Shown here: piece after piece, positions 1-64,000 of the stretch
How the letters are laid out: every line of letters begins with the position of its first letter
Numbering within the stretch: position 1 is the stretch's first letter
Assembly (NCBI RefSeq): GCF_900091585.1
Contig: NZ_FMHT01000003.1
Coordinates: 1,907,501 to 1,971,500 of the forward strand
Length of the DNA: 64,000 bases
Source: Micromonospora nigra
Lineage (GTDB): Bacteria; Actinomycetota; Actinomycetes; Mycobacteriales; Micromonosporaceae
Direction: 5' to 3'
Translations under genes and position numbers: made by a program
Notes under the pieces: model-generated
What the model saw: only the letters and a program-made list of their open reading frames with translations
Databases searched by the model: none
What the model was told of the DNA's origin: nothing

Positions 1-1
1 C

Positions 2-1198
2 GACAGCTACGACACGGTGGCGGCGTCCAGCCGGATCGAGGGCCGACCCAGCGCCACCAACCCGCGCAAGGTCGAGGCGGCGCTCGGTGCCTTCGAGGCG
101 AACGTGGACACCGCGGAACTGGCCAGCCGGCTGCGGGTCAGCCGCTCGGCGCGGGTCACCCCGCTGATGTTCGAGTACGACCTGATCGACCGCGCCCGCG
201 CCCAGCGTCGGCACCTGGTGCTTCCCGAGGGCACCGAGGAGCGGATCCTGCGCGCGGCCGAGATCCTGCTGCGCCGGGGCGTGGCCGACCTGACCCTGCT
301 CGGCCGGCCCGACGACGTGGCCCGGCGCACCCGGGAACTGGGCGTGGACATCGGCGCGGCCCGGGTGGTCGACCCGGCGACCAGCGAGTGGCGCGACGGG
401 TTCGCCGAGGCGTACGCGAAGCTGCGCGCCCACCGTGGCGTCACCGCCGAACTGGCGCACGACATCGTGGCCCAGCCGAACTACTTCGGCACGATGATGG
501 TGCAGGCCGGCCGCGCCGACGGGATGGTCTCCGGAGCCACCCACACCACCGCCGCCACCATCCGACCCGCGTTCGAGATCATCCGCACGGTGCCGGGGCT
601 CTCGGTGGCCTCCAGCGTGTTCTTCATGCTGCTCGCCGACCGGGTGCTGGTCTACGGCGACTGCGCGGTCAACCCCGACCCGGACGCCGCCCAGCTCGCC
701 GACATCGCGACCTCCTCGGCCGACACCGCCGCCCGGTTCGGCATCGAGACACGGGTGGCGATGCTGTCGTACTCGACCGGCAGTTCGGGGGCGGGGGCCG
801 ACGTGGAGAAGGTGGCGGCGGCAACCGCGCTGGTTCGCGAGCGCCGGCCCGACCTGCTGGTGGAGGGCCCGATCCAGTACGACGCGGCGATCGACCCGGC
901 GGTGGCGGCGACGAAGCTGCCGGGCAGCCCCGTGGCGGGACGGGCGACGGTGTTCATCTTCCCCGACCTGAACACCGGCAACAACACCTACAAGGCGGTG
1001 CAGCGCTCCGCCGGGGCGGTGGCCGTCGGCCCGGTCATGCAGGGCCTGCGCCGCCCCGTCAACGACCTCTCCCGGGGAGCCACCGTGCCCGACATCGTCA
1101 ACACCGTGGCGATCACCGCCATCCAGGCCGCCGGCCAACCGGCGACATCCACCGACATCCAGGCCGCCGGCCAGCCGGCGCGGGGGGTGGTGGAGTGA
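2..1198 (+). CDS. pta: Phosphate acetyltransferase, 5'-truncated by window edge
   Basis: Converts acetyl-CoA and phosphate to acetyl phosphate in the cytosol, the partner step to AckA. The frame is open from base 2, so the gene starts outside the window; about 398 residues are visible, against roughly 700 for the long actinobacterial form with N-terminal P-loop and DRTGG domains. The visible part holds the end of the middle region (NPRKVEAALG) and a full PTA_PTB domain from VTPLMFEYDL, with DGMVSGATHTTAA and FPDLNTGNNTY as in known Pta. The extreme C-terminus carries a small in-frame duplication (AIQAAGQPA then DIQAAGQPA). The stop TGA overlaps the ackA GTG start by four bases, so the two are probably translationally coupled. 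The identification is firm. Confidence 0.95.
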   Translation, partial: DSYDTVAASSRIEGRPSATNPRKVEAALGAFEANVDTAELASRLRVSRSARVTPLMFEYDLIDRARAQRRHLVLPEGTEERILRAAEILLRRGVADLTLLGRPDDVARRTRELGVDIGAARVVDPATSEWRDGFAEAYAKLRAHRGVTAELAHDIVAQPNYFGTMMVQAGRADGMVSGATHTTAATIRPAFEIIRTVPGLSVASSVFFMLLADRVLVYGDCAVNPDPDAAQLADIATSSADTAARFGIETRVAMLSYSTGSSGAGADVEKVAAATALVRERRPDLLVEGPIQYDAAIDPAVAATKLPGSPVAGRATVFIFPDLNTGNNTYKAVQRSAGAVAVGPVMQGLRRPVNDLSRGATVPDIVNTVAITAIQAAGQPATSTDIQAAGQPARGVVE

Positions 1199-2313
1199 GC
1201 CGGGTGCTGGTGCTCAACTGCGGATCGTCGTCGGTCAAGTGGCGGCTCTACGACGACGACCGGATCGTCGACCGGGGCACCGTCGAGCGGGTCGGAGAGC
1301 CCGGCGGCGGGCCGGCGGACCACGAGACGGCGGTACGGCGGATCATCGACGGGCTGGATCTGGGCGGCCTCGTCGCCGTGGGGCACCGGGTGGTGCACGG
1401 CGGTCAGCGGTTCACCGCGCCGGTGCTGGTCGACGACGCGGTGCTGGCCGCCATCGGCGACCTGGTGCCGTTGGCGCCGCTGCACAATCCGGCGAACCTG
1501 GCCGGCATCGCGGTGGCCCGCCAGGCGCTGCCCGACGTGCCGCAGGTCGCGGTGTTCGACACCGCGTTCCACCACACCCTGCCCGAGGCCGCGGCGACCT
1601 ACGCGATCGACCGGGACACCGCCCAGCGCTACGGCATCCGGCGGTACGGCTTCCACGGCACCTCCCACGCGTACGTCTCGCGGCGCACCGCCGAGCTGCT
1701 CGGCCGGCCGTACGGGCAGGTGAACACCATCACCCTGCACCTGGGCAACGGCGCCAGCGCCTGCGCGGTGGCCGGGGGGCGCAGCGTGGCCACCTCGATG
1801 GGCATGTCCCCGCTGGAGGGGCTGGTGATGGGCACCCGCAGCGGCGACCTGGATCCGACGATCGTGTTCCACCTGCGCCGCGAAGGCGGGCTCGGCGTCG
1901 ACGAGATCGACGACCTGCTCAACCACCGCAGTGGCCTGTTCGGGCTGAGCGGCGACAACGACATGCGTGAGGTGCTGGCCCGGCGGGCGGCCGGGGACGG
2001 GGCGGCGGCGCTGGCCTTCGACGTCTACTGCCGGCGGATCACCAGCTACGTGGGGGCGTACTACGCGTTGCTCGGCCGGGTGGACGCGGTCACCTTCACG
2101 GCGGGGGTCGGGGAGCACGCCGCGCCGGTGCGGGAGGCGGCCCTGGCCGGGCTGGAACGGCTCGGCGTCGTCGTGGACCCGCAACGCAACGCGGGCGACG
2201 GTGACCGGTTCATCTCCCCCGAGGGGTCGGAGGTGGCCGTGTGCGTCATCGGCACCGACGAGGAACGCGAGATCGCCCGGGAGGCCCGGGCCGTGGTGGC
2301 AGCCGCCGGCTGA
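1195..2313 (+). CDS. ackA: Acetate kinase
   Basis: Interconverts acetyl phosphate plus ADP and acetate plus ATP; with pta it forms the acetate node. It has 372 residues, close to the usual 390-400. Family motifs run in order: VLNCGSSSVKW at the N-terminus, GHRVVHGG near residue 62, FDTAFHHTLP near 122, GFHGTSHAYV near 155, LGNGASACAV near 183, GTRSGDLDP, and FTAGVGEHAAPVR near the C-terminus. The GTG at 1195 is chosen because it places the NCGSSS motif correctly and overlaps the pta stop as GTGA. The frame stays open far upstream inside pta, but that is a shadow. No terminator is obvious in the short gap that follows. Confidence 0.96.
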   Translation: MSRVLVLNCGSSSVKWRLYDDDRIVDRGTVERVGEPGGGPADHETAVRRIIDGLDLGGLVAVGHRVVHGGQRFTAPVLVDDAVLAAIGDLVPLAPLHNPANLAGIAVARQALPDVPQVAVFDTAFHHTLPEAAATYAIDRDTAQRYGIRRYGFHGTSHAYVSRRTAELLGRPYGQVNTITLHLGNGASACAVAGGRSVATSMGMSPLEGLVMGTRSGDLDPTIVFHLRREGGLGVDEIDDLLNHRSGLFGLSGDNDMREVLARRAAGDGAAALAFDVYCRRITSYVGAYYALLGRVDAVTFTAGVGEHAAPVREAALAGLERLGVVVDPQRNAGDGDRFISPEGSEVAVCVIGTDEEREIAREARAVVAAAG

Positions 2314-2372
2314 CGCGGCCCGATCACCGGGGCGGGGCACGGTGGCCGGGCGGGCGGGGCACAATCGGAACC

Positions 2373-3332
2373 ATGCCGCGTCGCGTCACCCCCGCCCTGC
2401 TCGTCAGCGCCCTGCTCGCCGCCGGTCTGGTCGGCTGCTCCACGGAAGGCCCACCCGCTGCCCGGGTCGACCCGCCAGCCCCGCAGGCGACCACCCCGGC
2501 GCCGGCGGCATCCGCCGGCAGCGCCCCCGGAAGGTCGTTCGCGGTCGGCGTACGCCAGCTCGAACTCACCCGGGAGGACCGTCCGCTGCCCGTGACGGTC
2601 TGGTACCCGGCCGGCGGGAAGGCCGGCGGTGAGGCACGCCGATCGGCGGCGGTGGCGCGCGGGTCGTTCCCGGTGGTGATGTTCAGCCACGGGCTGGGTG
2701 GCCGGCCGGCGGACTACGAGGCCCTGCTCACCCGCTGGGCGGCGGCGGGTTTCGTGGTGGCCGCACCGACCTTCCCGCGCACCTCCTCCGGCGGCGACGG
2801 CCACGTGCTCGACGTGCTGAACCAGCCGGCCGACGTGTCGCACGTGCTGACCCGGGTGCTGTCGCTCGACACGAAGGCGGGTGACCCGCTCAACGGCCGG
2901 CTCGACACCGAGCGGGTGGCGGCGGCCGGGCACTCGGCCGGCGGGGTGACCACCATCGGGCTGTTCACCACGGGCCGGGACGAGCGGTTGGACGCGGGGG
3001 TCGTCTTCGCGGGCACCGCCCTCGGGGTGGGCACCGCCTTCGCGGGTGCCGCCGCCCCGCAGCTGTTCGTGCACGGCGAGGCCGACGAGGTGGTCGAGTA
3101 CGCGGCCGGCAGGGCCGTGTACGACAAGGTGCCCTGGCCCAAGGCCATGCTCAGCCTGCCCAGGGGCGACCACGGGCGGGGGCTGCTCGGCGACGGCGTG
3201 TCACTGCGGGTGGTCTCGGACACCACGGTCGAGTTCCTGCGCTGGACACTCTACGGCGACGAGGCCGCCAAGCGGCGACTCGCCGAGGACACCACGCGCG
3301 ACGACGTCGCCACCTTCGACAACCGCCTCTGA
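2373..3332 (+). CDS. Alpha/beta-hydrolase lipoprotein
   Basis: Predicted exported, membrane-anchored esterase or lipase of 319 residues. A signal peptide covers residues 1-21 and the lipobox LVGC puts the lipidated cysteine at residue 22; a low-complexity Pro/Ala linker follows. The hydrolase domain starts near residue 50 and shows FSHGLGG (oxyanion-hole region), the nucleophile elbow GHSAGG, and a late GDHGRG that probably carries the catalytic His, resembling dienelactone hydrolase/PAF-acetylhydrolase-like proteins. The substrate cannot be told. It stands alone after ackA and is followed by a strong hairpin shared with the converging oxidoreductase gene. Confidence 0.85.
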   Translation: MPRRVTPALLVSALLAAGLVGCSTEGPPAARVDPPAPQATTPAPAASAGSAPGRSFAVGVRQLELTREDRPLPVTVWYPAGGKAGGEARRSAAVARGSFPVVMFSHGLGGRPADYEALLTRWAAAGFVVAAPTFPRTSSGGDGHVLDVLNQPADVSHVLTRVLSLDTKAGDPLNGRLDTERVAAAGHSAGGVTTIGLFTTGRDERLDAGVVFAGTALGVGTAFAGAAAPQLFVHGEADEVVEYAAGRAVYDKVPWPKAMLSLPRGDHGRGLLGDGVSLRVVSDTTVEFLRWTLYGDEAAKRRLAEDTTRDDVATFDNRL

Positions 3333-3352
3333 GCGGGAGACCCGCCCCCGGC

Positions 3353-3388
3353 CCGGTGCCGGCCCTCGACCGGGCGGGCCGGCACCGG
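3353..3388. terminator. Bidirectional hairpin terminator
   Basis: A 13-bp stem (3353-3365 with 3376-3388) and a 10-base loop lie between two converging genes, a position that fits termination from both sides. There is no U-tract, as is common in very GC-rich actinobacteria. Confidence 0.6.
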
Positions 3389-3403
3389 CCCCGACCGGTC
3401 GGG

Positions 3404-4357
3404 TCAGGCTGTGTGGTCGACGACGACCTTGCCGAAGACGTCCCCCGAGTGCAGGCGCGTGAACGCCTCCGTCACCCGGCTGAACGGCACCACGCTGTCC
3501 ACCACCGGGCGCAGGCCCCGCTCGGCGCAGAACGCGAGCAGCTCGGTCAGTTCGGCCGGGGTGCCCATCGAGGTGCCCAGGATCTCCAGCTGCATGGCGA
3601 AGACGCGACGCAGGTTGACCGCCGGCTCGTGCCCGGAGGTGGCGCCGGAGACGACGATCCGGGCCATCGGGGCGGCCGACTTCAGCGAGTGGTCGAAGGT
3701 GGCCGCCCCGACCGTCTCGACCACCACGTCCACCCGCTCCGGCAGCCGCGCCCCGGGCTCCAGCGCGGTGGCCCCGAGCGCGGCGATCCGCTCCCGCTTG
3801 GCGGCGTCGCGGCTGGTCGCGTACACCCGTTTGCCCATCGCGACGGCGAGGGCGACGGCGGCCGTGGCCACGCCACCGCCCGCACCCTGGACGAGCACGG
3901 CGTCGGCCTCGGCCACCCGCCCCTTGGTGGTGAGCATCCGCCACGCGGTCAGCCACGCCGTGGGCAGGCAGGCCGCGTCGGCCGGCGTGAGGCCCGCCGG
4001 CAGCGGCAGCAGGTTCGACCGGGGTACGGCCACCCGCTCGGCGAGCGTGCCGGGGAAGTGCTCGGAGAGGATGGACACGCCGCGCGGGTCGCCCGGGGTG
4101 ACGACCACCGGGTAGACGACCACCTCGTTGCCGTCCGGGTCGACCCCGGCGGCGTCGCAGCCGAGGATCATCGGCAACTGGTCGGCGCGGAGCCCGACCC
4201 CGCGCAGTGACCACAGGTCGTGGTGGTTGAGCGAGCTTGCGGTGACCTGCACGGTCACCCAGTCGTCGTCCGGGTGGACGGGCTCGGGCCGGTCACCGAC
4301 GGTGAGGGCGGCGAGCGGGTCGGTGTCGTCGAATCGGGAGGCGAAGGCGGCACGCAT
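3404..4357 (-). CDS. Quinone-oxidoreductase-like MDR family dehydrogenase
   Basis: Medium-chain reductase of about 317 residues. An N-terminal GroES-like fold (SSLNHHDLWSLRG, LGCDAAGVDPDG) is followed by a Rossmann domain with VQGAGGGVATAAV near residues 140-155. The catalytic and structural zinc cysteines of true alcohol dehydrogenases are not seen, so an NADPH-dependent quinone or enone reductase is more likely than an alcohol dehydrogenase. I start at ATG 4357 (MRAAFAS); a GTG at 4366 would add three residues. It lies downstream of the malic enzyme gene on the same strand but behind a hairpin, so it is probably transcribed separately. Substrate unknown. Confidence 0.87.
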   Translation of the reverse strand: MRAAFASRFDDTDPLAALTVGDRPEPVHPDDDWVTVQVTASSLNHHDLWSLRGVGLRADQLPMILGCDAAGVDPDGNEVVVYPVVVTPGDPRGVSILSEHFPGTLAERVAVPRSNLLPLPAGLTPADAACLPTAWLTAWRMLTTKGRVAEADAVLVQGAGGGVATAAVALAVAMGKRVYATSRDAAKRERIAALGATALEPGARLPERVDVVVETVGAATFDHSLKSAAPMARIVVSGATSGHEPAVNLRRVFAMQLEILGTSMGTPAELTELLAFCAERGLRPVVDSVVPFSRVTEAFTRLHSGDVFGKVVVDHTA

Positions 4358-4444
4358 GATCGGCACCGTAACAAGCTGAGCGGTCGTTCAGAAGGGTTCC
4401 GACGCGCGTCACGCCCCCGGACGGTGGCCGGCGGCCCGACCGTC

Positions 4445-4478
4445 CCGGGGCTGGTCCGTGCACCGGAACCAGCCCCGG
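4445..4478 (-). terminator. Hairpin downstream of malic enzyme
   Basis: An 11-bp perfect stem (4445-4455 with 4468-4478) and 12-base loop sit just past the malic enzyme stop codon in the direction of its transcription, so they most likely end that transcript. No T-run follows. Confidence 0.55.
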
Positions 4479-4490
4479 AACCGGCCGGGC

Positions 4491-5669
4491 TCAGGCGCGG
4501 GCGACGCCGTCGCGGCGGGCGGCCTCGGCGACCGCCGCGGTCACGGCCGGCGCGACCCGCGGGTCCAGTGGCGAGGGCACGATCGCGTCCGCCGTCAGCG
4601 CCTCGGCGACCACGGAGGCGATGGCATCGGCGGCGGCCACCTTCATGCCCTCGGTGATCCGGGTGGCACGGGCGTCCAGCGCGCCCCGGAACACGCCGGG
4701 GAAGGCCAGCACGTTGTTGATCTGGTTGGGGTAGTCGCTGCGGCCGGTGGCGACCACCGCGACGTGCCGGGCGGCCACCTCGGGATGCACCTCGGGGGTG
4801 GGGTTCGCCAACGCGAAGACGATGCCGCCGGGGGCCATGCCGGCCACCGCGTCCTCCGGGATCTGCCCGCCCGAGACGCCGATCAGCACGTCCGCGCCGC
4901 GCAGCGCCTCGGTCATGTCACCCTGGCGGCCGTCGGCGTTGGTCAGCTCCGCCAGGTCGGCCTTGGTGCCGGTGAGGCCGTCGCGGTGCCGCCCGAGGAT
5001 GCCCCGGGAGTCGCAGACCACCACCTGGTCGGGGTTCACTCCCCCGGCCACCAGCATCTTCGTCACGGCCACGCCGGCCGCGCCGGCCCCGCTGACGGCC
5101 ACCCGCAGGTCGCCCAGTTTCCGGTCGAGCAGGGTCGCGGCGTTGCGCAGGGCGGCGAGCACCACGATCGCGGTGCCGTGCTGGTCGTCGTGGAAGATCG
5201 GGATGTCGAGTTCCTCGTCGAGCCGGCGCTCCACCTCGAAGCAGCGCGGGGCGCTGATGTCCTCCAGGTTGATCCCGCCGAACGAGGGCGCCAGCGCCTT
5301 CACCACCGCGACGATCTCGTCCACGTCCTGCGTGTCCAGGCAGACCGGTACCGCGTCGACCCCGCCGAACTGCTTGAACAGCACGGCCTTGCCCTCCATC
5401 ACGGGCAACGCGGCACGCGGGCCGATGTTGCCCAGCCCGAGCACGGCGGAGCCGTCGGTGACGACGGCGACGGTGTGCGACACCCACGTGTAGTCGGCGG
5501 TGAGGCTCTCGTCGGCGGCGATGGCCTCGCAGACCCGGGCCACGCCGGGGGTGTACGCGAGGGACAGGTCTTCCCGGCTGGTGAGCGGGACCGTCGAGGT
5601 GACGGCCATCTTGCCGCCCCGGTGCAGCCGGAAGACGGGATCAGCGGGGTCCACGGTGGACGGTGACAT
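4491..5669 (-). CDS. NAD(P)-dependent malic enzyme
   Basis: Oxidative decarboxylation of malate to pyruvate, linking the TCA cycle to pyruvate and acetyl-CoA. It has 392 residues, the length of the short bacterial malic enzymes without a phosphotransacetylase-like tail. Visible motifs are LSLAYTPGVARVCEAI with the active-site Tyr, VTDGSAVLGLGNIGPRAALP, KQFGGVDAVPVCLDT, FHDDQHGTA and the dinucleotide fold VAVSGAGAAGVA; ALANPTPEV and SDYPNQINNV are typical of the family. Start ATG 5669. Cofactor preference cannot be told from sequence alone. It appears monocistronic. Confidence 0.94.
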   Translation of the reverse strand: MSPSTVDPADPVFRLHRGGKMAVTSTVPLTSREDLSLAYTPGVARVCEAIAADESLTADYTWVSHTVAVVTDGSAVLGLGNIGPRAALPVMEGKAVLFKQFGGVDAVPVCLDTQDVDEIVAVVKALAPSFGGINLEDISAPRCFEVERRLDEELDIPIFHDDQHGTAIVVLAALRNAATLLDRKLGDLRVAVSGAGAAGVAVTKMLVAGGVNPDQVVVCDSRGILGRHRDGLTGTKADLAELTNADGRQGDMTEALRGADVLIGVSGGQIPEDAVAGMAPGGIVFALANPTPEVHPEVAARHVAVVATGRSDYPNQINNVLAFPGVFRGALDARATRITEGMKVAAADAIASVVAEALTADAIVPSPLDPRVAPAVTAAVAEAARRDGVARA

Positions 5670-5808
5670 GGTGACTCCAGGATTCGTCGAGCAACTGGAC
5701 CGGCCGGTCGGGCGCGAGGTGAGGCGGCGAGCGGCGGCGCACGGTGCGGGGGGTCACCCGGACACTTCCGAGCATAGTGTCGTGTGTGGGTCCCCGATGT
5801 GAGCAGGG

Positions 5809-6141
5809 TCATACCCGCTTCGGTCGCACCCGTCCAGGGTCGGGCCAGTAGCGGGCGACCACGCGCCCGAGCACGTCCGCCGGCCCGTACGCCCGCGAGT
5901 CGTCGGTGACCAGGTCGTTGTCGCCGCGCAGCCACCAGCCGCCGGCCTCGGGGCGTACCGCGCGCTTGACCACGAGCAGGTCCGGCCGGGCACGGAAGAC
6001 CGCCACCACCACGTCTCCGGGCCGGACCGGGCGCCCACCGGGGCGGACCAGCACGGCGTCGCCGTGGCGCAGGGTCGGCGACATCGAGGGGCCGGTCACC
6101 AGGACGGCGGTGAGTGGCCGGCGCAACCGCGGGACGGGCAT
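5809..6141 (-). CDS. sodX: Nickel-SOD maturation signal peptidase SodX
   Basis: Small S26 signal-peptidase-like protein of 110 residues that in known systems cleaves the propeptide of nickel superoxide dismutase to expose the N-terminal histidine that binds nickel. The catalytic Ser is in VTGPSMSPTLRHGD and the catalytic Lys in LLVVKRAVRPE; LRGDNDLVTDDSRAYGP is the typical downstream S26 box. No strong membrane anchor is seen, in keeping with SodX acting in the cytosol. It sits head-to-head with sodN, 85 bases apart, which makes the functional assignment much firmer than the family alone would. Start ATG 6141. Confidence 0.9.
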   Translation of the reverse strand: MPVPRLRRPLTAVLVTGPSMSPTLRHGDAVLVRPGGRPVRPGDVVVAVFRARPDLLVVKRAVRPEAGGWWLRGDNDLVTDDSRAYGPADVLGRVVARYWPDPGRVRPKRV

Positions 6142-6226
6142 CCGGTTTCACCTCCAGCCACCTCGGGGAGCACCTCCAGGAGTAATGTCGTCTTGGATCA
6201 TCGCAAACTTCCCATGGAGGATCCCG

Positions 6227-6631
6227 ATGCGACTTCCACGCATCCTTGCGCCGCGCGTGACCGCGAGCGCCCACTGCGACCTGCCCTGCGGTGTCTACGA
6301 CCCGGCACAGGCCCGGATCGAGGCCGAGTCGGTCAAAATGATCTGCGAGAAGTACCAGGCGAACAACGACCCCGAGTTCCGCACCCGCGCGATCCTGATC
6401 AAGGAGCAGCGCGCCGATCTGGTGAAGCACCACCTGTGGGTGCTGTGGACCGACTACTTCAAGCCGCCGCACTTCGAGAAGTACCCCCACCTGCACCAGT
6501 TGTTCAACGAGGCCACCAAGCTGGCGGGGGCGGCCGGCGCCAAGGGCGCGACCGACCCGACCAAGGCCGACGAACTGCTGCAGAAGATCGACGAGATCTC
6601 CAAGATCTTCTGGGAGACCAAGCAGGCGTGA
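6227..6631 (+). CDS. sodN: Nickel superoxide dismutase precursor
   Basis: Dismutates superoxide with a nickel centre, in the cytosol. It has 134 residues. A 15-residue propeptide ending TASA precedes the mature start HCDLPCGVYDPAQ, the nickel hook in which His1, Cys2 and Cys6 bind nickel; the mature chain is about 119 residues, the family size, and LWTDYFKPPHFEKYP and KIFWETK are conserved. I choose ATG 6227 because GGAGG at 6216-6220 is correctly spaced and the propeptide then has the usual length; an upstream ATG at 6185 lies in frame but lacks such a site. A long palindrome right after the stop ends the gene. Nickel-dependent regulation is likely from the family, but no operator is evident. 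Confidence 0.95.
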   Translation: MRLPRILAPRVTASAHCDLPCGVYDPAQARIEAESVKMICEKYQANNDPEFRTRAILIKEQRADLVKHHLWVLWTDYFKPPHFEKYPHLHQLFNEATKLAGAAGAKGATDPTKADELLQKIDEISKIFWETKQA

Positions 6632-6650
6632 GCCGGCCCGGCCCGGCACC

Positions 6651-6690
6651 GACCACGGCCGGCACGCCACGTGGCGTGCCGGCCGTGGTC
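6651..6690 (+). terminator. sodN terminator, perfect 40-base palindrome
   Basis: Two 20-base arms (6651-6670 and 6671-6690) are exact reverse complements, so the RNA folds into one very stable hairpin 19 bases after the sodN stop. The next gene begins 68 bases further on. Confidence 0.75.
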
Positions 6691-6758
6691 GTCACGGTGA
6701 CGGCCCCCGCCCGCCCGGCCCCCCGAGCGGGTAGAGTCCCCGACCGGGGGGATGAGCC

Positions 6759-7166
6759 GTGACTCAACTGACCGGGCAACTGATGACCGACGACGACGTG
6801 GTGCTGCTCACGGTGCCTGCCGACGGCGGATACCTCGGCGTGCTGCGCACCGCCACCGCGGGTCTCGCGGCCAGGCTGCAGTTCGCCCTCGACGAGATCG
6901 AGGATCTGCGGATCGCAGTCGACGAGGCGTGCGCCATGCTGCTCGCCATCGCCACCCGGGACGCCGAGCTGGACTGCCGGTTCGCGGTCACGGAGGACGC
7001 GTTGACGGTCGAGGTGACCGTGCCGACGGTTCGCGGCGCGACGCTGCCCGCCGAGTCGTCCTTCGCCTGGAAGGTGCTCACCGCGCTGACCACGTCGGCT
7101 GCGGCGAGCGCCACCGACGGGCGGGCGACCATCTCCCTGCTGACCCGCCGCGCCTCGGGCTGGTGA
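6759..7166 (+). CDS. RsbW-like anti-sigma regulatory ATPase
   Basis: A 135-residue protein with a GHKL-type ATP-binding fold of the RsbW/SpoIIAB class (HATPase_c_2). IEDLRIAVDEACAMLL near residues 45-60 is the N-box helix expected in serine-kinase anti-sigma factors. In known systems such proteins hold an alternative sigma factor of the SigB/SigF type and phosphorylate an anti-anti-sigma partner. No sigma factor or STAS gene is adjacent, so the partner must be elsewhere; the target is unknown. GTG 6759 is used as the start; an in-frame ATG lies eight codons on. Confidence 0.8.
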   Translation: MTQLTGQLMTDDDVVLLTVPADGGYLGVLRTATAGLAARLQFALDEIEDLRIAVDEACAMLLAIATRDAELDCRFAVTEDALTVEVTVPTVRGATLPAESSFAWKVLTALTTSAAASATDGRATISLLTRRASGW

Positions 7167-7193
7167 CGGCCCCGCCGGGGCAACGCCCCGGCG

Positions 7194-7583
7194 TCACCGC
7201 AGGCCGAAGGCCCGGGTGGTGGGCGGGCTGACCAGCAGCCAGGTGACGCCGAGGCCGAGTGCGATCAGGGGTGCGCCCAGCCAGCCCAGTCCCCCCTGGA
7301 TCATGAACCAGCCGATCGGCAGCAGCATCAGTTGAAGCACGATCGCCGGGGCCCGAGCGGCTGCCCGGCGACGCAGCAGCGCCCCGCCCAGCGCCCAGAG
7401 CGCCGCCGCCACGCCGAGCGCGAACGCGGTCACCAGCAACGCCGACGGCAGGTCGGTGGTGGTGGCGGTGAGGTCCGCCCACACCAGCCAGGCCGCGACC
7501 AGCCCCACGGCGACGGCCTCACCCCGCACCAGGCGCACGGCCCAGCGGAGCGTGACGGGAATCAGGTCGGAGTCGATGGTCAC
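7194..7583 (-). CDS. Small four-helix integral membrane protein
   Basis: Unrecognised 129-residue protein with about four hydrophobic segments: VAVGLVAAWLVWA, ALLVTAFALGVAAALWALGGALL, IVLQLMLLPIGWFMI and APLIALGLGVTWLLV. The start is set at GTG 7583 because the frame further upstream runs into the divergent lipid kinase gene at 7627 and has no hydrophobic or conserved character. Converges with the anti-sigma gene 27 bases away. Function unknown. Confidence 0.7.
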   Translation of the reverse strand: MTIDSDLIPVTLRWAVRLVRGEAVAVGLVAAWLVWADLTATTTDLPSALLVTAFALGVAAALWALGGALLRRRAAARAPAIVLQLMLLPIGWFMIQGGLGWLGAPLIALGLGVTWLLVSPPTTRAFGLR

Positions 7584-7626
7584 GGGGGCCACGATACCGG
7601 TGGGGACGCGCGGTACAGTGCCGCGC

Positions 7627-8577
7627 ATGCGCGCCGTCCTGGTGGTCAATCCGAAGGCCACCACCACCAGCGAACGCAGCCGGGACGTGCTGGTCCGGGC
7701 ACTGCGCAGTGAGGTCGATCTCTCCGTGCGGTACACCCGGCGGCGGGGTCACGCCACGACTCTGGCCCGTGAGGCGGCGCAGGAGGGCGTGGACCTGGTC
7801 GTCACCCTGGGTGGCGATGGCACGGTCAACGAGGTGGTCAACGGCCTGATGACGGCGACACCGCCGGCCGGTGCCGCCGGGGCCACGGTGGCCGAGCGGC
7901 TGCCGGCCCTGGCGACCGTGCCGGGCGGTTCGACCAACGTCTTCGCCCGCGCGCTGGGGCTGCCCCGGGAGTGGCCGGAGGGGACCAGCATGATCCTGGA
8001 GGCGCTGCGGCTGGGGCGGCACCGGACGATCGGGCTGGGTCGCGCGGACGACCGCTACTTCACCTTCTGCGCCGGGTTCGGGGTCGACGCGGCGGTGATC
8101 CACCGGGTGGAGGAGGCGCGTCGGCGCGGGCGGGTCTCCACTCCGGCGCTGTACTTCCGTTCCACCGTGGCGCAGTACTTCCTCGGCTCCGACCGGCGGC
8201 ATCCGGCGATCTCGCTGGACCGACCGGGCGAGCCGGCGGAGGAGGAGCTGGCAACGATCATCGTGCAGAACACGGCACCGTGGACGTACCTGGGCGACCG
8301 GGAGGTGAACCCGAATCCCGAGGCGTCGTTCGACCTCGGCCTCGACGTGCTGGCCCTTCGACAGCTCCGGGTTGCCAGTACGACACGCACAGTGACGCAG
8401 TTCTTCGCCCGTCAGCCCGATCCGCACGGCCGTCAGGTGCTCCGGCTGCACGACGTGGCCGAGTTCACGCTGTTCGCGCGGCGTCCGCAGGCGTTTCAGC
8501 TCGACGGCGACTATCTTGGTGAGCGGGAAAAAGTCAGATTTACCTCCGTGCCGGCCGCACTGAGAGTAATCTGCTAG
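7627..8577 (+). CDS. Diacylglycerol/sphingosine kinase-family lipid kinase
   Basis: A 316-residue DAGK_cat family protein (YegS/BmrU-like), expected to phosphorylate a lipid such as diacylglycerol at the inner membrane face. VVNPKA at the N-terminus and LVVTLGGDGTVNEVVNGL near residues 57-75 form the nucleotide-binding GGDGT loop; PGGSTNVFARALGLP and the late FQLDGDYLG are also family-typical. It starts at ATG 7627 and diverges from a small membrane protein gene 43 bases away. The true lipid substrate is unknown. It is followed by the long whiB1 upstream region. Confidence 0.9.
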   Translation: MRAVLVVNPKATTTSERSRDVLVRALRSEVDLSVRYTRRRGHATTLAREAAQEGVDLVVTLGGDGTVNEVVNGLMTATPPAGAAGATVAERLPALATVPGGSTNVFARALGLPREWPEGTSMILEALRLGRHRTIGLGRADDRYFTFCAGFGVDAAVIHRVEEARRRGRVSTPALYFRSTVAQYFLGSDRRHPAISLDRPGEPAEEELATIIVQNTAPWTYLGDREVNPNPEASFDLGLDVLALRQLRVASTTRTVTQFFARQPDPHGRQVLRLHDVAEFTLFARRPQAFQLDGDYLGEREKVRFTSVPAALRVIC

Positions 8578-9019
8578 GTCTCGGGTACCTCACCCGGTGG
8601 ACGCGGTCGCCACACCCCCGGCGACACGACGACCGCCACACCGAACCGGTGCCGGAAATGTCAGCAATGTCACGCGGACTGTACTATATTGATCCTCGAC
8701 TGTGGTAAGCCGGGTCGCCAGAGCGCTCTGGAATCCGGGCAAATGGGTTGTGGGCTTGCTCACCGCGCGGAGTTTTTCCGAGCGCCACCCTTGACATCGC
8801 GTGAGTTCGTGAAAGTATTCACAAGCGACTTGAGTTACCGGGACATTGCCTGGAGAAGCTCGGCAGGTTGAGCCGTTCCAGCAGGTCCCCGGGTCCGAAA
8901 GACTGCTCACGCAATGCCGAATGGGCGAACGCGAACCGTAACCAACGGCACTGCAGCGCATAAAGAAAAGTACGACCTGCAATATCTGCCACCCATCCAG
9001 AATGAGGAGTGTTGCCGCC
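8578..9019 (+). promoter_or_regulatory. Long whiB1 upstream region, 442 bases without a gene
   Basis: This stretch is visibly less GC-rich than its surroundings. It holds a TTGACA hexamer at 8791-8796, a CRP-type palindrome at 8808-8823 and, close to whiB1, GAGGAG at 9004-9009 as its ribosome binding site. A 60-codon ORF across 8689-8871 has no coding character and is not called. The transcription start cannot be fixed by eye. Confidence 0.5.
8808..8823 (+). promoter_or_regulatory. CRP-type operator upstream of whiB1
   Basis: CGTGAAAGTATTCACA matches the CRP consensus TGTGA-N6-TCACA at nine of ten defined positions. M. tuberculosis whiB1 is known to be regulated by its CRP (Rv3676), so a conserved input is plausible. 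The site begins 12 bases after a TTGACA hexamer and would lie inside any promoter using it. Confidence 0.6.
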
Positions 9020-9277
9020 ATGGACTGGCGTCACCATGCTGTCTGCCGCGACGAGGACCCGGAGCTGTTCTTCCCGATCGGGACGTCCGGTCCGGCTCTC
9101 CTTCAGGTCGAGCAGGCCAAGGCCGTCTGCCGGCGCTGCTCCGTGACCGACCAGTGCCTCCAGTGGGCACTCGAGTCGGGTCAGGACGCCGGCGTCTGGG
9201 GCGGGATGAGCGAGGAGGAACGGCGCGCCGTCAAGCGCCGTGGTGGCCTCCGGGTGCTGCGCGCTCACTCCGCCTGA
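9020..9277 (+). CDS. whiB1: WhiB1/WblE-type iron-sulfur transcription factor
   Basis: An 85-residue [4Fe-4S] protein that in mycobacteria binds the housekeeping sigma factor and reacts with nitric oxide. Cys9, Cys37, Cys40 and Cys46 fall at the same positions as in M. tuberculosis WhiB1, and MDWRHHAVCRDEDPELFFP and GVWGGMSEEERRA are near-identical to that protein. It starts at ATG 9020 with GAGGAG ten bases upstream; the frame extends six codons further but the conserved MDWRH start is clear. It is monocistronic and ended by a hairpin that it shares with the converging sulfur operon. Likely essential by analogy. Confidence 0.95.
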   Translation: MDWRHHAVCRDEDPELFFPIGTSGPALLQVEQAKAVCRRCSVTDQCLQWALESGQDAGVWGGMSEEERRAVKRRGGLRVLRAHSA

Positions 9278-9297
9278 TCAACCCCACGAAAGCCGAC

Positions 9298-9328
9298 ACG
9301 CCCCGGCGGGCTCAGCCCGCCGGGGCGT
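9298..9328. terminator. Shared terminator of whiB1 and the sulfite operon
   Basis: A 14-bp perfect stem (9298-9311 with 9315-9328) has a three-base loop, which is exactly the stop codon of the chelatase gene read on the minus strand. On the plus strand it follows whiB1. It should terminate from both sides. Confidence 0.65.
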
Positions 9329-10082
9329 TGCGCTGCCCGGGTTCGGCGTCGACCCGCCGCAACACCAGTTCCGCCAGTTCGGGAGCGTCGGTGAGCGGGT
9401 CCGCCACGGCCACCGCGCCCGCTTCCCGGGCCGTCGCCAACACCGCGTCGTGGAACAGGCCGGGTGCCAGGAAGTACGCGGACACCGCCACCCGACGCGC
9501 GCCCCGGCTCCGCAGCCGGGCCACCGCCACCCCGGCGGCCGGCGGGGCCGCCGAGGCGTACGACACGCGGGTGGGCACGCCCAGCGCGCTGCCCAGCGCC
9601 GCGGCGGCCCGCCCCACCGAGGCCCGCGCCGCCGCGTCCCGGGTGCCCGCCGCCGCGAGCACCAACGCGTCGATCGGGCCCGGCCGCGCCTCCGTCAGCC
9701 GCCGCCGCAGGCCGGCCAGCAGGACGTCGTCCACCTCGCCGCCGGCCGGCCCGAGCACGTCGGTCACCCGCACCGCCAGCGGCGGACCGGACTCGCGGGC
9801 CGCGGCCACCGCAGCGGGGATGTCCACCCGCCGGTGATAGGCGGCGGTCAGCAGCAACGGCACCAGGACGGCCCGGGGGTGGCCCGCCGTGGCCAGTTCC
9901 CGCAGCACCTCGGTCGGCCCGGGTTCGGTGTGGTCGAGCCAGCTCGGCAGCACCGGCAGACCCGGCCGGGCGGCGGCCACCGCCCGGGCCAGGGCTCGGG
10001 TGGCCGCCGCCGCCCGCGGGTCACGACTGCCGTGCGCGACCAGCACCACCGGCTCGGGGCCGCTCAGACGTGCAGCCCGCAC
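9312..10082 (-). CDS. Sirohydrochlorin chelatase (CbiX/SirB family)
   Basis: Inserts iron into sirohydrochlorin to make siroheme, the cofactor of the sulfite reductase encoded in the same operon. About 256 residues. The N-terminal half has VVLVAHGSRDPRAAA with the active-site His and LLLTAAYHRRVDIP; the C-terminal half repeats the fold in degenerate form (LVLAAAGTRDAAAR, VAVSAYFLAPGLFHD), the usual CbiX duplication. The GTG start at 10082 overlaps cysH by 19 bases and has GAGAAG upstream; a GTG at 10049 just before the HGSRDP strand is the alternative. Cobalt chelation cannot be excluded, but the operon argues for siroheme. Confidence 0.87.
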   Translation of the reverse strand: MRAARLSGPEPVVLVAHGSRDPRAAAATRALARAVAAARPGLPVLPSWLDHTEPGPTEVLRELATAGHPRAVLVPLLLTAAYHRRVDIPAAVAAARESGPPLAVRVTDVLGPAGGEVDDVLLAGLRRRLTEARPGPIDALVLAAAGTRDAAARASVGRAAAALGSALGVPTRVSYASAAPPAAGVAVARLRSRGARRVAVSAYFLAPGLFHDAVLATAREAGAVAVADPLTDAPELAELVLRRVDAEPGQRNAPAG

Positions 10083-10825
10083 TCGGTCTTCTCGAACATC
10101 GCCCACCGGCCGGCGCGCGGGTCCTCCCCCGCCTTGGTGCGGCGGGTGCAGGGCCAGCAGCCGACCGAGCCGTAGCCCTGCCGGAACAACTCGTTGACCG
10201 GCACGTTCCAGCGGGCGACGTACGCGTCCACGTCCTCCTGCTTCCAGGCGGCGATCGGGTTCACCTTGACCCTGCCCCGGCGGGCGTCGAAGGTGACCAC
10301 CGGTGTGTTCGCCCGGGTCGGCGACTCGTCGCGGCGCAGTCCGGCCGCCCAGGCGTCGTAACCCGCGAGCGCCCGCTCCAACGGCTCCACCTTGCGCAGC
10401 TGGCAGCACTCGTCCGGGGAACGGTTGAACAGCCGGGGGCCGTACTCGCCGTCCTGCTGGCCCACGGTCAGCCGGGGGCGGATCGACCGTACGGTCACCG
10501 GCAGCGTCCGGGCCACCTCGTCGCGCACCCGCAGCGTCTCGGGAAAGTGCAGGCCGGTGTCGAGGAAGACGACGTCGACCCCGGGCGCGACCCGGGACAC
10601 CAGATGGGCCAGCACGGCGTCGGCCATCGAACTGGTCACACAGAACCGGTCGCCGAACGTCTCGGCCGCCCATCGGGCGATCTCCAGGGCCGGTGCGCCC
10701 TCCAGCTCACGGCCGGCCCGCTCGGCAAGCGCCCGCAGTTCCTCCGGGTCGCGGCGAGTGGGATCGGCAGCGGCCGGGGCGGCGACCCCGACCAGGTTCA
10801 GGTTCGCGGCGGAGAGCAGCTTCAC
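10064..10825 (-). CDS. cysH: Phosphoadenylyl/adenylyl-sulfate reductase, APS type
   Basis: Reduces activated sulfate (APS) to sulfite with thioredoxin electrons. It has 253 residues. The ATP-pyrophosphatase-like domain holds VTSSMADAVLAHL and FLDTGLHFPET. The two cysteine pairs that bind a [4Fe-4S] cluster in APS reductases, ECCQLRK and GSVGCWPCTR, are both present, and the C-terminal tail KTECGLHV carries the redox-active Cys. The iron-sulfur pairs favour APS over PAPS as substrate. The GTG start at 10825 overlaps the upstream zinc-ribbon stop as GTGA. Confidence 0.94.
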   Translation of the reverse strand: MKLLSAANLNLVGVAAPAAADPTRRDPEELRALAERAGRELEGAPALEIARWAAETFGDRFCVTSSMADAVLAHLVSRVAPGVDVVFLDTGLHFPETLRVRDEVARTLPVTVRSIRPRLTVGQQDGEYGPRLFNRSPDECCQLRKVEPLERALAGYDAWAAGLRRDESPTRANTPVVTFDARRGRVKVNPIAAWKQEDVDAYVARWNVPVNELFRQGYGSVGCWPCTRRTKAGEDPRAGRWAMFEKTECGLHV

Positions 10826-10980
10826 CGGGTCACCGCCCGGGACAGCAGGCCGGAGAACTTCACGGTGAACACCCGGGCGCAGGCGTGGCACTCCCAGGCC
10901 CCGTGCCCGGCCTCGCTCGGCCGCAGGTCCTCCTCGCCGCAGTACGGGCAGTACAGCGGTGCGGAACGGGTTTCGCTCAT
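10822..10980 (-). CDS. Small zinc-ribbon protein in the sulfite operon
   Basis: A 52-residue protein with two CxxC pairs, YCPYCGEE and WECHACARVF, which should form a zinc ribbon or rubredoxin-like knuckle; the tail TVKFSGLLSRAVTR is basic. Its ATG overlaps the sulfite reductase stop (ATGA) and its stop overlaps the cysH start (GTGA), so it is made in step with both enzymes. No catalytic motif is seen. It could be a small electron carrier, a metal-handling factor or a structural partner of sulfite reductase; that is inference only. The position between sir and cysH is the strongest clue. Confidence 0.85.
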   Translation of the reverse strand: MSETRSAPLYCPYCGEEDLRPSEAGHGAWECHACARVFTVKFSGLLSRAVTR

Positions 10981-12689
10981 CTGAGTTCCTCCTCGTCGAC
11001 CCTGATCACCCACTGGGCGAACGCCTCACCCTCGGTCCGGCCGGCCAGGTAGCGGCGGGCCAGCCGTTCGACGTACTCGGGAAGTTCGTCGGCGGTGGTC
11101 TTCAGGCCGCGCAGCTTGCGGCCGAACCCCGCGGTCTGTCCCTGCGCCATCCCCAGGCCACCGCCGAGGTGCACCTGGAAGCCCTCGACCTGCCGGCCGT
11201 CCGGCCCGGTCACCAGTTGGCCCTTGAGGCCGATGTCGGCGATCTGGGTGCGGGCGCAGGCGTTGGGGCAGCCGTTGAGGTGAATGGAGATGTCGGCGTC
11301 GAAGTCGCGCAGCCGCTGCTCCAGGCGGGCCACCAGCTCCTCGCCGCGCGCCTTGGTCTCCACGATCGCCAGCTTGCAGAACTCGATGCCCGTGCAGGCC
11401 ATGGTGCCCCGCCGCCAGGCCGACGGGCGGGCCTCCAGACCGATCTCGCGCAGCGCCGCGACCAACGGCTCCGTCCGCTCCTGCGGCACGTCGAGCACCA
11501 GCAGCTTCTGGTACGGGGTGAGCCGCACCCGGCCGCTGCCGTGCGCCTCGACCACGTCGGCGAGCCGGGCGAGCTGGGTGCCGGAGACGCGGCCGACCAC
11601 CGGGGCGGCGCCGACGTAGTACCGGCCGTCGCGCTGCCGGTGTACGCCGATGTGGTCGACGGGCTTGTCCGGCAGCTGCGGGGCGGGCCCGTCGAGCAGG
11701 GTCCGGCCCAGGTACTCCTTCTCCAACACCTCGCGGAAGCGTTCCACGCCCCAGTCGGCGACCAGGAACTTCAGCCGCGCCCGGTGGCGCAGCCGGCGGT
11801 AGCCGTAGTCGCGGAAGATGCCCACCACGCCCGCCCACACGTCGGGCACCTCGGCCAGCGGCACCCACACGCCGAGGCGCTGCGCCAGCATCGGGTTGGT
11901 GGACAGCCCGCCGCCCACCCACAGGTCGAAGCCGGGCCCGTGTTCCGGGTGGTCGACGCCGAGGAAGCCGATGTCGTTCGCCTCGTACGGGGTGTCCACC
12001 AGCCAGGAGATCGAGGTCTTGAACTTGCGGGGCAGGTTGGAGTACTGCTTGTCGCCGACGTACCGGCTGACGATCTCGTCGATCGCCGGCGTCGGGTCGA
12101 CCAGCTCGTCGGCGGCCACGCCGGCGACGGGGCTGCCCAGCACGATGCGGGGGCAGTCGCCACACGCCTCGGTGGTCTGCAGGCCGACCGCCTCCAGCCG
12201 GCGCCAGATCTCCGGCATGTCCTCGACCCGGATCCAGTGGTACTGGATGTTCTGCCGGTCGGTGATGTCGGCGGTGTCCCGGGCGAACTCCCGGGAGATC
12301 TCCGCGATCGTCCGCAGCTGGGCCAGGTCGAGCTGGCCGCCGTCGATGCGGACGCGGAGCATGAAGAACTCGTCCTCCAGCTCGTGCGGCTCCAGCACGG
12401 CGGTGCGCCCGCCGTCGATGCCGGCCTTGCGCTGGGTGTAGAGGCCCCACCAGCGGAACCGGCCGCGCAGGTCCTGCGGGTCGATCGAGGCGAACCCGCG
12501 GTGGGCGTAGATGCTCTCGATCCGGGCCCGCACGTTCAGCGGGTCGTCGTCCTTCTTGATCCGCTCGTTGGGGTTGAGCGGCTCGCGGTGACCGAGCGCC
12601 CACTGACCCTCGCCCCGGGGGCGGCGGGGCGCCCTCGCGGGACGCGCCGACGGGTCCCCGGGCCTGGCCGGAATGCTGCTGACCGCCAT
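10977..12689 (-). CDS. Ferredoxin-dependent sulfite (or nitrite) reductase
   Basis: Six-electron reduction of sulfite to sulfide with siroheme and a coupled [4Fe-4S] cluster. It has 570 residues, the usual size of SirA/NirA proteins. The siroheme/cluster cysteines are in MACTGIEFCKLA and NGCPNACARTQ; two ferredoxin-like half domains (WWGLYTQRK near residue 80, GRYYVGAAPVV near 365) and DRQNIQYHW are family-typical. The family also contains nitrite reductases, but the downstream cysH and siroheme chelatase genes favour sulfite. Start ATG 12689 with GGAGG nine bases before it. A leader peptide gene and hairpins lie upstream. Confidence 0.93.
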   Translation of the reverse strand: MAVSSIPARPGDPSARPARAPRRPRGEGQWALGHREPLNPNERIKKDDDPLNVRARIESIYAHRGFASIDPQDLRGRFRWWGLYTQRKAGIDGGRTAVLEPHELEDEFFMLRVRIDGGQLDLAQLRTIAEISREFARDTADITDRQNIQYHWIRVEDMPEIWRRLEAVGLQTTEACGDCPRIVLGSPVAGVAADELVDPTPAIDEIVSRYVGDKQYSNLPRKFKTSISWLVDTPYEANDIGFLGVDHPEHGPGFDLWVGGGLSTNPMLAQRLGVWVPLAEVPDVWAGVVGIFRDYGYRRLRHRARLKFLVADWGVERFREVLEKEYLGRTLLDGPAPQLPDKPVDHIGVHRQRDGRYYVGAAPVVGRVSGTQLARLADVVEAHGSGRVRLTPYQKLLVLDVPQERTEPLVAALREIGLEARPSAWRRGTMACTGIEFCKLAIVETKARGEELVARLEQRLRDFDADISIHLNGCPNACARTQIADIGLKGQLVTGPDGRQVEGFQVHLGGGLGMAQGQTAGFGRKLRGLKTTADELPEYVERLARRYLAGRTEGEAFAQWVIRVDEEELR

Positions 12690-12825
12690 CGCGGCGTCCT
12701 CCGTTGGGTTGCTGGTGCCTCGTGGGCTGAGCGGACGCGGCGGCCGGCCCGGCGAAGGGGCCGTGGACGGCGATGTCGTTGACGGCCGGCGCGCACCGCG
12801 CCCGAGACAGATTGGTCGGGCGTCG
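12690..12825 (-). promoter_or_regulatory. Leader RNA between the leader peptide and sulfite reductase
   Basis: These 136 transcribed bases follow the leader peptide stop. Read on the minus strand they contain GGCGCG-GTG-CGCGCC, a six-bp hairpin with a three-base loop, and a weaker CCCGA/TCGGG pair nearer the leader ORF. They could form alternative structures that respond to ribosome position, but no classical terminator with a U-tract is present. Confidence 0.4.
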
Positions 12826-12912
12826 TCAGTGGGCCGGACAGATCGCGCTGCGTACGCGGCCGTAATCGACGTGGCGGCGGGCCACGAAGCGGCGGACGAC
12901 AGCGGAGGTCAT
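12826..12912 (-). CDS. Cysteine-containing leader peptide of the sulfite operon
   Basis: A 28-residue ORF from ATG 12912 to TGA 12826, too short for usual gene finders. The sequence contains VARRHVDYGRVRSAICPAH, which fits the pattern of short actinobacterial leader peptides upstream of sulfur-assimilation genes: an RRHVD core followed by a single late Cys. It ends 136 bases before the sulfite reductase start, in the same direction. Inference: ribosome movement at the Cys codon senses cysteinyl-tRNA supply and sets expression of the operon. The upstream frame is open for a long way but is a shadow of the opposite-strand genes. Confidence 0.72.
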   Translation of the reverse strand: MTSAVVRRFVARRHVDYGRVRSAICPAH

Positions 12913-13059
12913 GGGCTCATGCTGCCACACCCCCACCCGCCGGGCCAATGAGCGCATGCCGGATCCCACATCACGGGCTGTCGATCGCCGGGCGTCGTTG
13001 CGCTGTCGGGGGCATCCGGACCCGCGACTGCGCCGCGCCGGGTGTGACAGGCTCGGACG

Positions 13060-14520
13060 GTGAGCGAAATGTCCGGAAGGTCGCCGGCGGGGCCGGGGCG
13101 GGGCGTCACCGTCCCCCGTCCGCACATCCCGATCTGGCTCCTCCCGGCCCTGCTCACGCTCGCCGTCACCCTCACCGGGCTCGACCGGGCCCCGCTCTGG
13201 CGCGACGAACTCGCCACCTGGAGCGCCGCCACCCGGGGGGTCACCGGGCTGGTGCGGCTCGCCGGCACCATCGACGCCGCGACCGGCCCCTACTACCTGC
13301 TGATGCACGGCTGGATCGCCGCCGTCGGCGACTCCCAGGCCACGCTGCGCCTGCCCGCCGCGCTCGCCATGGCCGGCACCGCCGGGCTGACCGCCGTCCT
13401 CGGCGAACGGCTGGCCGGCCCGCGTACCGGGCTGCTCGGCGGGCTGCTGTTCGCGGTGCTGCCGGGCACCTCCCGGTACGGGCAGGAGGCCCGCCCCTAC
13501 GCGCTGGCCGCACTGTTCGCGGTTCTGTCCACGCTGCTGCTGGTGGCGGCACTGCACCGGGGCGGTCCCGCCCGCTGGACCGGGTACGCCGCGGCGGTCA
13601 CCGGCCTGGGCCTGACCCATCTGGTCGCGCTCACCCTGCTCGCCGCCCACGCCCTCGCGGTGCTGGCCGCCCGCCGGGGCCCCCGGTCGACCGCGTGGTG
13701 GTTGCTCGCCCTGCTTCCGGCGGCGCTGGTGCTGACGCCCCTCGCGCTCGTCGCCCGGGGGCAGCGCGCCCGGCAGCTCGCCTGGGTGGATCCCGCCCGG
13801 CTGGCCGACCTGTCGGCACTGCCCGGCGGGGTGGTGCAGAGCGGCGCGGCGGGCGGCCTGCTGGTCGGTCTCGCCGCCCTCGGCGCGGCACGTCTCGGCC
13901 GGCGCGGGCTGCTGCCGGTCGCCTGCGTGGCGCTCCCGGTGCTGGCGGTCTTCGCCGCCGGGCTCGTCGTGGCGCTGTGGGTGCCCCGCTACCTGGTCTT
14001 CGTGCTGCCCTTCGCCTGTCTGCTGGCCGGCGCGGCGCTGACGACTGTGCGGCTGCCGGCCGCCCTGGCCGTGCTGCTGCTGGCTGGTGCGCTCGGGCTG
14101 CCGGACCAGGCCGCGCTGCGCCGCACCCACGAGTGGCCGCGCAGCGCCGGGGTCGACTACCGGGGCGCGGCGGCGGTGGTGGCCGCCGGGGCGCAGCCGG
14201 GCGACGCCGTCGTCTACGAGCCCCGGGACAGCTGGCTCTTCCTCGATCTGGGTCTGCGCTACCACCTGCGGGGGCGGACCCCCCGGGACGCGCTGCTGGC
14301 CGAGGACGCGGCCCGTCGGGGTGACCTGTGGGCCGCCGAGTGCGACCGCCCGGCCGACTGCCTGGCCGGCGTCGACCGGGTCTGGCTGGTGTTGGCCGGG
14401 CGTCGGTCCGACCCGCTGGCGGCGGTGCCCGGGGCGAAGGGGGCCGCCCTGCGGGCGGACTACACGGTGGTTCGGGTGCAACAGCCCGACGGGCTCACGG
14501 TCGCCCTGCTCACCCGCTGA
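13060..14520 (+). CDS. GT39-like membrane glycosyltransferase
   Basis: An integral membrane protein of 486 residues, GT-C fold, resembling polyprenyl-phosphate-sugar dependent mannosyltransferases. An N-terminal helix (IPIWLLPALLTLAVTLTGL) is followed by APLWRDELATW, the acidic motif in the first external loop, then about ten more hydrophobic segments to residue 350 and a soluble C-terminal domain of about 120 residues (GDAVVYEPRDSW). SRYGQEARPYAL is characteristic of the family. The acceptor, protein or cell-wall glycan, cannot be told. GTG 13060 is the start; ATG 13069 is an alternative. It stands alone. Confidence 0.85.
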   Translation: MSEMSGRSPAGPGRGVTVPRPHIPIWLLPALLTLAVTLTGLDRAPLWRDELATWSAATRGVTGLVRLAGTIDAATGPYYLLMHGWIAAVGDSQATLRLPAALAMAGTAGLTAVLGERLAGPRTGLLGGLLFAVLPGTSRYGQEARPYALAALFAVLSTLLLVAALHRGGPARWTGYAAAVTGLGLTHLVALTLLAAHALAVLAARRGPRSTAWWLLALLPAALVLTPLALVARGQRARQLAWVDPARLADLSALPGGVVQSGAAGGLLVGLAALGAARLGRRGLLPVACVALPVLAVFAAGLVVALWVPRYLVFVLPFACLLAGAALTTVRLPAALAVLLLAGALGLPDQAALRRTHEWPRSAGVDYRGAAAVVAAGAQPGDAVVYEPRDSWLFLDLGLRYHLRGRTPRDALLAEDAARRGDLWAAECDRPADCLAGVDRVWLVLAGRRSDPLAAVPGAKGAALRADYTVVRVQQPDGLTVALLTR

Positions 14521-14626
14521 CCGGGTGGCATCGCCTCCCTGACGGCGGCCCTGGACGCCCGCGGCGCGCACCGGCAGCCGCCCCCGCACCGGACGGCCGG
14601 GGACGGTTGCCGTCACGCGGGCGAGG

Positions 14627-16180
14627 TCAGCCGCCCGGACGGCCCTCGGGAGCGCCGCCGCGGGCCAGCGGAACCACGAGCACCGCCTCCGTGCCGCACT
14701 CGGCGCCGTCGCGCAGCTCGATGCTGCCGCGCAACTCCCCGGTGACCAGGGCGCGCACGATCTGCAGGCCGAGGTTGCCGCCGCTGTCGGCGTCGAACCC
14801 GTCCGGCAGTCCCCGGCCGTTGTCGACCACCGACACGTGCAGCATCTTGCGGAACCGGTGCGCCGACACCACCACCTCGGGGGCGACCGTCGCCGGCTCG
14901 GCCGACGCGGTGCCGTCCTCGGCCGGCGGGAACCCGTGCTCGACGGCGTTGAGCAGCAGCTCGTTGAGCACCATGACCAGCGAGGTGGCGACCTCGGCGG
15001 GCAGCACCCCGAAGCTGCCCCGCCGGCGCATGCCGATGGCCCGTTCGGTCGCCGCCACCTCCGTCGCCGCACTGGCCACCCGGTCGACGATGCCGTCGAA
15101 CTCGACCGCCTCGTCGCTGGACATGGACAGGGTCTCGTGCACGAGGGCGATGGAGGCGACCCGGCGGACCGACTCCTCCAGGGCCACCCGCGCCTCGGGC
15201 ATCGACACCCGGCGGGCCTGCAACCGCAGCAGCGCCGCGACGGTCTGGAGGTTGTTCTTCACCCGGTGGTGGATCTCCCGGATGGTGGCGTCCTTGGTGA
15301 TCAGGGCGCGGTCTCGGCGGCGTACCTCGGTGATGTCGCGGACCAGGACCAGCGCTCCGATCGGCACCCCCGCGGGCATCAGTGGCAGGGCCCGGGTGAG
15401 CATGGTCGCTCCCCGGGCGTCGATCTCGCGACGCGGCGGCGCCTCGCCGCGCAGCGCGGCGAGGATGCCGTTGGCCGCGTCGGTGCCCTCCAGCGGGTCG
15501 CCGGCGAGCCGGCGGTGCAGCGCCGCCAGATCCTCACCCACCAGGTGGGAGGCGTAGCCCAACCGGCGGTACGCGGACTGCGCGTTGGGGCTGGCGTAGG
15601 TGACCTTGCCCCCGGCGTCGAGCCGGACCAGCCCGTCGCCGACCCGGGGCGCCGAGGTGGTCTCTCCCGGGTGCCGGGGCGGCGGGAAGGTGCCGTCGGC
15701 GATCATCTGCGCGAGGTCGTCGGCGGTGGTCAGGTAGTTCAGCTCCAGCTGGCTCGGGGTCCGGGCGGTGGACAGGTTGGTGTCCCGCCCGACGACGGCG
15801 ACCACCTCGCCGGCCTCCCCGTCGGCGGTGCGCAGCCGCACCGGGATCGCCTCGTGCCGGGCCGGCACGTCGCCGTACCAGACCGGGTCGCCCTCCCGCC
15901 AGATCCGCCCCTGCCGGTAGGCGACCTCCAGGTGGGCCACCTCGGGCCCGCCCACGATCCGGCCCACCTGGTCGTCCTGGTAGGCGGTGGGCGCGGTCGT
16001 GGGGCGGACCTGGGCGACGCAGAGGAAGCCGCCGTCGCCGTCCACCGGCACCCACAGCAGCAGGTCGGCGAAGGACAGGTCGGACAGCAACTGCCAGTCG
16101 CCGGCGATCCGGTGCAGATGGTCGATGTCGGCCGGGCGGAGGTGGGTGTGCTCCTCGGCGAGGTCGCGCAGCGTGGACAC
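14627..16180 (-). CDS. pdtaS: PdtaS-like soluble sensor histidine kinase
   Basis: A cytosolic histidine kinase of 517 residues without membrane segments. Residues 1-160 resemble the GAF-type sensor domain of PdtaS, about 180-290 form a PAS domain, and the HisKA_2 motif IREIHHRVKNNLQTVAALL puts the phospho-accepting His near residue 304; the HATPase domain follows with LNELLLNAVEHGF (N box) and DNGRGLPDGF (G1). The domain order, and whiB1 and TB7.3 nearby, match M. tuberculosis Rv3220c, whose partner PdtaR is an RNA-binding ANTAR regulator encoded elsewhere. No response regulator is adjacent here either. Start ATG 16180. Confidence 0.9.
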   Translation of the reverse strand: MSTLRDLAEEHTHLRPADIDHLHRIAGDWQLLSDLSFADLLLWVPVDGDGGFLCVAQVRPTTAPTAYQDDQVGRIVGGPEVAHLEVAYRQGRIWREGDPVWYGDVPARHEAIPVRLRTADGEAGEVVAVVGRDTNLSTARTPSQLELNYLTTADDLAQMIADGTFPPPRHPGETTSAPRVGDGLVRLDAGGKVTYASPNAQSAYRRLGYASHLVGEDLAALHRRLAGDPLEGTDAANGILAALRGEAPPRREIDARGATMLTRALPLMPAGVPIGALVLVRDITEVRRRDRALITKDATIREIHHRVKNNLQTVAALLRLQARRVSMPEARVALEESVRRVASIALVHETLSMSSDEAVEFDGIVDRVASAATEVAATERAIGMRRRGSFGVLPAEVATSLVMVLNELLLNAVEHGFPPAEDGTASAEPATVAPEVVVSAHRFRKMLHVSVVDNGRGLPDGFDADSGGNLGLQIVRALVTGELRGSIELRDGAECGTEAVLVVPLARGGAPEGRPGG

Positions 16181-16205
16181 GCCCCACAGCGTGCCACGTC
16201 GTCGT

Positions 16206-17261
16206 TCACATCGTCGCGGTGACCTTCTTCAGCCCGCGCGGGGAGTCGGGATCCTCACCCCGGGCCAGCGCCAGGGCGAGCGCCAGCCGCTGCAACGGCA
16301 GGATGTCCAGCAGCGGGGCGTAGCGCTCGTCGACCTCGGGGACGGCCATCCGGGTGGCGCCCCCGACCTCGGCCGAGCCGACCACCACCACGTCGGCGCG
16401 GCGCTCCCCGAGCCGGGGCAGCACCTCACCCATGGACCGCCCACCCGGCCCGGAGCCGACCACGGCGAGCACCGGAACGTCCGGGTCGGTCATCGCGAGG
16501 GGGCCGTGCAGCAGGTCGGCGCCGGAGAAGGCCAGCGCCGGCAGGTACGAGGTCTCCATCAGTTTCAGCGCCGCCTCCCGGGCGGTCGGGTACGCGTACC
16601 CCCGGCCGGTGGTGACGAGTTGCGCCGCGAACCGGTAGCGCGGGGCGAGCCGGGTCGGGGTGGGGTCGTCCAGGGTGCGGGCGGCCAGGTCGGGCAGGGC
16701 GGCGAGGGCGGCGCGCTCCTCGGCGGGCAGTGTTCCGTCGCCACCGGCCCGGACGCCCTCGACGAGCATCAGCAGGGCGAGCAGTTCGGCGGTGTAGGTC
16801 TTCGTGGCGGCCACCGCACGTTCGTGGCCGGCGGCGATGTCGACGCTCAGTTCGGCGACGTCGGCCAGCGGCGAGTCGGGGGCGTTGGTGACCGCGAGGG
16901 TCAGCGCGCCGGACGCGCGGGCGCTGCGCAGCACCTCGGCGAGGTCGGGCGAGCCGCCGCTCTGGCTGACCCCGACGACGAGCGCGTCGGACAGGTCGGG
17001 CCGGGCGCCGTAGACGGTGACGACGCTGGGCGAGGCGAGCCCGGCGGGCAGCCCGAGCCGGATCTCGGTGAGGTAGGCCCCGTAGAGCGCGGCGTGGTCG
17101 GAGGTGCCCCGGGCGGTGAACACGACGTGCCGGGGGCGGCGTTGCGCCACGACCGCCGCGACGTGGGCGATCTCGCGGGCGTGGTCGGTGGAGAGCAGGC
17201 GCGCGTAACCGGCGGGCTGCTCGTCGATGTCGGCGGCCATGCCGGCCCCTGGACGCGTCAC
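16206..17261 (-). CDS. SIS-domain sugar-phosphate isomerase-like protein
   Basis: A 351-residue protein with two SIS domains, like the isomerase half of GlmS or AgaS/FrlB-type deglycases. The first SIS has VFTARGTSDHAALYG and VGVSQSGGSPDLAEVL; the second has GRGYAYPTAREAALKLMET, typical of the glucosamine-6-phosphate binding half. There is no glutaminase domain, so it is not GlmS itself; amino-sugar phosphate isomerisation or deamination is likely. GTG 17261 is chosen because GGGAGGAG sits seven bases before it; ATG 17240 is less well placed. A strong palindromic operator candidate lies 55 bases upstream. Confidence 0.86.
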   Translation of the reverse strand: MTRPGAGMAADIDEQPAGYARLLSTDHAREIAHVAAVVAQRRPRHVVFTARGTSDHAALYGAYLTEIRLGLPAGLASPSVVTVYGARPDLSDALVVGVSQSGGSPDLAEVLRSARASGALTLAVTNAPDSPLADVAELSVDIAAGHERAVAATKTYTAELLALLMLVEGVRAGGDGTLPAEERAALAALPDLAARTLDDPTPTRLAPRYRFAAQLVTTGRGYAYPTAREAALKLMETSYLPALAFSGADLLHGPLAMTDPDVPVLAVVGSGPGGRSMGEVLPRLGERRADVVVVGSAEVGGATRMAVPEVDERYAPLLDILPLQRLALALALARGEDPDSPRGLKKVTATM

Positions 17262-17315
17262 GGAAGCTCCTCCCACTGCGCGTTCGCCGCGCGTTTGCTG
17301 CTCAGTCTTGCATGT

Positions 17316-17329
17316 TTGATCTAGATCAA
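17316..17329. promoter_or_regulatory. 14-bp palindromic operator, DasR-like
   Basis: TTGATCTAGATCAA is a perfect palindrome in the divergent region between the SIS and TPR genes. It shares the CTAG centre and ten of fourteen positions with the Streptomyces DasR site (core CTGGTCTAGACCAG), whose regulator senses glucosamine-6-phosphate. This fits the amino-sugar SIS gene, but the binding factor is inferred. Confidence 0.5.
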
Positions 17330-17353
17330 GCAATCGAACGAGCAGAATCGAAC

Positions 17354-17384
17354 AGGTGATCACCAAAGTGAGGCGAGATCACCT
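17354..17384. promoter_or_regulatory. Second dyad near the TPR gene start
   Basis: GGTGATCACC at 17355-17364 is a perfect 10-bp palindrome, and AGGTGATC at 17354 pairs with GATCACCT at 17377-17384 across 15 bases. Just upstream AATCGAAC occurs twice, 14 bases apart. They could be operators or an mRNA hairpin for the TPR gene. Confidence 0.35.
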
Positions 17385-17424
17385 ACGCTGTCGCCGCACC
17401 GCACCCGACGAGCGAGAGGACGAC

Positions 17425-19251
17425 GTGGCCGAGGGAACGGACGACCGTGCGCTGCCGGCGTCGGAGGAACTGACCCTGGCCCGCCGGGCGCTGGTCGACG
17501 GTGACCTGACATCCGCCGCCGGTCACGTCGCCGCCGCCCTCGCCCAGGCCCCGACCCTGCCGGAGGTCCACGAGATCCTCGCCCGGCTCGCCGCAGCCGG
17601 CGGCGAGGACGCCCTGGACCTCTTCCCCCTGCAACACCACACCTTCGTCGGCACCGTCGTCGCCCGCGCCCACCTGCTGGCCGCCGCCGGTCGGCCCGCG
17701 GAGGGCCTGGACCTGCTCGTCGCCGCGACCGGGCACACCCCCACGGCCGACTGGGCGGGGGTGCCCTGGGTGACCGCCCCCGAGCTGGCCGACCGGCTCG
17801 ACCCGGAACGGTCCGCCCGGATCCTCATGCAGGTCTGCGCCGCCGTGCCCGACCCGGTGCCCCGTCCGCAGCGGGCCGCACTGGCGGCCTACCTCACGCT
17901 GGCCCGCAACGCGATCACCGTCCACCCCGGGCACGGCCTGCTGCTGGGCGCGGCGTCCGCGCTGGCCCGGCGGGTCGGCGAGGCGGCGCTCGCGGTCCGC
18001 TGGGCCGAGCGGGGGGTACGCGCCGAGCCGTCGAAGATCGGCGAGGTGTGGCTCGGGTACGCGCTGCGCAGCGCCGGCCGGGTCCGGGAGGCGGTGGCGG
18101 CGCTGCGCCGAGCCGTCGGCCACGATCCCGACGACCTGTCCGTCTACGCCGACATCGCCGGCACCCTGGCCGACCACGGCCGCCTCGACGAGGCCCTCAG
18201 CTGGGTGGACCGGGCGCTGGCCCGGGACCCGTCCTTCGACTGCGCCGTGCACACCGCCCACCGGCTGCGCTTCCAGCGCGACGGCGACGTGGCCCACCTG
18301 GTCGCGCTGGCGGACTTCGTGCGTGACCACCCCGACGACACCCACGAGCACGGCGACCTGGCCGAGTGCTGCCGGTCCCGGCCCTGGCTCGGTCAGGTCG
18401 CCCCGGCCGAGGGAGTGCTGCCGGAGGCGCTGCGGCAGATCGTGGCCGACGACCACGGCGGCCTCGGCTCGGCCGTCCTGCTCCGTACGCCCCCGCCGCC
18501 CAGCGCGCTGCGTACCGCGTCCTGGATCTCGCCCGGACTGCGCGTGGAGGTTCCCGAGCCCGACGGACCGGACCCGCGCGAACCCCGGCGATCGACCACC
18601 CGCCCGCTGTGGCGCTACGACGACGGGGTTCCCGTGCCCGCGCTGCCCGCGCCCACCCCGGAGGCGGCCCGGCGGCTGCGGGAACTCGCCCACCCGGCCT
18701 GGCAGCACCCGCCCGCGGCCTACGACGCGGCCGTCGGCCTGGCCACCCTCGACCTGGCGGATCTGCTCGGCCTGCTGGTGCATCCGCCCGAGCCTCCGCC
18801 GACGGCGCTGGGCCGGGTGCTGGCCACGCAGGACCCCAGCCTGTGGATCCGCAGCGCGCAGGTCTGGGCGTGCCTCGGCCTGTTGCACCACAACACCGAC
18901 GAGCCCTGGGCCGGCTCGACCCGGCGACGGGTGCTGCGGGAGCTGATCTGGGACGTCGAGGACTGGATCACGGAGGCCGCCCTGTTCGCCCTGGTCACCG
19001 CCGCCTGGGTGGATCCGGGGGCACGCCCCGACGTGGCCCGTACGGTGGCGGCACGGCTGGCCGACGCGGTCGAGGTGGCGCAGTCCCGCCAGGTGCCGAT
19101 CGCCGTCTCGCTGGCCCACCTGGCCCTGGCCACCCCGGAGTTGGACCCCGACACCCGCGCCGTGGCCCGCGCCCTGGCCGGTGCAGCGCAGCGACGCCGT
19201 GGGGGTCGGCTCCGCCGCCTCCTGCGCGCCCTCCGGTGGCGGCGGAGCTGA
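17425..19251 (+). CDS. Tetratricopeptide-repeat protein
   Basis: A 608-residue soluble protein of unknown function. TPR-like helices are clear at about residues 15-70 and 190-300, where GEVWLGYALRSAGRVREAVAALRRA and DLSVYADIAGTLADHGRLDEALSWVDRAL show the 34-residue pattern. The C-terminal half is helical with no recognised domain and ends in a very basic tail (RRRGGRLRRLLRALRWRRS). No signal peptide or membrane segment is seen. GTG 17425 follows GAGAGGA; the frame is open further upstream but that part overlaps the operator region. It ends nine bases before the converging exporter gene. Such proteins usually act as scaffolds; partners unknown. Confidence 0.8.
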   Translation: MAEGTDDRALPASEELTLARRALVDGDLTSAAGHVAAALAQAPTLPEVHEILARLAAAGGEDALDLFPLQHHTFVGTVVARAHLLAAAGRPAEGLDLLVAATGHTPTADWAGVPWVTAPELADRLDPERSARILMQVCAAVPDPVPRPQRAALAAYLTLARNAITVHPGHGLLLGAASALARRVGEAALAVRWAERGVRAEPSKIGEVWLGYALRSAGRVREAVAALRRAVGHDPDDLSVYADIAGTLADHGRLDEALSWVDRALARDPSFDCAVHTAHRLRFQRDGDVAHLVALADFVRDHPDDTHEHGDLAECCRSRPWLGQVAPAEGVLPEALRQIVADDHGGLGSAVLLRTPPPPSALRTASWISPGLRVEVPEPDGPDPREPRRSTTRPLWRYDDGVPVPALPAPTPEAARRLRELAHPAWQHPPAAYDAAVGLATLDLADLLGLLVHPPEPPPTALGRVLATQDPSLWIRSAQVWACLGLLHHNTDEPWAGSTRRRVLRELIWDVEDWITEAALFALVTAAWVDPGARPDVARTVAARLADAVEVAQSRQVPIAVSLAHLALATPELDPDTRAVARALAGAAQRRRGGRLRRLLRALRWRRS

Positions 19252-19260
19252 CCGGCTCCG

Positions 19261-20847
19261 TCAGACGGCGGGCGCCTTGGCGAGCGCGGTCCCGGCCTGC
19301 TCCTCCTCCGTCGCCCCGGGCGGGGGCTCGTTGACGGTACGCAGCGGAATCTCCCGGATGAACCAGGCGAGCGCCGGCACCGCCAAGGTGAACAGCACCG
19401 CCCACCAGAACACGTGCGAGATGGCGTCGGCGAGACCACCGAGGACCACGTCGCGGGCCGCCGCCGGCAGCGCCCGGAGCTGTTCCAGGTCCATCGCCGC
19501 GCCAGCCTCACCACCGCCGCCGAACGCCGCCCCGGCCGGCGAACCGCCGAGCCGGTTGGCGAAGATCGCGCCGAACAGGGAGATACCCAACGAGCCGCCG
19601 ATCGAGCGGAAGAAGGTGGCGGCACCGCTGGCCGCCCCCAGGTCCTTCTGCGCCACACTGTTCTGCGCGATCAGCATGGTGGTCTGCATCAGGAAGCCCA
19701 TGCCGACACCCAGCACCACCATGTAGAGCGCGGACTCCGTCCTGCTGGTGTCCACGTCGAGCAGGGTGAGCAGCCCCAGGCCCAGGGTCATCACCACACC
19801 GCCGACGATCGGGTAGACCCGGTAGTGCCCCGTCCTGGTGATCGCCCGGCCGACCACCAGCGAGACGACCAGCATGCCGAACATCAACGGCAGCAGCAGC
19901 AGCCCGGAGTCGGTGGCCGAGGCGCCCTGCACGGTCTGCTGGTAGAGCGGGAGGAAGTTCATCGCGCCGAACATGGCGAAGCCGAGCAGGAAACCGACCA
20001 GCGAGATCAGCGCGAAGTTGCGGTTGGTGAACAAACCGAGCGGCAGGATCGGCTCGACGGCCCGGTGCTCGACCAGGCCGAACGCCACGAGGGCGACCAG
20101 GGCCAGCGCGGCGAGGCCGAGGATCTGCGGGGACGCCCAGGCGTACTCGTTGCCACCCCAGGTGGTCATCAGCACGATCGCGGTGATGCCCACCGAGAGC
20201 AGCGCGGCACCCAGCCAGTCGATCCGGTGCACGGTGCGGTGTCTCGGCAGCCGCAGGGTGGCGAGCAGCAGGACCAGGGCCACACCCCCGAGGGGCAGGT
20301 TGACGTAGAAGGCCCAGCGCCAGGAGAGGTTGTCGGTGATGAAGCCGCCGACCAACGGCCCGGCCACCATGGCGACGGCCATGATGCCCGCGATCATGCC
20401 CTGGTAGCGGCCCCGCTCGCGGGGCGGCACGAGGTCGCCGATGATCGCCATGACGCCGACTATCAGACCGCCGCCGCCGAGGCCCTGGAGGGCGCGGAAG
20501 GCGATCAGCTGGACCATGCCGCTGTCCGGGCCGCCGAGCACGCCCGAACCGGCCATGCCGCAGAGGGCCGAGCCGGCCAGGAAGACCACGACGGCGGTCA
20601 GGAAGACGGACCTGCGACCGTAGAGATCGCCGAGCTTGCCCCAGATCGGGGTGGAGACGGTGGTGCCCAGCACGTACGCGGTGACCACCCAGGTGAAGTG
20701 GTCGAGGCCGCCGAACTCGCCGACGATGCGCGGCAGGGCAGTGCTGACGATCATGTTGTCGAGCATCGCCAGCATCATGGCTATCATCAGGCCGAACAGC
20801 ACCAACCGGATGCGGGGTCGTGCCACGGTCTGGTCTGACTGAATCAT
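19261..20847 (-). CDS. DHA2-family MFS multidrug exporter
   Basis: Proton-driven drug efflux protein of 528 residues with about 14 transmembrane segments, the EmrB/QacA arrangement. LDNMIVSTALPRIVGEFGG in helix 1, GKLGDLYGRRSVFL in loop 2-3 (motif A) and GPLVGGFITDNLSWRWAFYVNLP (motif C and following loop) are family signatures. ATG 20847 is chosen with GGGAG seven bases upstream. It is transcribed away from a TetR gene with two tandem operators between them, so it is very probably repressed by that TetR protein and induced by an unknown drug or metabolite. Confidence 0.93.
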   Translation of the reverse strand: MIQSDQTVARPRIRLVLFGLMIAMMLAMLDNMIVSTALPRIVGEFGGLDHFTWVVTAYVLGTTVSTPIWGKLGDLYGRRSVFLTAVVVFLAGSALCGMAGSGVLGGPDSGMVQLIAFRALQGLGGGGLIVGVMAIIGDLVPPRERGRYQGMIAGIMAVAMVAGPLVGGFITDNLSWRWAFYVNLPLGGVALVLLLATLRLPRHRTVHRIDWLGAALLSVGITAIVLMTTWGGNEYAWASPQILGLAALALVALVAFGLVEHRAVEPILPLGLFTNRNFALISLVGFLLGFAMFGAMNFLPLYQQTVQGASATDSGLLLLPLMFGMLVVSLVVGRAITRTGHYRVYPIVGGVVMTLGLGLLTLLDVDTSRTESALYMVVLGVGMGFLMQTTMLIAQNSVAQKDLGAASGAATFFRSIGGSLGISLFGAIFANRLGGSPAGAAFGGGGEAGAAMDLEQLRALPAAARDVVLGGLADAISHVFWWAVLFTLAVPALAWFIREIPLRTVNEPPPGATEEEQAGTALAKAPAV

Positions 20848-20879
20848 CGGTAGGCTCCCCCGAGAGTTTTGCCGCACTT

Positions 20880-20921
20880 ACTTGCCGCCCGGTCAGTGAC
20901 CTTACTAGCCGCACGGCAAGT
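20880..20921. promoter_or_regulatory. Tandem TetR operators
   Basis: Two 18-bp imperfect palindromes, ACTTGCCGCCCGGTCAGT (20880-20897) and ACTAGCCGCACGGCAAGT (20904-20921), lie 24 bp apart centre to centre in the region shared by the exporter and the TetR gene. Six and seven of the eight half-site positions match within each. Binding here would control both genes. Confidence 0.7.
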
Positions 20922-20959
20922 TGGAGGCGAGGTCCGATCAAACGAGTTGGGTGGTGCGG

Positions 20960-21547
20960 GTGAGCCAGAGCACAGGCGGCACGCGGGAGCGGATCAAGGC
21001 CGTCGCGCTGGAGCTCTTCACCGAGCAGGGCTACGAGGCGACGTCACTGCGGGAGATCGCCGAACGGCTGGGTGTGACGAAGGCCGCCCTCTACTACCAC
21101 TTCAAGAGCAAGGACGAACTCGTCACCAGCTTCGTCGAGGACCGCTTCGGTCGGATGGACGAGCTGATCGCCTGGGCCGAGTCACAGCCCGTGAGCGCCG
21201 CCACCCGACGCGCCGTCGTCGGCCGGTACGCCGACACCATGTTCGCCGGCGAACAGCCCGCCGTGATGCGCTTCTTCGAGCAGAACCAGACGGTGCTGAG
21301 GAGCCTGCCGGCCGGCCGGGACCTGCGGGAGCGCATGCTGCGCCTGGCGAGCACGCTGTGTCGGGGTGACGAATCCCCCAGCGGTCAGCTACGGGCCACC
21401 CTGGCCCTGTTCGCCGTGCACAGCAGCTGGTTCGCCGTCCGCAGCCCCGGCATCACCGACGCCGAGCGCAAGCGGATCGCCCTGGAGGTCGCCGACGAAC
21501 TCCTCGCCGGGATCGGCGAACACTCCCCACCCCCCACCGCCGCCTGA
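20960..21547 (+). CDS. TetR-family repressor of the adjacent exporter
   Basis: A 195-residue regulator. The N-terminal HTH is complete: TRERIKAVALELFTEQGYEATSLREIAERLGVTKAALYYHFKSKDELV, helix 3 being VTKAALYYHF. The C-terminal ligand domain (about residues 60-190) is variable, as usual. It diverges from the MFS gene across two tandem operators, so it most likely represses both. I start at GTG 20960 (MSQSTGG); GTG 20951 and a TTG at 20921 are in frame, but the latter would overlap the operator. Confidence 0.9.
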   Translation: MSQSTGGTRERIKAVALELFTEQGYEATSLREIAERLGVTKAALYYHFKSKDELVTSFVEDRFGRMDELIAWAESQPVSAATRRAVVGRYADTMFAGEQPAVMRFFEQNQTVLRSLPAGRDLRERMLRLASTLCRGDESPSGQLRATLALFAVHSSWFAVRSPGITDAERKRIALEVADELLAGIGEHSPPPTAA

Positions 21548-21638
21548 CCGCGCCCGGCGAGCCGGGCGATCAGGCCGGCCAGGGTGGCGTGGACCCCCTG
21601 CGTGCGGCCGGTGCAAGAAGCGAGGGTGGTCAGGTGGG

Positions 21639-22151
21639 TCAGCGCAGCGGGGTCAGGGTGAGACGCAGGGCCAGCAGGTCGACACCGGGCAGCGGGGACC
21701 AGTCCTTCTCGGGCAACCGGACGAAGCCGCGCCGCTCGTAGAGGCGGTGGGCGGACTCGGCGAAGCCGCTGCGGACGCAGATCACCACGGCCGAGCACCC
21801 CAGCCCGGCAGCCCGCGACACGCACGCCTCGACCAGCGCCGCCCCCGCGCCCCGACCCTGCGCCGACGGATCCACCGCGAGCATCCGGAACTCGGCCTCC
21901 CCGGGCCCGGACAACTCGGCGTAGGGACTGCCCGGCAGCACGAAGGTGACCGAGCCGAGCAGGTCGCCGGCAGCCTCGTCGACCGCCACCAGCACCTCGC
22001 CGTGCGCGGCACGACCCACCACGTCGGCCAGCACGTCGGCGTACCCGTTCTCGCCCTTGAGCTGACCGTCCGCCTCGTACGCGGCCACGGTCAGCCGGGC
22101 CACCTTCGGGAAGTCGACCGCCTCGGCCCGCCGAACCTGGACGCCTGTCAA
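21639..22151 (-). CDS. GNAT-family N-acetyltransferase
   Basis: A 170-residue acetyl-CoA dependent acetyltransferase. The acetyl-CoA pyrophosphate loop is at LAVDPSAQGRGAGAALVEAC near residues 91-110, and SAHRLYERRGFVRL is the usual C-terminal element. The substrate is unknown. The start is TTG 22151, an unusual codon supported by its four-base overlap (TTGA) with the stop of the biotinyl-domain gene and by the correct N-terminus VRRAEAVDFPKV. Translational coupling to that gene is likely. Confidence 0.85.
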   Translation of the reverse strand: MTGVQVRRAEAVDFPKVARLTVAAYEADGQLKGENGYADVLADVVGRAAHGEVLVAVDEAAGDLLGSVTFVLPGSPYAELSGPGEAEFRMLAVDPSAQGRGAGAALVEACVSRAAGLGCSAVVICVRSGFAESAHRLYERRGFVRLPEKDWSPLPGVDLLALRLTLTPLR

Positions 22152-22363
22152 CCGATCACCGCGATGAGGTCACCGTCCTGCACGACGTCGCCCTCGTTCA
22201 CGGCGAGCTGCTGCACGACGCCGTCGGACTCGGCGACCACCGGAATCTCCATCTTCATCGACTCCAGGATCACCAGCGTGTCCCCCTCCGACACGCTGTC
22301 CCCGGCCGACGCGACGACCTTCCAGACGTTCGCCACCATCTCGGCGCGGATCTCCTCGGCCAT
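22148..22363 (-). CDS. Biotin/lipoyl attachment protein, TB7.3-like
   Basis: A 71-residue stand-alone biotinyl domain. The acceptor lysine is in LESMKMEIPV near residue 36, the canonical biotinylation motif, and EGDVVQDGDLIAVIG closes the barrel. It matches M. tuberculosis TB7.3 (Rv3221c) in length and motif and lies in the same setting, next to sigH/rshA. Stand-alone domains of this type may serve as carriers for acyl-CoA carboxylases; the partner is not in the window. ATG 22363 follows GAGGG. Confidence 0.9.
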   Translation of the reverse strand: MAEEIRAEMVANVWKVVASAGDSVSEGDTLVILESMKMEIPVVAESDGVVQQLAVNEGDVVQDGDLIAVIG

Positions 22364-22568
22364 GTCCGGCCCTCCCTCTCGCGAATGCTGCGACGTATCC
22401 AATCATGCGGCGGCCCCCCGTGGGCGCGGAGCGGCGTTCGTGCCCTTCTCGGGATCCACTCAACCGGCCGCACTAGCATCAGCGGGTCGGACCCCGGCAC
22501 CGGGCGGCCCGCGTGTACGCCGACGCCGAGGGTCGCGCAGACGGTCCGACCATCACGAGGAGGTCAGC

Positions 22569-22643
22569 ATGGCGAAGAAGGCCCGCAAGAAGAAGGCCCG
22601 TAAGAAGAGCGCCGCCAACCACGGCAAGCGCCCCAACTCCTGA
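22569..22643 (+). CDS. Ribosomal protein bL37, 24 residues
   Basis: A tiny, very basic ORF beginning MAKKARKKKARKKS and ending NHGKRPNS, preceded by GAGGAGG five bases before the ATG. The KANHGKRPN-type C-terminus and the length match the actinobacterial large-subunit protein bL37 first seen in mycobacterial ribosome structures, which lies near the peptidyl-transferase centre. In mycobacteria its gene also lies near sigH. It diverges from the TB7.3 gene and ends at a shared terminator. Easily missed because of its size. Confidence 0.88.
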   Translation: MAKKARKKKARKKSAANHGKRPNS

Positions 22644-22683
22644 TCGGGGGGCCGGTCACGGCCCGACGCGGATCAGACGACGA

Positions 22684-22725
22684 GACCGGTGGCCCGGGTC
22701 GGCATGTCGACCCGGGCCACCGGTC
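22684..22725. terminator. Shared terminator of bL37 and rsrA
   Basis: An 18-bp perfect stem (22684-22701 with 22708-22725) and six-base loop lie between converging genes; it should stop transcripts from both directions. Confidence 0.7.
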
Positions 22726-22743
22726 CGCGTGATTCCGTCGCGG

Positions 22744-23031
22744 TCAGTCGGCGAGTTCGCGCGACTCGCTGCTCTCGAAGACGACCAGCTCGCTGATCCG
22801 TACCCGGAGCCGCTCGCGCAGCTCGTCGGGCGCGGACTCGTTGCCGCAGCAGCGGGCGACGAGCGCCTTGACCTCCTGCTCGATGCCGTACTCGCGCAGA
22901 CACGGGCCACACTCGTCGAGGTGGTGCCGGATCAGGGTGCGCCGTTCCTCGGCGCACTCCAGGTCGAGGTAGAGGTAGACCTCGGCGATGACCTCGCGGC
23001 AGTCCGTCTTGTGCGGATCTCCACAGCTCAC
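22744..23031 (-). CDS. rsrA: Zinc anti-sigma factor RsrA/RshA
   Basis: A 95-residue redox-sensing anti-sigma factor that holds SigR inactive until disulfide stress oxidises it. Cys11, His37, Cys41 and Cys44 (HLDECGPC) reproduce the ZAS motif at the same residue numbers as S. coelicolor RsrA, and Cys3 is also present; in RsrA a Cys11-Cys44 disulfide triggers release. An extra Cys61-Cys62 pair lies after the zinc site. The GTG start at 23031 is one base from the sigR stop, so the two are made together. In this context the assignment is firm. Confidence 0.95.
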   Translation of the reverse strand: MSCGDPHKTDCREVIAEVYLYLDLECAEERRTLIRHHLDECGPCLREYGIEQEVKALVARCCGNESAPDELRERLRVRISELVVFESSESRELAD

Positions 23032-23032
23032 G

Positions 23033-23842
23033 TCACACCTCCCGGCCGGCGGCAGCGGTGGAGCCCTTCGACGACGCCGCACCGGAGAACCCGCGCTCCG
23101 CGGCGTAGCCCTCCAGTAGCTTGCGCAGATTGCGACGACCGCGGTGCAGCCGCGACATCACCGTGCCGATCGGCGTACCCATGATGTCGGCGACCTCCTT
23201 GTAGGAGAAGCCCTCGACATCGGTGAGGTAGACAGCCAGGCGGAACTCCTCCGGTAGCTGCTGGAGTGCCTCCTTGACGTCGCTGTCGGGCAGCCGGTCC
23301 AGCGCCTCCGTCTCGGCCGAACGCAGGCCACTGGAGGTGTGCGACTCGGCCTCGGCGAGCTGCCAGTCGGTGATCTCGTCGGTCGGCGCCTGGACCGGCT
23401 GGCGCTGCCGCTTGCGGTAGGAGTTGATGTAGGTGTTGGTCAGGATGCGGTACAGCCAGGCCTTGAGGTTCGTGCCCTCCTCGAACTGGTGGAAGGCCAC
23501 GTACGCCTTGAGGTACGTCTCCTGGACCAGATCCTCGGCATCCGCCGGGTTGCGGGTCATCCGCAGACCGGCTGCGTAGAGCTGATCGACGAAGGGCATT
23601 GCGTCCCGCTCGAAGCGGGCCCTGCGCTCGTCCGTCTTCTCGGTGGTCAACCGCACATCCCCTCGCGTCGGATGCTGTCCCGCCGAGGATACGCGCACGG
23701 ACCCGTCGGCCGACTCGGTTCCGACAGGTGTGCCCCCGCTCACCGCCGGTACCGCCGCGGGCCACTGCGGGCCGTCGAGCAGCCGCCGCAGCCGCCGCAC
23801 CCCCCGTTCGTCCCGTTCCCGGTTCCGTGTCTCGATCGGCAC
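23033..23842 (-). CDS. sigR: Thiol-stress ECF sigma factor SigR/SigH
   Basis: Directs RNA polymerase to oxidative/disulfide-stress promoters (GGAAT-N18-19-GTT). Region 2 is at [21 protein letters not shown] and region 4 at [42 protein letters not shown]. From GTG 23842 the protein has 269 residues, including an N-terminal extension of about 64 before the conserved [22 protein letters not shown] precedes it at good distance. An internal TTG at 23650, with GAGGGG eight bases upstream, would give the normal-length form of 205 residues. This resembles the long SigR' and short SigR of Streptomyces. It is co-transcribed with rsrA. Confidence 0.94.
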
Positions 23843-24173
23843 CGGTCACCCCCTCCGCCACTCGTGTCCTCCGAGGGGTGCAACGCGACCGCAGGGGCGG
23901 GACATTCCGGATGCTCCGGCCCCGTTCCTGGTCCCGGCCCCGACGGGGTGCCGACGCTGGGACCAGGAAGGGCCTGGGAGGGACGGTACGACCGCCCGAA
24001 CCGGGCGGGCGGCACCATCGGATGCAACGACCCTGCGCCGCCGCCGGACACGGGCTGCGGGGACCGCGAGGGACGCGGCGACCCCGGCATCATCCCGGGC
24101 GTCGGGCCCGCGCCCGGCGGCGTCGACGACCACCGGGCACCCGACCCGCCAGCACCGCCCCCGGGGTCGGCCC
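23843..24173 (-). promoter_or_regulatory. sigR upstream region, 331 bases without a gene
   Basis: Besides the SigR-type promoter at 23882-23908, this stretch holds a hairpin with an 11-bp stem (23925-23935 with 23959-23969) that could end the transcript of the hydrolase gene upstream. The remaining bases to 24173 show no ORF with coding character and no other element I can support. Confidence 0.45.
23882..23908 (-). promoter_or_regulatory. SigR-type promoter of sigR
   Basis: On the minus strand GGAAT (23908-23904) and GTT (23884-23882) are separated by 19 bases, matching the SigR/SigH consensus GGAAT-N18/19-GTT. Transcription would start about 30 bases before the long GTG start, which gives an autoregulatory loop. 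Confidence 0.7.
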
Positions 24174-24788
24174 TCAGCCGCGCGTCCAACCCCGTGCGCG
24201 CAGCCAGTCGACCACCAGGGCGGCGGTGCCCGGGGGATCGCCGCGCAGGTCGTGGCGCTCCCCCGGCCGGGTGACGACCCGCACCTGCGGCCCGGGTTCC
24301 GGCACCCCGAACGGATCCCGGTCACCGTTGACCACGAGGGTGGGCAGGCCGGTGCCCAGTTCGGCGGCCCGCGTCCGCTCCGGCCGACCGGGCGGGTGCA
24401 GCGGGAAGGCCAGCGCGACCACCCCCGCGGCCCCGACGGCGGTCGCGGTGCGGCAGGCCACCCGCGCTCCGCTGGACCGTCCACCCACGAGCAGGGGTAC
24501 GCCGCCGTGCCGCCGGCGGAGCACGGCCAGCACGGTCGTCCACGCCTCGTCGAGGTGTCCTGCCGGCGCGGGTGCCCGCCGACCGGCGACCCGGTACGGC
24601 TGTGTCACCCGGGCCACGACCAGGCCGGCTCCGATCGCGGCGGTCCGCAGGGCGACGAGATCCGGCGCGTCCACGTCGCCGCCGGCCCCGTGCCCGAGCA
24701 CCAGCAGGGCGGTCGGTGGCCCGTCCGGCTGGTCGGTGTCCACCCGGGCCGGCCCCCGTGGGGTGTCGACGTCGTCGGTCTGCGGCAC
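24174..24788 (-). CDS. Small alpha/beta hydrolase, KANL3/Tex30-like
   Basis: A 204-residue cytosolic hydrolase. LLVLGHGAGGDVDAPDL contains the HGAGG oxyanion-hole motif, LLVGGRSSGARVACRTA is the nucleophile elbow (GRSSG), VNGDRDPFG holds the acid and PGERHDLRG the catalytic His, the order seen in the KANL3/Tex30 dienelactone-hydrolase-like group. The substrate is unknown. GTG 24788 is the start. It sits between sigR and a whiB gene, all on the minus strand, with no evidence of shared transcription. Confidence 0.83.
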   Translation of the reverse strand: MPQTDDVDTPRGPARVDTDQPDGPPTALLVLGHGAGGDVDAPDLVALRTAAIGAGLVVARVTQPYRVAGRRAPAPAGHLDEAWTTVLAVLRRRHGGVPLLVGGRSSGARVACRTATAVGAAGVVALAFPLHPPGRPERTRAAELGTGLPTLVVNGDRDPFGVPEPGPQVRVVTRPGERHDLRGDPPGTAALVVDWLRARGWTRG

Positions 24789-24870
24789 CGGCCCATTGTG
24801 CCTGCCACCCCGCCTGACGAGCTGCCGTCAGCAACCGACCGCCCGAACAGGGGCACCCGGCCCGGCGTCG

Positions 24871-25263
24871 TCAGCTCAACGGGACGAGGGTGAGCAGTCG
24901 GTCCCGGACCGGCGGGCCGGCCTCGGCCGCGGCGTCCGGATCGGGTTGCACCTCGGTGCGCCAGGCGACGAGCATCGCCCGGCGTTCGCGCGGGGTGGTG
25001 CCGCCCCACACGCCGTGACAGTCACCGACCTCCAACGCCCAGGCCAGGCAGGAACCCTGCACGTCGCAGCCGCGGCAGAGCGCCACGGCGACGTCGGCGG
25101 GCTCGTTCGGCGCCGGAAAGAACGTTTCCGGGTCGACGCTCTGGCAGGTTCCCCTTGTTCGCCACGCTTCGTCCTGTCGGCGCTCGCGCAACGCCCGCAG
25201 CAGTCGCGGATCTCGGCGTGCGGCAGCCACCTCGTGCGGGCGGGGCATACGCGCCCGTGTCAT
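24871..25263 (-). CDS. WhiB-family transcription factor, second copy
   Basis: A 130-residue iron-sulfur regulator. The four cluster cysteines are Cys40, Cys63, Cys66 and Cys72 (GTCQSVDPETFFP, LCRGCDVQGSC), followed by GVWGGTTPRERR. The N-terminal extension of about 35 residues before the first Cys and an acidic C-terminal tail set it apart from the WhiB1-type protein in the window; it lacks the AT-hook of WhiB7. Which Wbl subgroup it belongs to cannot be told by eye. ATG 25263 is the start; longer forms would run into upstream DNA with no coding character. Confidence 0.9.
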   Translation of the reverse strand: MTRARMPRPHEVAAARRDPRLLRALRERRQDEAWRTRGTCQSVDPETFFPAPNEPADVAVALCRGCDVQGSCLAWALEVGDCHGVWGGTTPRERRAMLVAWRTEVQPDPDAAAEAGPPVRDRLLTLVPLS

Positions 25264-25393
25264 CCACCCACCTCCCCCGTGGGACCGGCAAGCTCGATGA
25301 GCATCGTTCGCCCCGTGCGAATCGACGCCCACCACCGGCGCTGTGTTCTATCGCACTTGACCGTGGGGGGACAAGGCTTTCCCGCGAGGTTGG

Positions 25394-25430
25394 GGTGATC
25401 ACCACGCGACGTTTCGCCAGGAAACCTGGC
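25394..25430. promoter_or_regulatory. Two palindromes between SRAP and whiB genes
   Basis: GGTGATCACC (25394-25403) is a perfect 10-bp palindrome identical to one before the TPR gene. GCCAGGAAACCTGGC (25416-25430) is a six-bp inverted repeat with a three-base centre. They lie after the SRAP gene and about 130-170 bases upstream of the whiB start, so they could be operators for that gene. Confidence 0.35.
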
Positions 25431-25458
25431 AAATCACACCCGCCAATGTCTTTCGGTG

Positions 25459-26235
25459 TCAGAAGAGCGTCATATCCTCCGGGTCCTCCGCCCCGTCTAC
25501 CGGCACCCGGGCCACGAGCCCCGGCCCGTCGTTGCGGACGTTGCCCACCGCCGGCCCCACCGGGCGCACCTCCAGGCCGGCGAGCCAGCTCACCGGAGGC
25601 GGTGCCAGCAGGTCCTCCGGGCCCGCGGCACGCCCCCCGCCCGCACCACGCCCGCCGGCACCACCACCGGTGTCACCGCCGGCACCACCGCTGTCACCGC
25701 CGAGCCAGGCCGACCAGCGGTCGGCGGGCAGCAGCAGCGGCATCCGGTCGTGCACCCCGGCCAACTCCCCGACCGCCGCCGTGGTCAACACACTGCACGT
25801 CACCAGCGGGCCGGCCGGGCCGTCCCACACCGACCAGATGCCGGCGAACGCGAGCACCGAGCCGTCCCGCGGGGTCATGTAGTACGCCTGCCTGGCCCCA
25901 TCCGAGGCGCGGACCCACTCGTACCAGCCGTCGGCGGGGACCAGGCAGCGCCGACGCGCGAAGGCTCCGGCGTACGCCCGACTGGTGGCCACCGTCTCGG
26001 CGCGGGCGTTGATCATTCGGGCGGCGCCCGCGGACGAGCGGGACCACGGCGGCACCAGTCCCCAGCGGCCGAGGGTGAGCGAACGGTGGCCCGCGGAACT
26101 GACGCGGACCAACGGCACCGGATCGGTCGGGGCGACGTTCCAGTCGGGCGCGAGTCGCCCGTCGGTCTCGTCGACGGACTCGAACACGGCACTCAGGTCG
26201 CCCGCGCCCCGGGTCGTGGCGTACCTCCCGCACAT
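25459..26235 (-). CDS. SRAP-domain abasic-site protease (YedK/HMCES type)
   Basis: Forms a covalent thiazolidine link to abasic sites in single-stranded DNA through Cys2 after removal of the initiator Met. The start MCGRYA at ATG 26235 is exactly what the family requires. WNVAPTDPVPLV, INARAETVATS, RRCLVPADGWYEW with the conserved Glu, FAGIWSVW and HDRMPLLL follow in order. Near residue 185 a glycine-rich insertion of about 25 residues interrupts the C-terminal part; it is unusual and probably disordered. It has 258 residues and matches the position of Rv3226c next to aroA in M. tuberculosis. Confidence 0.93.
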   Translation of the reverse strand: MCGRYATTRGAGDLSAVFESVDETDGRLAPDWNVAPTDPVPLVRVSSAGHRSLTLGRWGLVPPWSRSSAGAARMINARAETVATSRAYAGAFARRRCLVPADGWYEWVRASDGARQAYYMTPRDGSVLAFAGIWSVWDGPAGPLVTCSVLTTAAVGELAGVHDRMPLLLPADRWSAWLGGDSGGAGGDTGGGAGGRGAGGGRAAGPEDLLAPPPVSWLAGLEVRPVGPAVGNVRNDGPGLVARVPVDGAEDPEDMTLF

Positions 26236-26330
26236 GACCCACACGCTAGCGCGCGGACGCGCCACCGGCTGTCCCGTCCACCGGGAGCGGCGCTGCCGGC
26301 AGGCACCACGAGGCGTCCCGGCACGGCAGA

Positions 26331-27641
26331 ATGGCACCCGTGGGCAACCTGACCGCGACCCGGCCGCTTCAGCCGTGGACCGCTCCGACCGCGACCGACC
26401 CGGTGGCGGCGACGCTGCGCCTGCCCGGCTCGAAGTCGCTCACCGCCCGGGCCCTGGTGCTCAGCGCGCTGGCCACCGGCCCGTCCACGCTGGCCAAGCC
26501 GCTGCGCGCCCGGGACACGACGCTGATGGCCGGCGGTCTGCGGGCCATGGGCGCGCACATGTCGATCGCCGACGACGAGCGCTGGCTCGTCCGTCCCCAC
26601 CACCTGGCCGGCCCGGCCCACGTGGACGTGGGCCTCGCCGGCACCGTGATGCGGTTCCTGCCACCGGTGGCGGGCCTGGCCGAGGGGCAGGTCACCTTCG
26701 ACGGAGATCCGCATGCCCGCACCCGCCCCCTCGGGCCGCTGATCGGGGCGCTGGGCACGCTCGGCGTCCGGGTCGACGTGACCGGCGACGGCAGCCTGCC
26801 GCTGGCCGTGGTCGGCGACGGCCGGGTGCCGGGCGGCGAGGTGGTCATCGACGCCTCCGCCTCCAGCCAGCTCGTCTCCGGCCTGCTGCTGGCCGCACCC
26901 CGCTTCGACCGGGGCGTCGTGGTGCGCCACGTCGGCCCGCCGGTGCCCTCGGCCCCCCACCTGCGGATGACGGTGCAGATGCTGCGGGCCGCCGGGGCGG
27001 CCGTCGACGACGGCACCCCCGACGTGTGGGTCGTCGAGCCGGGCCCGCTGACCGGGCGCGGCTGGGAGATCGAGCCGGACCTGTCGGGCGCGGTGCCGTT
27101 CTTCGCCGCCGCCCTGGTCACCGGCGGCGAGGTGACCCTGCAGGGCTGGCCGCACAGCAGCGTCCAGCCCGTGGAGCAGCTCCGCGCACTGCTGCACTCG
27201 ATGGGTGGCGACGTCACCCTCACCACCAGCGGCCTGACCGTGCGGGGCACCGGCACGGTCCGGGGAATCCGGGCCAACCTGTCCGACGTCAGCGAGCTGA
27301 CCCCGGCGCTGACCGCGCTGGCCATGCTCGCGGACTCGCCGTCGGTGTTCACCGGCGTCGGCCACATCCGGGGGCACGAGACCGATCGGCTCGCCGCGCT
27401 GGCCCGCGAGTTCGCCGGGCTCGGTGCGGACGTCACGGAGTCGCCGGACGGGCTGGAGATCCGCCCCCGGCCGTTGCGGGGCGGGGTCTTCCGCACCTAC
27501 CAGGACCACCGGATGGCGCACGCCGCCGCAGTCGCCGGGCTCGCCGTGCCCGGCATCGAACTGGACGACGTTTCGTGCACCTCGAAGACGATGCCCGAGT
27601 TCCCGGCACTATGGTCGGGGATGGTGACCGGCAAGAACTGA
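26331..27641 (+). CDS. aroA: 3-phosphoshikimate 1-carboxyvinyltransferase (EPSP synthase)
   Basis: Sixth step of the shikimate pathway: transfers enolpyruvate from PEP to shikimate-3-phosphate. It has 436 residues, the normal length. LPGSKSLTARALVLSAL near residue 31 is the substrate loop, GLAGTVMRFLPPVA near 100 binds PEP, DASASSQLVSGLLLAAP, HIRGHETDRLAAL and RTYQDHRMAHAAAVAGL complete the signature. The active-site loop has GTVMRFLPP where many bacterial enzymes have GTAMRPL. ATG 26331 is used; GTG 26340 is an alternative. The rsgA gene follows within 20 bases. Confidence 0.96.
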   Translation: MAPVGNLTATRPLQPWTAPTATDPVAATLRLPGSKSLTARALVLSALATGPSTLAKPLRARDTTLMAGGLRAMGAHMSIADDERWLVRPHHLAGPAHVDVGLAGTVMRFLPPVAGLAEGQVTFDGDPHARTRPLGPLIGALGTLGVRVDVTGDGSLPLAVVGDGRVPGGEVVIDASASSQLVSGLLLAAPRFDRGVVVRHVGPPVPSAPHLRMTVQMLRAAGAAVDDGTPDVWVVEPGPLTGRGWEIEPDLSGAVPFFAAALVTGGEVTLQGWPHSSVQPVEQLRALLHSMGGDVTLTTSGLTVRGTGTVRGIRANLSDVSELTPALTALAMLADSPSVFTGVGHIRGHETDRLAALAREFAGLGADVTESPDGLEIRPRPLRGGVFRTYQDHRMAHAAAVAGLAVPGIELDDVSCTSKTMPEFPALWSGMVTGKN

Positions 27642-27660
27642 GCGGGCGGAAGGGGCGACC

Positions 27661-28770
27661 CTGGGGACCAGGCGGCGGGAGTACGACGAGGACGACGTCC
27701 GGGTGCGACCCGGGAGGTCCTCGCGTCCGCGTACCCGCACCCGCCCCCTGCACGCCGACGCGCGGGACGGCTTCGTGATCGCCGTCGACCGGGGCCGGTA
27801 CACCTGCGTGGTGCCCGACGCCGGGCCGGACGCGCCCCTGGTCACCGCGATGCGGGCCCGCGAGCTGGGCCGCAAGTCGGTGGTGGTGGGCGACCGGGTG
27901 GGACTGGTCGGCGACACCACCGGCGCGGCGGGGGCACTGGCCCGGATCGTCCGGATCGCCGAGCGCTCCTCGGTGCTGCGGCGCACCGCCGACGACGACG
28001 AGACCACCGCCGAGGGTCGCCTGGAACGGGTGGTCGTGGCGAACGCCGACCAGCTGGTGATCGTCAGCGCGTTGGCCGACCCGCCCCCCCGCACCGGGTT
28101 CGTCGACCGCTGCCTGGTGGCGGCGTACGACGCGGGCATCGAGCCGCTGCTCTGCCTGACCAAGGCCGACCTGGCCGGGCCCGAGGCGGTGCTCGACTAC
28201 TACGCCGAGCTGGAGCTGCCGTACGTGCTGATCCGCCCCGACTCCGACCTCGACGCGCTGCGCAGCCTGCTCGCCGCCCGGATCTCGGTCATGGTGGGGC
28301 ACTCCGGAGTCGGCAAGTCGACGCTGGTCAACCGCCTGGTGCCGGACGCGGCGCGGGCGGTCGGCACGGTCAGCGCGATCGGTCGCGGCCGGCACACCTC
28401 CACCAGTGCGGTCGCGTTGCGCCTGCCGGCGCTGCCGGGCCGCGACGACGACCCCGGCTGGATCGTGGACACCCCCGGGGTGCGCAGCTTCGGGCTGGCG
28501 CACGTGTCCGCCGAGAGCCTGCTGCACGGCTTTCCCGACCTGGTCGAGGCGACGGTCGACTGCCCGACGAACTGCCCGCACACGGCCGACGAGGCCGACT
28601 GTGCGCTGGACGCCTGGGTGGCCGCCGGCAAGGCGGATCCACGCCGGCTGGCCTCGTACCACCGGCTGCTGGCCTCCCGGGCCGGCGAGGGCGACCCGCG
28701 CGGCGAGGCCGACCAGCGCGGACCCGGCGAGTCCTGGGCGACCGAAGGCGACCCCCCGGCCGCCGGCTGA
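27661..28770 (+). CDS. rsgA: Ribosome-assembly GTPase RsgA, probable CTG start
   Basis: Circularly permuted GTPase that checks the maturing 30S subunit. About 369 residues from the proposed start. An OB-fold region is followed by CLTKADL (G4), VGHSGVGKSTLVNRL (G1) and IVDTPGVRSFGL (G3), and a zinc site CPTNCPHTADEADC. The conserved opening TRRREYDEDDVRVRPGR lies upstream of the first GTG (27703); no ATG, GTG or TTG occurs between it and the in-frame stop at 27625. The CTG at 27661 follows GGAAGGGG at good spacing, so I take it as the start. It is probably transcribed with aroA and hisN. Confidence 0.9.
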   Translation: MGTRRREYDEDDVRVRPGRSSRPRTRTRPLHADARDGFVIAVDRGRYTCVVPDAGPDAPLVTAMRARELGRKSVVVGDRVGLVGDTTGAAGALARIVRIAERSSVLRRTADDDETTAEGRLERVVVANADQLVIVSALADPPPRTGFVDRCLVAAYDAGIEPLLCLTKADLAGPEAVLDYYAELELPYVLIRPDSDLDALRSLLAARISVMVGHSGVGKSTLVNRLVPDAARAVGTVSAIGRGRHTSTSAVALRLPALPGRDDDPGWIVDTPGVRSFGLAHVSAESLLHGFPDLVEATVDCPTNCPHTADEADCALDAWVAAGKADPRRLASYHRLLASRAGEGDPRGEADQRGPGESWATEGDPPAAG

Positions 28771-28814
28771 CCCGCCCGCCCGTCGGCCCCGGGGCCGCCG
28801 CTACCGTTTGCGCC

Positions 28815-29621
28815 ATGACCGGGTACGCCGCTGACCTCGCCCTCGCCCACCAGCTCGCCGACGCCGCCGATGCCATCTCCATGGCCCGGTTCCGCGCCCT
28901 CGACCTGCGGGTCGAGTCCAAGCCGGACCTCACCCCGGTGTCGGACGCGGACACCGCCGTGGAGCGGGAGATCCGGGCGCTGCTGGCCGCGCACCGGCCC
29001 ACCGACGGCCTGCTCGGCGAGGAGTTCGGGGAGACGCCGGCCACGGCGGGGGGGCGGCGGTGGGTGGTCGACCCGATCGACGGCACCAAGAACTTCGTCC
29101 GGGGCGTTCCGGTCTGGGCGACGCTGATCGCCCTGCTGGAGGACGGGCGGCCGGTCGCCGGCCTGGTGTCCGCGCCGGCCCTGGGGCGCCGCTGGTGGGC
29201 CGCGACCGGCGCGGGAGCGTACGCGGGGCCGGACGCGGCACACGGCGCCCCGATCCGGGTCTCCGGGGTGCGGGAGCTGACGGACGCCAGTTTCTGCTAC
29301 TCCTCGCTGGGCGGCTGGGAGGACGCGGGCCGGCTGGAGGCGGTGCTCCAGTTGATGCGCGACACCTGGCGCAGCCGGGCGTACGGGGACTTCTACGGCT
29401 ACATGCTGCTGGCCGAGGGGGCCCTGGACGTGATGGTGGAGCCCGAGCTGTCGCTGTGGGACGTCGCCGCGCTGGTGCCGATCGTCGTCGAGGCGGGGGG
29501 CACGTTCACCGACCTGGCCGGTCGGCCGGCGCCGGCCGGCGGGGAGAACAGCGCGGTGGCCAGCAACGGCCCACTGCACGCCGACATCCTCGCGCGCCTC
29601 GGTCGGCCCACCACGCACTGA
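28815..29621 (+). CDS. hisN: Histidinol-phosphatase, inositol-monophosphatase type
   Basis: Dephosphorylates histidinol phosphate in histidine synthesis, using magnesium ions. It has 268 residues. Metal-site motifs are LLGEEFGE near residue 69, WVVDPIDGTKNFVRG near 84-98 and LSLWDVAALVPIVVEAGG near 218; SFCYSSLGGW is characteristic of HisN rather than general inositol phosphatases, as in M. tuberculosis Rv3137. No other his genes are in the window, which is normal for hisN in actinobacteria. Start ATG 28815. Confidence 0.91.
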   Translation: MTGYAADLALAHQLADAADAISMARFRALDLRVESKPDLTPVSDADTAVEREIRALLAAHRPTDGLLGEEFGETPATAGGRRWVVDPIDGTKNFVRGVPVWATLIALLEDGRPVAGLVSAPALGRRWWAATGAGAYAGPDAAHGAPIRVSGVRELTDASFCYSSLGGWEDAGRLEAVLQLMRDTWRSRAYGDFYGYMLLAEGALDVMVEPELSLWDVAALVPIVVEAGGTFTDLAGRPAPAGGENSAVASNGPLHADILARLGRPTTH

Positions 29622-29647
29622 CCTCCGACACCCTCTATCCTCGCGGG

Positions 29648-30532
29648 GTGTCCACTTCCGGCTGGTGCTTCCTCGCCGCGATGATCATCGCGTACGGGGT
29701 GGCCAACCTCCTCCAGTCGGTCGCCGCCGCGCGGACCACGGTCCACCACACCTTCGATCCGGGGCTGCTGCTGCGGTTGGCCGGGCACCGCACCTACCTG
29801 GTCGGGCTGGGGTGCCAGGTGGCCGGCTTCGTGCTGGCCTTCCTGGCCCGCCGCGACCTGCCGTTGTTCCTGGTGCAGGCCAGCGTCGCCGCTGGGCTGG
29901 GGGTCACCGCGATCCTCGGCGTGCTGGTGCTCAAGTGGCGACTGCCGGCGGCGGAGGTGGCCCTGCTGGTGCTGCTCTTCGCCGGGATCACCGCCCTGGT
30001 GCTGTCCGCCCGACCGGCCCCCTCGAAGCCGTTGGGCACCGCCGGGGTGATCGGCCTGGCGGCGGCGCTCGGGGTGATCGCCCTGCTGGGGGTCTTCGCG
30101 GTCCGGTTGCACGGTGCCCCCGGCTCGGTGGCGCTCGGCTCCCTGGCCGGGCTGGCGTTCTCCGCCGCGGCGATCGCCGCCCGGCCGCTGGCCTCCGCCC
30201 CGAGCTTCGAGGCGTTCGTCCGGGACCCGCTGCTCTACCTGCTCATCGTGCACTCCGTGGTGGGCCAGCTGCTGCTCGGCCTGGCCATGCAGCGCGGCTC
30301 CACCACGGCCGCCGTCGCGGCGATGGACGCCGCCGGTGCGGTGCCCGCCGCGATCGTCGGCCTGCTGCTGCTCAACGACAAGATCTGGCCCGGCCGGGAG
30401 TGGCTGGCCGCCGCCGGCTTCCTGGTCACCCTCGCGGCGGTCATCGGGCTCACCCGGTACGCCGAACCGCAACACCACCACGCCGTCGCCCAGGAGACCC
30501 GACGGGCGATGGTCGGCGTCGGCCGGGGCTGA
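29648..30532 (+). CDS. EamA/DMT-like integral membrane transporter
   Basis: A 294-residue protein with about nine to ten hydrophobic helices, laid out like drug/metabolite transporters: the N-terminal half ends near residue 120 and the second half starts at LGTAGVIGLAAALGVIALL. STTAAVAAMDAAGAVPAAIVGLLLLNDKIWPGREWLAAAGF resembles the EamA signature in which a late acidic loop follows a conserved helix. The substrate is unknown. GTG 29648 is used as the start. It follows hisN by 26 bases and may be co-transcribed. Confidence 0.78.
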   Translation: MSTSGWCFLAAMIIAYGVANLLQSVAAARTTVHHTFDPGLLLRLAGHRTYLVGLGCQVAGFVLAFLARRDLPLFLVQASVAAGLGVTAILGVLVLKWRLPAAEVALLVLLFAGITALVLSARPAPSKPLGTAGVIGLAAALGVIALLGVFAVRLHGAPGSVALGSLAGLAFSAAAIAARPLASAPSFEAFVRDPLLYLLIVHSVVGQLLLGLAMQRGSTTAAVAAMDAAGAVPAAIVGLLLLNDKIWPGREWLAAAGFLVTLAAVIGLTRYAEPQHHHAVAQETRRAMVGVGRG

Positions 30533-30578
30533 CGGCGCGAACCGGCGCGCGGTTCCTGCCCGGCGCTCCGGCCGACCC

Positions 30579-31781
30579 TCAGACGGCCTCGACGGGCTTG
30601 CGGCGGCCCACCACCCGTTCGTAGAGCCGCTCCAGGGCGTTCGCCGTCCGCTCCCAGGTGTAGCTGCACCGCACCCGGTCGACGGCCGCGTGCCCGTAGG
30701 CGAACCGCCCCGCGTTGTCGGCGAGCAGCCGGCGCAGGGTGACCCCCAGGGTGCGTACGTCGCCGGGTGCCAGGAGCCTGCCGGTGACCTCGTCGACGAC
30801 CGCGTCGGCGATGCCGCCCATCGCGTAGCCGACCACCGGCACGCCGCAGGCCATCGCCTCCAGCGAGACCCGGCCCGCCGACGCGTAGTGCGGGGTGCAG
30901 GCCACCACGTCCGCCGAGCGGTACCAGGTCGCCATCTGGTCGTGCGGCACCGCGCCCACCAGCTGCACCTGCTCGGCGACACCGGTGCGCTCCGCCAACT
31001 CGCGCAGCCGACGGAACTCGGCGTGGCTGGCCAACTGCTCGACGGGCGGCCCGCCGGCGATCACCAGCTCCGCGTCACCGACGAGGCGCATGGCGTGGAC
31101 CAGGTCCTCGTGGCCGTGCCCCCGGGACAGGCCGCCGACGGAGAGGATGCGGGGGCGCTGCTCCCGCGGCGCGGCCTCCCCGTCGGGCTGGAACTGCGCG
31201 GTGTCCACTCCCGTCGGCACCATCGCCACCGAGGTTCGTTGCAGCCCCATCCGGGTCAGCTCGTCCACCTCGTCGTTGCACTGGGCGACCGCGATGTCCA
31301 CCACCCGGGTCAGGGCCCGCTCCAGCGGGATGCGGGTGTCCGGCCCCTGGTAGTCCGCACCGAGGTGACGCAACTGCTCGACGCCCAGCGAGTGGAAGGT
31401 CTGCACGACCGGGATGTCGGTCTCGCGGACGGCCTGCGCGGCAGCCAGGCCACCGGGCCAGTAGTGGCCGTGCACCACCTCGGGGGCCCAGTCGGCCGCC
31501 CACCGGTCAGCCAGCCAGCGACCGAAGTCGGCCAGGTGGGGCACCAGTTCGGCGGTGGGCACCGGGGCGACCGGGCCGACCGGCACCCGCTCGATCCGGT
31601 AGCCGTCGACCACCGCGGTCTCCGGCAGGTCGGGGGCGTCCCGGCGCTCGTACACCCGGACGTCGTGGCCCCTCCCGGCCAGTTCGGCGGCGACCCGCGC
31701 GATGTGCTCACGGGTGCCGACGGCAGGACCGTCGGCGTGCCGGGGGGCAGCGGCGTGGGCGCAGACGAGGCCGACGCGCAT
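30579..31781 (-). CDS. GT4-family glycosyltransferase (GT-B fold)
   Basis: A 400-residue retaining glycosyltransferase. The N-terminal domain has EHIARVAAELAGRGHDVRVYERR and VVHGHYWPGGLAA; the C-terminal nucleotide-sugar domain has PTGVDTAQFQP, ILSVGGLSRGHGHEDLVHAM, and ACTPHYASAGRVSLEAMACGVPVVG, which contains the E-x7-E type donor motif. The donor and acceptor are unknown; mannosyl or glucosyl transfer to lipid or glycan is typical. I start at ATG 31781 (MRVGLVCAH); an ATG four codons upstream is possible. Converges with the transporter gene. Confidence 0.88.
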   Translation of the reverse strand: MRVGLVCAHAAAPRHADGPAVGTREHIARVAAELAGRGHDVRVYERRDAPDLPETAVVDGYRIERVPVGPVAPVPTAELVPHLADFGRWLADRWAADWAPEVVHGHYWPGGLAAAQAVRETDIPVVQTFHSLGVEQLRHLGADYQGPDTRIPLERALTRVVDIAVAQCNDEVDELTRMGLQRTSVAMVPTGVDTAQFQPDGEAAPREQRPRILSVGGLSRGHGHEDLVHAMRLVGDAELVIAGGPPVEQLASHAEFRRLRELAERTGVAEQVQLVGAVPHDQMATWYRSADVVACTPHYASAGRVSLEAMACGVPVVGYAMGGIADAVVDEVTGRLLAPGDVRTLGVTLRRLLADNAGRFAYGHAAVDRVRCSYTWERTANALERLYERVVGRRKPVEAV

Positions 31782-31917
31782 GGTCACCTCCATGCGTTCT
31801 GTTCAGCGGTGGTCTTCGGTCAGAGCGTCCCATTAACCGGGGTGCCGGGTGCCGAAACCTGGCAGATCGGGAAGTGACGGGCGGCATGAGCGGCGGCTGC
31901 GGGGGTACCGGCGAAGA

Positions 31918-32916
31918 ATGCCACTGACCCGAAGCCTCCCCGACGCTGCGGTGGTGATCACCGGCGCTTCCAGCGGCATCGGGACGGCCACCGCGTACGC
32001 TCTCGCCCGCCGTGGCGCCTCCCTCGTCCTCGCCGCCCGCAGCGAGCCCGCACTGCGGGAGGTGGCCCGCACCTGCCGAGGCCTGGGCGGCCGGGCGGTG
32101 GTGGTGCCGACGGACGTCACCGACCCGGTCGCGGTCGAACGGCTGGCCGCGCGGGCGGCGGCGGAGTTCGGCCGGATCGACGCCTGGGTCAACAACGCGG
32201 CCGTCGGCGCGGTGGGGCTGTTCGACGAGATCCCGGTGGCCGAGTTCCGCCGGGTGGTGGAGGTGAACCTGCTCGGCGTCGCGTACGGGATGCGGGCGGC
32301 GCTGCCGCACCTGGCCGCCGGCGGTGGCGGCGTGCTGGTCAACAACGCGTCGGTGCTGGCCGAGGTGGCCATGCCGTACCAGTCGGCGTACAACGCCACC
32401 AAACACGGCGTGCGGGGCCTCTCCGACACGGTGCGGCAGGAACTCCGGGTCACCGGGCGGACCGCCATCTCGGTCTGCACGGTGCTGCCCGCCACCATCG
32501 ACACCCCGTTCTTCCGGCACGCCGCCAACCACAGCGGCCGGGAACTGGTGCCACCGCCGCCGGTGTACCCGCCGGAGGTGGTCGCCGAGACCATCGTGCG
32601 GCTGATCCGCCGGCCACGCCGCGAGGCGTACGCGGGAGGCGCCGCCCGCCTGATCGGCCTCCAGTGGCGGCTGGCCCCGGCGCTGGCCGAACGGGTGCTC
32701 GGCTGGTATGCCAAGCACACCCAGTTCGGGCCAGGGGTACGCCTGACCAGCTCCGGCAACGTGTTCGCCGCGGACGCCGAGGCGAGCCGGGTCGGCGGCT
32801 GGCACGGACGGCGGCGGCAGCTCGTGCGGATGGGCGCGGCGTTCGGCTTCGCCGCGGCCGGCACGGCGGTCGGCACGGTCGCCGCGATCACCCGACGACC
32901 ACGGGCAGGCCGCTGA
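31918..32916 (+). CDS. Short-chain dehydrogenase/reductase with C-terminal extension
   Basis: A classical SDR of 332 residues. VVITGASSGIGTATA binds the cofactor, DVTDP follows strand 4, VNNAAVG is the NNAG motif, and the catalytic triad is Ser in VNNASVLAEVA, YQSAYNATKHG giving the Tyr and Lys. The first 250 residues are the catalytic domain; about 80 more follow, ending in a hydrophobic stretch (MGAAFGFAAAGTAVGTVAAI), so it may be membrane-associated. The substrate is unknown. The ATG at 31918 has a weak ribosome site; a GTG at 31849 would add 23 unconserved residues. The stop overlaps the next start as TGATG. Confidence 0.86.
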   Translation: MPLTRSLPDAAVVITGASSGIGTATAYALARRGASLVLAARSEPALREVARTCRGLGGRAVVVPTDVTDPVAVERLAARAAAEFGRIDAWVNNAAVGAVGLFDEIPVAEFRRVVEVNLLGVAYGMRAALPHLAAGGGGVLVNNASVLAEVAMPYQSAYNATKHGVRGLSDTVRQELRVTGRTAISVCTVLPATIDTPFFRHAANHSGRELVPPPPVYPPEVVAETIVRLIRRPRREAYAGGAARLIGLQWRLAPALAERVLGWYAKHTQFGPGVRLTSSGNVFAADAEASRVGGWHGRRRQLVRMGAAFGFAAAGTAVGTVAAITRRPRAGR

Positions 32917-33695
32917 TGAGGCGTTCGGACGCGCGGGCCGGCCCCCGGCGGGACGGGACGACGACCGACGGGGACGGGCCGGCGACCGACCCGACCTGCC
33001 GGGTGGAGGCCGACGCCGGTTCGGCCCTGGTCCGGGTGACCGGAGTCCTGGACACCGCCGGGGCCCGGGCGGTACGGGAGGCGCTGCTGCTGCTGCTCGC
33101 CGACCGTCCCGGGCCGGTGGTGGCGGACCTGTCCGGGCTACGGGTCGGCGACCCGGCGGCGGTGGCCGTCTTCCCGCAGGTGCGCCGCGACGTGGTCGAC
33201 TGGCCGGCGGCCGAGCTGCTGCTGTGTGATCCGGCCGGCCAGGTTCCCGGCGTGCCGTCCTGGCCCACCCTGGGCGCGGCGCTGGCCGCGTTGCCCGGAG
33301 CGCCGACGGCGGCGGTACTCAGCGCCGACCTGGACCCGGCGGTCGGATCCGCCCGGTGGGCCCGGCAACTGGTGACGGACGGCTGCGTCCACTGGGGGGT
33401 GCCGACCCTGACGGAGCCGTGCCGCATCGCGGTCACCGAACTGGTCAACAACGTGGTCGCGCACGCGCGGACCCCGATGACGGTGCGGCTGGCGCCGCGC
33501 CACCGCGAGTTGCACCTCGCGGTGCGGGACCGCTCACCGAGGCTGCCCTCCTACGCCGGCGTCTCCCCGGCCCATGTCATGGGCGGACGCGGCATGCTCC
33601 TGGTCGACACGGTCGCCCGCCGCTGGGGCAGCACGCCGGTGCCGGACGGCAAAGTCGTCTGGTGTGTTCTGCACACCGAGGACGAACCGTTCTGA
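32916..33695 (+). CDS. STAS domain fused to an anti-sigma-type ATPase
   Basis: A 259-residue protein with two parts of the sigma-regulatory toolkit in one chain. Residues about 30-120 resemble a STAS anti-anti-sigma domain (ALVRVTGVLDTAGARAVREALLLLL, VVADLSGLRVGDPAAVAVF); residues about 140-255 are a RsbW-like HATPase with ITELVNN-type N box (CRIAVTELVNNVVAHA), VRDRSPRLP and GGRGMLLVD. In the STAS half no clear phospho-acceptor Ser is seen at the usual place. It could be a self-contained switch for a sigma factor encoded elsewhere. Its ATG shares one base with the SDR stop. Confidence 0.8.
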   Translation: MRRSDARAGPRRDGTTTDGDGPATDPTCRVEADAGSALVRVTGVLDTAGARAVREALLLLLADRPGPVVADLSGLRVGDPAAVAVFPQVRRDVVDWPAAELLLCDPAGQVPGVPSWPTLGAALAALPGAPTAAVLSADLDPAVGSARWARQLVTDGCVHWGVPTLTEPCRIAVTELVNNVVAHARTPMTVRLAPRHRELHLAVRDRSPRLPSYAGVSPAHVMGGRGMLLVDTVARRWGSTPVPDGKVVWCVLHTEDEPF

Positions 33696-33776
33696 TCAGG
33701 CCGCTTCGCCCCCGCCGTCGGGTGGGAGACGCCGGTGGACCGGTTATGGCGGGAGGGCAGCGGGTAGTGGTCAGTC

Positions 33777-34349
33777 ATGCGTGAGGACGAGTACCCGACC
33801 CCCGTGTCCGACCCCGAGGCCGACGGCCTGCCCGACACGGCCGACGACGATTCGACGGCGGGCGACGACGTGCTGACCGGCCGGGAGGCCGACGGCCCGT
33901 CGCCGGCCCAGTTGCCCGGCGACCGCACCCCGGTGGCGGTGGACCAGTTCGGCACCACCGCCGAGGAGCAGCTCGACGGTGAGTCGCTGGACCACAAGCT
34001 CGACCGGGAACGGTTCGAGCGCCCCGCCGACGATCCGCTGGCCGGCCCGGTCGACCCGGACATCGCGGCCGAGGCCGACAGCGAGGAGGCGGCAGCCCAG
34101 GCGCAGCTCGACGCCGACGTGCTCGAGCCGGGCCCGACCTCCGACCCGAACTCGCCGGTGTCGCTCTACGACCACGGCCGGCTGGGCAGCGTCGCCGACG
34201 GGCAGGTGGGCCGGCTCGTCGAACCGGACGAGGGCGCGCACACCGACCAGGAGACCGACTCGGTCGCGTACGACGCGGGGTCGGCCGGCGGCGGGGCGAG
34301 CGCGGAGGAGCTGGCCGTCCACGAGACCCGACCGCCGCACTCGGTCTGA
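33777..34349 (+). CDS. DUF5709 acidic protein
   Basis: A 190-residue, highly acidic, probably disordered protein common in actinobacteria and of unknown function. The family signature is the C-terminal block GRLVEPDEGAHTDQETDSVA followed by GGGASAEELAVHE; the middle shows LDHKLDRERFER. There are no membrane segments, signal peptide or metal motifs. Such proteins are often stress-related, but nothing here shows it. ATG 33777 is the first codon. It ends before a repeat-rich region facing a two-component system. Confidence 0.82.
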   Translation: MREDEYPTPVSDPEADGLPDTADDDSTAGDDVLTGREADGPSPAQLPGDRTPVAVDQFGTTAEEQLDGESLDHKLDRERFERPADDPLAGPVDPDIAAEADSEEAAAQAQLDADVLEPGPTSDPNSPVSLYDHGRLGSVADGQVGRLVEPDEGAHTDQETDSVAYDAGSAGGGASAEELAVHETRPPHSV

Positions 34350-34411
34350 GCCGCCGCCGGGCGGGTCGTGCCGCCGCACCGGGTGGGACGCCCGCACCCG
34401 GGCTGGTGGGA

Positions 34412-34469
34412 CGGCACCGCACCCGCTGTGCGGGCCGGTGCCGCCGCCCGCTGTGCGGGCCGGTGCCGG
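34412..34469. repeat. 22-base direct repeat with hairpin potential
   Basis: The 22 bases at 34422-34443 recur at 34447-34468, a period of 25. The left copy also pairs with CGGCACC at 34412, giving a terminator-like hairpin between the converging DUF5709 and response-regulator genes. Probably a duplicated terminator arm. Confidence 0.5.
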
Positions 34470-34470
34470 C

Positions 34471-35133
34471 TCAGCCGTCGAGGCCCCGCTCGATGGCGTA
34501 CCGGGTCAGCTCGACCCGGTTGTGCAACTGAAGCTTGCCGAGCGTGTTCTGCACGTGGTTCTGCACGGTGCGGTGGGAGAGCCCGAACCGCTCGGCGATC
34601 TGCCGGTAGGACAGCCCCTTGGCCACCAGCCGCAACACCTCGGTCTCCCGGTCGGTGAGCCGGGGTGCGGGGTCGCCGGGATCGCGCCGCCCGCCCGCGC
34701 CGACCGGGTCCGCCGCGAGCCGGCGGTACTCGCCGAGCACCAGCCCGGCCAGCCCGGGGGTGAAGACCGGCTCCCCGGCTGCGGTGCGGCGCACCGCGTC
34801 CAGGAACTCGGCCGGCCCGGCGGACTTGACCAGGTAGCCGGTGGCACCGGCCTTGACGGCGTCGAGAACGTCCTGCTGTTCGCCACTGGCCGACAGCATC
34901 AGCACCCGCACCTCGGGCAGCGCCGCGCGCAGGCCATGGATCACCTCCACCCCGGAGATGTCCGGAAGTTGCAGGTCGAGGACCACCACCTCCGGCCGGG
35001 CCGCCGCGGCGACGCGGACGGCCTGTCGACCCTCCCCGCTGGTGGCGACCACGTCGTGGCCGGCCTCGGCGAGGTCGCGGGCCACCCCCTCGCGCCACAT
35101 CGGATGGTCGTCGACCACCATCACCCGCGCCAC
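34471..35133 (-). CDS. NarL/LuxR-family response regulator
   Basis: A 220-residue DNA-binding response regulator. The receiver domain has VMVVDDHPMWREGV (acidic pocket), VVVLDLQLPDISG with the phospho-accepting Asp near residue 54, and GYLVKSAGP with the conserved Lys. The C-terminal LuxR HTH is complete: LTDRETEVLRLVAKGLSYRQIAERFGLSHRTVQNHVQNTLGKL. GTG 35133 follows GAGGAGG. It overlaps the sensor kinase gene by 13 bases, so the two form one operon and a cognate pair. Target genes are unknown. Confidence 0.93.
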   Translation of the reverse strand: MARVMVVDDHPMWREGVARDLAEAGHDVVATSGEGRQAVRVAAAARPEVVVLDLQLPDISGVEVIHGLRAALPEVRVLMLSASGEQQDVLDAVKAGATGYLVKSAGPAEFLDAVRRTAAGEPVFTPGLAGLVLGEYRRLAADPVGAGGRRDPGDPAPRLTDRETEVLRLVAKGLSYRQIAERFGLSHRTVQNHVQNTLGKLQLHNRVELTRYAIERGLDG

Positions 35134-36281
35134 CGTGCCTCCTCCGTGTCCGGTCGTCCGCCGTCCGTGCGGCCGACGACGAGTTCCAGCTCCGTGCCGG
35201 CACCCGGAGCGGAGGTGATCCGCACCTCGCCGCCGAGGTCGGCGAGCCGGCCCCGGATGGACCGCGCCACCCCGAGCCGGCCCTGCGCCTCGGCCTCGGC
35301 CAGCCGCTGCGGCGGGAAGCCGGGGCCCTCGTCGCGGATCGACACGGTGACGGTCGACCCCTCGTCCTCGACCAGCACCCACGCCCGCCCGCCGGCGTGC
35401 CGGGCCACGTTGTCGAGCGCCGCCCCGACGGCGGCGGCGAGTTCCCGGGCCACCGGACCGGGCAGGGGAACCGGGGTGGCCGGCACGGACAGCGACACCG
35501 TCGCGGAGTCGTACCGACCCAGCAGCCCCCGCAGGTCCACCGGCCCGACGGCGGTGGCGGGCGGCGCGGCGGCACCGGAGATCAGCGCCCGCAGGGCGGC
35601 CTCCTGCTCCCCGGCCAACCGGGCCAGCTCGGCGGCCTCACCGTCGAGGCGGGCCCCGCGCCGTTGCACCAGGGCGAGCACCTGGAGCACGGAGTCGTGG
35701 ATGTCGCGGGCCAGCCGTTGCCGCTCCCGGGTGGCGGCCTCCAGCTCCACCGCCCGGTGCAGTCGCTCCTCGGCGGCCACGGCCAGCCGGGCGACGTGCC
35801 CGACCACCACGCCGGCCAGCAGCATGAGGATCGCCCCGTTGATCGCCGACGGGGTGGTCACACCCCGCGCCGCCAGGTCGGCTCCCGCGAGCACCAGCGC
35901 GGCGACCGTGCCGCGGCGTCGCCCGCCGGACACCGCCCACGCCAGCACCGGCCCGCCGAGCCACGCCACGGCCAGGGTGGGCACACCGTCGGCCAGCGCG
36001 GCCCGCCCGATCACCCACGGCGAGGCCAGCACGACGGCCAGCACGACGGCCAGGTCAGTCAGGAGCAGCGGCCATCCGCGCAGGGCGGGGCGGGCGTAGC
36101 CGACGGCGGTGACGCCGGTCCAGGCCGCCATCGCGAGAACCACGCCCGCGGCGGCGAGGGGATGCGTGTAGCGGTCCGCGTCGCGCAGCGCCACCACGCA
36201 GACGTACGCGAGGGAGGCGAGCCGGTACACGGTGACGGCCCGCCAGAGCGGGACCTCGAGACCTCCGGGCGGTGCGGGCAC
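35121..36281 (-). CDS. HisKA_3 sensor histidine kinase of the NarL-type pair
   Basis: A 386-residue membrane kinase. About five or six hydrophobic segments occupy residues 10-170, forming a membrane sensor with little extracellular loop. The dimerisation/phospho-acceptor helix is RDIHDSVLQVLALVQRR (His near residue 210), typical of HisKA_3 (NarX/DesK/MacS group); the HATPase has AALDNVARHAGGRAW and IRDEGPGFPPQRL. The signal is unknown. The GTG start at 36281 is chosen as the first plausible start after the divergent gene; the regulator start overlaps its end. DesK-type kinases often sense the membrane, but this is inference. Confidence 0.9.
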   Translation of the reverse strand: MPAPPGGLEVPLWRAVTVYRLASLAYVCVVALRDADRYTHPLAAAGVVLAMAAWTGVTAVGYARPALRGWPLLLTDLAVVLAVVLASPWVIGRAALADGVPTLAVAWLGGPVLAWAVSGGRRRGTVAALVLAGADLAARGVTTPSAINGAILMLLAGVVVGHVARLAVAAEERLHRAVELEAATRERQRLARDIHDSVLQVLALVQRRGARLDGEAAELARLAGEQEAALRALISGAAAPPATAVGPVDLRGLLGRYDSATVSLSVPATPVPLPGPVARELAAAVGAALDNVARHAGGRAWVLVEDEGSTVTVSIRDEGPGFPPQRLAEAEAQGRLGVARSIRGRLADLGGEVRITSAPGAGTELELVVGRTDGGRPDTEEARWRG

Positions 36282-36355
36282 GCGGTCACGATGCCACAGC
36301 CGGACGACGGGCCGCCGGGTGCCGGAGGGGCGCCGGCCGACGCACACCGCGTACG

Positions 36356-36793
36356 GTGGTGCCCATCGAACACACCCCACTGATCGCCGAGGCCTTCGAC
36401 CAGGCCCAGGTGACCGGGCTCCGCCACTCGGTCACCTCCTGCGCGCGTGCCGCCGGGCTCGCCGACCAACGGCTGGACGACTTCGTGCTGGCCGTCAACG
36501 AGCTGATCACCAACGCGGTGCGGCACGGTGGCGGCCGGGGCTGGCTGCGGCTGTGGCAGGAAGCCGGTCACCTGGTGTGTGAGGTGTCCGACCACGGCGA
36601 CGGGATCAGCGCCGGACGCCTGGCGGAACGGCACCGCCCCGCGCCGGACACCGCCGGCGGCTGGGGCCTCTGGCTGGCCCGCGAACTCAGCGACGCGATG
36701 GACGTGACGACCGGCCCGCAGGGCACCACGGTCCGCATCTTCGCCGCCACGGTGGACGTCCCCCACCACGTCGGCCGGCACCGCCGCGACTGA
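36356..36793 (+). CDS. RsbW-like ATP-binding regulatory protein
   Basis: A 145-residue stand-alone HATPase_c_2 protein, the second or third anti-sigma-type ATPase in the window. FVLAVNELITNAVRHGGG is the N box with the metal-chelating Asn, EVSDHGDGI the G1 box and GWGLWLARELSD the G2 box. In Streptomyces and relatives such proteins act as anti-sigma factors or as partners of PP2C phosphatases; none is adjacent. GTG 36356 is used, GTG 36359 is equally possible. It diverges from the sensor kinase. Confidence 0.82.
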   Translation: MVPIEHTPLIAEAFDQAQVTGLRHSVTSCARAAGLADQRLDDFVLAVNELITNAVRHGGGRGWLRLWQEAGHLVCEVSDHGDGISAGRLAERHRPAPDTAGGWGLWLARELSDAMDVTTGPQGTTVRIFAATVDVPHHVGRHRRD

Positions 36794-36804
36794 CTCCCGC
36801 GCCC

Positions 36805-37743
36805 TCAGGAGAACAGGGCGCTGACGGACTCGCCGTCGTGGATGCGACGGACCGCCTCGGCCAGGGCGGGGGCGATCGACAGCACCGTCAGCTTCGGCAC
36901 CCGCTTGTCGGTGGGGATGGGCACGGTGTTGGTGCAGACGATCTCCCGTACGTCGTCGGCCGCGCCGAGCCGCTCCAGCGCGTCCGTGGAGAACAGCCCG
37001 TGTGTGCAGGCCAGCCGGATCGAGCGAACCTCCAGACGGCGCAGGTGCGCCATCAGCTCGATCATCGTGCTGCCCTTCGCGATCTCGTCGTCGAGCACGA
37101 TCACGTCCCGACCCGCCACCTCGCCGATGACCGCGCTGATGCTCACCCGGTCGTCGGTGAACCGCTGCTTCGCCCCGGCGGCCACCGGGGTGCCGAGCCG
37201 ACGGGCGAAGGCCGCCGCGGCCTTGGCGTTGCCCAGGTCCGGCGAGACCACCACGGTGTTACTCAGGTCGTAGGGGCGGAAGTGGGCGGCCAGCTCCCGC
37301 AACGCGTGCAGGTGGTCCACCGGGACGCTGAAGAAGCCGTGCACCTGCGGCGAGTGCAGCGTCATCGCCAGCACCCGGTCCGCGCCGGCCGCGACCAGCA
37401 GGTCGGCCACCAGCCGGCCGCCGATCGAGATGCGGGGCGCGTCCTTCTTGTCCGACCGGGCGTACGCGTAGTGCGGCAGCACGACGGTGATGCGGCCCGC
37501 CGATGCGCCCCGCGCCGCGTCGACCATGAGCAGCAGCTCCACCAGGTGTTCCTGCACGGGCGGCACCAGCGGCTGGATGAGGAACACGTCGCGTTCCCGG
37601 CAGTTGGCCTGCAACTGCACTTCCAGGCAGTCGTTGGCGAACCGGGACACCCGCGAGGGTTGCAGCGGCACCCCCAGGTGGAGGCAGATCTCGGCGGCCA
37701 GCTCGGGGTGGGCGGAACCACTGAAGACGGCTATGTCGCGCAC
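36805..37743 (-). CDS. prs: Ribose-phosphate pyrophosphokinase
   Basis: Makes PRPP from ribose-5-phosphate and ATP, the precursor for purines, pyrimidines, histidine and tryptophan. It has 312 residues. [14 protein letters not shown] opens the chain, [28 protein letters not shown] contains the flexible loop, [17 protein letters not shown] is the PRPP-synthase signature, and [18 protein letters not shown] is the PRPP-binding loop. [11 protein letters not shown] replaces the more usual LHAxQIQGFF, so it may be a divergent paralogue of the main enzyme. GTG 37743 is the start. purC is near but in another unit. Confidence 0.9.
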
Positions 37744-37832
37744 GTTGGCACATCGTACGCACCGGCGCGGCTCCGCGACCCGCGACGCGCGCTCCCTCGG
37801 CAAGCTCCGGCCCCGGCGGGTACGGTGCTGCC

Positions 37833-39317
37833 GTGACCGCCGACCACGTCGCCGCCATCGACCAGGGCACCACCTCTTCCCGGTGCATCGTCTTCGACCG
37901 GGCCGGGGAGATCGTCTCCGTCGCCCAGCGGGAGCACCGCCAGATCTTCCCGAGACCGGGTTGGGTGGAGCACGACGCCGAGGAGATCTGGACCAACGTC
38001 GAGGTGGTGGTGCGGGAGGCCCTGGCCGCGGCCGGCATCGACACGGGCGGGCTGGCCGCCGTCGGCATCACCAACCAGCGGGAGACGACGGTGGTGTGGG
38101 ACCGGGCCAGCGGCCGTCCCGTCGCCAACGCGATCGTCTGGCAGGACACCCGCACCGACCCGCTGCTGCGCGAGCTGGGTGCCACGTACGGCGAGGAGAA
38201 GGTCAAGGCCCGGACGGGCCTGCCGCTGGCCACCTACTTCGCCGGCCCGAAGCTGCGCTGGCTGCTCGACTCGACCGACGGGCTGCGCGAGCGCGCCGAG
38301 GCCGGCGAGGTGCTGTTCGGCACCATGGACAGCTGGCTGATCTGGAAGCTGACGGGCCGGCACGTCACGGACGTGACCAACGCCAGCCGGACGATGCTGA
38401 TGAACCTGGCCACCCTGGACTGGGATCCGGAGCTCCTGGAGGCGGTGGGCGTGCCGGCCGCGATGCTGCCGGAGATCCGCTGTTCCGCCGAGGTGTACGG
38501 CACGGCCACCGGGGTGCTGGCCGGGGTGCCGGTGGCCAGCGCGCTCGGCGACCAGCAGGCCGCCCTGTTCGGGCAGACCTGCTTCCAGCCGGGCGAGGCG
38601 AAGTGCACCTACGGCACCGGCAGCTTCCTGCTGCTCAACACGGGTGCCAGCCCGGTCCCGTCGCGCCACGGGCTGCTCACCACGGTCGCGTACCAGATCA
38701 AGGACAACCCGCCCGCGTACGCGCTGGAGGGCGCGATCGCGGTGACCGGTTCGCTGGTGCAGTGGCTGCGCGACAACCTCGGCATCATCTCCTCCGCGCC
38801 CGAGGTGGAGGAGTTGGCCCGCACGGTCGACGACAACGGCGGGTGCTACGTGGTGCCGGCCTTCTCCGGGCTGTTCGCCCCGCACTGGCGCAGCGACGCC
38901 CGGGGCGTGATCGCGGGGCTGACCGGCTACATCACCCGGGGCCACCTGGCGCGGGCGGCCCTGGAGGCGTCGGCCTGGCAGACCCGGGAGGTGGTCGACG
39001 CGATGAACGCCGACTCGGACGTGGCGTTGCGCCGGCTGCGGGTGGACGGCGGGATGACCGCCAACGACCTGCTGATGCAGTTCCTCGCCGATGTGCTCGA
39101 CGTGCCGGTGGTGCGTTCCCGGATCACGGAGACGACCTGCCTCGGTGCCGCGTACGCCGCCGGCCTGGCCGTCGGCTTCTGGCCGGACCTGGCCACGCTG
39201 CGGGACAAGTGGCGCTCCGACGCCCAGTGGGAGTCGGCCATGGACCCGGCGCACCGCGAACGTGAGCTGCGCAACTGGCGCAAGGCCGTGCAGCGCACCC
39301 TCGACTGGGTGGACTGA
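37833..39317 (+). CDS. glpK: Glycerol kinase
   Basis: Phosphorylates glycerol to glycerol-3-phosphate. It has 494 residues, the usual length, with FGGY kinase motifs: [15 protein letters not shown] (phosphate 1), [79 protein letters not shown] and [20 protein letters not shown]. No glycerol facilitator or glycerol-3-phosphate dehydrogenase gene is adjacent. The GTG 37833 start gives the correct N-terminus [12 protein letters not shown]. The gene ends seven bases before the converging purC. Confidence 0.96.
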
Positions 39318-39324
39318 CCAGGTC

Positions 39325-40155
39325 CTACCAGCGGTTGCCGGTGAGCGTCTCGTAGACGTCGACGTAGCGGGCCCGGGTGGCCTCGACCACCTCGGCCGGC
39401 ACCTCGGGGGCGGGGGCCTGCTTGTCCCACCCGCTGGCGGTCGCCCAGTCCCGCACGTACTGCTTGTCGTAGGAGAACTGCGGCCGACCCGGCTGGTACG
39501 ACTCGGCCGGCCAGAACCGCGACGAGTCCGAGGTGAGCAGTTCGTCGCCGAGCATCAGGGTGCCGTCGGGCGTCCAGCCGAGTTCCAGCTTGGTGTCGGC
39601 GACCAGGATGCCCCGGTCGGCGGCCAGTTCGGCGCCACGCCGGTAGACGTCGACGGTGATCTGCCGCAGGCGCTCGGCCGTGTCCGCGCCCACCTTGTCC
39701 ACCACGTCGGCGAACGTGATCGGCTCGTCGTGCTCCCCCACCGGCGCCTTCGTCGACGGGGTGAAGATCGGCTCGGGCAGGATGGACGCCTCGACCAGGC
39801 CGCGTGGCAGCTCGACGCCGGAGACCCGGCCGGTGGCCTGGTATTCCTTGAGGCCCCCGCCGGTGAGGTAGCCCCGGGCCACGCACTCGACGGGCACCAT
39901 CTCCAGCCGCCGGCAGCGCACGGCCCGGCCGGCGAACTCGGCGGGCACGTCGGTGGCGGACAGGACATGGTTGGGCACCAGGTCGGACAGCTGCTCGAAC
40001 CACCACAGGGACAACGCGGTGAGCAGCCGGCCCTTGTCCGGAATGGGCGTGGGCAGCACCACGTCGTAGACGCTGATCCGGTCGGAGGCGACCAGGATGA
40101 GGTCGTCGCCGTCGGCGTAGACATCCCGAACCTTGCCCGAGTGCAGAAGTTCCAC
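39325..40155 (-). CDS. purC: SAICAR synthetase
   Basis: ATP-dependent joining of aspartate to CAIR in purine synthesis. It has 276 residues. LHSGKVRDVY at the N-terminus binds ATP, ASDRISVYDVVLPTPIPDKG and VECVARGYLTGGGLKEY are family signatures, and LVADTKLELGW and DSSRFWPAESYQPG lie in the C-terminal half. The GTG 40155 start is natural (MELLHSGKVRD). It stands apart from other pur genes and diverges from a solute-binding lipoprotein gene. Confidence 0.96.
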   Translation of the reverse strand: MELLHSGKVRDVYADGDDLILVASDRISVYDVVLPTPIPDKGRLLTALSLWWFEQLSDLVPNHVLSATDVPAEFAGRAVRCRRLEMVPVECVARGYLTGGGLKEYQATGRVSGVELPRGLVEASILPEPIFTPSTKAPVGEHDEPITFADVVDKVGADTAERLRQITVDVYRRGAELAADRGILVADTKLELGWTPDGTLMLGDELLTSDSSRFWPAESYQPGRPQFSYDKQYVRDWATASGWDKQAPAPEVPAEVVEATRARYVDVYETLTGNRW

Positions 40156-40298
40156 GTGGTCAAGTACATCACGGTGCCCGCGTCCGGCGGTGGCGGGTGG
40201 TCACGCTCCCGCGGGCGTACCCGACCGGCGTTGACACCTTCCGCCGCGCCTGGGTGAATGGTCCGGCTGCACCCCCGTTCGAAGCCAGGAGGCCGACC

Positions 40299-41624
40299 GT
40301 GCCCGCCGCCCGCTGCCCGCTGCCCGGCGCGCGACCCGGCCGTCGCACGGTGCTGGCCGCGCTGCTCGGCGCACCGCTGCTCGCCGCGACCGGGGTCACC
40401 GGCTGCACCACGGGGCCGGCCTCGTCGGGCCCGGACGGCCCGATCGAGCTGTCGGTCTTCTGGTACGGCGGCGCCCGGCGGGCCGAGGCGACCGAGCGGG
40501 TGCTGCGCCGCTACACCGAACGGAACCCGGGGGTCACCTTCCGGGTCACCTGGCAGGGCGCGGCCGGCTACTACGAGCGACTCGCCACCCAGGCCGTCGG
40601 CGGCAACGTGCCCGACCTGATCCAGCTCGACGACAGCATGCTCGCGGAGTACGCGCAACGGGAGATCGTGCTGGACCTGACCGATGCCGTCGCCGGGCAC
40701 CGGCTGGACCTGCGCGGCCTGCCGCCCGGGCTGGCCCGCGACGGCCAGGTGGGCGGCCGGACGGTCGGCGTGCCGGCGGGTCAGACCGCCGCCGCGCTGG
40801 TGGTGAACCGGGACGTGCTGCGCCGGCTGCGGGTGCCCGAGCCGCGGGCCGGCATGGCCTGGCCGGAGTACGTCGCCTGGGCGCAGCGGGTCACCCGGGC
40901 CAGCCGTGGCCGGGTCGCCGGCACGATGGACCCGTCGGGTGACCACCGGGCGTTCTGGATCTGGCTGCGTTCCCGCGGGCACGAGCTGTACCAGGGGCGG
41001 CAGCTCGGTTTCCCGGTCGACGCGCTGGTGGAGTGGTTCGAGCTGTGGCAGCGCGCCCGCGCCGGACGGGCCACGCCCAGCGCCGCCCTCGTCGAGCAGG
41101 CCGACACGGGCGACCCGGCCCGGCAGGTCGTCGTCACGGGTGCCGCCGCGGTGTCCGTCGCCTGGACCCACCAGCTCCCGGAACTCCAGCAGCTCACCGA
41201 CGCCGACCTCGGCCTGGTCGCCCTACCCGGCCCCACCGCGGCGCAGTGGCCGCGCGCGTCGATGTACTGGGCGGCGTTCCGGGGCACCCGGCACCCCGGC
41301 GTGGTGGTGGACGTACTCAACTTCCTCACCACCAACGCCGAGGCCGGGCACCTGCTGGGTCACGAACGGGGACTGCCCCCGAACCTGGCCGTGCGGGAAC
41401 GGACGACCGCCGACCTCACCGACCCGGCCCTGCGGCGGGCCGCCGAGTTCGTGGCGGCCCGCACCGGCGGTCTCGGTCCCACGCCGCCACCGCCGCCGAA
41501 GGGTCATCCCCGCGTTCGTGATCTGCTACTCGACGCCGCCGAGAGCGTCCGCGCGCGGCGGATCGGCAGTCGGGACGCCGCCGGGACGTTCGTCGCGGCG
41601 GCCGAGGCGGCCCTGGCGGGGTGA
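40299..41624 (+). CDS. Extracellular solute-binding lipoprotein (family 1)
   Basis: Periplasmic-type sugar-binding protein of 441 residues, anchored outside the membrane. The signal peptide has a twin-arginine-like RRTVLAALLGAPLLAATG and a lipobox VTGC with Cys at residue 36. The mature domain starts IELSVFWYGGARRAEATERVL and shows GYYERLATQAVGGNVPDLIQLDD, typical of ABC-sugar binding proteins (SBP_bac_1). No permease or ATPase gene is nearby, so it must use a transporter encoded elsewhere or act as a sensor. GTG 40299 follows AGGAGG; upstream extension would enter the purC promoter region. Confidence 0.85.
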   Translation: MPAARCPLPGARPGRRTVLAALLGAPLLAATGVTGCTTGPASSGPDGPIELSVFWYGGARRAEATERVLRRYTERNPGVTFRVTWQGAAGYYERLATQAVGGNVPDLIQLDDSMLAEYAQREIVLDLTDAVAGHRLDLRGLPPGLARDGQVGGRTVGVPAGQTAAALVVNRDVLRRLRVPEPRAGMAWPEYVAWAQRVTRASRGRVAGTMDPSGDHRAFWIWLRSRGHELYQGRQLGFPVDALVEWFELWQRARAGRATPSAALVEQADTGDPARQVVVTGAAAVSVAWTHQLPELQQLTDADLGLVALPGPTAAQWPRASMYWAAFRGTRHPGVVVDVLNFLTTNAEAGHLLGHERGLPPNLAVRERTTADLTDPALRRAAEFVAARTGGLGPTPPPPPKGHPRVRDLLLDAAESVRARRIGSRDAAGTFVAAAEAALAG

Positions 41625-41689
41625 CTCGCCGCCCTCCCGGCTGCGGGGGTGCCGAGCCGGGCCGCCTCGGCCGTCGGCGGCGAGGCCGG

Positions 41690-41941
41690 TCAGCGCGGCG
41701 GGCCGCCACCACGACGGCCACGCATCATGCGCAGCAACAGGAAGACGACCACCGCGACCACGACCAGGCAGCAGAGCAGGCCCAGCAGGCCGAAGCCGCC
41801 CCGGGAGCGCCGCCGAGCGGCCTCGACCACCAGTTCGCCCGTGCCGGTGGACGCCCAGGCCGCGACCGGCACGAAGACCGACAGGGCGACCGTTGCGAGG
41901 ACCGCGCCGAGGCGGCCCCACCACTTACCGAAGGAAGACAT
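41690..41941 (-). CDS. Small membrane protein with two hydrophobic helices
   Basis: Unrecognised 83-residue protein. Residues about 9-30 (LGAVLATVALSVFVPVAAWAS) are a signal peptide or first helix, TGTGELVVEAARRRSRGG is a short polar loop, and GLLGLLCCLVVVAVVVFLLL is a strong second helix followed by a basic, glycine-rich tail. ATG 41941 is the start. It converges with the solute-binding gene. Function unknown. Confidence 0.68.
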   Translation of the reverse strand: MSSFGKWWGRLGAVLATVALSVFVPVAAWASTGTGELVVEAARRRSRGGFGLLGLLCCLVVVAVVVFLLLRMMRGRRGGGPPR

Positions 41942-42011
41942 GGCCCCATCTTCGCCGAACCGGGCAAGCGGGACGCGCGGCGCGACCGAACCGTGACCGG
42001 TTCTGGCACGA

Positions 42012-42045
42012 CGAAGGGCCCGGAGGAATGCCTCCGGGCCCTTCG
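42012..42045 (-). terminator. Terminator of the first initiator tRNA gene
   Basis: A 15-bp perfect stem (42012-42026 with 42031-42045) and four-base loop begin eight bases after the 3' end of the tRNA gene. Confidence 0.75.
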
Positions 42046-42052
42046 TGTCTCG

Positions 42053-42126
42053 TAGCGGGGACAGGATTTGAACCTGCGACCTCTGGGTTATGAGCCCAGC
42101 GAGCTACCGAGCTGCTCCACCCCGCG
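42053..42126 (-). tRNA. tRNA-Met(CAT), initiator type, copy 1
   Basis: A 74-base cloverleaf without encoded CCA. The anticodon stem CTGGG/CCCAG supplies the three consecutive G-C pairs of initiator tRNAs and encloses loop CTCATAA; position 1 is C opposite T at 72, so the acceptor end is unpaired, another initiator mark. The T arm GCAGGTTCAAATCCTGT is standard. It is identical to the second copy 212 bases upstream in transcription. Confidence 0.96.
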
Positions 42127-42297
42127 TCGGCTCCTTCAGCTTAACGCATCCCCCGGCGGGATGATCAGCGCCCCCCGGAACCCGGGCTCCCGGCCCGCCG
42201 CCGCCCGACCCGTCACGGAGACTCGCCGTGAGGCCGTCGCGGAGGTCCGCCGGCGAGCCCGCGGGGGGTCGGCCCCCGATGCCGAGCCCGACATGCG

Positions 42298-42331
42298 GAA
42301 CGGCCCCGAGGAGAACTCCTCGGGGCCGTTC
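42298..42331 (-). terminator. Terminator of the second initiator tRNA gene
   Basis: A 16-bp perfect stem (42298-42313 with 42316-42331) around AA starts eight bases after the tRNA 3' end. It has the same spacing as the other copy's hairpin but an unrelated sequence. Confidence 0.75.
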
Positions 42332-42338
42332 GGCGTGG

Positions 42339-42412
42339 TAGCGGGGACAGGATTTGAACCTGCGACCTCTGGGTTATGAGCCCAGCGAGCTACCGAGCTG
42401 CTCCACCCCGCG
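42339..42412 (-). tRNA. tRNA-Met(CAT), initiator type, copy 2
   Basis: Identical over all 74 bases to the copy at 42053-42126, with the same initiator features (three G-C pairs next to the anticodon loop, unpaired position 1-72) and no encoded CCA. Each copy has its own hairpin, so the two are probably expressed independently. Confidence 0.96.
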
Positions 42413-42476
42413 TCGGCTTCACCACCGTAGCCTAGAACCCCCACGCCCCGCAAAACGACCCGCAACCCCCGACTCG

Positions 42477-43424
42477 TCAGGCGAGCCAGGCTTCGACCGC
42501 CCGCACCGCCCGACGGCTGTCGAAGTCGAACCGGATCCGGTCCGTGGAGGTGTACTCCCAGCCCCGCTCCCACAGCACCGTCACCACGTCCCCGACCCGG
42601 ATCGCCCGCACGAGGCGGAGCAGGCCGGTGCCGGCCGGATCCTCGTCGAAGGTCCGCGTGCGCATCTCGAACAGCACCGACTCGTCGCCGTACGCCCCGT
42701 CGGGCAGCAGCCGCTGTAGCGACACCAGCCCCGGGGCGATCTCGACCAGCGGGCACTCCCGCACCGCCCGCCGCAGGTTCACCAGCCAGTCGTCGGCCAG
42801 CCCCGGCCCGTGCACGGAGACGGTGTGCAGGTAGCTGCCGTCCGGCACGTACTCCTGCGGGGTCTGCGGGTCCAGCCAGAAGATGAGCGAACGGGTGCGG
42901 CTCAGCTCGGGTGCCGCCGGCGTGCGACCGCACAGCTCCGGCAGCACCGGCCCGTCGACGAACTCCGGCGGCTGCACGGCGGTGCCGGCGAGCGGGGTGA
43001 AGAACGCCCGGTCGGGGATCGAGGTGGGCAGCCGGGCGGGGGCGCTGGCACTCGGCGCGCCGGTGGCGGGGGGCGTGGTCCTGGCCGGGGCCGAGGTGTC
43101 GTCCGCCGACGCGGTCGGTGTCGCCCCGGCTGTGGGTGGCACCGAGGTGGGTGGCACCGAGGTGGGTGGCACCGAGGTGGGTGGCACCGAGGTGGCCGGC
43201 GGCGGCACGGGGCGGGGCGGCTGCGACGGGGGGCCGGCGGTCACCCCCCACTGGGTGCCGGCCACCGTCCCACCCGCGAGGACCGCCACCGCGAGGGCAC
43301 CGGTCGCTCCCCTGGTGCGCAGGCGCCGTTCGGCCAGGCGGCGCACCGCCTCGGGCGTGGGCAGGGGGTACGCGTCCACGTCCGTTGCCAGGACGCGGTA
43401 GCGGCGGTTCAGCTCAGGCGACAT
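42477..43424 (-). CDS. Membrane-anchored partner of the ECF sigma factor
   Basis: A 315-residue single-pass protein. The cytosolic N-terminus of about 38 residues (MSPELNRRYRVLATDVDAYP) is followed by one helix (GALAVAVLAGGTVAG), a Pro/Thr-rich external linker with the pentapeptide SVPPT repeated four times, and an extracytoplasmic domain of about 180 residues with LPELCGRTPAAPELSRT. Its ATG overlaps the end of the sigma gene by 11 bases, the usual arrangement for an anti-sigma factor, but no zinc motif or ASD signature is visible, so the role is inferred. The repeats make this linker likely to vary between strains. Confidence 0.78.
   Translation of the reverse strand: MSPELNRRYRVLATDVDAYPLPTPEAVRRLAERRLRTRGATGALAVAVLAGGTVAGTQWGVTAGPPSQPPRPVPPPATSVPPTSVPPTSVPPTSVPPTAGATPTASADDTSAPARTTPPATGAPSASAPARLPTSIPDRAFFTPLAGTAVQPPEFVDGPVLPELCGRTPAAPELSRTRSLIFWLDPQTPQEYVPDGSYLHTVSVHGPGLADDWLVNLRRAVRECPLVEIAPGLVSLQRLLPDGAYGDESVLFEMRTRTFDEDPAGTGLLRLVRAIRVGDVVTVLWERGWEYTSTDRIRFDFDSRRAVRAVEAWLA
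43132..43191 (-). repeat. Four 15-bp tandem repeats in coding DNA
   Basis: Four exact copies of a 15-base unit encode SVPPT on the minus strand within the linker of the sigma partner protein; a partial fifth follows. The unit keeps frame, so copy number change would only alter linker length. Confidence 0.85.
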
Positions 43425-43923
43425 CGTCGGCCTCCATCTCGTCGGCGATCGGGCCTGGCAGCAGCTCGGCCAGCCGGGTGCGGCCGCGGGACAGCCAGGA
43501 CTTGACGGTTCCGGTGGGCACCTGCGCCTCGCGGGCGATCTCCTCCACCGGCAGGTCGAACAGGTAGTGCAGGGCGAGCGCCTGCCGCTGTGCCACCGGC
43601 AGCCGCCGCAGCGCGCCGACCAGCAGCACGGTGTCCTCGGTGGGGGGCCGTACCGCCTCCGGTGGCCCCGTCCGGCTCATGGCGGCCCGCAGGCCGCGCA
43701 GCCGCCGCCACCTGTCCGCCGCGAGCCGGGTGACCACCAGCCGCATCCAGGCCTCCGGCGCGGGGTGGGTGGACAGGACGGCCCACCGCCGCCAGGCACG
43801 GGCGTACGCCTCCTGGACGAGGTCCTGCGCCTCGGTGTGGTTGCCGGCGACCGCGTAGCCGTAGTGCAGCATTCGTCGCGCGGTGCCGCGGTAGAACTCG
43901 TCGAAGCTTGCGGAGTCCCTCAT
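43414..43923 (-). CDS. SigE-like ECF RNA polymerase sigma factor
   Basis: A 169-residue ECF sigma factor. Region 2 is at GNHTEAQDLVQEAYARAWRRW near residues 27-47 and region 4 at LRRLPVAQRQALALHYLFDLPVEEIAREAQVPTGTVKSWLSRGRTRL. The wording (DEFYRGTARRMLHYGYA) is that of the large actinobacterial SigE-type group whose stimulus is unknown. The downstream membrane protein overlaps by 11 bases and is the likely regulator. Start ATG 43923. Confidence 0.92.
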   Translation of the reverse strand: MRDSASFDEFYRGTARRMLHYGYAVAGNHTEAQDLVQEAYARAWRRWAVLSTHPAPEAWMRLVVTRLAADRWRRLRGLRAAMSRTGPPEAVRPPTEDTVLLVGALRRLPVAQRQALALHYLFDLPVEEIAREAQVPTGTVKSWLSRGRTRLAELLPGPIADEMEADDVA

Positions 43924-44023
43924 GTCCCACCACGTCTTCCCGAAGCGTCGCCACCGATACAGACAGGACGGACGAAGGGGACGACAGGTTGCGGTCCGGG
44001 CGGTGGGCGTCCGGAACCCGACA

Positions 44024-44065
44024 GAGCCCGTGACCAGCGACCTCGGGGGTCGCGGTCACGGGCTC
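44024..44065 (-). terminator. Terminator after the UPF0182 gene
   Basis: Outer 12-bp stem (44024-44035 with 44054-44065) and inner six-bp stem with a five-base loop lie 22 bases after the UPF0182 stop in the direction of transcription and separate it from the sigma operon. Confidence 0.7.
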
Positions 44066-44087
44066 CGTCGCGCGGGGGACCGGCGGG

Positions 44088-47000
44088 TCAGCCGCCGGGG
44101 TTCGGTGGCGGCGTTCCCGAAGGGCTCGCCGCCGGGCTGCCACCCGGTGCGGGGGTGGCGGCCTGCTGGGCCTGCTGGAACGCCGTCAGCGCCTCGTCGA
44201 GGGCCTTGAGCGCCCGGCCGTACCGCTCGAAGTCGCCGGACGCCTGCGCGGCCCGCACCTCGGTGATCGCGGCCTGCACCCGGGCGGCGGCGGTGGCGAG
44301 TTCGCCGGTCAGCGGCGGTGCCTCGCCGGGCGGCGGCGTCTCACCGGCCGGCGGCGGGGTCTCCCCCTCGCCCGGCGGTGGCGGCGGGGGCGTGCCGCCC
44401 GGCGCGGCGCGCTTGCCCTGCTCGACCAGTTGCTTGACGCCGTCGGTGAGGCTGTCGGCCAGCACCACGAAGGAGCCGCCGTCACCGTAGGAGAGCAGCA
44501 CCTTCTGCAGCAGCGGGTACGCGTCGCCCTGGTTGCTCTTGACGTAGACCGGCTCGACGTAGAGCATCCCGTCGGCGAACGGCAGGGACAGCAGGTTGCC
44601 GTACTGCACCTGGGCCTGGTTCGACGAGAGCAGGTTCAGCTGCTGCCGGATGTTGGCGTTGTTGGTCATCTGCTGGTGCACCTGCACCGGGCCCGAGATC
44701 CGGGTCTGGTCCGGCAGTTCCAGCACCTGCAGGGTCGGTCGGCCGTCCTCGTACGACCCGGAGATCAGCGCGGCGAGGTTCTGCCGCCCGTTCGGGGTCA
44801 CCGCGCTGGTGAGCTGGAAGCGCGGCGAATCCTGGCCCGGGAACTGGGTGTAGAGGTAGTACGGCGGCTGCTTCTGGCCGCTGTCCGGCGCGTCCGGCAC
44901 GTTCGGCACCTGCCAGAAGTCCTGGCCGGAGTAGAAGTCGCCGGGGTTGGTGACGTGGAACCGGGTCAGCAGGTTGCGCTGCACCTTGAACAGGTCGGCC
45001 GGGTAGCGGAAGTGCGCCGCCAGGTCTGCGGGGATCTCCGTCTTCGGCGTGACCAGCTCGCCGCCGAAGGCCTTGTTCCACGCCTTGAGCACCGGGTCGT
45101 TCTCGTCGAACTCGTACAGGGTGACGGTGCCGTCGTAGGCGTCGACGGTGGCCTTGACCGAGTTGCGGATGTAGTTGACGTTCTCCCGGGCGAGCTGGAA
45201 GGTGCCCCGGCCGGTCAACTCGTCGGTGGTCTCCTGCTGGAGGTTGACCCGCTCGGCGTACGGGTAGGTCGCGGAGGTGGTGTAGCCGTCCACGATCCAC
45301 TTCACCCGCCCGCCGACCACCGCCGGGTACGGGTCGCCGTCGACGGTGAGGAACGGGGCGACCTTCTCGACCCGGTCGCGCGGGTTGCGCACGTAGAGGA
45401 GCTTGGAGTTCTCGTTCACCGCATCGGCGAGCAGGAAGTTGGCCTCCTGCTCCTTGATCGCGTACAGCAGTCGGCGGGTGAACGAGCCGATCTCGACGCC
45501 ACCGGAGCCGGTGTAGGTGTAGTACGCCTCGGGGCCACCCTCGCCGTCGCCGGCCGGGCGGTCGAACTCGGCCGGGTTGGCGTCGTCGCTCGGCTTGCCC
45601 ACGATGGCGTAGTCCCCGTCCTCCATCTGCTCGCCGTAGTAGATCCGCGGCTGGCTCGCCGGGATCCGCTCGGTCTGCGAGGAGCACGCCTCCTGCTGCT
45701 GCTCGCCGAGGAAGCCGGAGACGAAGTAGGGCTGCCCGCCGCAGACCACCTGGTTGGCCGGGGCGGCCACCAGCCCGTAGCCGTGGGTGTAGACGGTGTG
45801 CCGGTTGATCCAGTTGCTCTGCTGGGCGGTCAGCGCGCTGTAGTTGATCTCGCGTACGCCGACCACGTAGTCCTGCGTGTTGTTCTCGACGGTGTACCGG
45901 TCGATGTCCAGCTTCGGGCCGAAGTCGTAGAAACCACGCACCTGCTGGAGCTGCGTGTAGGTCTCGCTGACCAGCTGCGGGTCGAGCAGCCGGGCGTTGG
46001 GCACCACCGCCGTGTCGGTGGCCAGGCTCTCGGGCGGGGTCAGGTTGCTCGCCGAGTACGCCGAGGACCGCGTGTCGGTCAGGTGGAACGCGGCCCGGGT
46101 GGCGTCGATGCTGCGCTGGATGTACGGGGCCTCCTTGTCCCGGGCACTCGGCTTGACCTCGAAGGTCTGCACCGCCCAGGGGTAGATGCCGCCGATGGCC
46201 ACCGCCGACACGCCCAGCAGGGCCAGCGAGATGCCCGGCCAGACCAGGTTCCGCATCCAGGCGTTGGAGAAGATGATGATCGCCAGGGCGACGACCACGG
46301 AGATGTAGGCGAGGATCTCCTTGGCCGGCAGCAGCGCGTTGATGTCGGCGTACCCGGCGCCGTAGACGTTCGCGCCGTCGTTGTACTCCAGCAGCATGGC
46401 CCGCCGGTCGAGCACGTACGCGACGGCCTTGAGCAGGACGAAGAGCGCGACCAGGGTGCTCAGGTGGGCGCGTGCGGCGTTGCTCATCCGGTCGCCGACG
46501 CCCTGCAACCGGACGCCACCGAACAGGTAGTGCACGGCGAGCGCGCCGATCAGCGACAGCACCACCGCGGTGAAACCCACTCCGAGCAGGTAACGCCAGA
46601 AGGGCAGGTCGAACACGTAGAAGCCGACGTCGACCCCGAACTCCGGGTCCTTGATCCCGAAGTCGCCGCCGTTGCGGAACAGCAGCCACTGGTTCCAGCG
46701 GGTCTGCGCGGAGAGGCCGGCGAAGAGGCCGACGACCGCGGCGACGACCCCGATCCACAGCCCGAGGCGCGGCGAGAGCAACATCCGGTAGCGTTCCAGG
46801 GTGGCCTGTTCCGGCGAGTGCGGGCGCATCCGGGGGCGCAGCCGGTGGGCCAGCCACAGGTTGCCGCCGACGATCACCGCCATGCCCAGGCCGATGCTGA
46901 GGAACAGCAACAGCCGGGTGACGAGCACCCCGGTGAAGACCCCGGTGTAGTCGACCTCGTCGAACCACAACCAGTCCGTCCACGCCTGGACACCCCAGCC

Positions 47001-47093
47001 GAGCAGGGTGAATAGCACGAACACCCCGACCAGCACACCGATCGTGACGCGTCCGCGTCGGCTCATCCTCGGCAGGGGGCTGCTGCTACGCAT
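44088..47093 (-). CDS. UPF0182 large membrane protein
   Basis: A protein of 1001 residues with a conserved actinobacterial UPF0182 architecture and unknown function (M. tuberculosis Rv3193c/Rv0064). About seven hydrophobic helices fill residues 15-320 (VTIGVLVGVFVLFTLLGWGV, LGLWIGVVAAVVGLFAGLSA), then a large external domain to about 880 with the family blocks NWINRHTVYTHGYGLVAAP, RIYYGEQMEDGDYAIVG and YPYAERVNLQ. The last 110 residues are Pro/Gly-rich plus an amphipathic helix. ATG 47093 is used; GTG 47099 is possible. It is followed by a good terminator. A cell-envelope role is an inference from topology only. Confidence 0.93.
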   Translation of the reverse strand: MRSSSPLPRMSRRGRVTIGVLVGVFVLFTLLGWGVQAWTDWLWFDEVDYTGVFTGVLVTRLLLFLSIGLGMAVIVGGNLWLAHRLRPRMRPHSPEQATLERYRMLLSPRLGLWIGVVAAVVGLFAGLSAQTRWNQWLLFRNGGDFGIKDPEFGVDVGFYVFDLPFWRYLLGVGFTAVVLSLIGALAVHYLFGGVRLQGVGDRMSNAARAHLSTLVALFVLLKAVAYVLDRRAMLLEYNDGANVYGAGYADINALLPAKEILAYISVVVALAIIIFSNAWMRNLVWPGISLALLGVSAVAIGGIYPWAVQTFEVKPSARDKEAPYIQRSIDATRAAFHLTDTRSSAYSASNLTPPESLATDTAVVPNARLLDPQLVSETYTQLQQVRGFYDFGPKLDIDRYTVENNTQDYVVGVREINYSALTAQQSNWINRHTVYTHGYGLVAAPANQVVCGGQPYFVSGFLGEQQQEACSSQTERIPASQPRIYYGEQMEDGDYAIVGKPSDDANPAEFDRPAGDGEGGPEAYYTYTGSGGVEIGSFTRRLLYAIKEQEANFLLADAVNENSKLLYVRNPRDRVEKVAPFLTVDGDPYPAVVGGRVKWIVDGYTTSATYPYAERVNLQQETTDELTGRGTFQLARENVNYIRNSVKATVDAYDGTVTLYEFDENDPVLKAWNKAFGGELVTPKTEIPADLAAHFRYPADLFKVQRNLLTRFHVTNPGDFYSGQDFWQVPNVPDAPDSGQKQPPYYLYTQFPGQDSPRFQLTSAVTPNGRQNLAALISGSYEDGRPTLQVLELPDQTRISGPVQVHQQMTNNANIRQQLNLLSSNQAQVQYGNLLSLPFADGMLYVEPVYVKSNQGDAYPLLQKVLLSYGDGGSFVVLADSLTDGVKQLVEQGKRAAPGGTPPPPPPGEGETPPPAGETPPPGEAPPLTGELATAAARVQAAITEVRAAQASGDFERYGRALKALDEALTAFQQAQQAATPAPGGSPAASPSGTPPPNPGG

Positions 47094-47193
47094 GACCACT
47101 GTTGGCTCCGCACGCTCGATGTGATCGGCTCCGACCAGGCACCCAGAGTACGGGGTCTTCCTGAACGCGGTCCCCCACGGTCACGCGGGGCGG

Positions 47194-48207
47194 TCAGCAG
47201 CGGGTCGGCGTACCACCGGCGCGCAGGGTCTCCAGCGCCGTCAGGGCCTCGTCCAGCGACCCGACCCGCAGCAGCGGCAGGTCGGGCTGGGCGTTGCGGA
47301 CGGCCTCGGCGCAGTTCGCCGCCGGAACCAGGAACGCCGTCGCGCCGGCCTGCTTCGCCCCCACCAGCTTCTGCGGGATGCCACCGATGGGGCCGACCCG
47401 GCCCGTGTCGTCGATCGTGCCGGTGCCGGCGATGATCTGGCCGCCGGTCAGGTCCTCCGGGGTGAGCTTGTCGACGATGCCGAGGGCGAACATCAGCCCG
47501 GCGCTCGGGCCGCCGATGTCCTCCAGGTCGATGGTGAGGGTGAACGGGTGCGGCTGCCGCTGCTCGATCTCGATCCCGATCCGGGGGCGGCCGTCCTGCT
47601 CCCCGCTGGTGACGGTGGCGGTCTCGGCGCGCCCGTCGCGGGTGTAGCCGATGCGCAGCGCCGTGCCCGCAGGCTTCGCCCGCACCAGCTCGGTCAGCCG
47701 GGACGCCAGCGGCACCGGCTCCCCGTCGACGGAGGTGATCACGTCGCCCGGCCGCAACACGCCGGCCGAAGGGCCGTCCGGGACCACCGCCTTGACCACG
47801 ACCTGCACCTCGTAGCCGAGTTCACGCAGCGCCGCCGTCTCGGCGCTGGTCTGCGAGACCTGGAAGTCCTCGGCGTTGCGCTGCTCGACCTCCTCCTGCG
47901 TCTCCCCCGGCGGATAGACCAGCTCCCGCGGCACCACCGCCTCCTCGTCGGAGAACCAGCCCTGGATCGCCGAGCGCAGCCGCACGCCGGGCTGCACCCC
48001 CACGGTGGTGAGCCGCAACTGGCCGGCGGAGCGGGAGGTCTCCCGACCGGTGACCTGGATGACGTCCCGGCCGTCCTCCTCGCCGAGCGTGTTGACGGTC
48101 GGGCCGGGACCGAGCACCACGTACGGGATGGGCGTGCCGAGCACGCCGATGCTGAGCAGGGTGGTGAGCAGAGCACCGAGCAGGACGGTCAGGCCGCGAC
48201 GTCTCAT
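47194..48207 (-). CDS. PDZ-domain Lon-like serine protease (YlbL family)
   Basis: Membrane-tethered protease of 337 residues. A single N-terminal helix (LTVLLGALLTTLLSIGVLG) leads to an external region with PYVVLGPGPTVNTLG; a PDZ domain lies near residues 130-215 (VPDGPSAGVLRPGDVITSVDGEPV), and a Lon-type domain follows with the catalytic Ser in GGPSAGLMFALGI and Lys in IPQKLVGAKQAG. Start ATG 48207. It matches Rv3194c, which also lies next to a UPF0182 gene. It is upstream of UPF0182 on the same strand, 100 bases apart, and may share a transcript. Substrates unknown. Confidence 0.92.
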   Translation of the reverse strand: MRRRGLTVLLGALLTTLLSIGVLGTPIPYVVLGPGPTVNTLGEEDGRDVIQVTGRETSRSAGQLRLTTVGVQPGVRLRSAIQGWFSDEEAVVPRELVYPPGETQEEVEQRNAEDFQVSQTSAETAALRELGYEVQVVVKAVVPDGPSAGVLRPGDVITSVDGEPVPLASRLTELVRAKPAGTALRIGYTRDGRAETATVTSGEQDGRPRIGIEIEQRQPHPFTLTIDLEDIGGPSAGLMFALGIVDKLTPEDLTGGQIIAGTGTIDDTGRVGPIGGIPQKLVGAKQAGATAFLVPAANCAEAVRNAQPDLPLLRVGSLDEALTALETLRAGGTPTRC

Positions 48208-48320
48208 GCGGCAGAGCGTACCGACCGCCGGGGGCACTCCCGGCGGCTCGACCACGACTTCGCCCTCAGCGCAACGTCAGCGACGGCGACCTGGGGCGCG
48301 GCGCGCGTACCGTAGACGTC

Positions 48321-49604
48321 GTGCCTGATATTCCGTTCGGTTTCGCGCTCCCGGGTGGGCAACCACCAGACCCCAACGATCCCGCGCAGATGCAGCAGTT
48401 CATGTCGCAGTTGCAGCACCTGCTCGCCGCGCCGGGCAGCGGGCCGGTGAACTGGGACCTGGCCCGGCAGGTGGCCGCCAGTCAACTGGCCGCCACCGGT
48501 GACCCGGCGGTCACGCCGTTCGAGCGCAACGCGGTGGATGAGGCCCTGCGGCTCGCCGACCACTGGCTGGAGCCGGCCTCCGCGCTGCCGTCGGGCATCC
48601 GGACCTCGCTGGCCTGGAACCGCAACGAGTGGATCTACAAGACGCTGGACGTGTGGCGCAAGCTCTGCGACCCGGTGGCCAGCCGCATGGTCGGGGCGAT
48701 GGGCGACCTGGTGCCGCCGGAGGCCCGTGCGCAGCTCGGCCCGATGCAGTCGATGGTCGCCACCCTCGGTGGCGCGTTGTTCGGCGGCCAGCTCGGCCAG
48801 GCGCTCGGCTCGCTCGCCGCGGAGGTGCTCTCCGCCGGTGACATCGGGCTGCCGCTCGGTCCGGCCGGCACGGCCGCGCTGATCCCGGCGAACATCCGGG
48901 CGTACGGCGAAGGGCTGGAGCTACCGGAGGACGAGGTACGCCTCTACGTTGCGCTGCGCGAGGCCGCCCACCAGCGGCTGTTCGAGCACGTGCCGTGGCT
49001 GCGCGGGCACGTGCTCACCGCCGTGGAGACGTACGCGGCCGGGATCCGGGTGAACCGGGAGGCGATCGAGGAGGCGATGGGGCGGGTCGACCCGACCGAC
49101 CCGGAGTCGATGCAGGCGATCGCGCTGGAGGGCATCTTCACCCCGGAGGACAGCCCGGCGCAGAAGGCGTCCCTGGCCCGGCTGGAGACCGCGCTGGCCC
49201 TGGTGGAGGGCTGGGTCTGCCACGTGGTGGACAGCGCCGCCGGGCAGCGGCTGCCCAACGTCGTGGCCCTCGGCGAGGCGTTCCGCCGTCGGCGGGCGGC
49301 CGGCGGGCCGGCCGAGCAGACCTTCGCGGCCCTGGTCGGGCTGGAACTGCGGCCGCGCCGGCTGCGGGAGGCGGCGGCGCTGTGGGCCGCGCTCACCGAG
49401 CACCGGGGCATCGCGGGCCGCGACGACCTCTGGGGCCACCCGGATCTGCTTCCCTCGGACGACGACTTCGCCGACCCGGTGGCCTTCGCGACGGCCCAAC
49501 TCGACCTGAGCGAGCTGGACAGCTTCGACTTCTCCGCGCCGGGCGGGCCGGAGGAGAAGGCACCCGGCGAGCGTGACGACCCGGACGGCGACACCCGCTC
49601 CTGA
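48321..49604 (+). CDS. DUF2342 zinc-dependent metalloprotease-like protein
   Basis: A 427-residue cytosolic protein of the actinobacterial 'zinc-dependent metalloprotease, TIGR03624/DUF2342' group (Rv3195 type). FMSQLQHLL opens the chain, FGGQLGQALGSLAAEVL is a glycine-rich helix pair, and LREAAHQRLFEHVPWLRGHVLTAVETYA near residue 210 carries the conserved AAHxRLF and E residues thought to form the zincin-like site. The C-terminus is acidic. No activity has been shown by sequence alone. It diverges from the PDZ protease gene. Start GTG 48321. Confidence 0.9.
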   Translation: MPDIPFGFALPGGQPPDPNDPAQMQQFMSQLQHLLAAPGSGPVNWDLARQVAASQLAATGDPAVTPFERNAVDEALRLADHWLEPASALPSGIRTSLAWNRNEWIYKTLDVWRKLCDPVASRMVGAMGDLVPPEARAQLGPMQSMVATLGGALFGGQLGQALGSLAAEVLSAGDIGLPLGPAGTAALIPANIRAYGEGLELPEDEVRLYVALREAAHQRLFEHVPWLRGHVLTAVETYAAGIRVNREAIEEAMGRVDPTDPESMQAIALEGIFTPEDSPAQKASLARLETALALVEGWVCHVVDSAAGQRLPNVVALGEAFRRRRAAGGPAEQTFAALVGLELRPRRLREAAALWAALTEHRGIAGRDDLWGHPDLLPSDDDFADPVAFATAQLDLSELDSFDFSAPGGPEEKAPGERDDPDGDTRS

Positions 49605-49620
49605 TCCACCCCGGGGCGGT

Positions 49621-49640
49621 CCGCCTCGTCCTTGAGGCGG
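49621..49640. terminator. Hairpin between converging genes
   Basis: A seven-bp stem (49621-49627 with 49634-49640) and six-base loop lie between the DUF2342 and 49660 genes, which point at each other. Confidence 0.4.
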
Positions 49641-49659
49641 GGCGCGGCCAGGTCGGCGC

Positions 49660-50316
49660 TCAGCCGGGTCGGCCGGTGCCGGACAGCAGCGCCCGGGTGT
49701 TCTCCCAGCCGCCGAGGCCGGGGTCGAGGCGGGCCAGATCCGCCGGGCCGCGCAGCCGGTGCCAGCCGGGGGTGACGGCCAGTTCCCCGGGCCGGGGTGC
49801 CGCCGAGCGCACGGCCGCCGGCACGGCGGTGTCCAGGTCCAGCGCCGGCAGCCATCCCGGTACGGGCAGGCGGGCGGCGACGCCCAGGAGGCCGGGGGCG
49901 GCGCCCTCGGCCGGCGCGAGTGCCACCGGCCGGGTGGTGAGCGGGCGCAGCAGCTTGCCGACGATCAGTCCCGGCACGTCCGGGGCGTCGCCGGCGATGA
50001 CCGCCGCCTGCGGGTGCCCGTCGTCGGGCGGGCCGCCCCCGGCGGTGGGTGCCTGGCCGGCAGCGGTGGACAGCGCGGCGAGCACCGCGTTCGGGGTGGG
50101 CTCGGGCACCTCGTGGACGATGGTGCCGGGCCAGATCACGGCCTCGGCCAGCCAGCGGTCGGCGGGAGTGACCGCGACCGCGGTGTCCACCTCGTTGAGC
50201 GTGGCGAGCAGGTCGACGACGTCCTCGGCGAGCGCGGTGCGCCAGGCCACCGGGTCGATGCCGGGCGGGGTCCAGGTCACCGGGGCGAGCAGCGCCACCA
50301 CCACACGTCGAGCCAC
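49660..50316 (-). CDS. Conserved hypothetical, weakly DUF2064-like
   Basis: A 218-residue protein I do not firmly recognise. The order VVVALLAPVTW at the N-terminus, a helical stretch, AAVIAGDAPDVPGLIVGKLLRPL in the middle and a final GWHRLRGPADLARLDPGLG recalls nucleotide-sugar transferase-like (DUF2064/CofC) folds, in which a GD(A/S)P loop binds metal. The similarity is by eye only. No membrane segment or signal peptide. It is on the same strand as the YgjP-type gene but 89 bases apart. ATG or GTG near 50316 is the start. Confidence 0.65.
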   Translation of the reverse strand: MARRVVVALLAPVTWTPPGIDPVAWRTALAEDVVDLLATLNEVDTAVAVTPADRWLAEAVIWPGTIVHEVPEPTPNAVLAALSTAAGQAPTAGGGPPDDGHPQAAVIAGDAPDVPGLIVGKLLRPLTTRPVALAPAEGAAPGLLGVAARLPVPGWLPALDLDTAVPAAVRSAAPRPGELAVTPGWHRLRGPADLARLDPGLGGWENTRALLSGTGRPG

Positions 50317-50405
50317 GTCTGCGACCCTACGCCGACGACGGCCGCGTCACCCTGCCGGGCCGCGCCGCCGGTGGGGTCGGTCCGGCGCGTGCCGGAGAAC
50401 GCGGC

Positions 50406-50930
50406 TCAGTCCGGCGTGCCGGAGACCGCGGCGACGCCCTCCAGGTAGCCGCGGGCCCGTTCGGTCTTCGGGTACCGGCCGACCAGCGCCCAGAACTGGG
50501 CGTTGTGGCTGGGCACGATGAGGTGGGCCAACTCGTGCAGCAGCACGTAGTCGATGACCCAGTCGGGCATGTCCTGGATCCGGTGCGAGATGCGGATGGA
50601 CCGGTCCGCCGGGGTGCAGGAGCCCCACCGCCCGTTCTGGTTGGTCACCCAGCGCACGCTGGCGGGCCGGGCACGGTCGCCGTACTCGGCGAGGTGCAGG
50701 GTGATCAACCGGTTGGCGCGGGTCAGCAGTTCGGCGTCGGAGCGGACGAACCGGCCCTCCCTGGCGGCGAGCCGGGCGAGCATCCGGTCGACCCACTCGC
50801 TCTCCTCGGCCCGCGAGAACTGGTCGGGGATGAGCACGACCACCCGCTCGCCGTCCCGGTACGCGGACACTGTGCGTCGCCGGCGCTGGCTGCGCCGTAC
50901 CTCGACGACCGGCTTCCGCACCCCTGCCAT
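50406..50930 (-). CDS. YgjP/DUF45-type metallopeptidase
   Basis: A 174-residue zincin-like protein. LLHELAHLIVPSHNAQFWALVG gives the HExxH motif and a third His ligand ten residues on, and NQNGRWGSCTPADRSIRISHRI is the preceding strand region typical of the YgjP family (M48-like fold). Start ATG 50930 (MAGVRKPVVEV); the longer frame adds unconserved sequence. There is no signal peptide, so it is cytosolic. The substrate is unknown; relatives are often near helicase or restriction genes, but here it is next to core genes. Confidence 0.87.
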   Translation of the reverse strand: MAGVRKPVVEVRRSQRRRRTVSAYRDGERVVVLIPDQFSRAEESEWVDRMLARLAAREGRFVRSDAELLTRANRLITLHLAEYGDRARPASVRWVTNQNGRWGSCTPADRSIRISHRIQDMPDWVIDYVLLHELAHLIVPSHNAQFWALVGRYPKTERARGYLEGVAAVSGTPD

Positions 50931-51487
50931 CAGCGGGCCGCGCAGCCTCGGTTTCCGTTCACGAAGGAAAGCTAATGCCCTCTGACCAGGGCACCGCAAG
51001 AGTCAACACCACGACACACGCCCGGAAAATGGGGATTGGTCGCCAGGAGTCCCGAAAAATTTCTGTGCCGCTGGTCACGTCGGCCGACCGGCGCTCGTCG
51101 TGGACGCCCGGGGCCGGTTTCCAACCGCCGCCCACCACGTTAGGTGATCATTCACCGGGCCGCCCACCCGGGGGTGGCCGACGGGACCAGCGGCGGGCCG
51201 CGCTGCCGGGCCTGTGGCCCGTGCCGCCTGATCAGGGGCGATCTGATCGGCGTGTCCCCGCCAAACTGACTAATCCGACCTAATTCGCCGTGCACACTCT
51301 CGACGTCGACTAGCTCACAGTGTGGATGCACAGCTGACATGGAACCGCCCAGACCTGGGTAGGGTCCGCCAACCAGTGGTCACGCAGGTGGCCGCTGGAG
51401 AAGACCCCGGCGGCAACGCCCGCGTGACGCGCCGCCGGGACACCGCCGGGACGGCATCGGCCGGCGGACGAGACGAGGAGGGCTACC
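50931..51487. other. 557 bases without a gene before DUF5679
   Basis: No ORF here shows coding character. Elements seen are: a six-bp hairpin TGCCCT/AGGGCA near 50979-50993, GGTGATCATTCACC at 51143-51156, the perfect palindrome CCTGATCAGG at 51237-51246, and TGTGGATGCACA near 51320. The stretch is less GC-rich in parts, as promoters are. The last 100 bases, just before the DUF5679 start, are rich in dyads but I could not fit them to a riboswitch I know. Confidence 0.45.
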
Positions 51488-51655
51488 GTGGCCGACCAGG
51501 CCCAGACCTACAACGGTTACTGCGTCAAGTGCAAGGAGAAGCGGGACTTCGAGGGTCGCGTCGAGGTCTCGAAGACCGGCATGAACATGGCCAAGGGCAA
51601 GTGTCCGGTGTGCGGCACAACAGTGAACCGCATCCTGGGCAAGGCCAAGGTCTGA
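51488..51655 (+). CDS. DUF5679 zinc-ribbon protein
   Basis: A 55-residue protein with two CxxC pairs, YCVKCKEKRDF and GKCPVCGTTVNR, forming a small zinc ribbon; the lysine-rich chain suggests nucleic-acid or ribosome contact. It matches the actinobacterial DUF5679 family of unknown function. GTG 51488 follows GAGGAGG. A strong terminator right after the stop makes it monocistronic. It is short enough to be missed by gene finders. Confidence 0.9.
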   Translation: MADQAQTYNGYCVKCKEKRDFEGRVEVSKTGMNMAKGKCPVCGTTVNRILGKAKV

Positions 51656-51668
51656 CCCGTACGGGTTT

Positions 51669-51703
51669 CGCGGGAGGGGTGGCTCGCGGCCACCCCTCCC
51701 GCG
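51669..51703 (+). terminator. Terminator of the DUF5679 gene
   Basis: A 15-bp perfect stem (51669-51683 with 51689-51703) and a five-base loop, followed by TTGTGTT, begin 14 bases after the stop. Confidence 0.8.
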
Positions 51704-51744
51704 TTGTGTTCACTGTCGGGTGACGGACACGGTTACCGGCCGGT

Positions 51745-51806
51745 TGTGGAAAACTCGCCGAATCCTGTGGACAACCCAGGACGTGCCGCCGAGCACCTGT
51801 GGACAA
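51745..51806 (-). promoter_or_regulatory. DnaA-box cluster
   Basis: TGTGGACAA, the reverse complement of the actinobacterial DnaA box TTGTCCACA, occurs exactly at 51766-51774 and 51798-51806, and with one mismatch (TGTGGAAAA) at 51745-51753. All three face the same way within 62 bases, upstream of the ThiF-like gene and after a terminator. Confidence 0.7.
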
Positions 51807-51846
51807 CGATCCACGGAGCGCAGGGCAACGGTCACCATCGGTACCC

Positions 51847-52899
51847 ATGAACCGTGCTCCTCTCCCCCGCCCCACCCTGCTACCCGGTCTCACCCGGCTC
51901 TGGCGGGACCGGCACACCCTCCAGCTCGGCCTCGAACCCGGGCGGGCGATCCTGGTGGAGATCGCCGACCCTCGGGCGGCCCGGCTGCTGGACCTGCTCG
52001 ACGGCACCCGCAGCGAACGCCACGTGCTGACCAGGGCGAGCGGGGCCGACGTCCGCCCACAGGACGTCCGCCACCTGCTCGACGCCCTGCGGACGGCCGG
52101 GCTGGTCGTACCCGCGCACTCCCTGCTGCCCCGCGACCTGGCCGAGCCCCGGCGGGCCCGGCTCGGCGCGGAGGCCGGCGCGCTCGCGCTCGCCGCCGCC
52201 CGGCTGCCGGGCACGCCGGCCCAGGTGCTGCGACGGCGGCTGTCCGCCCGGGTGGTGGTGACCGGCACCGGCCGACTCGGCGCTCCGGTCGCCCTCGCCC
52301 TGGCCCAGGCCGGCGTGGGGCACGTCAGCCCCGACCTGCCGGGCCGGGTCGGCCCCGCCGATCTGGTCGGCACGGGCGTGCCGGCCACCGAGGTGGGACG
52401 CCCGCTGGCCGACGCGGTACGCGACGCCGTGGACCGCCTCGCCCCGGGCACGCTGACCGGGCCGCTGCGGCGGGGCCGGGTCGACCTCGTCGTCCAACTC
52501 TCCGCCGGGCGGCCGGCGGCGCTGTTGGCCGCCGGTCACGCCCGACGCCGGCAGGCGCACCTGCTGGTCGGCGTCCGGGAGGGGGTCGCGGTGGTCGGCC
52601 CGACCGTGCGACCGCCCGCCGGGCCGTGCCTGCACTGCCTCGACCTGCACCGCACCGATCGCGACCCTGCCTGGCCCGTGCTGGCCGCACAGCTCGCCAC
52701 GGACGATCCCGGCGGGGCGTGCGCCGCCACCACCCTGATGGCGGGGGCCGCGTACGCCACCTCGGAGGCGTTGACCCACCTCGACGGGGGTGTCCCGGAG
52801 ACCGTGGGCACGGCGGTGGAGGTGATCGGGGTGGGCCAGGTGCGCCGTCGGCACTGGCCGCCGCACCCCCGGTGCGGCTGCTCGGGCCAGGCACGGTGA
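51847..52899 (+). CDS. Orphan ThiF/E1-like protein, cyclodehydratase type
   Basis: A 350-residue protein with the layout of the ThiF-like partners of azole-forming cyclodehydratases. Residues about 1-90 resemble a winged RRE-like peptide-binding domain (RHTLQLGLEPGRAILVEI), then VVVTGTGRLGAPVALALAQAGVGHV gives a degenerate Rossmann/E1 fold, and PCLHCLDLHR plus RCGCSG supply four cysteines for structural zinc. The ATP-binding Arg/Asp residues of true E1 enzymes are not evident, as in inactive ocin-ThiF proteins. No YcaO, precursor peptide or oxidase gene is adjacent. Position before an ABC1 kinase matches Rv3196. The ATG 51847 start is chosen after the DnaA-box region. Confidence 0.82.
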   Translation: MNRAPLPRPTLLPGLTRLWRDRHTLQLGLEPGRAILVEIADPRAARLLDLLDGTRSERHVLTRASGADVRPQDVRHLLDALRTAGLVVPAHSLLPRDLAEPRRARLGAEAGALALAAARLPGTPAQVLRRRLSARVVVTGTGRLGAPVALALAQAGVGHVSPDLPGRVGPADLVGTGVPATEVGRPLADAVRDAVDRLAPGTLTGPLRRGRVDLVVQLSAGRPAALLAAGHARRRQAHLLVGVREGVAVVGPTVRPPAGPCLHCLDLHRTDRDPAWPVLAAQLATDDPGGACAATTLMAGAAYATSEALTHLDGGVPETVGTAVEVIGVGQVRRRHWPPHPRCGCSGQAR

Positions 52900-53032
52900 G
52901 CGTACGGGCCCTTTCGGCGGGCACCCGACGCCGCGCGGCAACCCGGACGAACCGACCATCTTCAGGCGCGGCGGAGTGGTCAGCCCGGCCGCACGGCAGC
53001 AACGGAGCCGCCGAGTCGGTAACAATGGCCGG

Positions 53033-54361
53033 GTGACCGACATCCCGCGCCGGGCTGTGTCCCGGACCGCCAAGCTCGCCGCTCTGCCGCTCGGCTTCGC
53101 CGGTCGGACCGTCCTCGGCATGGGAAAGCGCGTCACCGGGCTCGCCTCCGACGTCATCTCCGCGGAGATCCAGCAGCGCACCGCCGAGCAGCTGTTCAGC
53201 GTGCTGGGCCAGCTCAAGGGCGGTGCGATGAAGTTCGGTCAGGCGCTGTCGGTGTTCGAGGCGGCCCTGCCGGAGGAGGTCGCCGCCCCTTACCGGCAGG
53301 CGCTGACGAAACTCCAGGAGTCGGCCCCGCCGCTGCCCGCCGCCAGCGTGCACAAGGTGCTCGCCGAGCAGCTCGGCCCGGCCTGGCGGGAGCGGTTCGT
53401 CTCCTTCGACGACACCCCCGAGGCGGCGGCCAGCATCGGGCAGGTGCACCGGGCGCTGTGGCGGGAGGACGACGGCAGCGGCCGGGACGTGGCAGTCAAG
53501 ATCCAGTATCCGGGGGCTGGGGACGCCCTGCTCGCCGACCTCAAGCAGCTGTCCCGCCTCGGCGGGATGTTCCGGGCGCTCCAGCCGGGCCTGGACATCA
53601 AGCCGCTGCTGGTGGAGTTGCGCGAACGGATCACCGAGGAGCTCGACTACGAGCTGGAGGCCGAGTCGCAGCGCGCCTTCGCCGCCGCCTACGCCGACGA
53701 CCCGGAGATCTTCGTCCCGGCTGTGGTGTCCTCGGCGCCACGGGTGCTGGTCACCGAGTGGGTGGAGGGCACCCCGCTGGCCGACATCATCCGCGAGGGC
53801 AGCGAGGAACAGCGCGACCACGCGGGTCGGCTGATGGCCACCCTGCACCTGTCCGCGCCGACGCGCGCCGGCCTGCTGCACGCCGACCCGCATCCGGGCA
53901 ACTTCCGGGTGCTGCCCGACGGGCGCCTCGGCGTCATCGACTTCGGCGCGGTCGCCCGGATGCCCGAGGGAACACCGGAGCCGATCGGCCGCATCGCCGG
54001 ACTGGCGTTGCGCGGCGACGCCGACGAGGTGGTGGCCGGGCTGCGGGCCGAGGGGTTCGTGAGTCCGACCGAGGAGATCGACGCGCAGGCCGTACTCGAC
54101 TTCCTGCGACCGATGCTGGAACCGATCGCCGCACCCGAGTTCCGGTTCACCCGGGCCTGGCTGCGCGCCGAGGCGGCCCGGCTGGCCAGCCCGCGCTCAC
54201 CCGCCTACCAGCTGAGCCGCCAGCTCAACCTGCCGCCTTCCTACCTGCTCATCCACCGGGTGACGCTCGGGTCGATCGGGGTGCTGTGCCAGTTGGAGGC
54301 CAAGGCCCCCTACCGGGCGGTCCTGCAACGCTGGCTGCCCGGCTTCGCCCCCACCGGCTGA
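53033..54361 (+). CDS. ABC1/AarF/UbiB-family atypical kinase
   Basis: A 442-residue protein kinase-like ATPase. Family motifs are in order: LKGGAMKFGQALS (the KxGQ motif), AASIGQVHRAL (Ala-rich loop), VAVKIQYPG with the catalytic Lys, ITEELDYELEA (ExD), LLHADPHPGNF and GVIDFGAVARM. In other organisms the family supports quinone synthesis; actinobacterial members (Rv3197) lie by whiB7 and may be linked to antibiotic tolerance. No membrane segment is clear. GTG 53033 is the start; the frame is open further upstream but without conservation. A strong terminator follows. Confidence 0.92.
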   Translation: MTDIPRRAVSRTAKLAALPLGFAGRTVLGMGKRVTGLASDVISAEIQQRTAEQLFSVLGQLKGGAMKFGQALSVFEAALPEEVAAPYRQALTKLQESAPPLPAASVHKVLAEQLGPAWRERFVSFDDTPEAAASIGQVHRALWREDDGSGRDVAVKIQYPGAGDALLADLKQLSRLGGMFRALQPGLDIKPLLVELRERITEELDYELEAESQRAFAAAYADDPEIFVPAVVSSAPRVLVTEWVEGTPLADIIREGSEEQRDHAGRLMATLHLSAPTRAGLLHADPHPGNFRVLPDGRLGVIDFGAVARMPEGTPEPIGRIAGLALRGDADEVVAGLRAEGFVSPTEEIDAQAVLDFLRPMLEPIAAPEFRFTRAWLRAEAARLASPRSPAYQLSRQLNLPPSYLLIHRVTLGSIGVLCQLEAKAPYRAVLQRWLPGFAPTG

Positions 54362-54380
54362 CACCTTCCGGTACGCCGAA

Positions 54381-54410
54381 GGGCGGGGGACCGTGACCGG
54401 TCCCCCGCCC
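54381..54410. terminator. Terminator between ABC1 and the small ORF
   Basis: A 13-bp stem (54381-54393 with 54398-54410) and four-base loop lie 19 bases after the ABC1 stop and just beyond the end of the converging small gene, so it can serve both. Confidence 0.7.
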
Positions 54411-54426
54411 TCCACAGTGGGTGGAA

Positions 54427-54609
54427 CTACAGGACGCCCAGCTCGCGGGCCGACCGCTGACGGCTGGCCATGGCGACGGTACGGGCGGATCGGGTTGCCT
54501 CAGTGCTCGTGGTGGTGCGACCGGCCTGAGGCCGGGGCATTCGAGCCCTCGACAACGCTTCGTGGAGTAGTTGCATGTGGGTTTCGTTCGGCAGGTGCAG
54601 CATCGTCAT
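54427..54609 (-). CDS. Small conserved-looking protein downstream of whiB7
   Basis: A 60-residue ORF starting MTMLHLPNETHMQLLHEALS, 56 bases after the whiB7 stop and on the same strand, with GAGAAAG just before the ATG. The first 25 residues form a plausible amphipathic helix; the rest is rich in Arg, Thr and Ser with no motif. I do not recognise it. Because it follows whiB7 without a terminator and precedes one, it is probably on the whiB7 transcript and would be induced with it. The alternative is 3' UTR that happens to be open. Confidence 0.55.
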   Translation of the reverse strand: MTMLHLPNETHMQLLHEALSRARMPRPQAGRTTTSTEATRSARTVAMASRQRSARELGVL

Positions 54610-54665
54610 CAGCTTTCTCGTGGCCGGTGCGGGGACCGGCGTGGGTGTAACGATCGGGAAGGTTG

Positions 54666-55028
54666 TCAGGCCGCCAGCCGGACCGCGTCGCGGGTGGACA
54701 GCCCGTTGGCTGCCAGCCGCGCCTCGGCCTCGACCCGGAGCGCGGCGTCGCGGGCCAGGTCCTCCTTGCGCGGACGGCCCCGGGGCCGCTTGCGCGGGAC
54801 GACCGCGCCACGCTCGAAGATCTCGCCGCCCCAGACGCCCCAGGGTTCGGCCCGCTCGACCGCGCCGGCCAGGCACTCGACGCGCAGCGGGCAGTCCCCG
54901 CAGAGCGACTTGGCCAGCTCCAGGTCGGTGGGCGAGTCGGAGAACCACAGGTCGGGGTCGAACTTCCGGCAGGGCAGGTTCGCCTCCACCTCGACGGTCA
55001 CGTCGAGTGGGGCCAACGCCAGACTCAT
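54666..55028 (-). CDS. whiB7: WhiB7/WblC antibiotic-resistance regulator
   Basis: Iron-sulfur transcription factor of 120 residues that activates intrinsic resistance genes after ribosome-targeting antibiotics. Cluster cysteines are Cys20, Cys43, Cys46 and Cys52; EPWGVWGGEIFERG contains the WhiB turn, and PRGRPRKED near residues 82-90 is the AT-hook that defines WhiB7. Start ATG 55028 with GAGAGAGG upstream. The gene lies after a leader of nearly 500 bases with an upstream ORF and an intrinsic terminator. Position between ABC1 and uvrD2 matches Rv3197A. Confidence 0.95.
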   Translation of the reverse strand: MSLALAPLDVTVEVEANLPCRKFDPDLWFSDSPTDLELAKSLCGDCPLRVECLAGAVERAEPWGVWGGEIFERGAVVPRKRPRGRPRKEDLARDAALRVEAEARLAANGLSTRDAVRLAA

Positions 55029-55091
55029 CGCCCGGTCACCTCTCTCTCACTTCGATCTCGTGGATCGCTGTTCCGACGTACTTCGGCGGTG

Positions 55092-55136
55092 CAAAAAACT
55101 GAGGCCGCGGATCCCGGTAGCGGGTTCCGCGGCCTC
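55092..55136 (-). terminator. Intrinsic attenuator in the whiB7 leader
   Basis: On the minus strand an 11-bp GC-rich stem (55136-55126 with 55111-55101) with an inner four-bp helix and GTAG-type loop is followed by AG and six T residues (55098-55093). It is one of the few U-tract terminators in the window and it sits inside the leader, 65 bases before whiB7. Confidence 0.85.
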
Positions 55137-55149
55137 GAGGTGAGCCGGT

Positions 55150-55180
55150 GGTCTGGTGGTCAGACCGGTCTACCTCGAGG
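55150..55180 (-). promoter_or_regulatory. Alternative hairpin and CCTCGAGG copy at the uORF end
   Basis: GGTCTG/CAGACC (55150-55155 with 55161-55166) forms a six-bp hairpin over the uORF stop codon. The self-complementary CCTCGAGG occurs at 55173-55180, in the last uORF codons, and again at 55133-55140, the base of the attenuator stem. Pairing of the two copies would block the terminator. Confidence 0.55.
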
Positions 55181-55441
55181 TGGAACACCGCGGACGTCCA
55201 TCCGCTTGGCGCCATCGACGCCCTTGCCCGTGAAGCCACTGGTGCCCTGGTATCCGTTCGGCGTGGTCGCGAGGATCAGCTCGGCCTGAGCCTCGACCCG
55301 GTGCGCCTGCGGAGCCCACGGTCGCGTGGCGACGGCGGTCGCCCGGACGGCCGTCGCCACAGGGGCGACGGTCAGGGCAGCCGACAGCGGAGCGACGGCA
55401 ACGGGCAGCGCCGCCGGACGCTCGTAGATGCAGATCTCCAT
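55160..55441 (-). CDS. Upstream ORF in the whiB7 leader
   Basis: A 93-codon ORF beginning MEICIYERPAALPVAVAPL and ending DVRGVPPRGRPV, 131 bases before whiB7. GGGAGG precedes its ATG. Codon choice is normal (G or C third positions) until the end, where GGT GTT CCA CCT CGA GGT AGA gives a run of codons rare in this genome. An internal ATG at 55201 would make a 13-residue version. No protein family is recognised. Inference: ribosomes that slow in this ORF change the folding of the following RNA and so control whiB7. It may also be a real small protein. Confidence 0.65.
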   Translation of the reverse strand: MEICIYERPAALPVAVAPLSAALTVAPVATAVRATAVATRPWAPQAHRVEAQAELILATTPNGYQGTSGFTGKGVDGAKRMDVRGVPPRGRPV

Positions 55442-55529
55442 CGGTGCCACCTCCCTGACGTTCACTCGTGATCGGCTGAAACACCCCCTGTGAGCAGCCG
55501 GAACAGGCCCGCTCCCAAGGTGTGCCCTG

Positions 55530-55569
55530 AGGCTATGCCGCCCCGTAGGGCAAGGGCAAACGATTTAAC
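55530..55569 (-). promoter_or_regulatory. Candidate WhiB7-type promoter of the whiB7 leader
   Basis: On the minus strand TTGCCC (55559-55554), 18 bases, then TAGCCT (55535-55530). The AT-rich GTTAAATCGTT lies directly upstream of the -35 element, as in WhiB7-dependent promoters. It would start the transcript near 55523, giving a leader of about 495 bases. Confidence 0.5.
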
Positions 55570-55577
55570 GGCCAGAT

Positions 55578-57746
55578 TCAGAAACTTTTCTGCGGGCAGA
55601 TCTCGTCGACCGCCGCGCCCCCCACCAAGGCCAGCACCGCCTCGCCGTACAGGCCCAGCTTGCGCGGCCCGATCCCGGCGATCGCGATCAGCTCCTCCGC
55701 CCGGGTGGGTCGCCGCTCCGCCAGCGCGACCAGGGTGGCGTCGGTGAAGACGACGTACCCGGGCACCCGCTGCGCGCCGGCCACCCGCTGCCGCCACTCA
55801 CGCAGCCGCTCGTGCAACTCGTCGTCGATGTCCGAGGGGCAGGTAAGGCACCGACCGAGTTTGCGGTCCCCGCCGGCGAGGAGGGTCGCGCCGCAGACCC
55901 GGCAGGACACCACCTGCACGCGCCGCCGCTCCGCCGGCCGCCGGGCGGGTCCACCGGCCCGCTCGCCGCCGCCGGAGCGGTCGAGCTGCGGCAGGAACCG
56001 CGAGGGGCGTCGGGCCCGCCCGCCCGGGGACCGGGCCGAGGCGTACGACAGCCAGAGCCACTCCCGCGCCCGGGTGACGCCGACATAGAGCAGCCGGCGT
56101 TCCTCCTCGACCTGCCCGGGTGTCCGCGCGTACGACGTGGGCAGGGTGCCCTCGGCGAGCCCCACCAGGAAGACGGCGTCCCACTCCAGCCCCTTCGCGG
56201 AGTGCAGCGAGGCCAGGGTCACCCCGTCGACGGTGGGCACGTGCTGCGCGGCGGCCCGGCGGGCCAGCTCGTCGGTGAAGTCGGCCAGGCTGACCGGCCG
56301 TTCCACCGTGGCGGCCTCGCCGATGGGCAGAAGCTGCGACCCCGCGTAATCCCCGGCGAGTTGCACCAGCGCGGCCAGCGCCTCCCACTGTTCACGCGCC
56401 GCGCCCCCGGCCGGTGGCGCGTCGGGTGTCCAGCCGACGGCGGCGAGCGCCTCCACCACGGCCGCCGGCAGCGGCGTCCGGGCCGGGATCGACCGGGTCG
56501 CCGCCCGCAGCGCCACCATCGCCTGGCGCACCTCGGCCCGCTCGAAGAACCGTTCCGCACCCTGCACCACGTACGGCACCCCGACCTCGGTGAGCGCCTT
56601 CTCGTACGCCTCGGACTGCGCGTTGGTGCGGAACAGCACGGCGATCTCCCGGGCCGGGGTGCCGGCGTCGACCAGGGCCCGGCAGCGGGCGGCGACGGCG
56701 GCGGCCTCGGCCGGCTCGTCGGTGAAGATCCGCAACTCGGGTTCGGGACCGGGTGGGCGCTGGCCGACCAGCTCCAGCCGCAGCCTCGCCTCCGCGCCCC
56801 GGGCCTGTGAGATCACCGCGTTGGCCAACCCGACGACCTGCGGCGTGGACCGGTAGTCGCGAACCAGCCGGACCACGGTGGCCCCCCGGTGCCGGCGCGG
56901 GAAGTCGATCAGATAAGCCGACGTCGCCCCCGTGAACGAGTAGATCGTCTGGCTGGCGTCGCCGACCACGGTCAGGTCGTCCCGGCCACCGAGCCACACC
57001 TCCAGCAGCCGCTGCTGGAGAGGGTTGACGTCCTGGTACTCGTCGACCACGAAGTGCCGGTACTGCGCGCGAATCTGCTCGGCGACGTCCGGGTGCTCCT
57101 CGATGCCCCAGACGGCGGCGCGCAGCATGTCCTCGAAGTCGATCACCCCGCCGGAACGTTTGAGCTTCTCGTACGCGGCGAACACCTCGGCGACCCGCGC
57201 CGGCTCGTGCGGGGTGTCCCGCAGCGCCTTGGCCGCCGCGACCACGTACTCGCCCGGTTCGACCAGCGACGACTTGGCCCACTCGATCTCACCGGCCAGG
57301 TCCCGCGCGGCGGCCCGGTCGGCCCGCAGGCCGACCCGGGTCGCGGCGAGGGTGACCAGCCGGACCTTGCTGTCCAGCAGTTCCGGCATGGCCCTTCCGG
57401 CCAGCAGCCGGGGCGCGAAGTAGCGCACCTGGCGCAGGGCCGCGGCGTGGAAGGTGCGCGCCTGCACGCCGGGCACCCCGAGCGCGGTGAGCCGGCTGCG
57501 CATCTCGGCGGCGGCGCGGGCGGTGAAGGTGACCGCGAGCACGTGCCGGGGGGAGATCTCCCCGCGCAGCGACCGGTGGGCGATCCGGGAGGTGACGGCC
57601 CGGGTCTTGCCCGTGCCGGCACCGGCCAGCACACAGACGGGGCCGGCCGGGGCGGTCACCGCCGCCCGCTGCTCCGGGTCGAGCCCGCCGAGCACGCGTT
57701 CGGACGTCGAGTGAACCACCACAGCGAGGAATTGTCTCAGCTCCAC
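55578..57746 (-). CDS. uvrD2: ATP-dependent DNA helicase UvrD2
   Basis: Superfamily 1A helicase of about 722 residues. LAGAGTGKTRAVTSRIAH near residue 40 is Walker A, FVVDEYQDVNPLQQRLL motif II, VGDASQTIYSFTGA motif III, VVRLVRDYRSTPQVV motif IV, and TLASLHSAKGLEWDAVFLVGL plus LLYVGVTRAREWLWLSYA motifs V and VI. The C-terminus has the four-Cys motif CRVCGATLLAGGDRKLGRCLTC split over a turn, and an HRDC domain (LIAIAGIGPRKLGLYGEAVLALV), as in M. tuberculosis UvrD2. GTG 57746 is used; a start some eight codons later is possible. Its 5' end overlaps the divergent mycoredoxin promoter. Confidence 0.95.
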   Translation of the reverse strand: MELRQFLAVVVHSTSERVLGGLDPEQRAAVTAPAGPVCVLAGAGTGKTRAVTSRIAHRSLRGEISPRHVLAVTFTARAAAEMRSRLTALGVPGVQARTFHAAALRQVRYFAPRLLAGRAMPELLDSKVRLVTLAATRVGLRADRAAARDLAGEIEWAKSSLVEPGEYVVAAAKALRDTPHEPARVAEVFAAYEKLKRSGGVIDFEDMLRAAVWGIEEHPDVAEQIRAQYRHFVVDEYQDVNPLQQRLLEVWLGGRDDLTVVGDASQTIYSFTGATSAYLIDFPRRHRGATVVRLVRDYRSTPQVVGLANAVISQARGAEARLRLELVGQRPPGPEPELRIFTDEPAEAAAVAARCRALVDAGTPAREIAVLFRTNAQSEAYEKALTEVGVPYVVQGAERFFERAEVRQAMVALRAATRSIPARTPLPAAVVEALAAVGWTPDAPPAGGAAREQWEALAALVQLAGDYAGSQLLPIGEAATVERPVSLADFTDELARRAAAQHVPTVDGVTLASLHSAKGLEWDAVFLVGLAEGTLPTSYARTPGQVEEERRLLYVGVTRAREWLWLSYASARSPGGRARRPSRFLPQLDRSGGGERAGGPARRPAERRRVQVVSCRVCGATLLAGGDRKLGRCLTCPSDIDDELHERLREWRQRVAGAQRVPGYVVFTDATLVALAERRPTRAEELIAIAGIGPRKLGLYGEAVLALVGGAAVDEICPQKSF

Positions 57747-57754
57747 CGGACGTT
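57728..57754 (+). promoter_or_regulatory. SigR-type promoter of the mycoredoxin gene
   Basis: GGAAT (57728-57732), 19 bases, then GTT (57752-57754) match the SigR/SigH consensus, with the same spacing as the sigR promoter in this window. Transcription would start near 57761, about 54 bases before the gene, and the site overlaps the first uvrD2 codons on the other strand. Confidence 0.7.
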
Positions 57755-57814
57755 GCAGTGGTTAGCCCGGGCTTGATCGGCAAGCAGCCGGGCGCGACGT
57801 TGGAGGATCTCACC

Positions 57815-58057
57815 ATGCTGACGATGTATTCCACTCCCTGGTGCGGCTACTGCCACCGGCTGAAGTCGCAGCTCGACCGGGAGGGCATCGACTACCAGGT
57901 GGTCGACATCGAGCAGGATCCGGCGGCGGCCACCTTCGTGATGAGCGTCAACGGTGGCAACCAGACCGTGCCCACGTTGCGTTTCGCCGACGGCAGCGCC
58001 CTGACCAATCCCTCGATCAACCAGGTCAAGCAGCACCTGGCCAGCCTGTCCGCCTGA
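57815..58057 (+). CDS. mrx1: Mycoredoxin (glutaredoxin-like)
   Basis: An 80-residue thioredoxin-fold protein that reduces mixed disulfides with mycothiol. The active site STPWCGYCHRLKSQL has Cys10 and Cys13 (CGYC, the mycoredoxin motif), TVPTLRFADGS carries the cis-Pro, and ALTNPSINQVKQHL is the C-terminal helix. The ATG 57815 has GGAGG eight bases upstream. It diverges from uvrD2 as in M. tuberculosis (Rv3198A) and has a SigR promoter, which fits a disulfide-stress role. Its terminator is inside the 3' end of the next gene. Confidence 0.94.
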   Translation: MLTMYSTPWCGYCHRLKSQLDREGIDYQVVDIEQDPAAATFVMSVNGGNQTVPTLRFADGSALTNPSINQVKQHLASLSA

Positions 58058-58063
58058 CCTCGA

Positions 58064-59347
58064 TCACGATCTGGTCGCCCGGGACGCCGACGCGTCCCGG
58101 GCGACCACGTCGTGAACGGGGGTGGACGGGCGGCGTGGGGCCGGGATGCGCGGTCGCGGGGCGGCCCCGGGCGGGCTGAGTTGGCGACCGTGCCACAGGT
58201 ACGCCCCGGCGAGCAGGGTGAGCACGCCGATCAACGCGAACAGCAGCCGGTAGTCCACCACGCCGACCAGCAGCGCGCCGCCCCCGATCGAGAGCGCCTG
58301 CGGGCCGCTGACCACCGCCTCGGAGGCCGCCGCGACCCGGCCCAGCAGGGCACCCGGGGTGCGCCGCTGGATCAGGGTGTGCAGCCCCACCATGGTCAAC
58401 GGCAGGGAGACGCCGGCCATCAGCACGGCCGCGAAGCCGAGCCAGAGGTTCGGGTACGCCAGGGCCAGCGCGGCCGGTCCGAAGAAGGCGACCCCGGCGG
58501 CGAGCGTGCCGACCTCCCCGGCCCGGCGGACCACGGCCGGCGAGAGCAGCCCGCCGACGAGCCCGCCGACGCCCTGCACCGTGACCAGCACGCCGACGAA
58601 GGCGGCGTCGCGGCCCAGCCCCCGGTCCACGTACGCGAAGATCAGCGACTCGGTGAAGCCCATCACGAGTGAGCCCAGCCCGTAGCCCAGCAGCGCCCGG
58701 CGCAGCGCCGGCTCACCCGACAGGTGTCGCAGCCCCGCGCTCAGTTCGGTGGTCCAGCGCAGCGTCGGCCCGGTCGGCGGGGTTTCGGTCACCCGCAGCG
58801 CCCCCACCACCAGCGCGGCGGTCAGGAATCCGGCCATCCCGACGGCGGCCAGCCCCGCCCCGCCGAGGGCCGCGTACAGTCCCGCGCCGGCCAGCGGGCC
58901 GACGAGCCGCAGCCCCTGGCGTACGGTCTGGAGCACCCCGTTGGCGTCGGCCAGCAGTTCGGCGGGCACCAGATGCCGGATCAGTCCACTGAGCACCGCG
59001 CTGAGCGTGATGTAGGACAGGCCGTAGAGCGCCGCGACGGTGTAGATGACCCACACGTCCGTCGAGTCCCGCACCGCGAAGAGCGGGGTGAGCGCCAGCG
59101 CGGTGACGAGGTTCGCGGCGACGAAGAACGGGCGGCGCGGGTAACGGTCCACGACCCAGCCGACCAGGGGGGCGAGGGTCATCGGCGCGATGATCGCGAA
59201 GATCGTCGCCCCGGCGAGTCCGTCCGAGCCGGTGAGATCCTTGACCCAGATGGCGAGCGCGAGCAGCAGGATCGACTCGGCGGCCATGCTGGCCAGCAAC
59301 CCGCCGAAGAGCAGGCGGAAGTCGGGTCGACGCAGGACGGTGCGCAT
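58064..59347 (-). CDS. MFS transporter, 12-helix, putative efflux
   Basis: A 427-residue major facilitator protein. About twelve hydrophobic segments run from LLFGGLLASMAAESILLLALAIW to YRLLFALIGVLTLLAGAYLW. GWVVDRYPRRPFFV is motif A in loop 2-3, and RRTPGALLGRVAAA is the mirrored motif in the second half. It resembles the macrolide-efflux/enterobactin-exporter-like group (MFS_3). The substrate is unknown. ATG 59347 follows GGAGGG seven bases upstream; the longer frame is a shadow. The C-terminal codons contain a hairpin that serves mrx1. Confidence 0.88.
   Translation of the reverse strand: MRTVLRRPDFRLLFGGLLASMAAESILLLALAIWVKDLTGSDGLAGATIFAIIAPMTLAPLVGWVVDRYPRRPFFVAANLVTALALTPLFAVRDSTDVWVIYTVAALYGLSYITLSAVLSGLIRHLVPAELLADANGVLQTVRQGLRLVGPLAGAGLYAALGGAGLAAVGMAGFLTAALVVGALRVTETPPTGPTLRWTTELSAGLRHLSGEPALRRALLGYGLGSLVMGFTESLIFAYVDRGLGRDAAFVGVLVTVQGVGGLVGGLLSPAVVRRAGEVGTLAAGVAFFGPAALALAYPNLWLGFAAVLMAGVSLPLTMVGLHTLIQRRTPGALLGRVAAASEAVVSGPQALSIGGGALLVGVVDYRLLFALIGVLTLLAGAYLWHGRQLSPPGAAPRPRIPAPRRPSTPVHDVVARDASASRATRS
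58073..58106 (+). terminator. mrx1 terminator inside the MFS coding end
   Basis: A 15-bp perfect stem (58073-58087 with 58092-58106) and four-base loop begin 16 bases after the mrx1 stop but lie within the last codons of the converging MFS gene, where they encode part of VVARDASASRATRS. Confidence 0.65.
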
Positions 59348-59504
59348 GGATCCCTCCGGCGGGGTGGGGCGGTTCGGGGCGCGGTTCGGTGCGGGGCGTC
59401 GGGTTCCGGACGGCGGCATACCGGCTCCCGTCGCACCCTTGCAGGGTCTCCGGATTTCTTCGGAGACACGCCCTCGCCGGAACCTCCGACGCCGGCCGCG
59501 ACGT

Positions 59505-59538
59505 CCATACTGACCGTGGGGGGCGAATTCCATACAGT
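59505..59538 (+). promoter_or_regulatory. Candidate promoter of the XRE gene with CCATAC repeats
   Basis: CTGACC (59510-59515) and TACAGT (59533-59538) are 17 bases apart and fit a housekeeping promoter about 40 bases before the gene. CCATAC occurs at 59505-59510 and 59530-59535, flanking the spacer. A hairpin GTCTCCG/CGGAGAC lies upstream at 59446-59467. Confidence 0.4.
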
Positions 59539-59579
59539 TACCGTCGCGTCTGCGGCGGTCGACGGGAAGAGAGGACACC

Positions 59580-60560
59580 GTGCCTCCTGCCTCACCCGGC
59601 CCGATCCTGCGTCGCCGCAGGCTCGGCACGGAGTTGCGCCGCCTACGCGAGGCCGCCGGTCTTACCGGTGAGCAGGTCATCGATCGCATCGGCTGGGCCT
59701 CCGCGTCCAAGTTGTCCCGACTGGAGAACGGTCGCAGCCGGCCCGACCCGCAGGACGTGCGTGACCTGCTGAGTCTCTACGGCGCCGACGAGGCGTCGCA
59801 CGCCGAACTGCTGGGCATGACCCAGGAGGCCGGCGACATCCGGGGCTGGCTGCGCAACTTCCCGGTGATGACCCAGCAGCAGCGCGCCTTCGCCGAGTTG
59901 GAGGCCGGTTGCGCGGAGATCTCGGAGTACAACCCGGTGCTGGTGCCGGGGCTGTTGCAGACGCCGGGCTACGCCCACCTGCGGATCGCCTCGGCCCGCC
60001 AGGTGGCCGAGGGGGCGGGCGACCCCGAGGCGGGCGAGGACACCCGGACCGAGGTCCGCGCCCGGCAGGCCCGCCAGTCGTTGCTGACCCGTGGCGCCGA
60101 CGCCCCCCGCTACACGGCGGTGCTGGAGGAGGCCGCGCTCGGTCGCCGGGCCGGGCCGCCGGAGGCGCTGCGGGATCAGCTCAGGCACCTGTGCGAGCTG
60201 GCCGAGCTGCCGAACGTCACCCTGCACGTGCTTCCCCGCGACACCCAGATCAACCAGTTCTACCTGCCGCCGACGGCGTTCTCGGTCTACCGGTTCGCCG
60301 ATCCGCTCGATCCGGAGACGCTCGCCATCGAAGGGGGCTTCACCGACGTCATGTCGACCGAGGTAAACACCCTAAATCGATATAAAGTGGTGTTCGAGTG
60401 GCTATGCACGGCGGCGCTCTCCGCATCGGACACCCTCTCCTGGCTGAACGAGTCCTCGGGCCGGGTGTCCGACGTGGCGGCCCCGCCCACCGCGACGTAC
60501 GGATCGGCAACGGCGCCGGCCCAGCGTCGCGGACACACCGGGCGCCTGACCGAGCGGTGA
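59580..60560 (+). CDS. XRE-family regulator with DUF5753 domain
   Basis: A 326-residue regulator of the type that pairs with DUF397 proteins (WhiJ/BldB-like group of actinobacteria). The HTH is at GTELRRLREAAGLTGEQVIDRIGWASASKLSRLENGRSRP (residues 15-55); from about 90 on the DUF5753 domain shows FAELEAGCAEISEYNPVLVPGLLQTPGYA and a late LPNVTLHVLPRD, AFSVYRFADP, as expected. GTG 59580 is the start. The DUF397 gene follows by 71 bases. Genomes often have dozens of such pairs; the target of this one is unknown. Confidence 0.93.
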   Translation: MPPASPGPILRRRRLGTELRRLREAAGLTGEQVIDRIGWASASKLSRLENGRSRPDPQDVRDLLSLYGADEASHAELLGMTQEAGDIRGWLRNFPVMTQQQRAFAELEAGCAEISEYNPVLVPGLLQTPGYAHLRIASARQVAEGAGDPEAGEDTRTEVRARQARQSLLTRGADAPRYTAVLEEAALGRRAGPPEALRDQLRHLCELAELPNVTLHVLPRDTQINQFYLPPTAFSVYRFADPLDPETLAIEGGFTDVMSTEVNTLNRYKVVFEWLCTAALSASDTLSWLNESSGRVSDVAAPPTATYGSATAPAQRRGHTGRLTER

Positions 60561-60631
60561 TCCACCAGGGACCGCGATCAGGGGCGTGCCGGCCACTCGT
60601 TCCGTCGGTGGTTCACCTCAGGAGTGCAACG

Positions 60632-60862
60632 ATGAACGAGATCCGCAACACGCCGTCCGTCCCCGCCCAGTTCGCGGACGCTCCATGGCGCAAGAGCACC
60701 CGCAGCCAGACCTCCAACTGCGTCGAGGTGGCACCCGTGCGCCCCGGCGCCACAGCGGTGCGGGACAGCAAGGACCCCGGCGGTCCGGTGCTGCTGTTCG
60801 AGCGGGCCGGTTGGCTCGGCTTCCTCACCGGCGCGCGGAACGGACAGTTCGACTCGCACTGA
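60632..60862 (+). CDS. DUF397 small protein
   Basis: A 76-residue partner of the XRE regulator. WRKSTRSQTSNCVEVAPVRPGATAVRDSKDPGGPVLLF is the family signature (W-x-KS, NCVEV, VRDSKDP). The N-terminus before it is variable. ATG 60632 follows AGGAG. In studied pairs the DUF397 protein modulates the XRE repressor. A terminator follows the gene. Confidence 0.93.
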   Translation: MNEIRNTPSVPAQFADAPWRKSTRSQTSNCVEVAPVRPGATAVRDSKDPGGPVLLFERAGWLGFLTGARNGQFDSH

Positions 60863-60873
60863 GTTCGCGCGTC

Positions 60874-60909
60874 CCCAGGGGCCGTCGGCGCACGCCGGCG
60901 GCCCCTGGG
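60874..60909 (+). terminator. Terminator of the XRE/DUF397 unit
   Basis: A ten-bp outer stem (60874-60883 with 60900-60909) with further pairing inside begins 12 bases after the DUF397 stop. Confidence 0.6.
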
Positions 60910-61078
60910 CGTACCCGTCCCCACGCGACCTCGCTGAGCAGGCATCGGATGATCGGCCCGTGCTCGCCGCCGATGGTCGCGTTTCACTTGCTGGGACGCC
61001 CGCCGGGCGTACGATGACGGCAATGTGACGTGGAAGTTCCACCCGTCACCACCTGTCGCGGGACATCCGGAGACCCCC

Positions 61079-61333
61079 ATGCGGTTCCTGATCGTTCGCA
61101 CCGAGATCCGCGCCGCCGCCGACGTGGACGTCGCCGCCGCGCTCGCCTGCGGTGGCCGGCTACGGGACGAGACGACCATCCCCGAACCCCGCCGGCAGGT
61201 GGTGCACGCCGAGAACCGGGAGGCGGCGCTGCTGCTGGCCCGCGCGCTGTCCACGGTAGGTGCCGTCCGCGCCGGCAGACAGCGGGTCAAGGTGGTCCCA
61301 CTGCCCGGCCCCGACACCACGGGCGGCACCTGA
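61079..61333 (+). CDS. Small hypothetical protein, 84 residues
   Basis: Not recognised. The chain MRFLIVRTEIRAAADVDVAA, ALACGGRLRDE, EPRRQVVHAENREAALLLARALSTVG looks like a compact alpha/beta domain with alternating strands and two helices. There is no signal peptide, membrane segment or metal motif. ATG 61079 gives the natural hydrophobic first strand; the frame extends 18 codons upstream. It faces nudC across a hairpin. Codon usage is normal for the window, so it is probably a real gene. Confidence 0.65.
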   Translation: MRFLIVRTEIRAAADVDVAAALACGGRLRDETTIPEPRRQVVHAENREAALLLARALSTVGAVRAGRQRVKVVPLPGPDTTGGT

Positions 61334-61410
61334 CCAGACGTCCGTCGTGGCCGGCCGGCTCCCCCGCCGCGTTCCCCGCCCCACCGGCCACGACGGCGCG
61401 GGTCCCCGGT

Positions 61411-61440
61411 CCGTGACCGTCGCGGCAACGACGGTCACGG
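61411..61440. terminator. Bidirectional hairpin before nudC end
   Basis: A 12-bp perfect stem (61411-61422 with 61429-61440) and six-base loop lie between converging genes. Confidence 0.6.
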
Positions 61441-61474
61441 GCCGGGACCGCACGTGCCGGGGCACCCGCCCCGG

Positions 61475-62416
61475 TCAGGGCCCGTCGAGCCAGCGCCGGA
61501 TGAGGAACAACGCGATCGACGACGGCGGGGGCAGCACCAGGTGGGCACCGCCCGCGTCCACCTGCCCGCCGTCGACCGCCGCCCCGATCTCCCGCCGGGA
61601 GAACCATCGGGCGTACGCGATCTCCGTCGGGTCGAGCCGCACCGGGTGACGGGGGTCGGCGGTGGCGAGGAAGCCGAGCATCAGCGAGCCGGGAAAGGGC
61701 CAGGACTGGCTGCCCGCGTACGCGATGTCGGCCACCGCGACGCCGACCTCCTCGCGGACCTCGCGCAACACGGCCGCCTCGGCGGACTCCCCGGGCTCCA
61801 CGTAACCGGCGAGACACGAGAAGCGCCGCTGCCCCGGCGTGCTCGGCCAGGTGACGTTGTTGCCGAGCAGGCAGCGACCCTCGGGGCCCGGCACCCCGTC
61901 GTGCACCAGCACGATCATCGCCGGGTCGGTACGCGGCCAGATCCGGTCCCCGGCCGGGTCCACCCGGGACCAACCGGCCTCGTGCGCCTCGGTCGGCTGC
62001 CCGCTGACCGGGTGGTAGAGGTGCCGCAGGTGCCAGTTGGTCAGCGCCAGCGCGGTGGTGAACAGGCCGGCGTCCCGGTCGCCGAGGAGGTGACCGATCT
62101 CCCGCAGATGCGCCGCACGGGTAGCCGGCAGCACCGGCAACCCGGCGTGCACGCAGAACACCGGCACCCCGTCCGGCTCGACGCCGAGGAACATCGCCCC
62201 CTCGGCGAGGGTCGAGGGCAGGTCCGCCGGGTCGAGCAGCACCAGCCTCGGCGGCGAGACGTCGGTGCGTACCAGCGCCCGCCCCTCGGCGGCGACGTCG
62301 AGCACCAACACCCGTGACCCGGCCCAGGCCCGCGCCAACCACTGCGGGTCCGTCCGCCGGTGCGCCGCCCGGTCCAGGGTGGACCGGGCCAGCGGTGGGG
62401 CCGGTTCGGCGCTCAC
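61475..62416 (-). CDS. nudC: NAD+ diphosphatase NudC, zinc site lost
   Basis: Nudix hydrolase of 313 residues that cleaves NAD(H), and in some bacteria NAD caps on RNA. The Nudix box starts GYVEPGESAEAAVL and ends REVREEVG near residues 205-227, followed by AGSQSWPFPGSLMLGF, the SQPWPFP-type motif that identifies NudC. In most NudC proteins two CxxC pairs bind zinc just before the catalytic domain; here the region reads LYHPVSGQPTEAHEAGWSRV and has no CxxC at all. The dimer interface may therefore be altered. Start ATG 62416. It matches Rv3199c in position near mrx1. Confidence 0.93.
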   Translation of the reverse strand: MSAEPAPPLARSTLDRAAHRRTDPQWLARAWAGSRVLVLDVAAEGRALVRTDVSPPRLVLLDPADLPSTLAEGAMFLGVEPDGVPVFCVHAGLPVLPATRAAHLREIGHLLGDRDAGLFTTALALTNWHLRHLYHPVSGQPTEAHEAGWSRVDPAGDRIWPRTDPAMIVLVHDGVPGPEGRCLLGNNVTWPSTPGQRRFSCLAGYVEPGESAEAAVLREVREEVGVAVADIAYAGSQSWPFPGSLMLGFLATADPRHPVRLDPTEIAYARWFSRREIGAAVDGGQVDAGGAHLVLPPPSSIALFLIRRWLDGP

Positions 62417-62450
62417 GACACCCTCCCCGGCCGGTCGACGACCACCCCGG

Positions 62451-63794
62451 TCACCGCTCGGCCGGCACGGTGTCCAGCGCAGTCAGCGCGGCCAGGCCCG
62501 GGGCCACCCGTTCCGCGTCGCCCAGCACGACGGTGACCGCCCGGGACGGAGCCAGGTAGCGGGCCGCCGCCGCGGCGACGTCGTCCACGGTCGTCTTCGC
62601 CAGCCGGGCCGCGTGCTCGGCCAGGAAGTCCAGACGCAGCCCGTTGCCGGCGTAGGCACTGGTGAGCGAAGCCAGCCCGGCCTGGGTCGACATGCCGAGC
62701 TGGAGGGTGCCGAGGGCGTACTGGCGGGCCTGTTCCAGCTCGTCGGGCTTCGGCGGCAGCGTGGCCAGCCGACCCAGCTCGTAGCTGGTCTCCAGCAGGG
62801 CCGGCGCGGTCACCTCGGTGGCCACGTCGGCGGCGGCGACCAGCACCGAGCCGGCCACCGAGTGCTCCACCAGGGAGTGCGGCCCGTACGTGTAGCCCTT
62901 GTCCTCCCGGATGTTCTCCACCCAGCGGGAGGAGAAGTAGCCACCGAAGACGAGGTTGGCCAGTTGCAGGGCCGCATGGTCGGGATGGGTACGGGGCACC
63001 GCGGGCAGCGCCATCCGCAGCGAGGACTGCACCGCGCCCGGCCGGTCGACCAGCAGCAGCGGACCCGGCACCAGCGGCGGGGCGGGCGGCAGGTCGGCGA
63101 CGTGCCCGGCACCGTTCCACCCCCCGAGGGCCTTCTCGGCGGCGTCCAGGGCACGCTCCGGCTGCACGTCACCGACCAGCACCAGCACCGCGTCGGCCGG
63201 ATGCACCCGCTCGGCGTGCAGCTTGCGCAGCGCCGCGGGACGCACCGCGTTCACCTGGTCGGGCTCGGGGGTCTGCACCGCGTACGGGTGAGCGCCGTAG
63301 ACACGGCGCAGCAGCGCGGTGCGGGCCAGGTGCGAAGGCTGGCTGCGGGCGACCTGGATCCGGTCGACCAGCCGGTCCCGCTCCGTGCCGACCTCGTCGC
63401 CGGGATAGGTCGCGCCGGTGAGCACCTGCCCGAGCAGGTCGAGCATCCGGTCGAGCCCGGTCACCAGGCCGGCACCGGAGAGCATCAGCCGGTCGGGGTC
63501 GATGCCGGCGGACAACCCGCCGCCGACCGTCTGTAGTTCGGCGGCGAGCCGCACGCTGGACAGCGTGTCGGTGCCGGAGAGCATCGTCTGCGCGAGCATC
63601 GCGCCCCGGGCCAGGTGAACCCGGCCGAAGGGCATCCAGAGCCGCAGCTCGATCAGCGGAACGGCGGGCCGGCGGACCGCGATCACGGTCAACCCGTTGC
63701 CGAGTCGCCGCTCGGCCTGCTTCGGCAGCTTCAGCCGGCGGGTGGGGCCGAGCGGCGGCAGCGTACGCGGACCGGCCTGGACAACTGCACTCAC
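62451..63794 (-). CDS. M16 metallopeptidase, non-catalytic R/Y subunit
   Basis: A 447-residue M16 (pitrilysin/processing-peptidase) protein. The place of the zinc motif HxxEH holds AMLAQTMLSGT, so it cannot bind catalytic zinc, whereas RWVENIREDKGYTYGPHS near residue 300 keeps the Arg-Tyr pair that positions substrate. It should form a heterodimer with the catalytic M16 protein encoded just upstream, whose end is in the window. GTG 63794 overlaps the stop of a 20-codon repeat ORF as GTGA. Normally the two M16 genes would be directly coupled. Confidence 0.92.
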   Translation of the reverse strand: MSAVVQAGPRTLPPLGPTRRLKLPKQAERRLGNGLTVIAVRRPAVPLIELRLWMPFGRVHLARGAMLAQTMLSGTDTLSSVRLAAELQTVGGGLSAGIDPDRLMLSGAGLVTGLDRMLDLLGQVLTGATYPGDEVGTERDRLVDRIQVARSQPSHLARTALLRRVYGAHPYAVQTPEPDQVNAVRPAALRKLHAERVHPADAVLVLVGDVQPERALDAAEKALGGWNGAGHVADLPPAPPLVPGPLLLVDRPGAVQSSLRMALPAVPRTHPDHAALQLANLVFGGYFSSRWVENIREDKGYTYGPHSLVEHSVAGSVLVAAADVATEVTAPALLETSYELGRLATLPPKPDELEQARQYALGTLQLGMSTQAGLASLTSAYAGNGLRLDFLAEHAARLAKTTVDDVAAAAARYLAPSRAVTVVLGDAERVAPGLAALTALDTVPAER

Positions 63795-63853
63795 TGAACC
63801 ACCTTCGTTCGCGACTGCGGGGCTCGCAAACCCGGCTCACTCCTCGCACTCAC
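63791..63853 (-). CDS. Repeat mini-ORF 2
   Basis: A 20-codon ORF, MSARSEPGLRAPQSRTKVVQ, within the second repeat unit in transcription order. Its GTG overlaps the stop of mini-ORF 1 and its TGA overlaps the GTG of the M16 gene, both as GTGA. AAGGTGG in the previous unit is a usable ribosome site. The peptide is basic and has no known motif. It may simply be a coupling device rather than a functional peptide. Confidence 0.55.
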   Translation of the reverse strand: MSARSEPGLRAPQSRTKVVQ

Positions 63854-63912
63854 TGAACCACCTTCGTTCGCGACTGCGGGGCTCGCAAACCCGGCTCACT
63901 CCTCGCACTCAC
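63850..63912 (-). CDS. Repeat mini-ORF 1
   Basis: Identical 20-codon ORF in the first unit. Its GTG at 63912 overlaps the stop of the upstream catalytic M16 gene, and its stop overlaps mini-ORF 2. GGGAGGTGG, inside the end of the M16 gene, precedes it. Together the chain lets ribosomes pass from one peptidase gene to the next through two short peptides. Confidence 0.55.
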   Translation of the reverse strand: MSARSEPGLRAPQSRTKVVQ

Positions 63913-64000
63913 TGGCGGCCACCTCCCGGGACGATCTCGACGGACGCGCGGCGCTCCGGCCGCAGGGTGGCGGCGGCGGCACGGACCTGCTCCTCACCGA
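63909..64000 (-). CDS. M16 metallopeptidase, catalytic partner, 3' end only
   Basis: Only the last 29 or so codons are in the window, ending EEQVRAAAATLRP then RRASVEIVPGGGRQ and stop. The Pro-Glu-Arg/Arg-Ala-Ser-Val-Glu-Ile pattern is that of M16 C-termini, and catalytic and R/Y M16 genes commonly lie in this order, so it is taken as the catalytic subunit. The zinc motif itself is outside the window and cannot be checked. Confidence 0.7.
   Translation of the reverse strand, partial: GEEQVRAAAATLRPERRASVEIVPGGGRQ

What the first reader, a model, noticed from the sequence alone, without database searches (positions are those of the whole stretch)
63788..63914. In-register tandem mini-ORFs inserted at a translational-coupling site
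Two identical 59-bp units lie between two M16 peptidase genes. Each unit is a 20-codon ORF (GTG to TGA is 63 nt) that overlaps its neighbours by four bases, so the period of 59 keeps every stop/start overlap as GTGA. Each unit also brings its own AAGGTGG. Deleting both units would restore a direct GTGA overlap between the peptidase genes. I see no transposase, target duplication longer than the CAGTGAGTGC boundary, or second copy elsewhere in the window. It looks like a repetitive element that spreads by using stop/start overlaps as landing sites without breaking coupling.
Basis: partly seen in the sequence, partly recalled or inferred. Interest (0 to 1): 0.85.

Follow-up and report, generated by a model that had tools for sequence, protein, structure and literature searches.

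The report
MIRU-like mini-ORF repeats between genes
Short repeated DNA units sit exactly where one bacterial gene stops and the next starts, each adding a tiny reading frame that could hand the ribosome on; they resemble the MIRU repeats of mycobacteria but have an unrelated sequence.

Summary
Two identical 59-bp units (minus strand, 63795-63912) lie between two M16 peptidase genes; each is a 20-codon ORF overlapping its neighbours by GTGA. The genome has 40 matches at 23 places (E<=5e-5), 20 of them, by reading, directly before an NTGA start codon. 121 of 121 sampled genomes of the genus carry the unit, and 95 of 200 of the family. Lengths keep the reading frame: 104, 28 and 3 arrays with remainder 2, 0 and 1 mod 3. 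About 7 bp (NNN-NTGA) are duplicated. It behaves as a small mobile element that keeps translational coupling, as published for mycobacterial MIRUs (PMC12548453, citing Supply 1997). MIRU-type units fetched here share the architecture but no detectable sequence similarity: a new MIRU-like family. Mover unknown; the genome has no Y1 transposase or reverse transcriptase match. Translation of the mini-ORF is inferred.

The parts
63854..63912 (-). Unit 1 of the repeat (59 bp), next to the upstream M16 gene
   Evidence: R1 match 68.3 bits
63795..63853 (-). Unit 2 of the repeat (59 bp), identical to unit 1
   Evidence: R1 match 68.3 bits
63850..63912 (-). Mini-ORF 1, GTG to TGA, 20 residues
63791..63853 (-). 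Mini-ORF 2, GTG to TGA, same 20 residues
63909..63912 (-). GTGA: stop of upstream M16 gene / start of mini-ORF 1
63850..63853 (-). GTGA: stop of mini-ORF 1 / start of mini-ORF 2
63791..63794 (-). GTGA: stop of mini-ORF 2 / start of downstream M16 gene
63858..63864 (-). AAGGTGG, SD-like motif carried by unit 1
   Evidence: an SD-like motif in 217 of 257 unit tails (no control made)
63799..63805 (-). AAGGTGG, SD-like motif carried by unit 2
63870..63908 (-). Imperfect hairpin of unit 1 (unit positions 5-43), predicted
   Evidence: covariation of positions 6/42 over other units; in the window's own units this pair reads T-G
63811..63849 (-). Imperfect hairpin of unit 2 (unit positions 5-43), predicted
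62451..63794 (-). Downstream M16-family protein gene (447 aa)
   Evidence: PF05193, PF00675
63909..64000 (-). 3' end of the upstream M16 peptidase gene (437 aa, runs out of the window)
   Evidence: L160:5410-6723, PF00675 and PF05193

Best explanation
The pair is one locus of a dispersed mobile repeat (units of about 54-62 bp) of Micromonosporaceae that works like a mycobacterial MIRU. A unit enters at an NTGA stop/start overlap. Its own GTGA becomes the stop of the upstream gene and the start of a 20-codon mini-ORF. Its tail supplies a Shine-Dalgarno-like motif, and its end is an NTGA that closes the mini-ORF and starts the downstream gene. A ribosome leaving the upstream gene can then reinitiate unit by unit, so the operon keeps its coupling and the insertion is nearly harmless. 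Once in, arrays lengthen or shorten by local duplication. Shown by sequence: dispersal, register, junctions with and without units, a short duplicated stretch, the frame rule, likeness of neighbouring units. Inferred: that ribosomes translate the mini-ORF, that coupling is kept, and that the unit moves actively. Unknown: the enzyme.
For: 23 places in the own genome; 121 of 121 genus genomes; 95 of 200 family genomes, 25 of 44 genera. Of 191 distinct arrays, 15 were cut or lacked flank; 161 of the other 176 have NTGA at the first unit and 48-69 nt after the last unit start. Of 149 arrays already chosen for NTGA at both ends, 127 close and open ORFs of at least 80 codons, control 595 of 5000; coding frames inferred from GC phase give 85 of 140 upstream stops in the unit's TGA, control 83 of 4000. 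65 of 110 M16 junctions have no unit and all 65 a direct NTGA overlap; other pairs. At least 27 occupied/empty changes on the tree, 14 forced by well-supported branches. Duplication: in 95 arrays outside M16, positions -1 and -3 exceed all 1000 shuffles, -2 is reached by 19, nothing downstream. Lengths mod 3 (remainder 2 / 0 / 1): 104 / 28 / 3, without the 59-mers 37 / 28 / 3. 253 of 257 units keep the frame, none has a premature stop. An annotated record puts one gene's stop and the next gene's start exactly at the unit's borders, 59 nt apart.
Against: No expression, ribosome profiling or transposition data. Units are related by descent, so the frame counts are not independent events. The occupied/empty flips could partly be exchange of whole junction alleles between species, or decay: five of the 65 zero-unit junctions hold what looks like a piece of a unit (by reading; counting them as occupied gives 28 changes, leaving them out 26). 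Occupied M16 sites end in GTGA in 37 of 39 readable cases while 40 of 64 readable empty ones are ATGA (pairs test), which a plain target duplication does not explain. Minority copies break the pattern: 7 arrays without NTGA at the first unit and 8 without one after the last, one in frame inside a gene (L055), one in the own genome not at a start (4152706-4152790), four units of frame-breaking length. No mobilising enzyme was found.
Confidence: 0.82

Rival explanations
1. The unit inserts anywhere; selection removes nearly all insertions except those that leave gene expression intact, so NTGA junctions are survivors and not targets.
For: The frame rule suggests that selection acts on reading frame. 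In-gene insertions do occur when in frame (L055; helicase-like gene in L280).
Against: 20 of 23 own-genome places are directly before an NTGA start (by reading); neutral intergenic sites, which selection would also tolerate, hold few. I made no count of available neutral sites.
Confidence: 0.3
2. Occupied and empty junction alleles spread mainly by homologous recombination between species, with local duplication and decay; new sites are rare and the element is largely immobile today.
For: Within one clade several occupied alleles share flank variants that empty sisters lack, and GTGA stands where empty sisters have ATGA. Some zero-unit junctions look like remnants.
Against: The same unit lies at many unrelated genes, which needs non-homologous movement at some time; tails differ between clades at the M16 site.
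Confidence: 0.3
3. A conserved leader peptide or attenuator that regulates particular operons.
For: A 20-codon ORF with SD-like motif; a predicted imperfect hairpin with one strongly covarying pair.
Against: Presence flips between related species. The genes behind it are unrelated (Pfam: M16, Carboxyl_trans, AAA_26, Ham1, PGK, PafC, FeS assembly, amino acid kinase, POR). Codon positions are equally conserved (0.955, 0.942, 0.937), so the peptide is not under visible selection.
Confidence: 0.05
4. A REP/RAYT-type or IS-derived MITE mobilised by a Y1 or DDE transposase.
For: Small, dispersed, hairpin-forming in prediction, short duplicated target.
Against: No PF01797 match in the genome. The two ends are not inverted repeats of each other; the predicted hairpin (positions 5-43) stops 16 nt short of the right end. 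DDE transposases were not searched.
Confidence: 0.1

Closest known systems
Mycobacterial interspersed repetitive units (MIRU; Supply et al. 1997, seen only as cited in PMC12548453, PMC2734929 and PMC3635867)
   Same: Short tandem units at start codons; an internal ORF couples to the gene at -4 nt (review passage). MIRU-type units fetched here: 53-bp period in one tandem (2 mod 3), ATGA at both ends, mini-ORF closing in the ATGA.
   Different: No sequence similarity to the window's unit (744 of 1000 shuffles score as well); 59 bp instead of 53; mostly GTGA instead of ATGA; other host family.
   Same: Core GAGGAGTGAGC...GCGAGCCCCGCAG matches the window's unit (0 of 1000 shuffles); tandem, dispersed.
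   Different: By reading, five of ten printed places begin at or contain the stop codon of the gene before, without a clear coupled start behind; one is in frame inside a UvrD-like gene.
REP/BIME elements with RAYT (general description recalled)
   Same: Small dispersed repeats with a hairpin.
   Different: No Y1 transposase match in the genome; placed at coupled starts.
Rickettsia palindromic elements (recalled, no call)
   Same: In-frame insertion into coding sequence, as in L055 and L280.
   Different: Those sit inside genes; this one sits mostly between coupled genes.

Membership tests
MIRU | Interspersed tandem units of about 40-100 bp (PMC2734929 passage) | tested here: met
   periods 54-62 bp, 1-4 units per array in 140 arrays; runs of six evenly spaced matches in G112 and G012; 23 places in the genome
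MIRU | Inserted at start codons with an internal ORF coupled at -4 nt (PMC12548453 passage) | tested here: met
   architecture only; coupling itself not measured
MIRU | Copy number differs between relatives | tested here: met
   0 to 4 units at the M16 junction in 110 genomes
MIRU | MIRU sequence | tested here: not met
   no similarity to a MIRU-type unit; the MIRU identity of that unit rests on recall
MIRU | Mycobacterial host | tested here: not met
   Micromonospora, Salinispora, Plantactinospora and one 'Micromonosporaceae bacterium' in the 80 listed of 120 stretches
REP/RAYT | Y1 (RAYT) transposase in the genome | tested here: not met
   0 matches to PF01797 in the own genome
MITE | Terminal inverted repeats | tested here: not met
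   by reading: predicted hairpin does not reach the right end
MITE | Target-site duplication | tested here: met
   NNN-NTGA, about 7 bp as an average over arrays
MITE | Autonomous partner with the same ends | not tested
   no systematic search for longer elements was made

The most novel reading that the evidence does not exclude
There is a class of genomic parasites defined by a coding rule and not by sequence. At least two unrelated lineages (MIRU in mycobacteria; this family in Micromonosporaceae, with a distant relative in another actinobacterial family) independently became near-neutral at NTGA junctions by carrying a start, an open frame, an SD and a length of 2 mod 3. Their insertion may be guided by the translating or terminating ribosome complex, or by the mRNA, and not by a DNA motif alone.
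Probability: 0.2. Interest if true: 0.8.

Novelty: new variant of a known kind. Interest (0 to 1): 0.56.

Why it matters
MIRUs are known mostly from strain typing of mycobacteria (from the papers seen in part: PMC2734929, PMC3635867, PMC4128351); how they move and whether their mini-ORFs work is open as far as I could see. A second family, found in each of 121 sampled genomes of one genus, with empty and occupied alleles at one junction, makes both questions testable in laboratory strains. It is also a caution for annotators: units of length 0 mod 3 can be read as N-terminal extensions of the next gene, and no gene was listed over the unit in the one annotated record looked at (that gene table is incomplete).

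Tried and rejected
Rfam scan of the junction: one chance-level match. Strong RNA structure: one of four folded units is better than shuffles (z -2.0; the others 0.5, 0.7, -0.1). Phage origin: no match in 50,697 phage records at E 1e-5. Plasmid spread: one record with a match; the features listed near it are ordinary metabolic genes. Y1 transposase and reverse transcriptase: no match in the genome. Homology to a MIRU-type unit: none. Class-level matches other than L280 are single or weak and were not followed further (L281-L284; L282 could be a real distant copy). Literature for a Micromonospora version: searches (at least 3 of 6 terms, 15 of 765 listed; at least 2 of 6, 12 of 728 listed; sequence strings, 20 of 37 listed; at least 4 of 6, 2 of 2 listed): nothing on this element in the listed titles and abstract starts; supplements and most subscription papers were not searched. 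MIRU searches. Of papers I saw passages of PMC12548453, PMC2734929, PMC4128351 and PMC3635867, and no whole text.

One search repeats both with a stricter exclusion and only arrays with one NTGA; position -2 became weaker, the rest stands. Searches use the 157 arrays already chosen for NTGA at both ends.

Full report
What is there. On the minus strand between 63912 and 63795 lie two identical 59-bp units. The upstream gene (437 aa, PF00675 and PF05193) ends with TGA inside the first GTGA; the downstream gene (447 aa, PF05193 and PF00675) starts with the last GTGA at 63794. Each unit reads GTG to TGA as the same 20 codons and carries AAGGTGG before the next start. Within the window two partial patterns of the unit occur nowhere else at up to 3 mismatches, with 0 expected.

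Dispersal. The window is G000:C3:1907501-1971500. A sequence model (R1) built from 20 distinct units of this genome gives 54 matches at E<=1, of which 40 at E<=5e-5 in 23 places. By reading, 20 of the 23 are followed directly by a start codon inside NTGA; the exceptions are 4765685 (no NTGA in register, the downstream frame runs through), 2596896 (ATGG) and 4152706 (no start). Weaker, degenerate copies (E 0.002-0.02) lie at further junctions: in L153 ORFs end at 1659, 5473, 8261 and 12212 beside four such stretches, and new ORFs follow. In the genus (g1, unnamed; presumably Micromonospora) 121 of 121 genomes have matches (counts per genome saturate because only 46 candidates were scored). In the family 95 of 200 genomes, 25 of 44 genera. 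In the order 17 of 150, all but one in the family, the exception a single match at E 8.8e-4. In the class 11 of 296, eight of them outside the family and weak, best E 6.6e-6. An exact core pattern over the phylum: 2 of 396 genomes, both of this genus.

Register. Over loci (150 distinct arrays, of which 140 passed the score, start and flank filters), with coding frames inferred from GC phase, 85 of 140 have the upstream frame ending in the unit's own TGA, against 83 of 4000 random GTGA tetramers; 107 of 140 are followed by an NTGA start 44-72 nt after the last unit start; 6 were too short and 4 ambiguous downstream; 1 is followed by a gene on the other strand. Over all loci including the M16 junctions there are 191 distinct arrays of at least 30 bits; 15 were cut or lacked flank, 7 lack NTGA at the first unit, 8 lack one after the last unit, 161 have both. 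For the 157 arrays so chosen, 149 have enough flank: 134 close an upstream frame of at least 80 codons, 142 open a downstream one, 127 do both; control 595 of 5000 for both. An annotated record puts the stop of a lysophospholipid acyltransferase gene and the start of a glycerol-3-phosphate dehydrogenase gene exactly at the borders of one unit, 59 nt apart.

Junctions without the unit. The M16 gene was found in 121 of 121 genus genomes. I took 110 junctions (30, 80; 11 genomes not taken): 65 hold no unit, 22 one, 16 two, 5 three, 2 four. In all 65 the upstream stop TGA lies in an NTGA whose N starts a frame that stays open into the downstream gene; the same is true of 8 of the 45 occupied ones, where the units are in frame. 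Most of the 65 read like GGAGGTGCCCGATGA, but five (L179, L235, L242, L259, L269) hold what looks like a piece of a unit. On a tree of the flanks occupancy changes at least 27 times, 14 forced by well-supported branches; 28 if the five count as occupied, 26 without them. The tree is a quick one with 38 of 107 inner branches poorly supported. Other sites show the same, e.g. L118 occupied against L030 without. The flips can be new insertions, losses, or exchange of alleles.

Target duplication and the N base. In 95 arrays outside M16 with a single NTGA, bases -1 and -3 before the first and last NTGA agree more often (59 and 45) than in any of 1000 shuffled pairings (means 30.3 and 25.5); -2 is reached by 19 of 1000, -4 by 93, -7 by 31, -13 by 34; nothing downstream of NTGA stands out (the earlier, looser test with 130 arrays is). 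So on average about 7 bp are duplicated. At M16 the base N is A in 40, G in 20 and T in 4 of 64 readable empty sites, but G in 37 of 39 readable occupied ends (6 unreadable). In 14 independent pairs G goes with occupancy in 7.9 and against it in 0.2 on average (median p 0.008, range 0.002-0.125). Either GTGA sites are preferred or insertion brings GTGA to both ends; I cannot tell.

Frame rule. With one NTGA per array, the length from the last unit start to NTGA is 2 mod 3 in 104, 0 in 28 and 1 in 3 of 135 arrays; without the common 59 it is 37, 28, 3; outside M16 it is 75, 17, 3 of 95 (26 further arrays have more than one NTGA). Of 257 units (in arrays chosen for NTGA at both ends) 183 close exactly in NTGA, 70 stay open in frame into the next unit or gene, 4 are 1 mod 3, none has a premature stop; 217 have an SD-like tail, without a control. 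Units with the 5-bp shorter core mostly have a 2-bp longer tail (core 40 with tail 16 in 24 of 36; core 45 with tail 14 in 113 of 201). All counts are of related sequences. Codon positions are equally conserved in 65 distinct 45-nt cores (0.955, 0.942, 0.937), so I see no selection on the peptide; the strongest covarying pair of all columns is 6/42 (CG 53, TA 10, CA 1, TG 1), a stem pair of the hairpin predicted, though it may reflect few events.

Array growth. Tails of inner units agree at 0.94 (36 pairs), inner with last at 0.64 (57), units of different arrays at 0.43. Arrays therefore seem to grow by local copying.

Exceptions and relatives. L055 holds one unit in frame inside a gene whose relative L080 lacks it. 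Genome G657, of another family of the class, has 18 matches (E<=1) to its own tandem repeat, whose core matches the window's unit (0 of 1000 shuffles). By reading the ten places printed, five begin at or contain the stop codon of the gene before (L307, L308, L309, L314, L318), two lie between genes before an ATGA start (L316, L317), one is in frame inside a UvrD-like gene (L306, same place as L280), two are unclear (L311, L313).

Known kind. A 2025 review (PMC12548453, passage read) states that MIRUs insert at start codons so that their ORF is coupled with -4 nt spacing and that this likely limits harm, citing Supply et al. 1997, which I have not seen. PMC2734929 (passages) gives 40-100 bp and 41 locations in one genome; PMC4128351 (passages) a 77-nt class I MIRU; PMC3635867 (passages) that most are intergenic and thought to be transcribed in operons. 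A recalled 18-nt MIRU core, searched in 298 genomes of the order, hit 4: three in family f8 and one single match in the window's genus. In the f8 loci printed, units carry ATGA at or near both ends in most; the one tandem (L329) has a 53-bp period and a mini-ORF closing in ATGA; that they are MIRUs rests on my recall of the core. That unit shows no similarity to the window's (744 of 1000 shuffles as good). Works like a MIRU: yes, in architecture. Is a MIRU by sequence or host: no.

Verdict. It is a new sequence family of a kind described in 1997. The mover, the role of translation and the cause of the NTGA preference remain open.

Noticed in passing
L280 / L306 to L319 (genome G657): A tandem repeat family with the same core in another actinobacterial family, several copies at stop codons, one in frame inside a UvrD-like gene; at L317 a stretch like ATGAG.ATCGA stands on both sides of the unit.
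   Followed up: partly
L055, around 3600-3680: One unit inserted in frame (60 nt) inside a protein gene whose relative in L080 lacks it.
   Followed up: partly
L153 (G000:C3:3318300-3332200): Four degenerate copies at ORF junctions (ORF ends 1659, 5473, 8261, 12212) of one operon-like stretch, suggesting old insertions that decayed in place.
   Followed up: partly
L166 / L024 (G000:C3:1130226-1130361): Units whose first base triplet is GGG, so that by GC phase the upstream frame reads on through them: a C-terminal extension and not a new start.
   Followed up: no
L013 (G000:C3:4765685-4765855): Three units behind a response-regulator-like gene (by reading its translation), where the downstream frame runs open through the last unit; MIRU were first described in a two-component operon (title of Supply 1997).
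   Followed up: no
L179, L235, L242, L259, L269 and L150, M16 junction: Apparent pieces of units with deletions that still end in NTGA, in species without (five loci) and with (L150) an intact unit.
   Followed up: partly
M16 junctions: In one clade several occupied alleles have the flank GTTCG or GTTAG before the unit while most empty sisters have GCCCG, a hint of allele exchange between species.
   Followed up: partly
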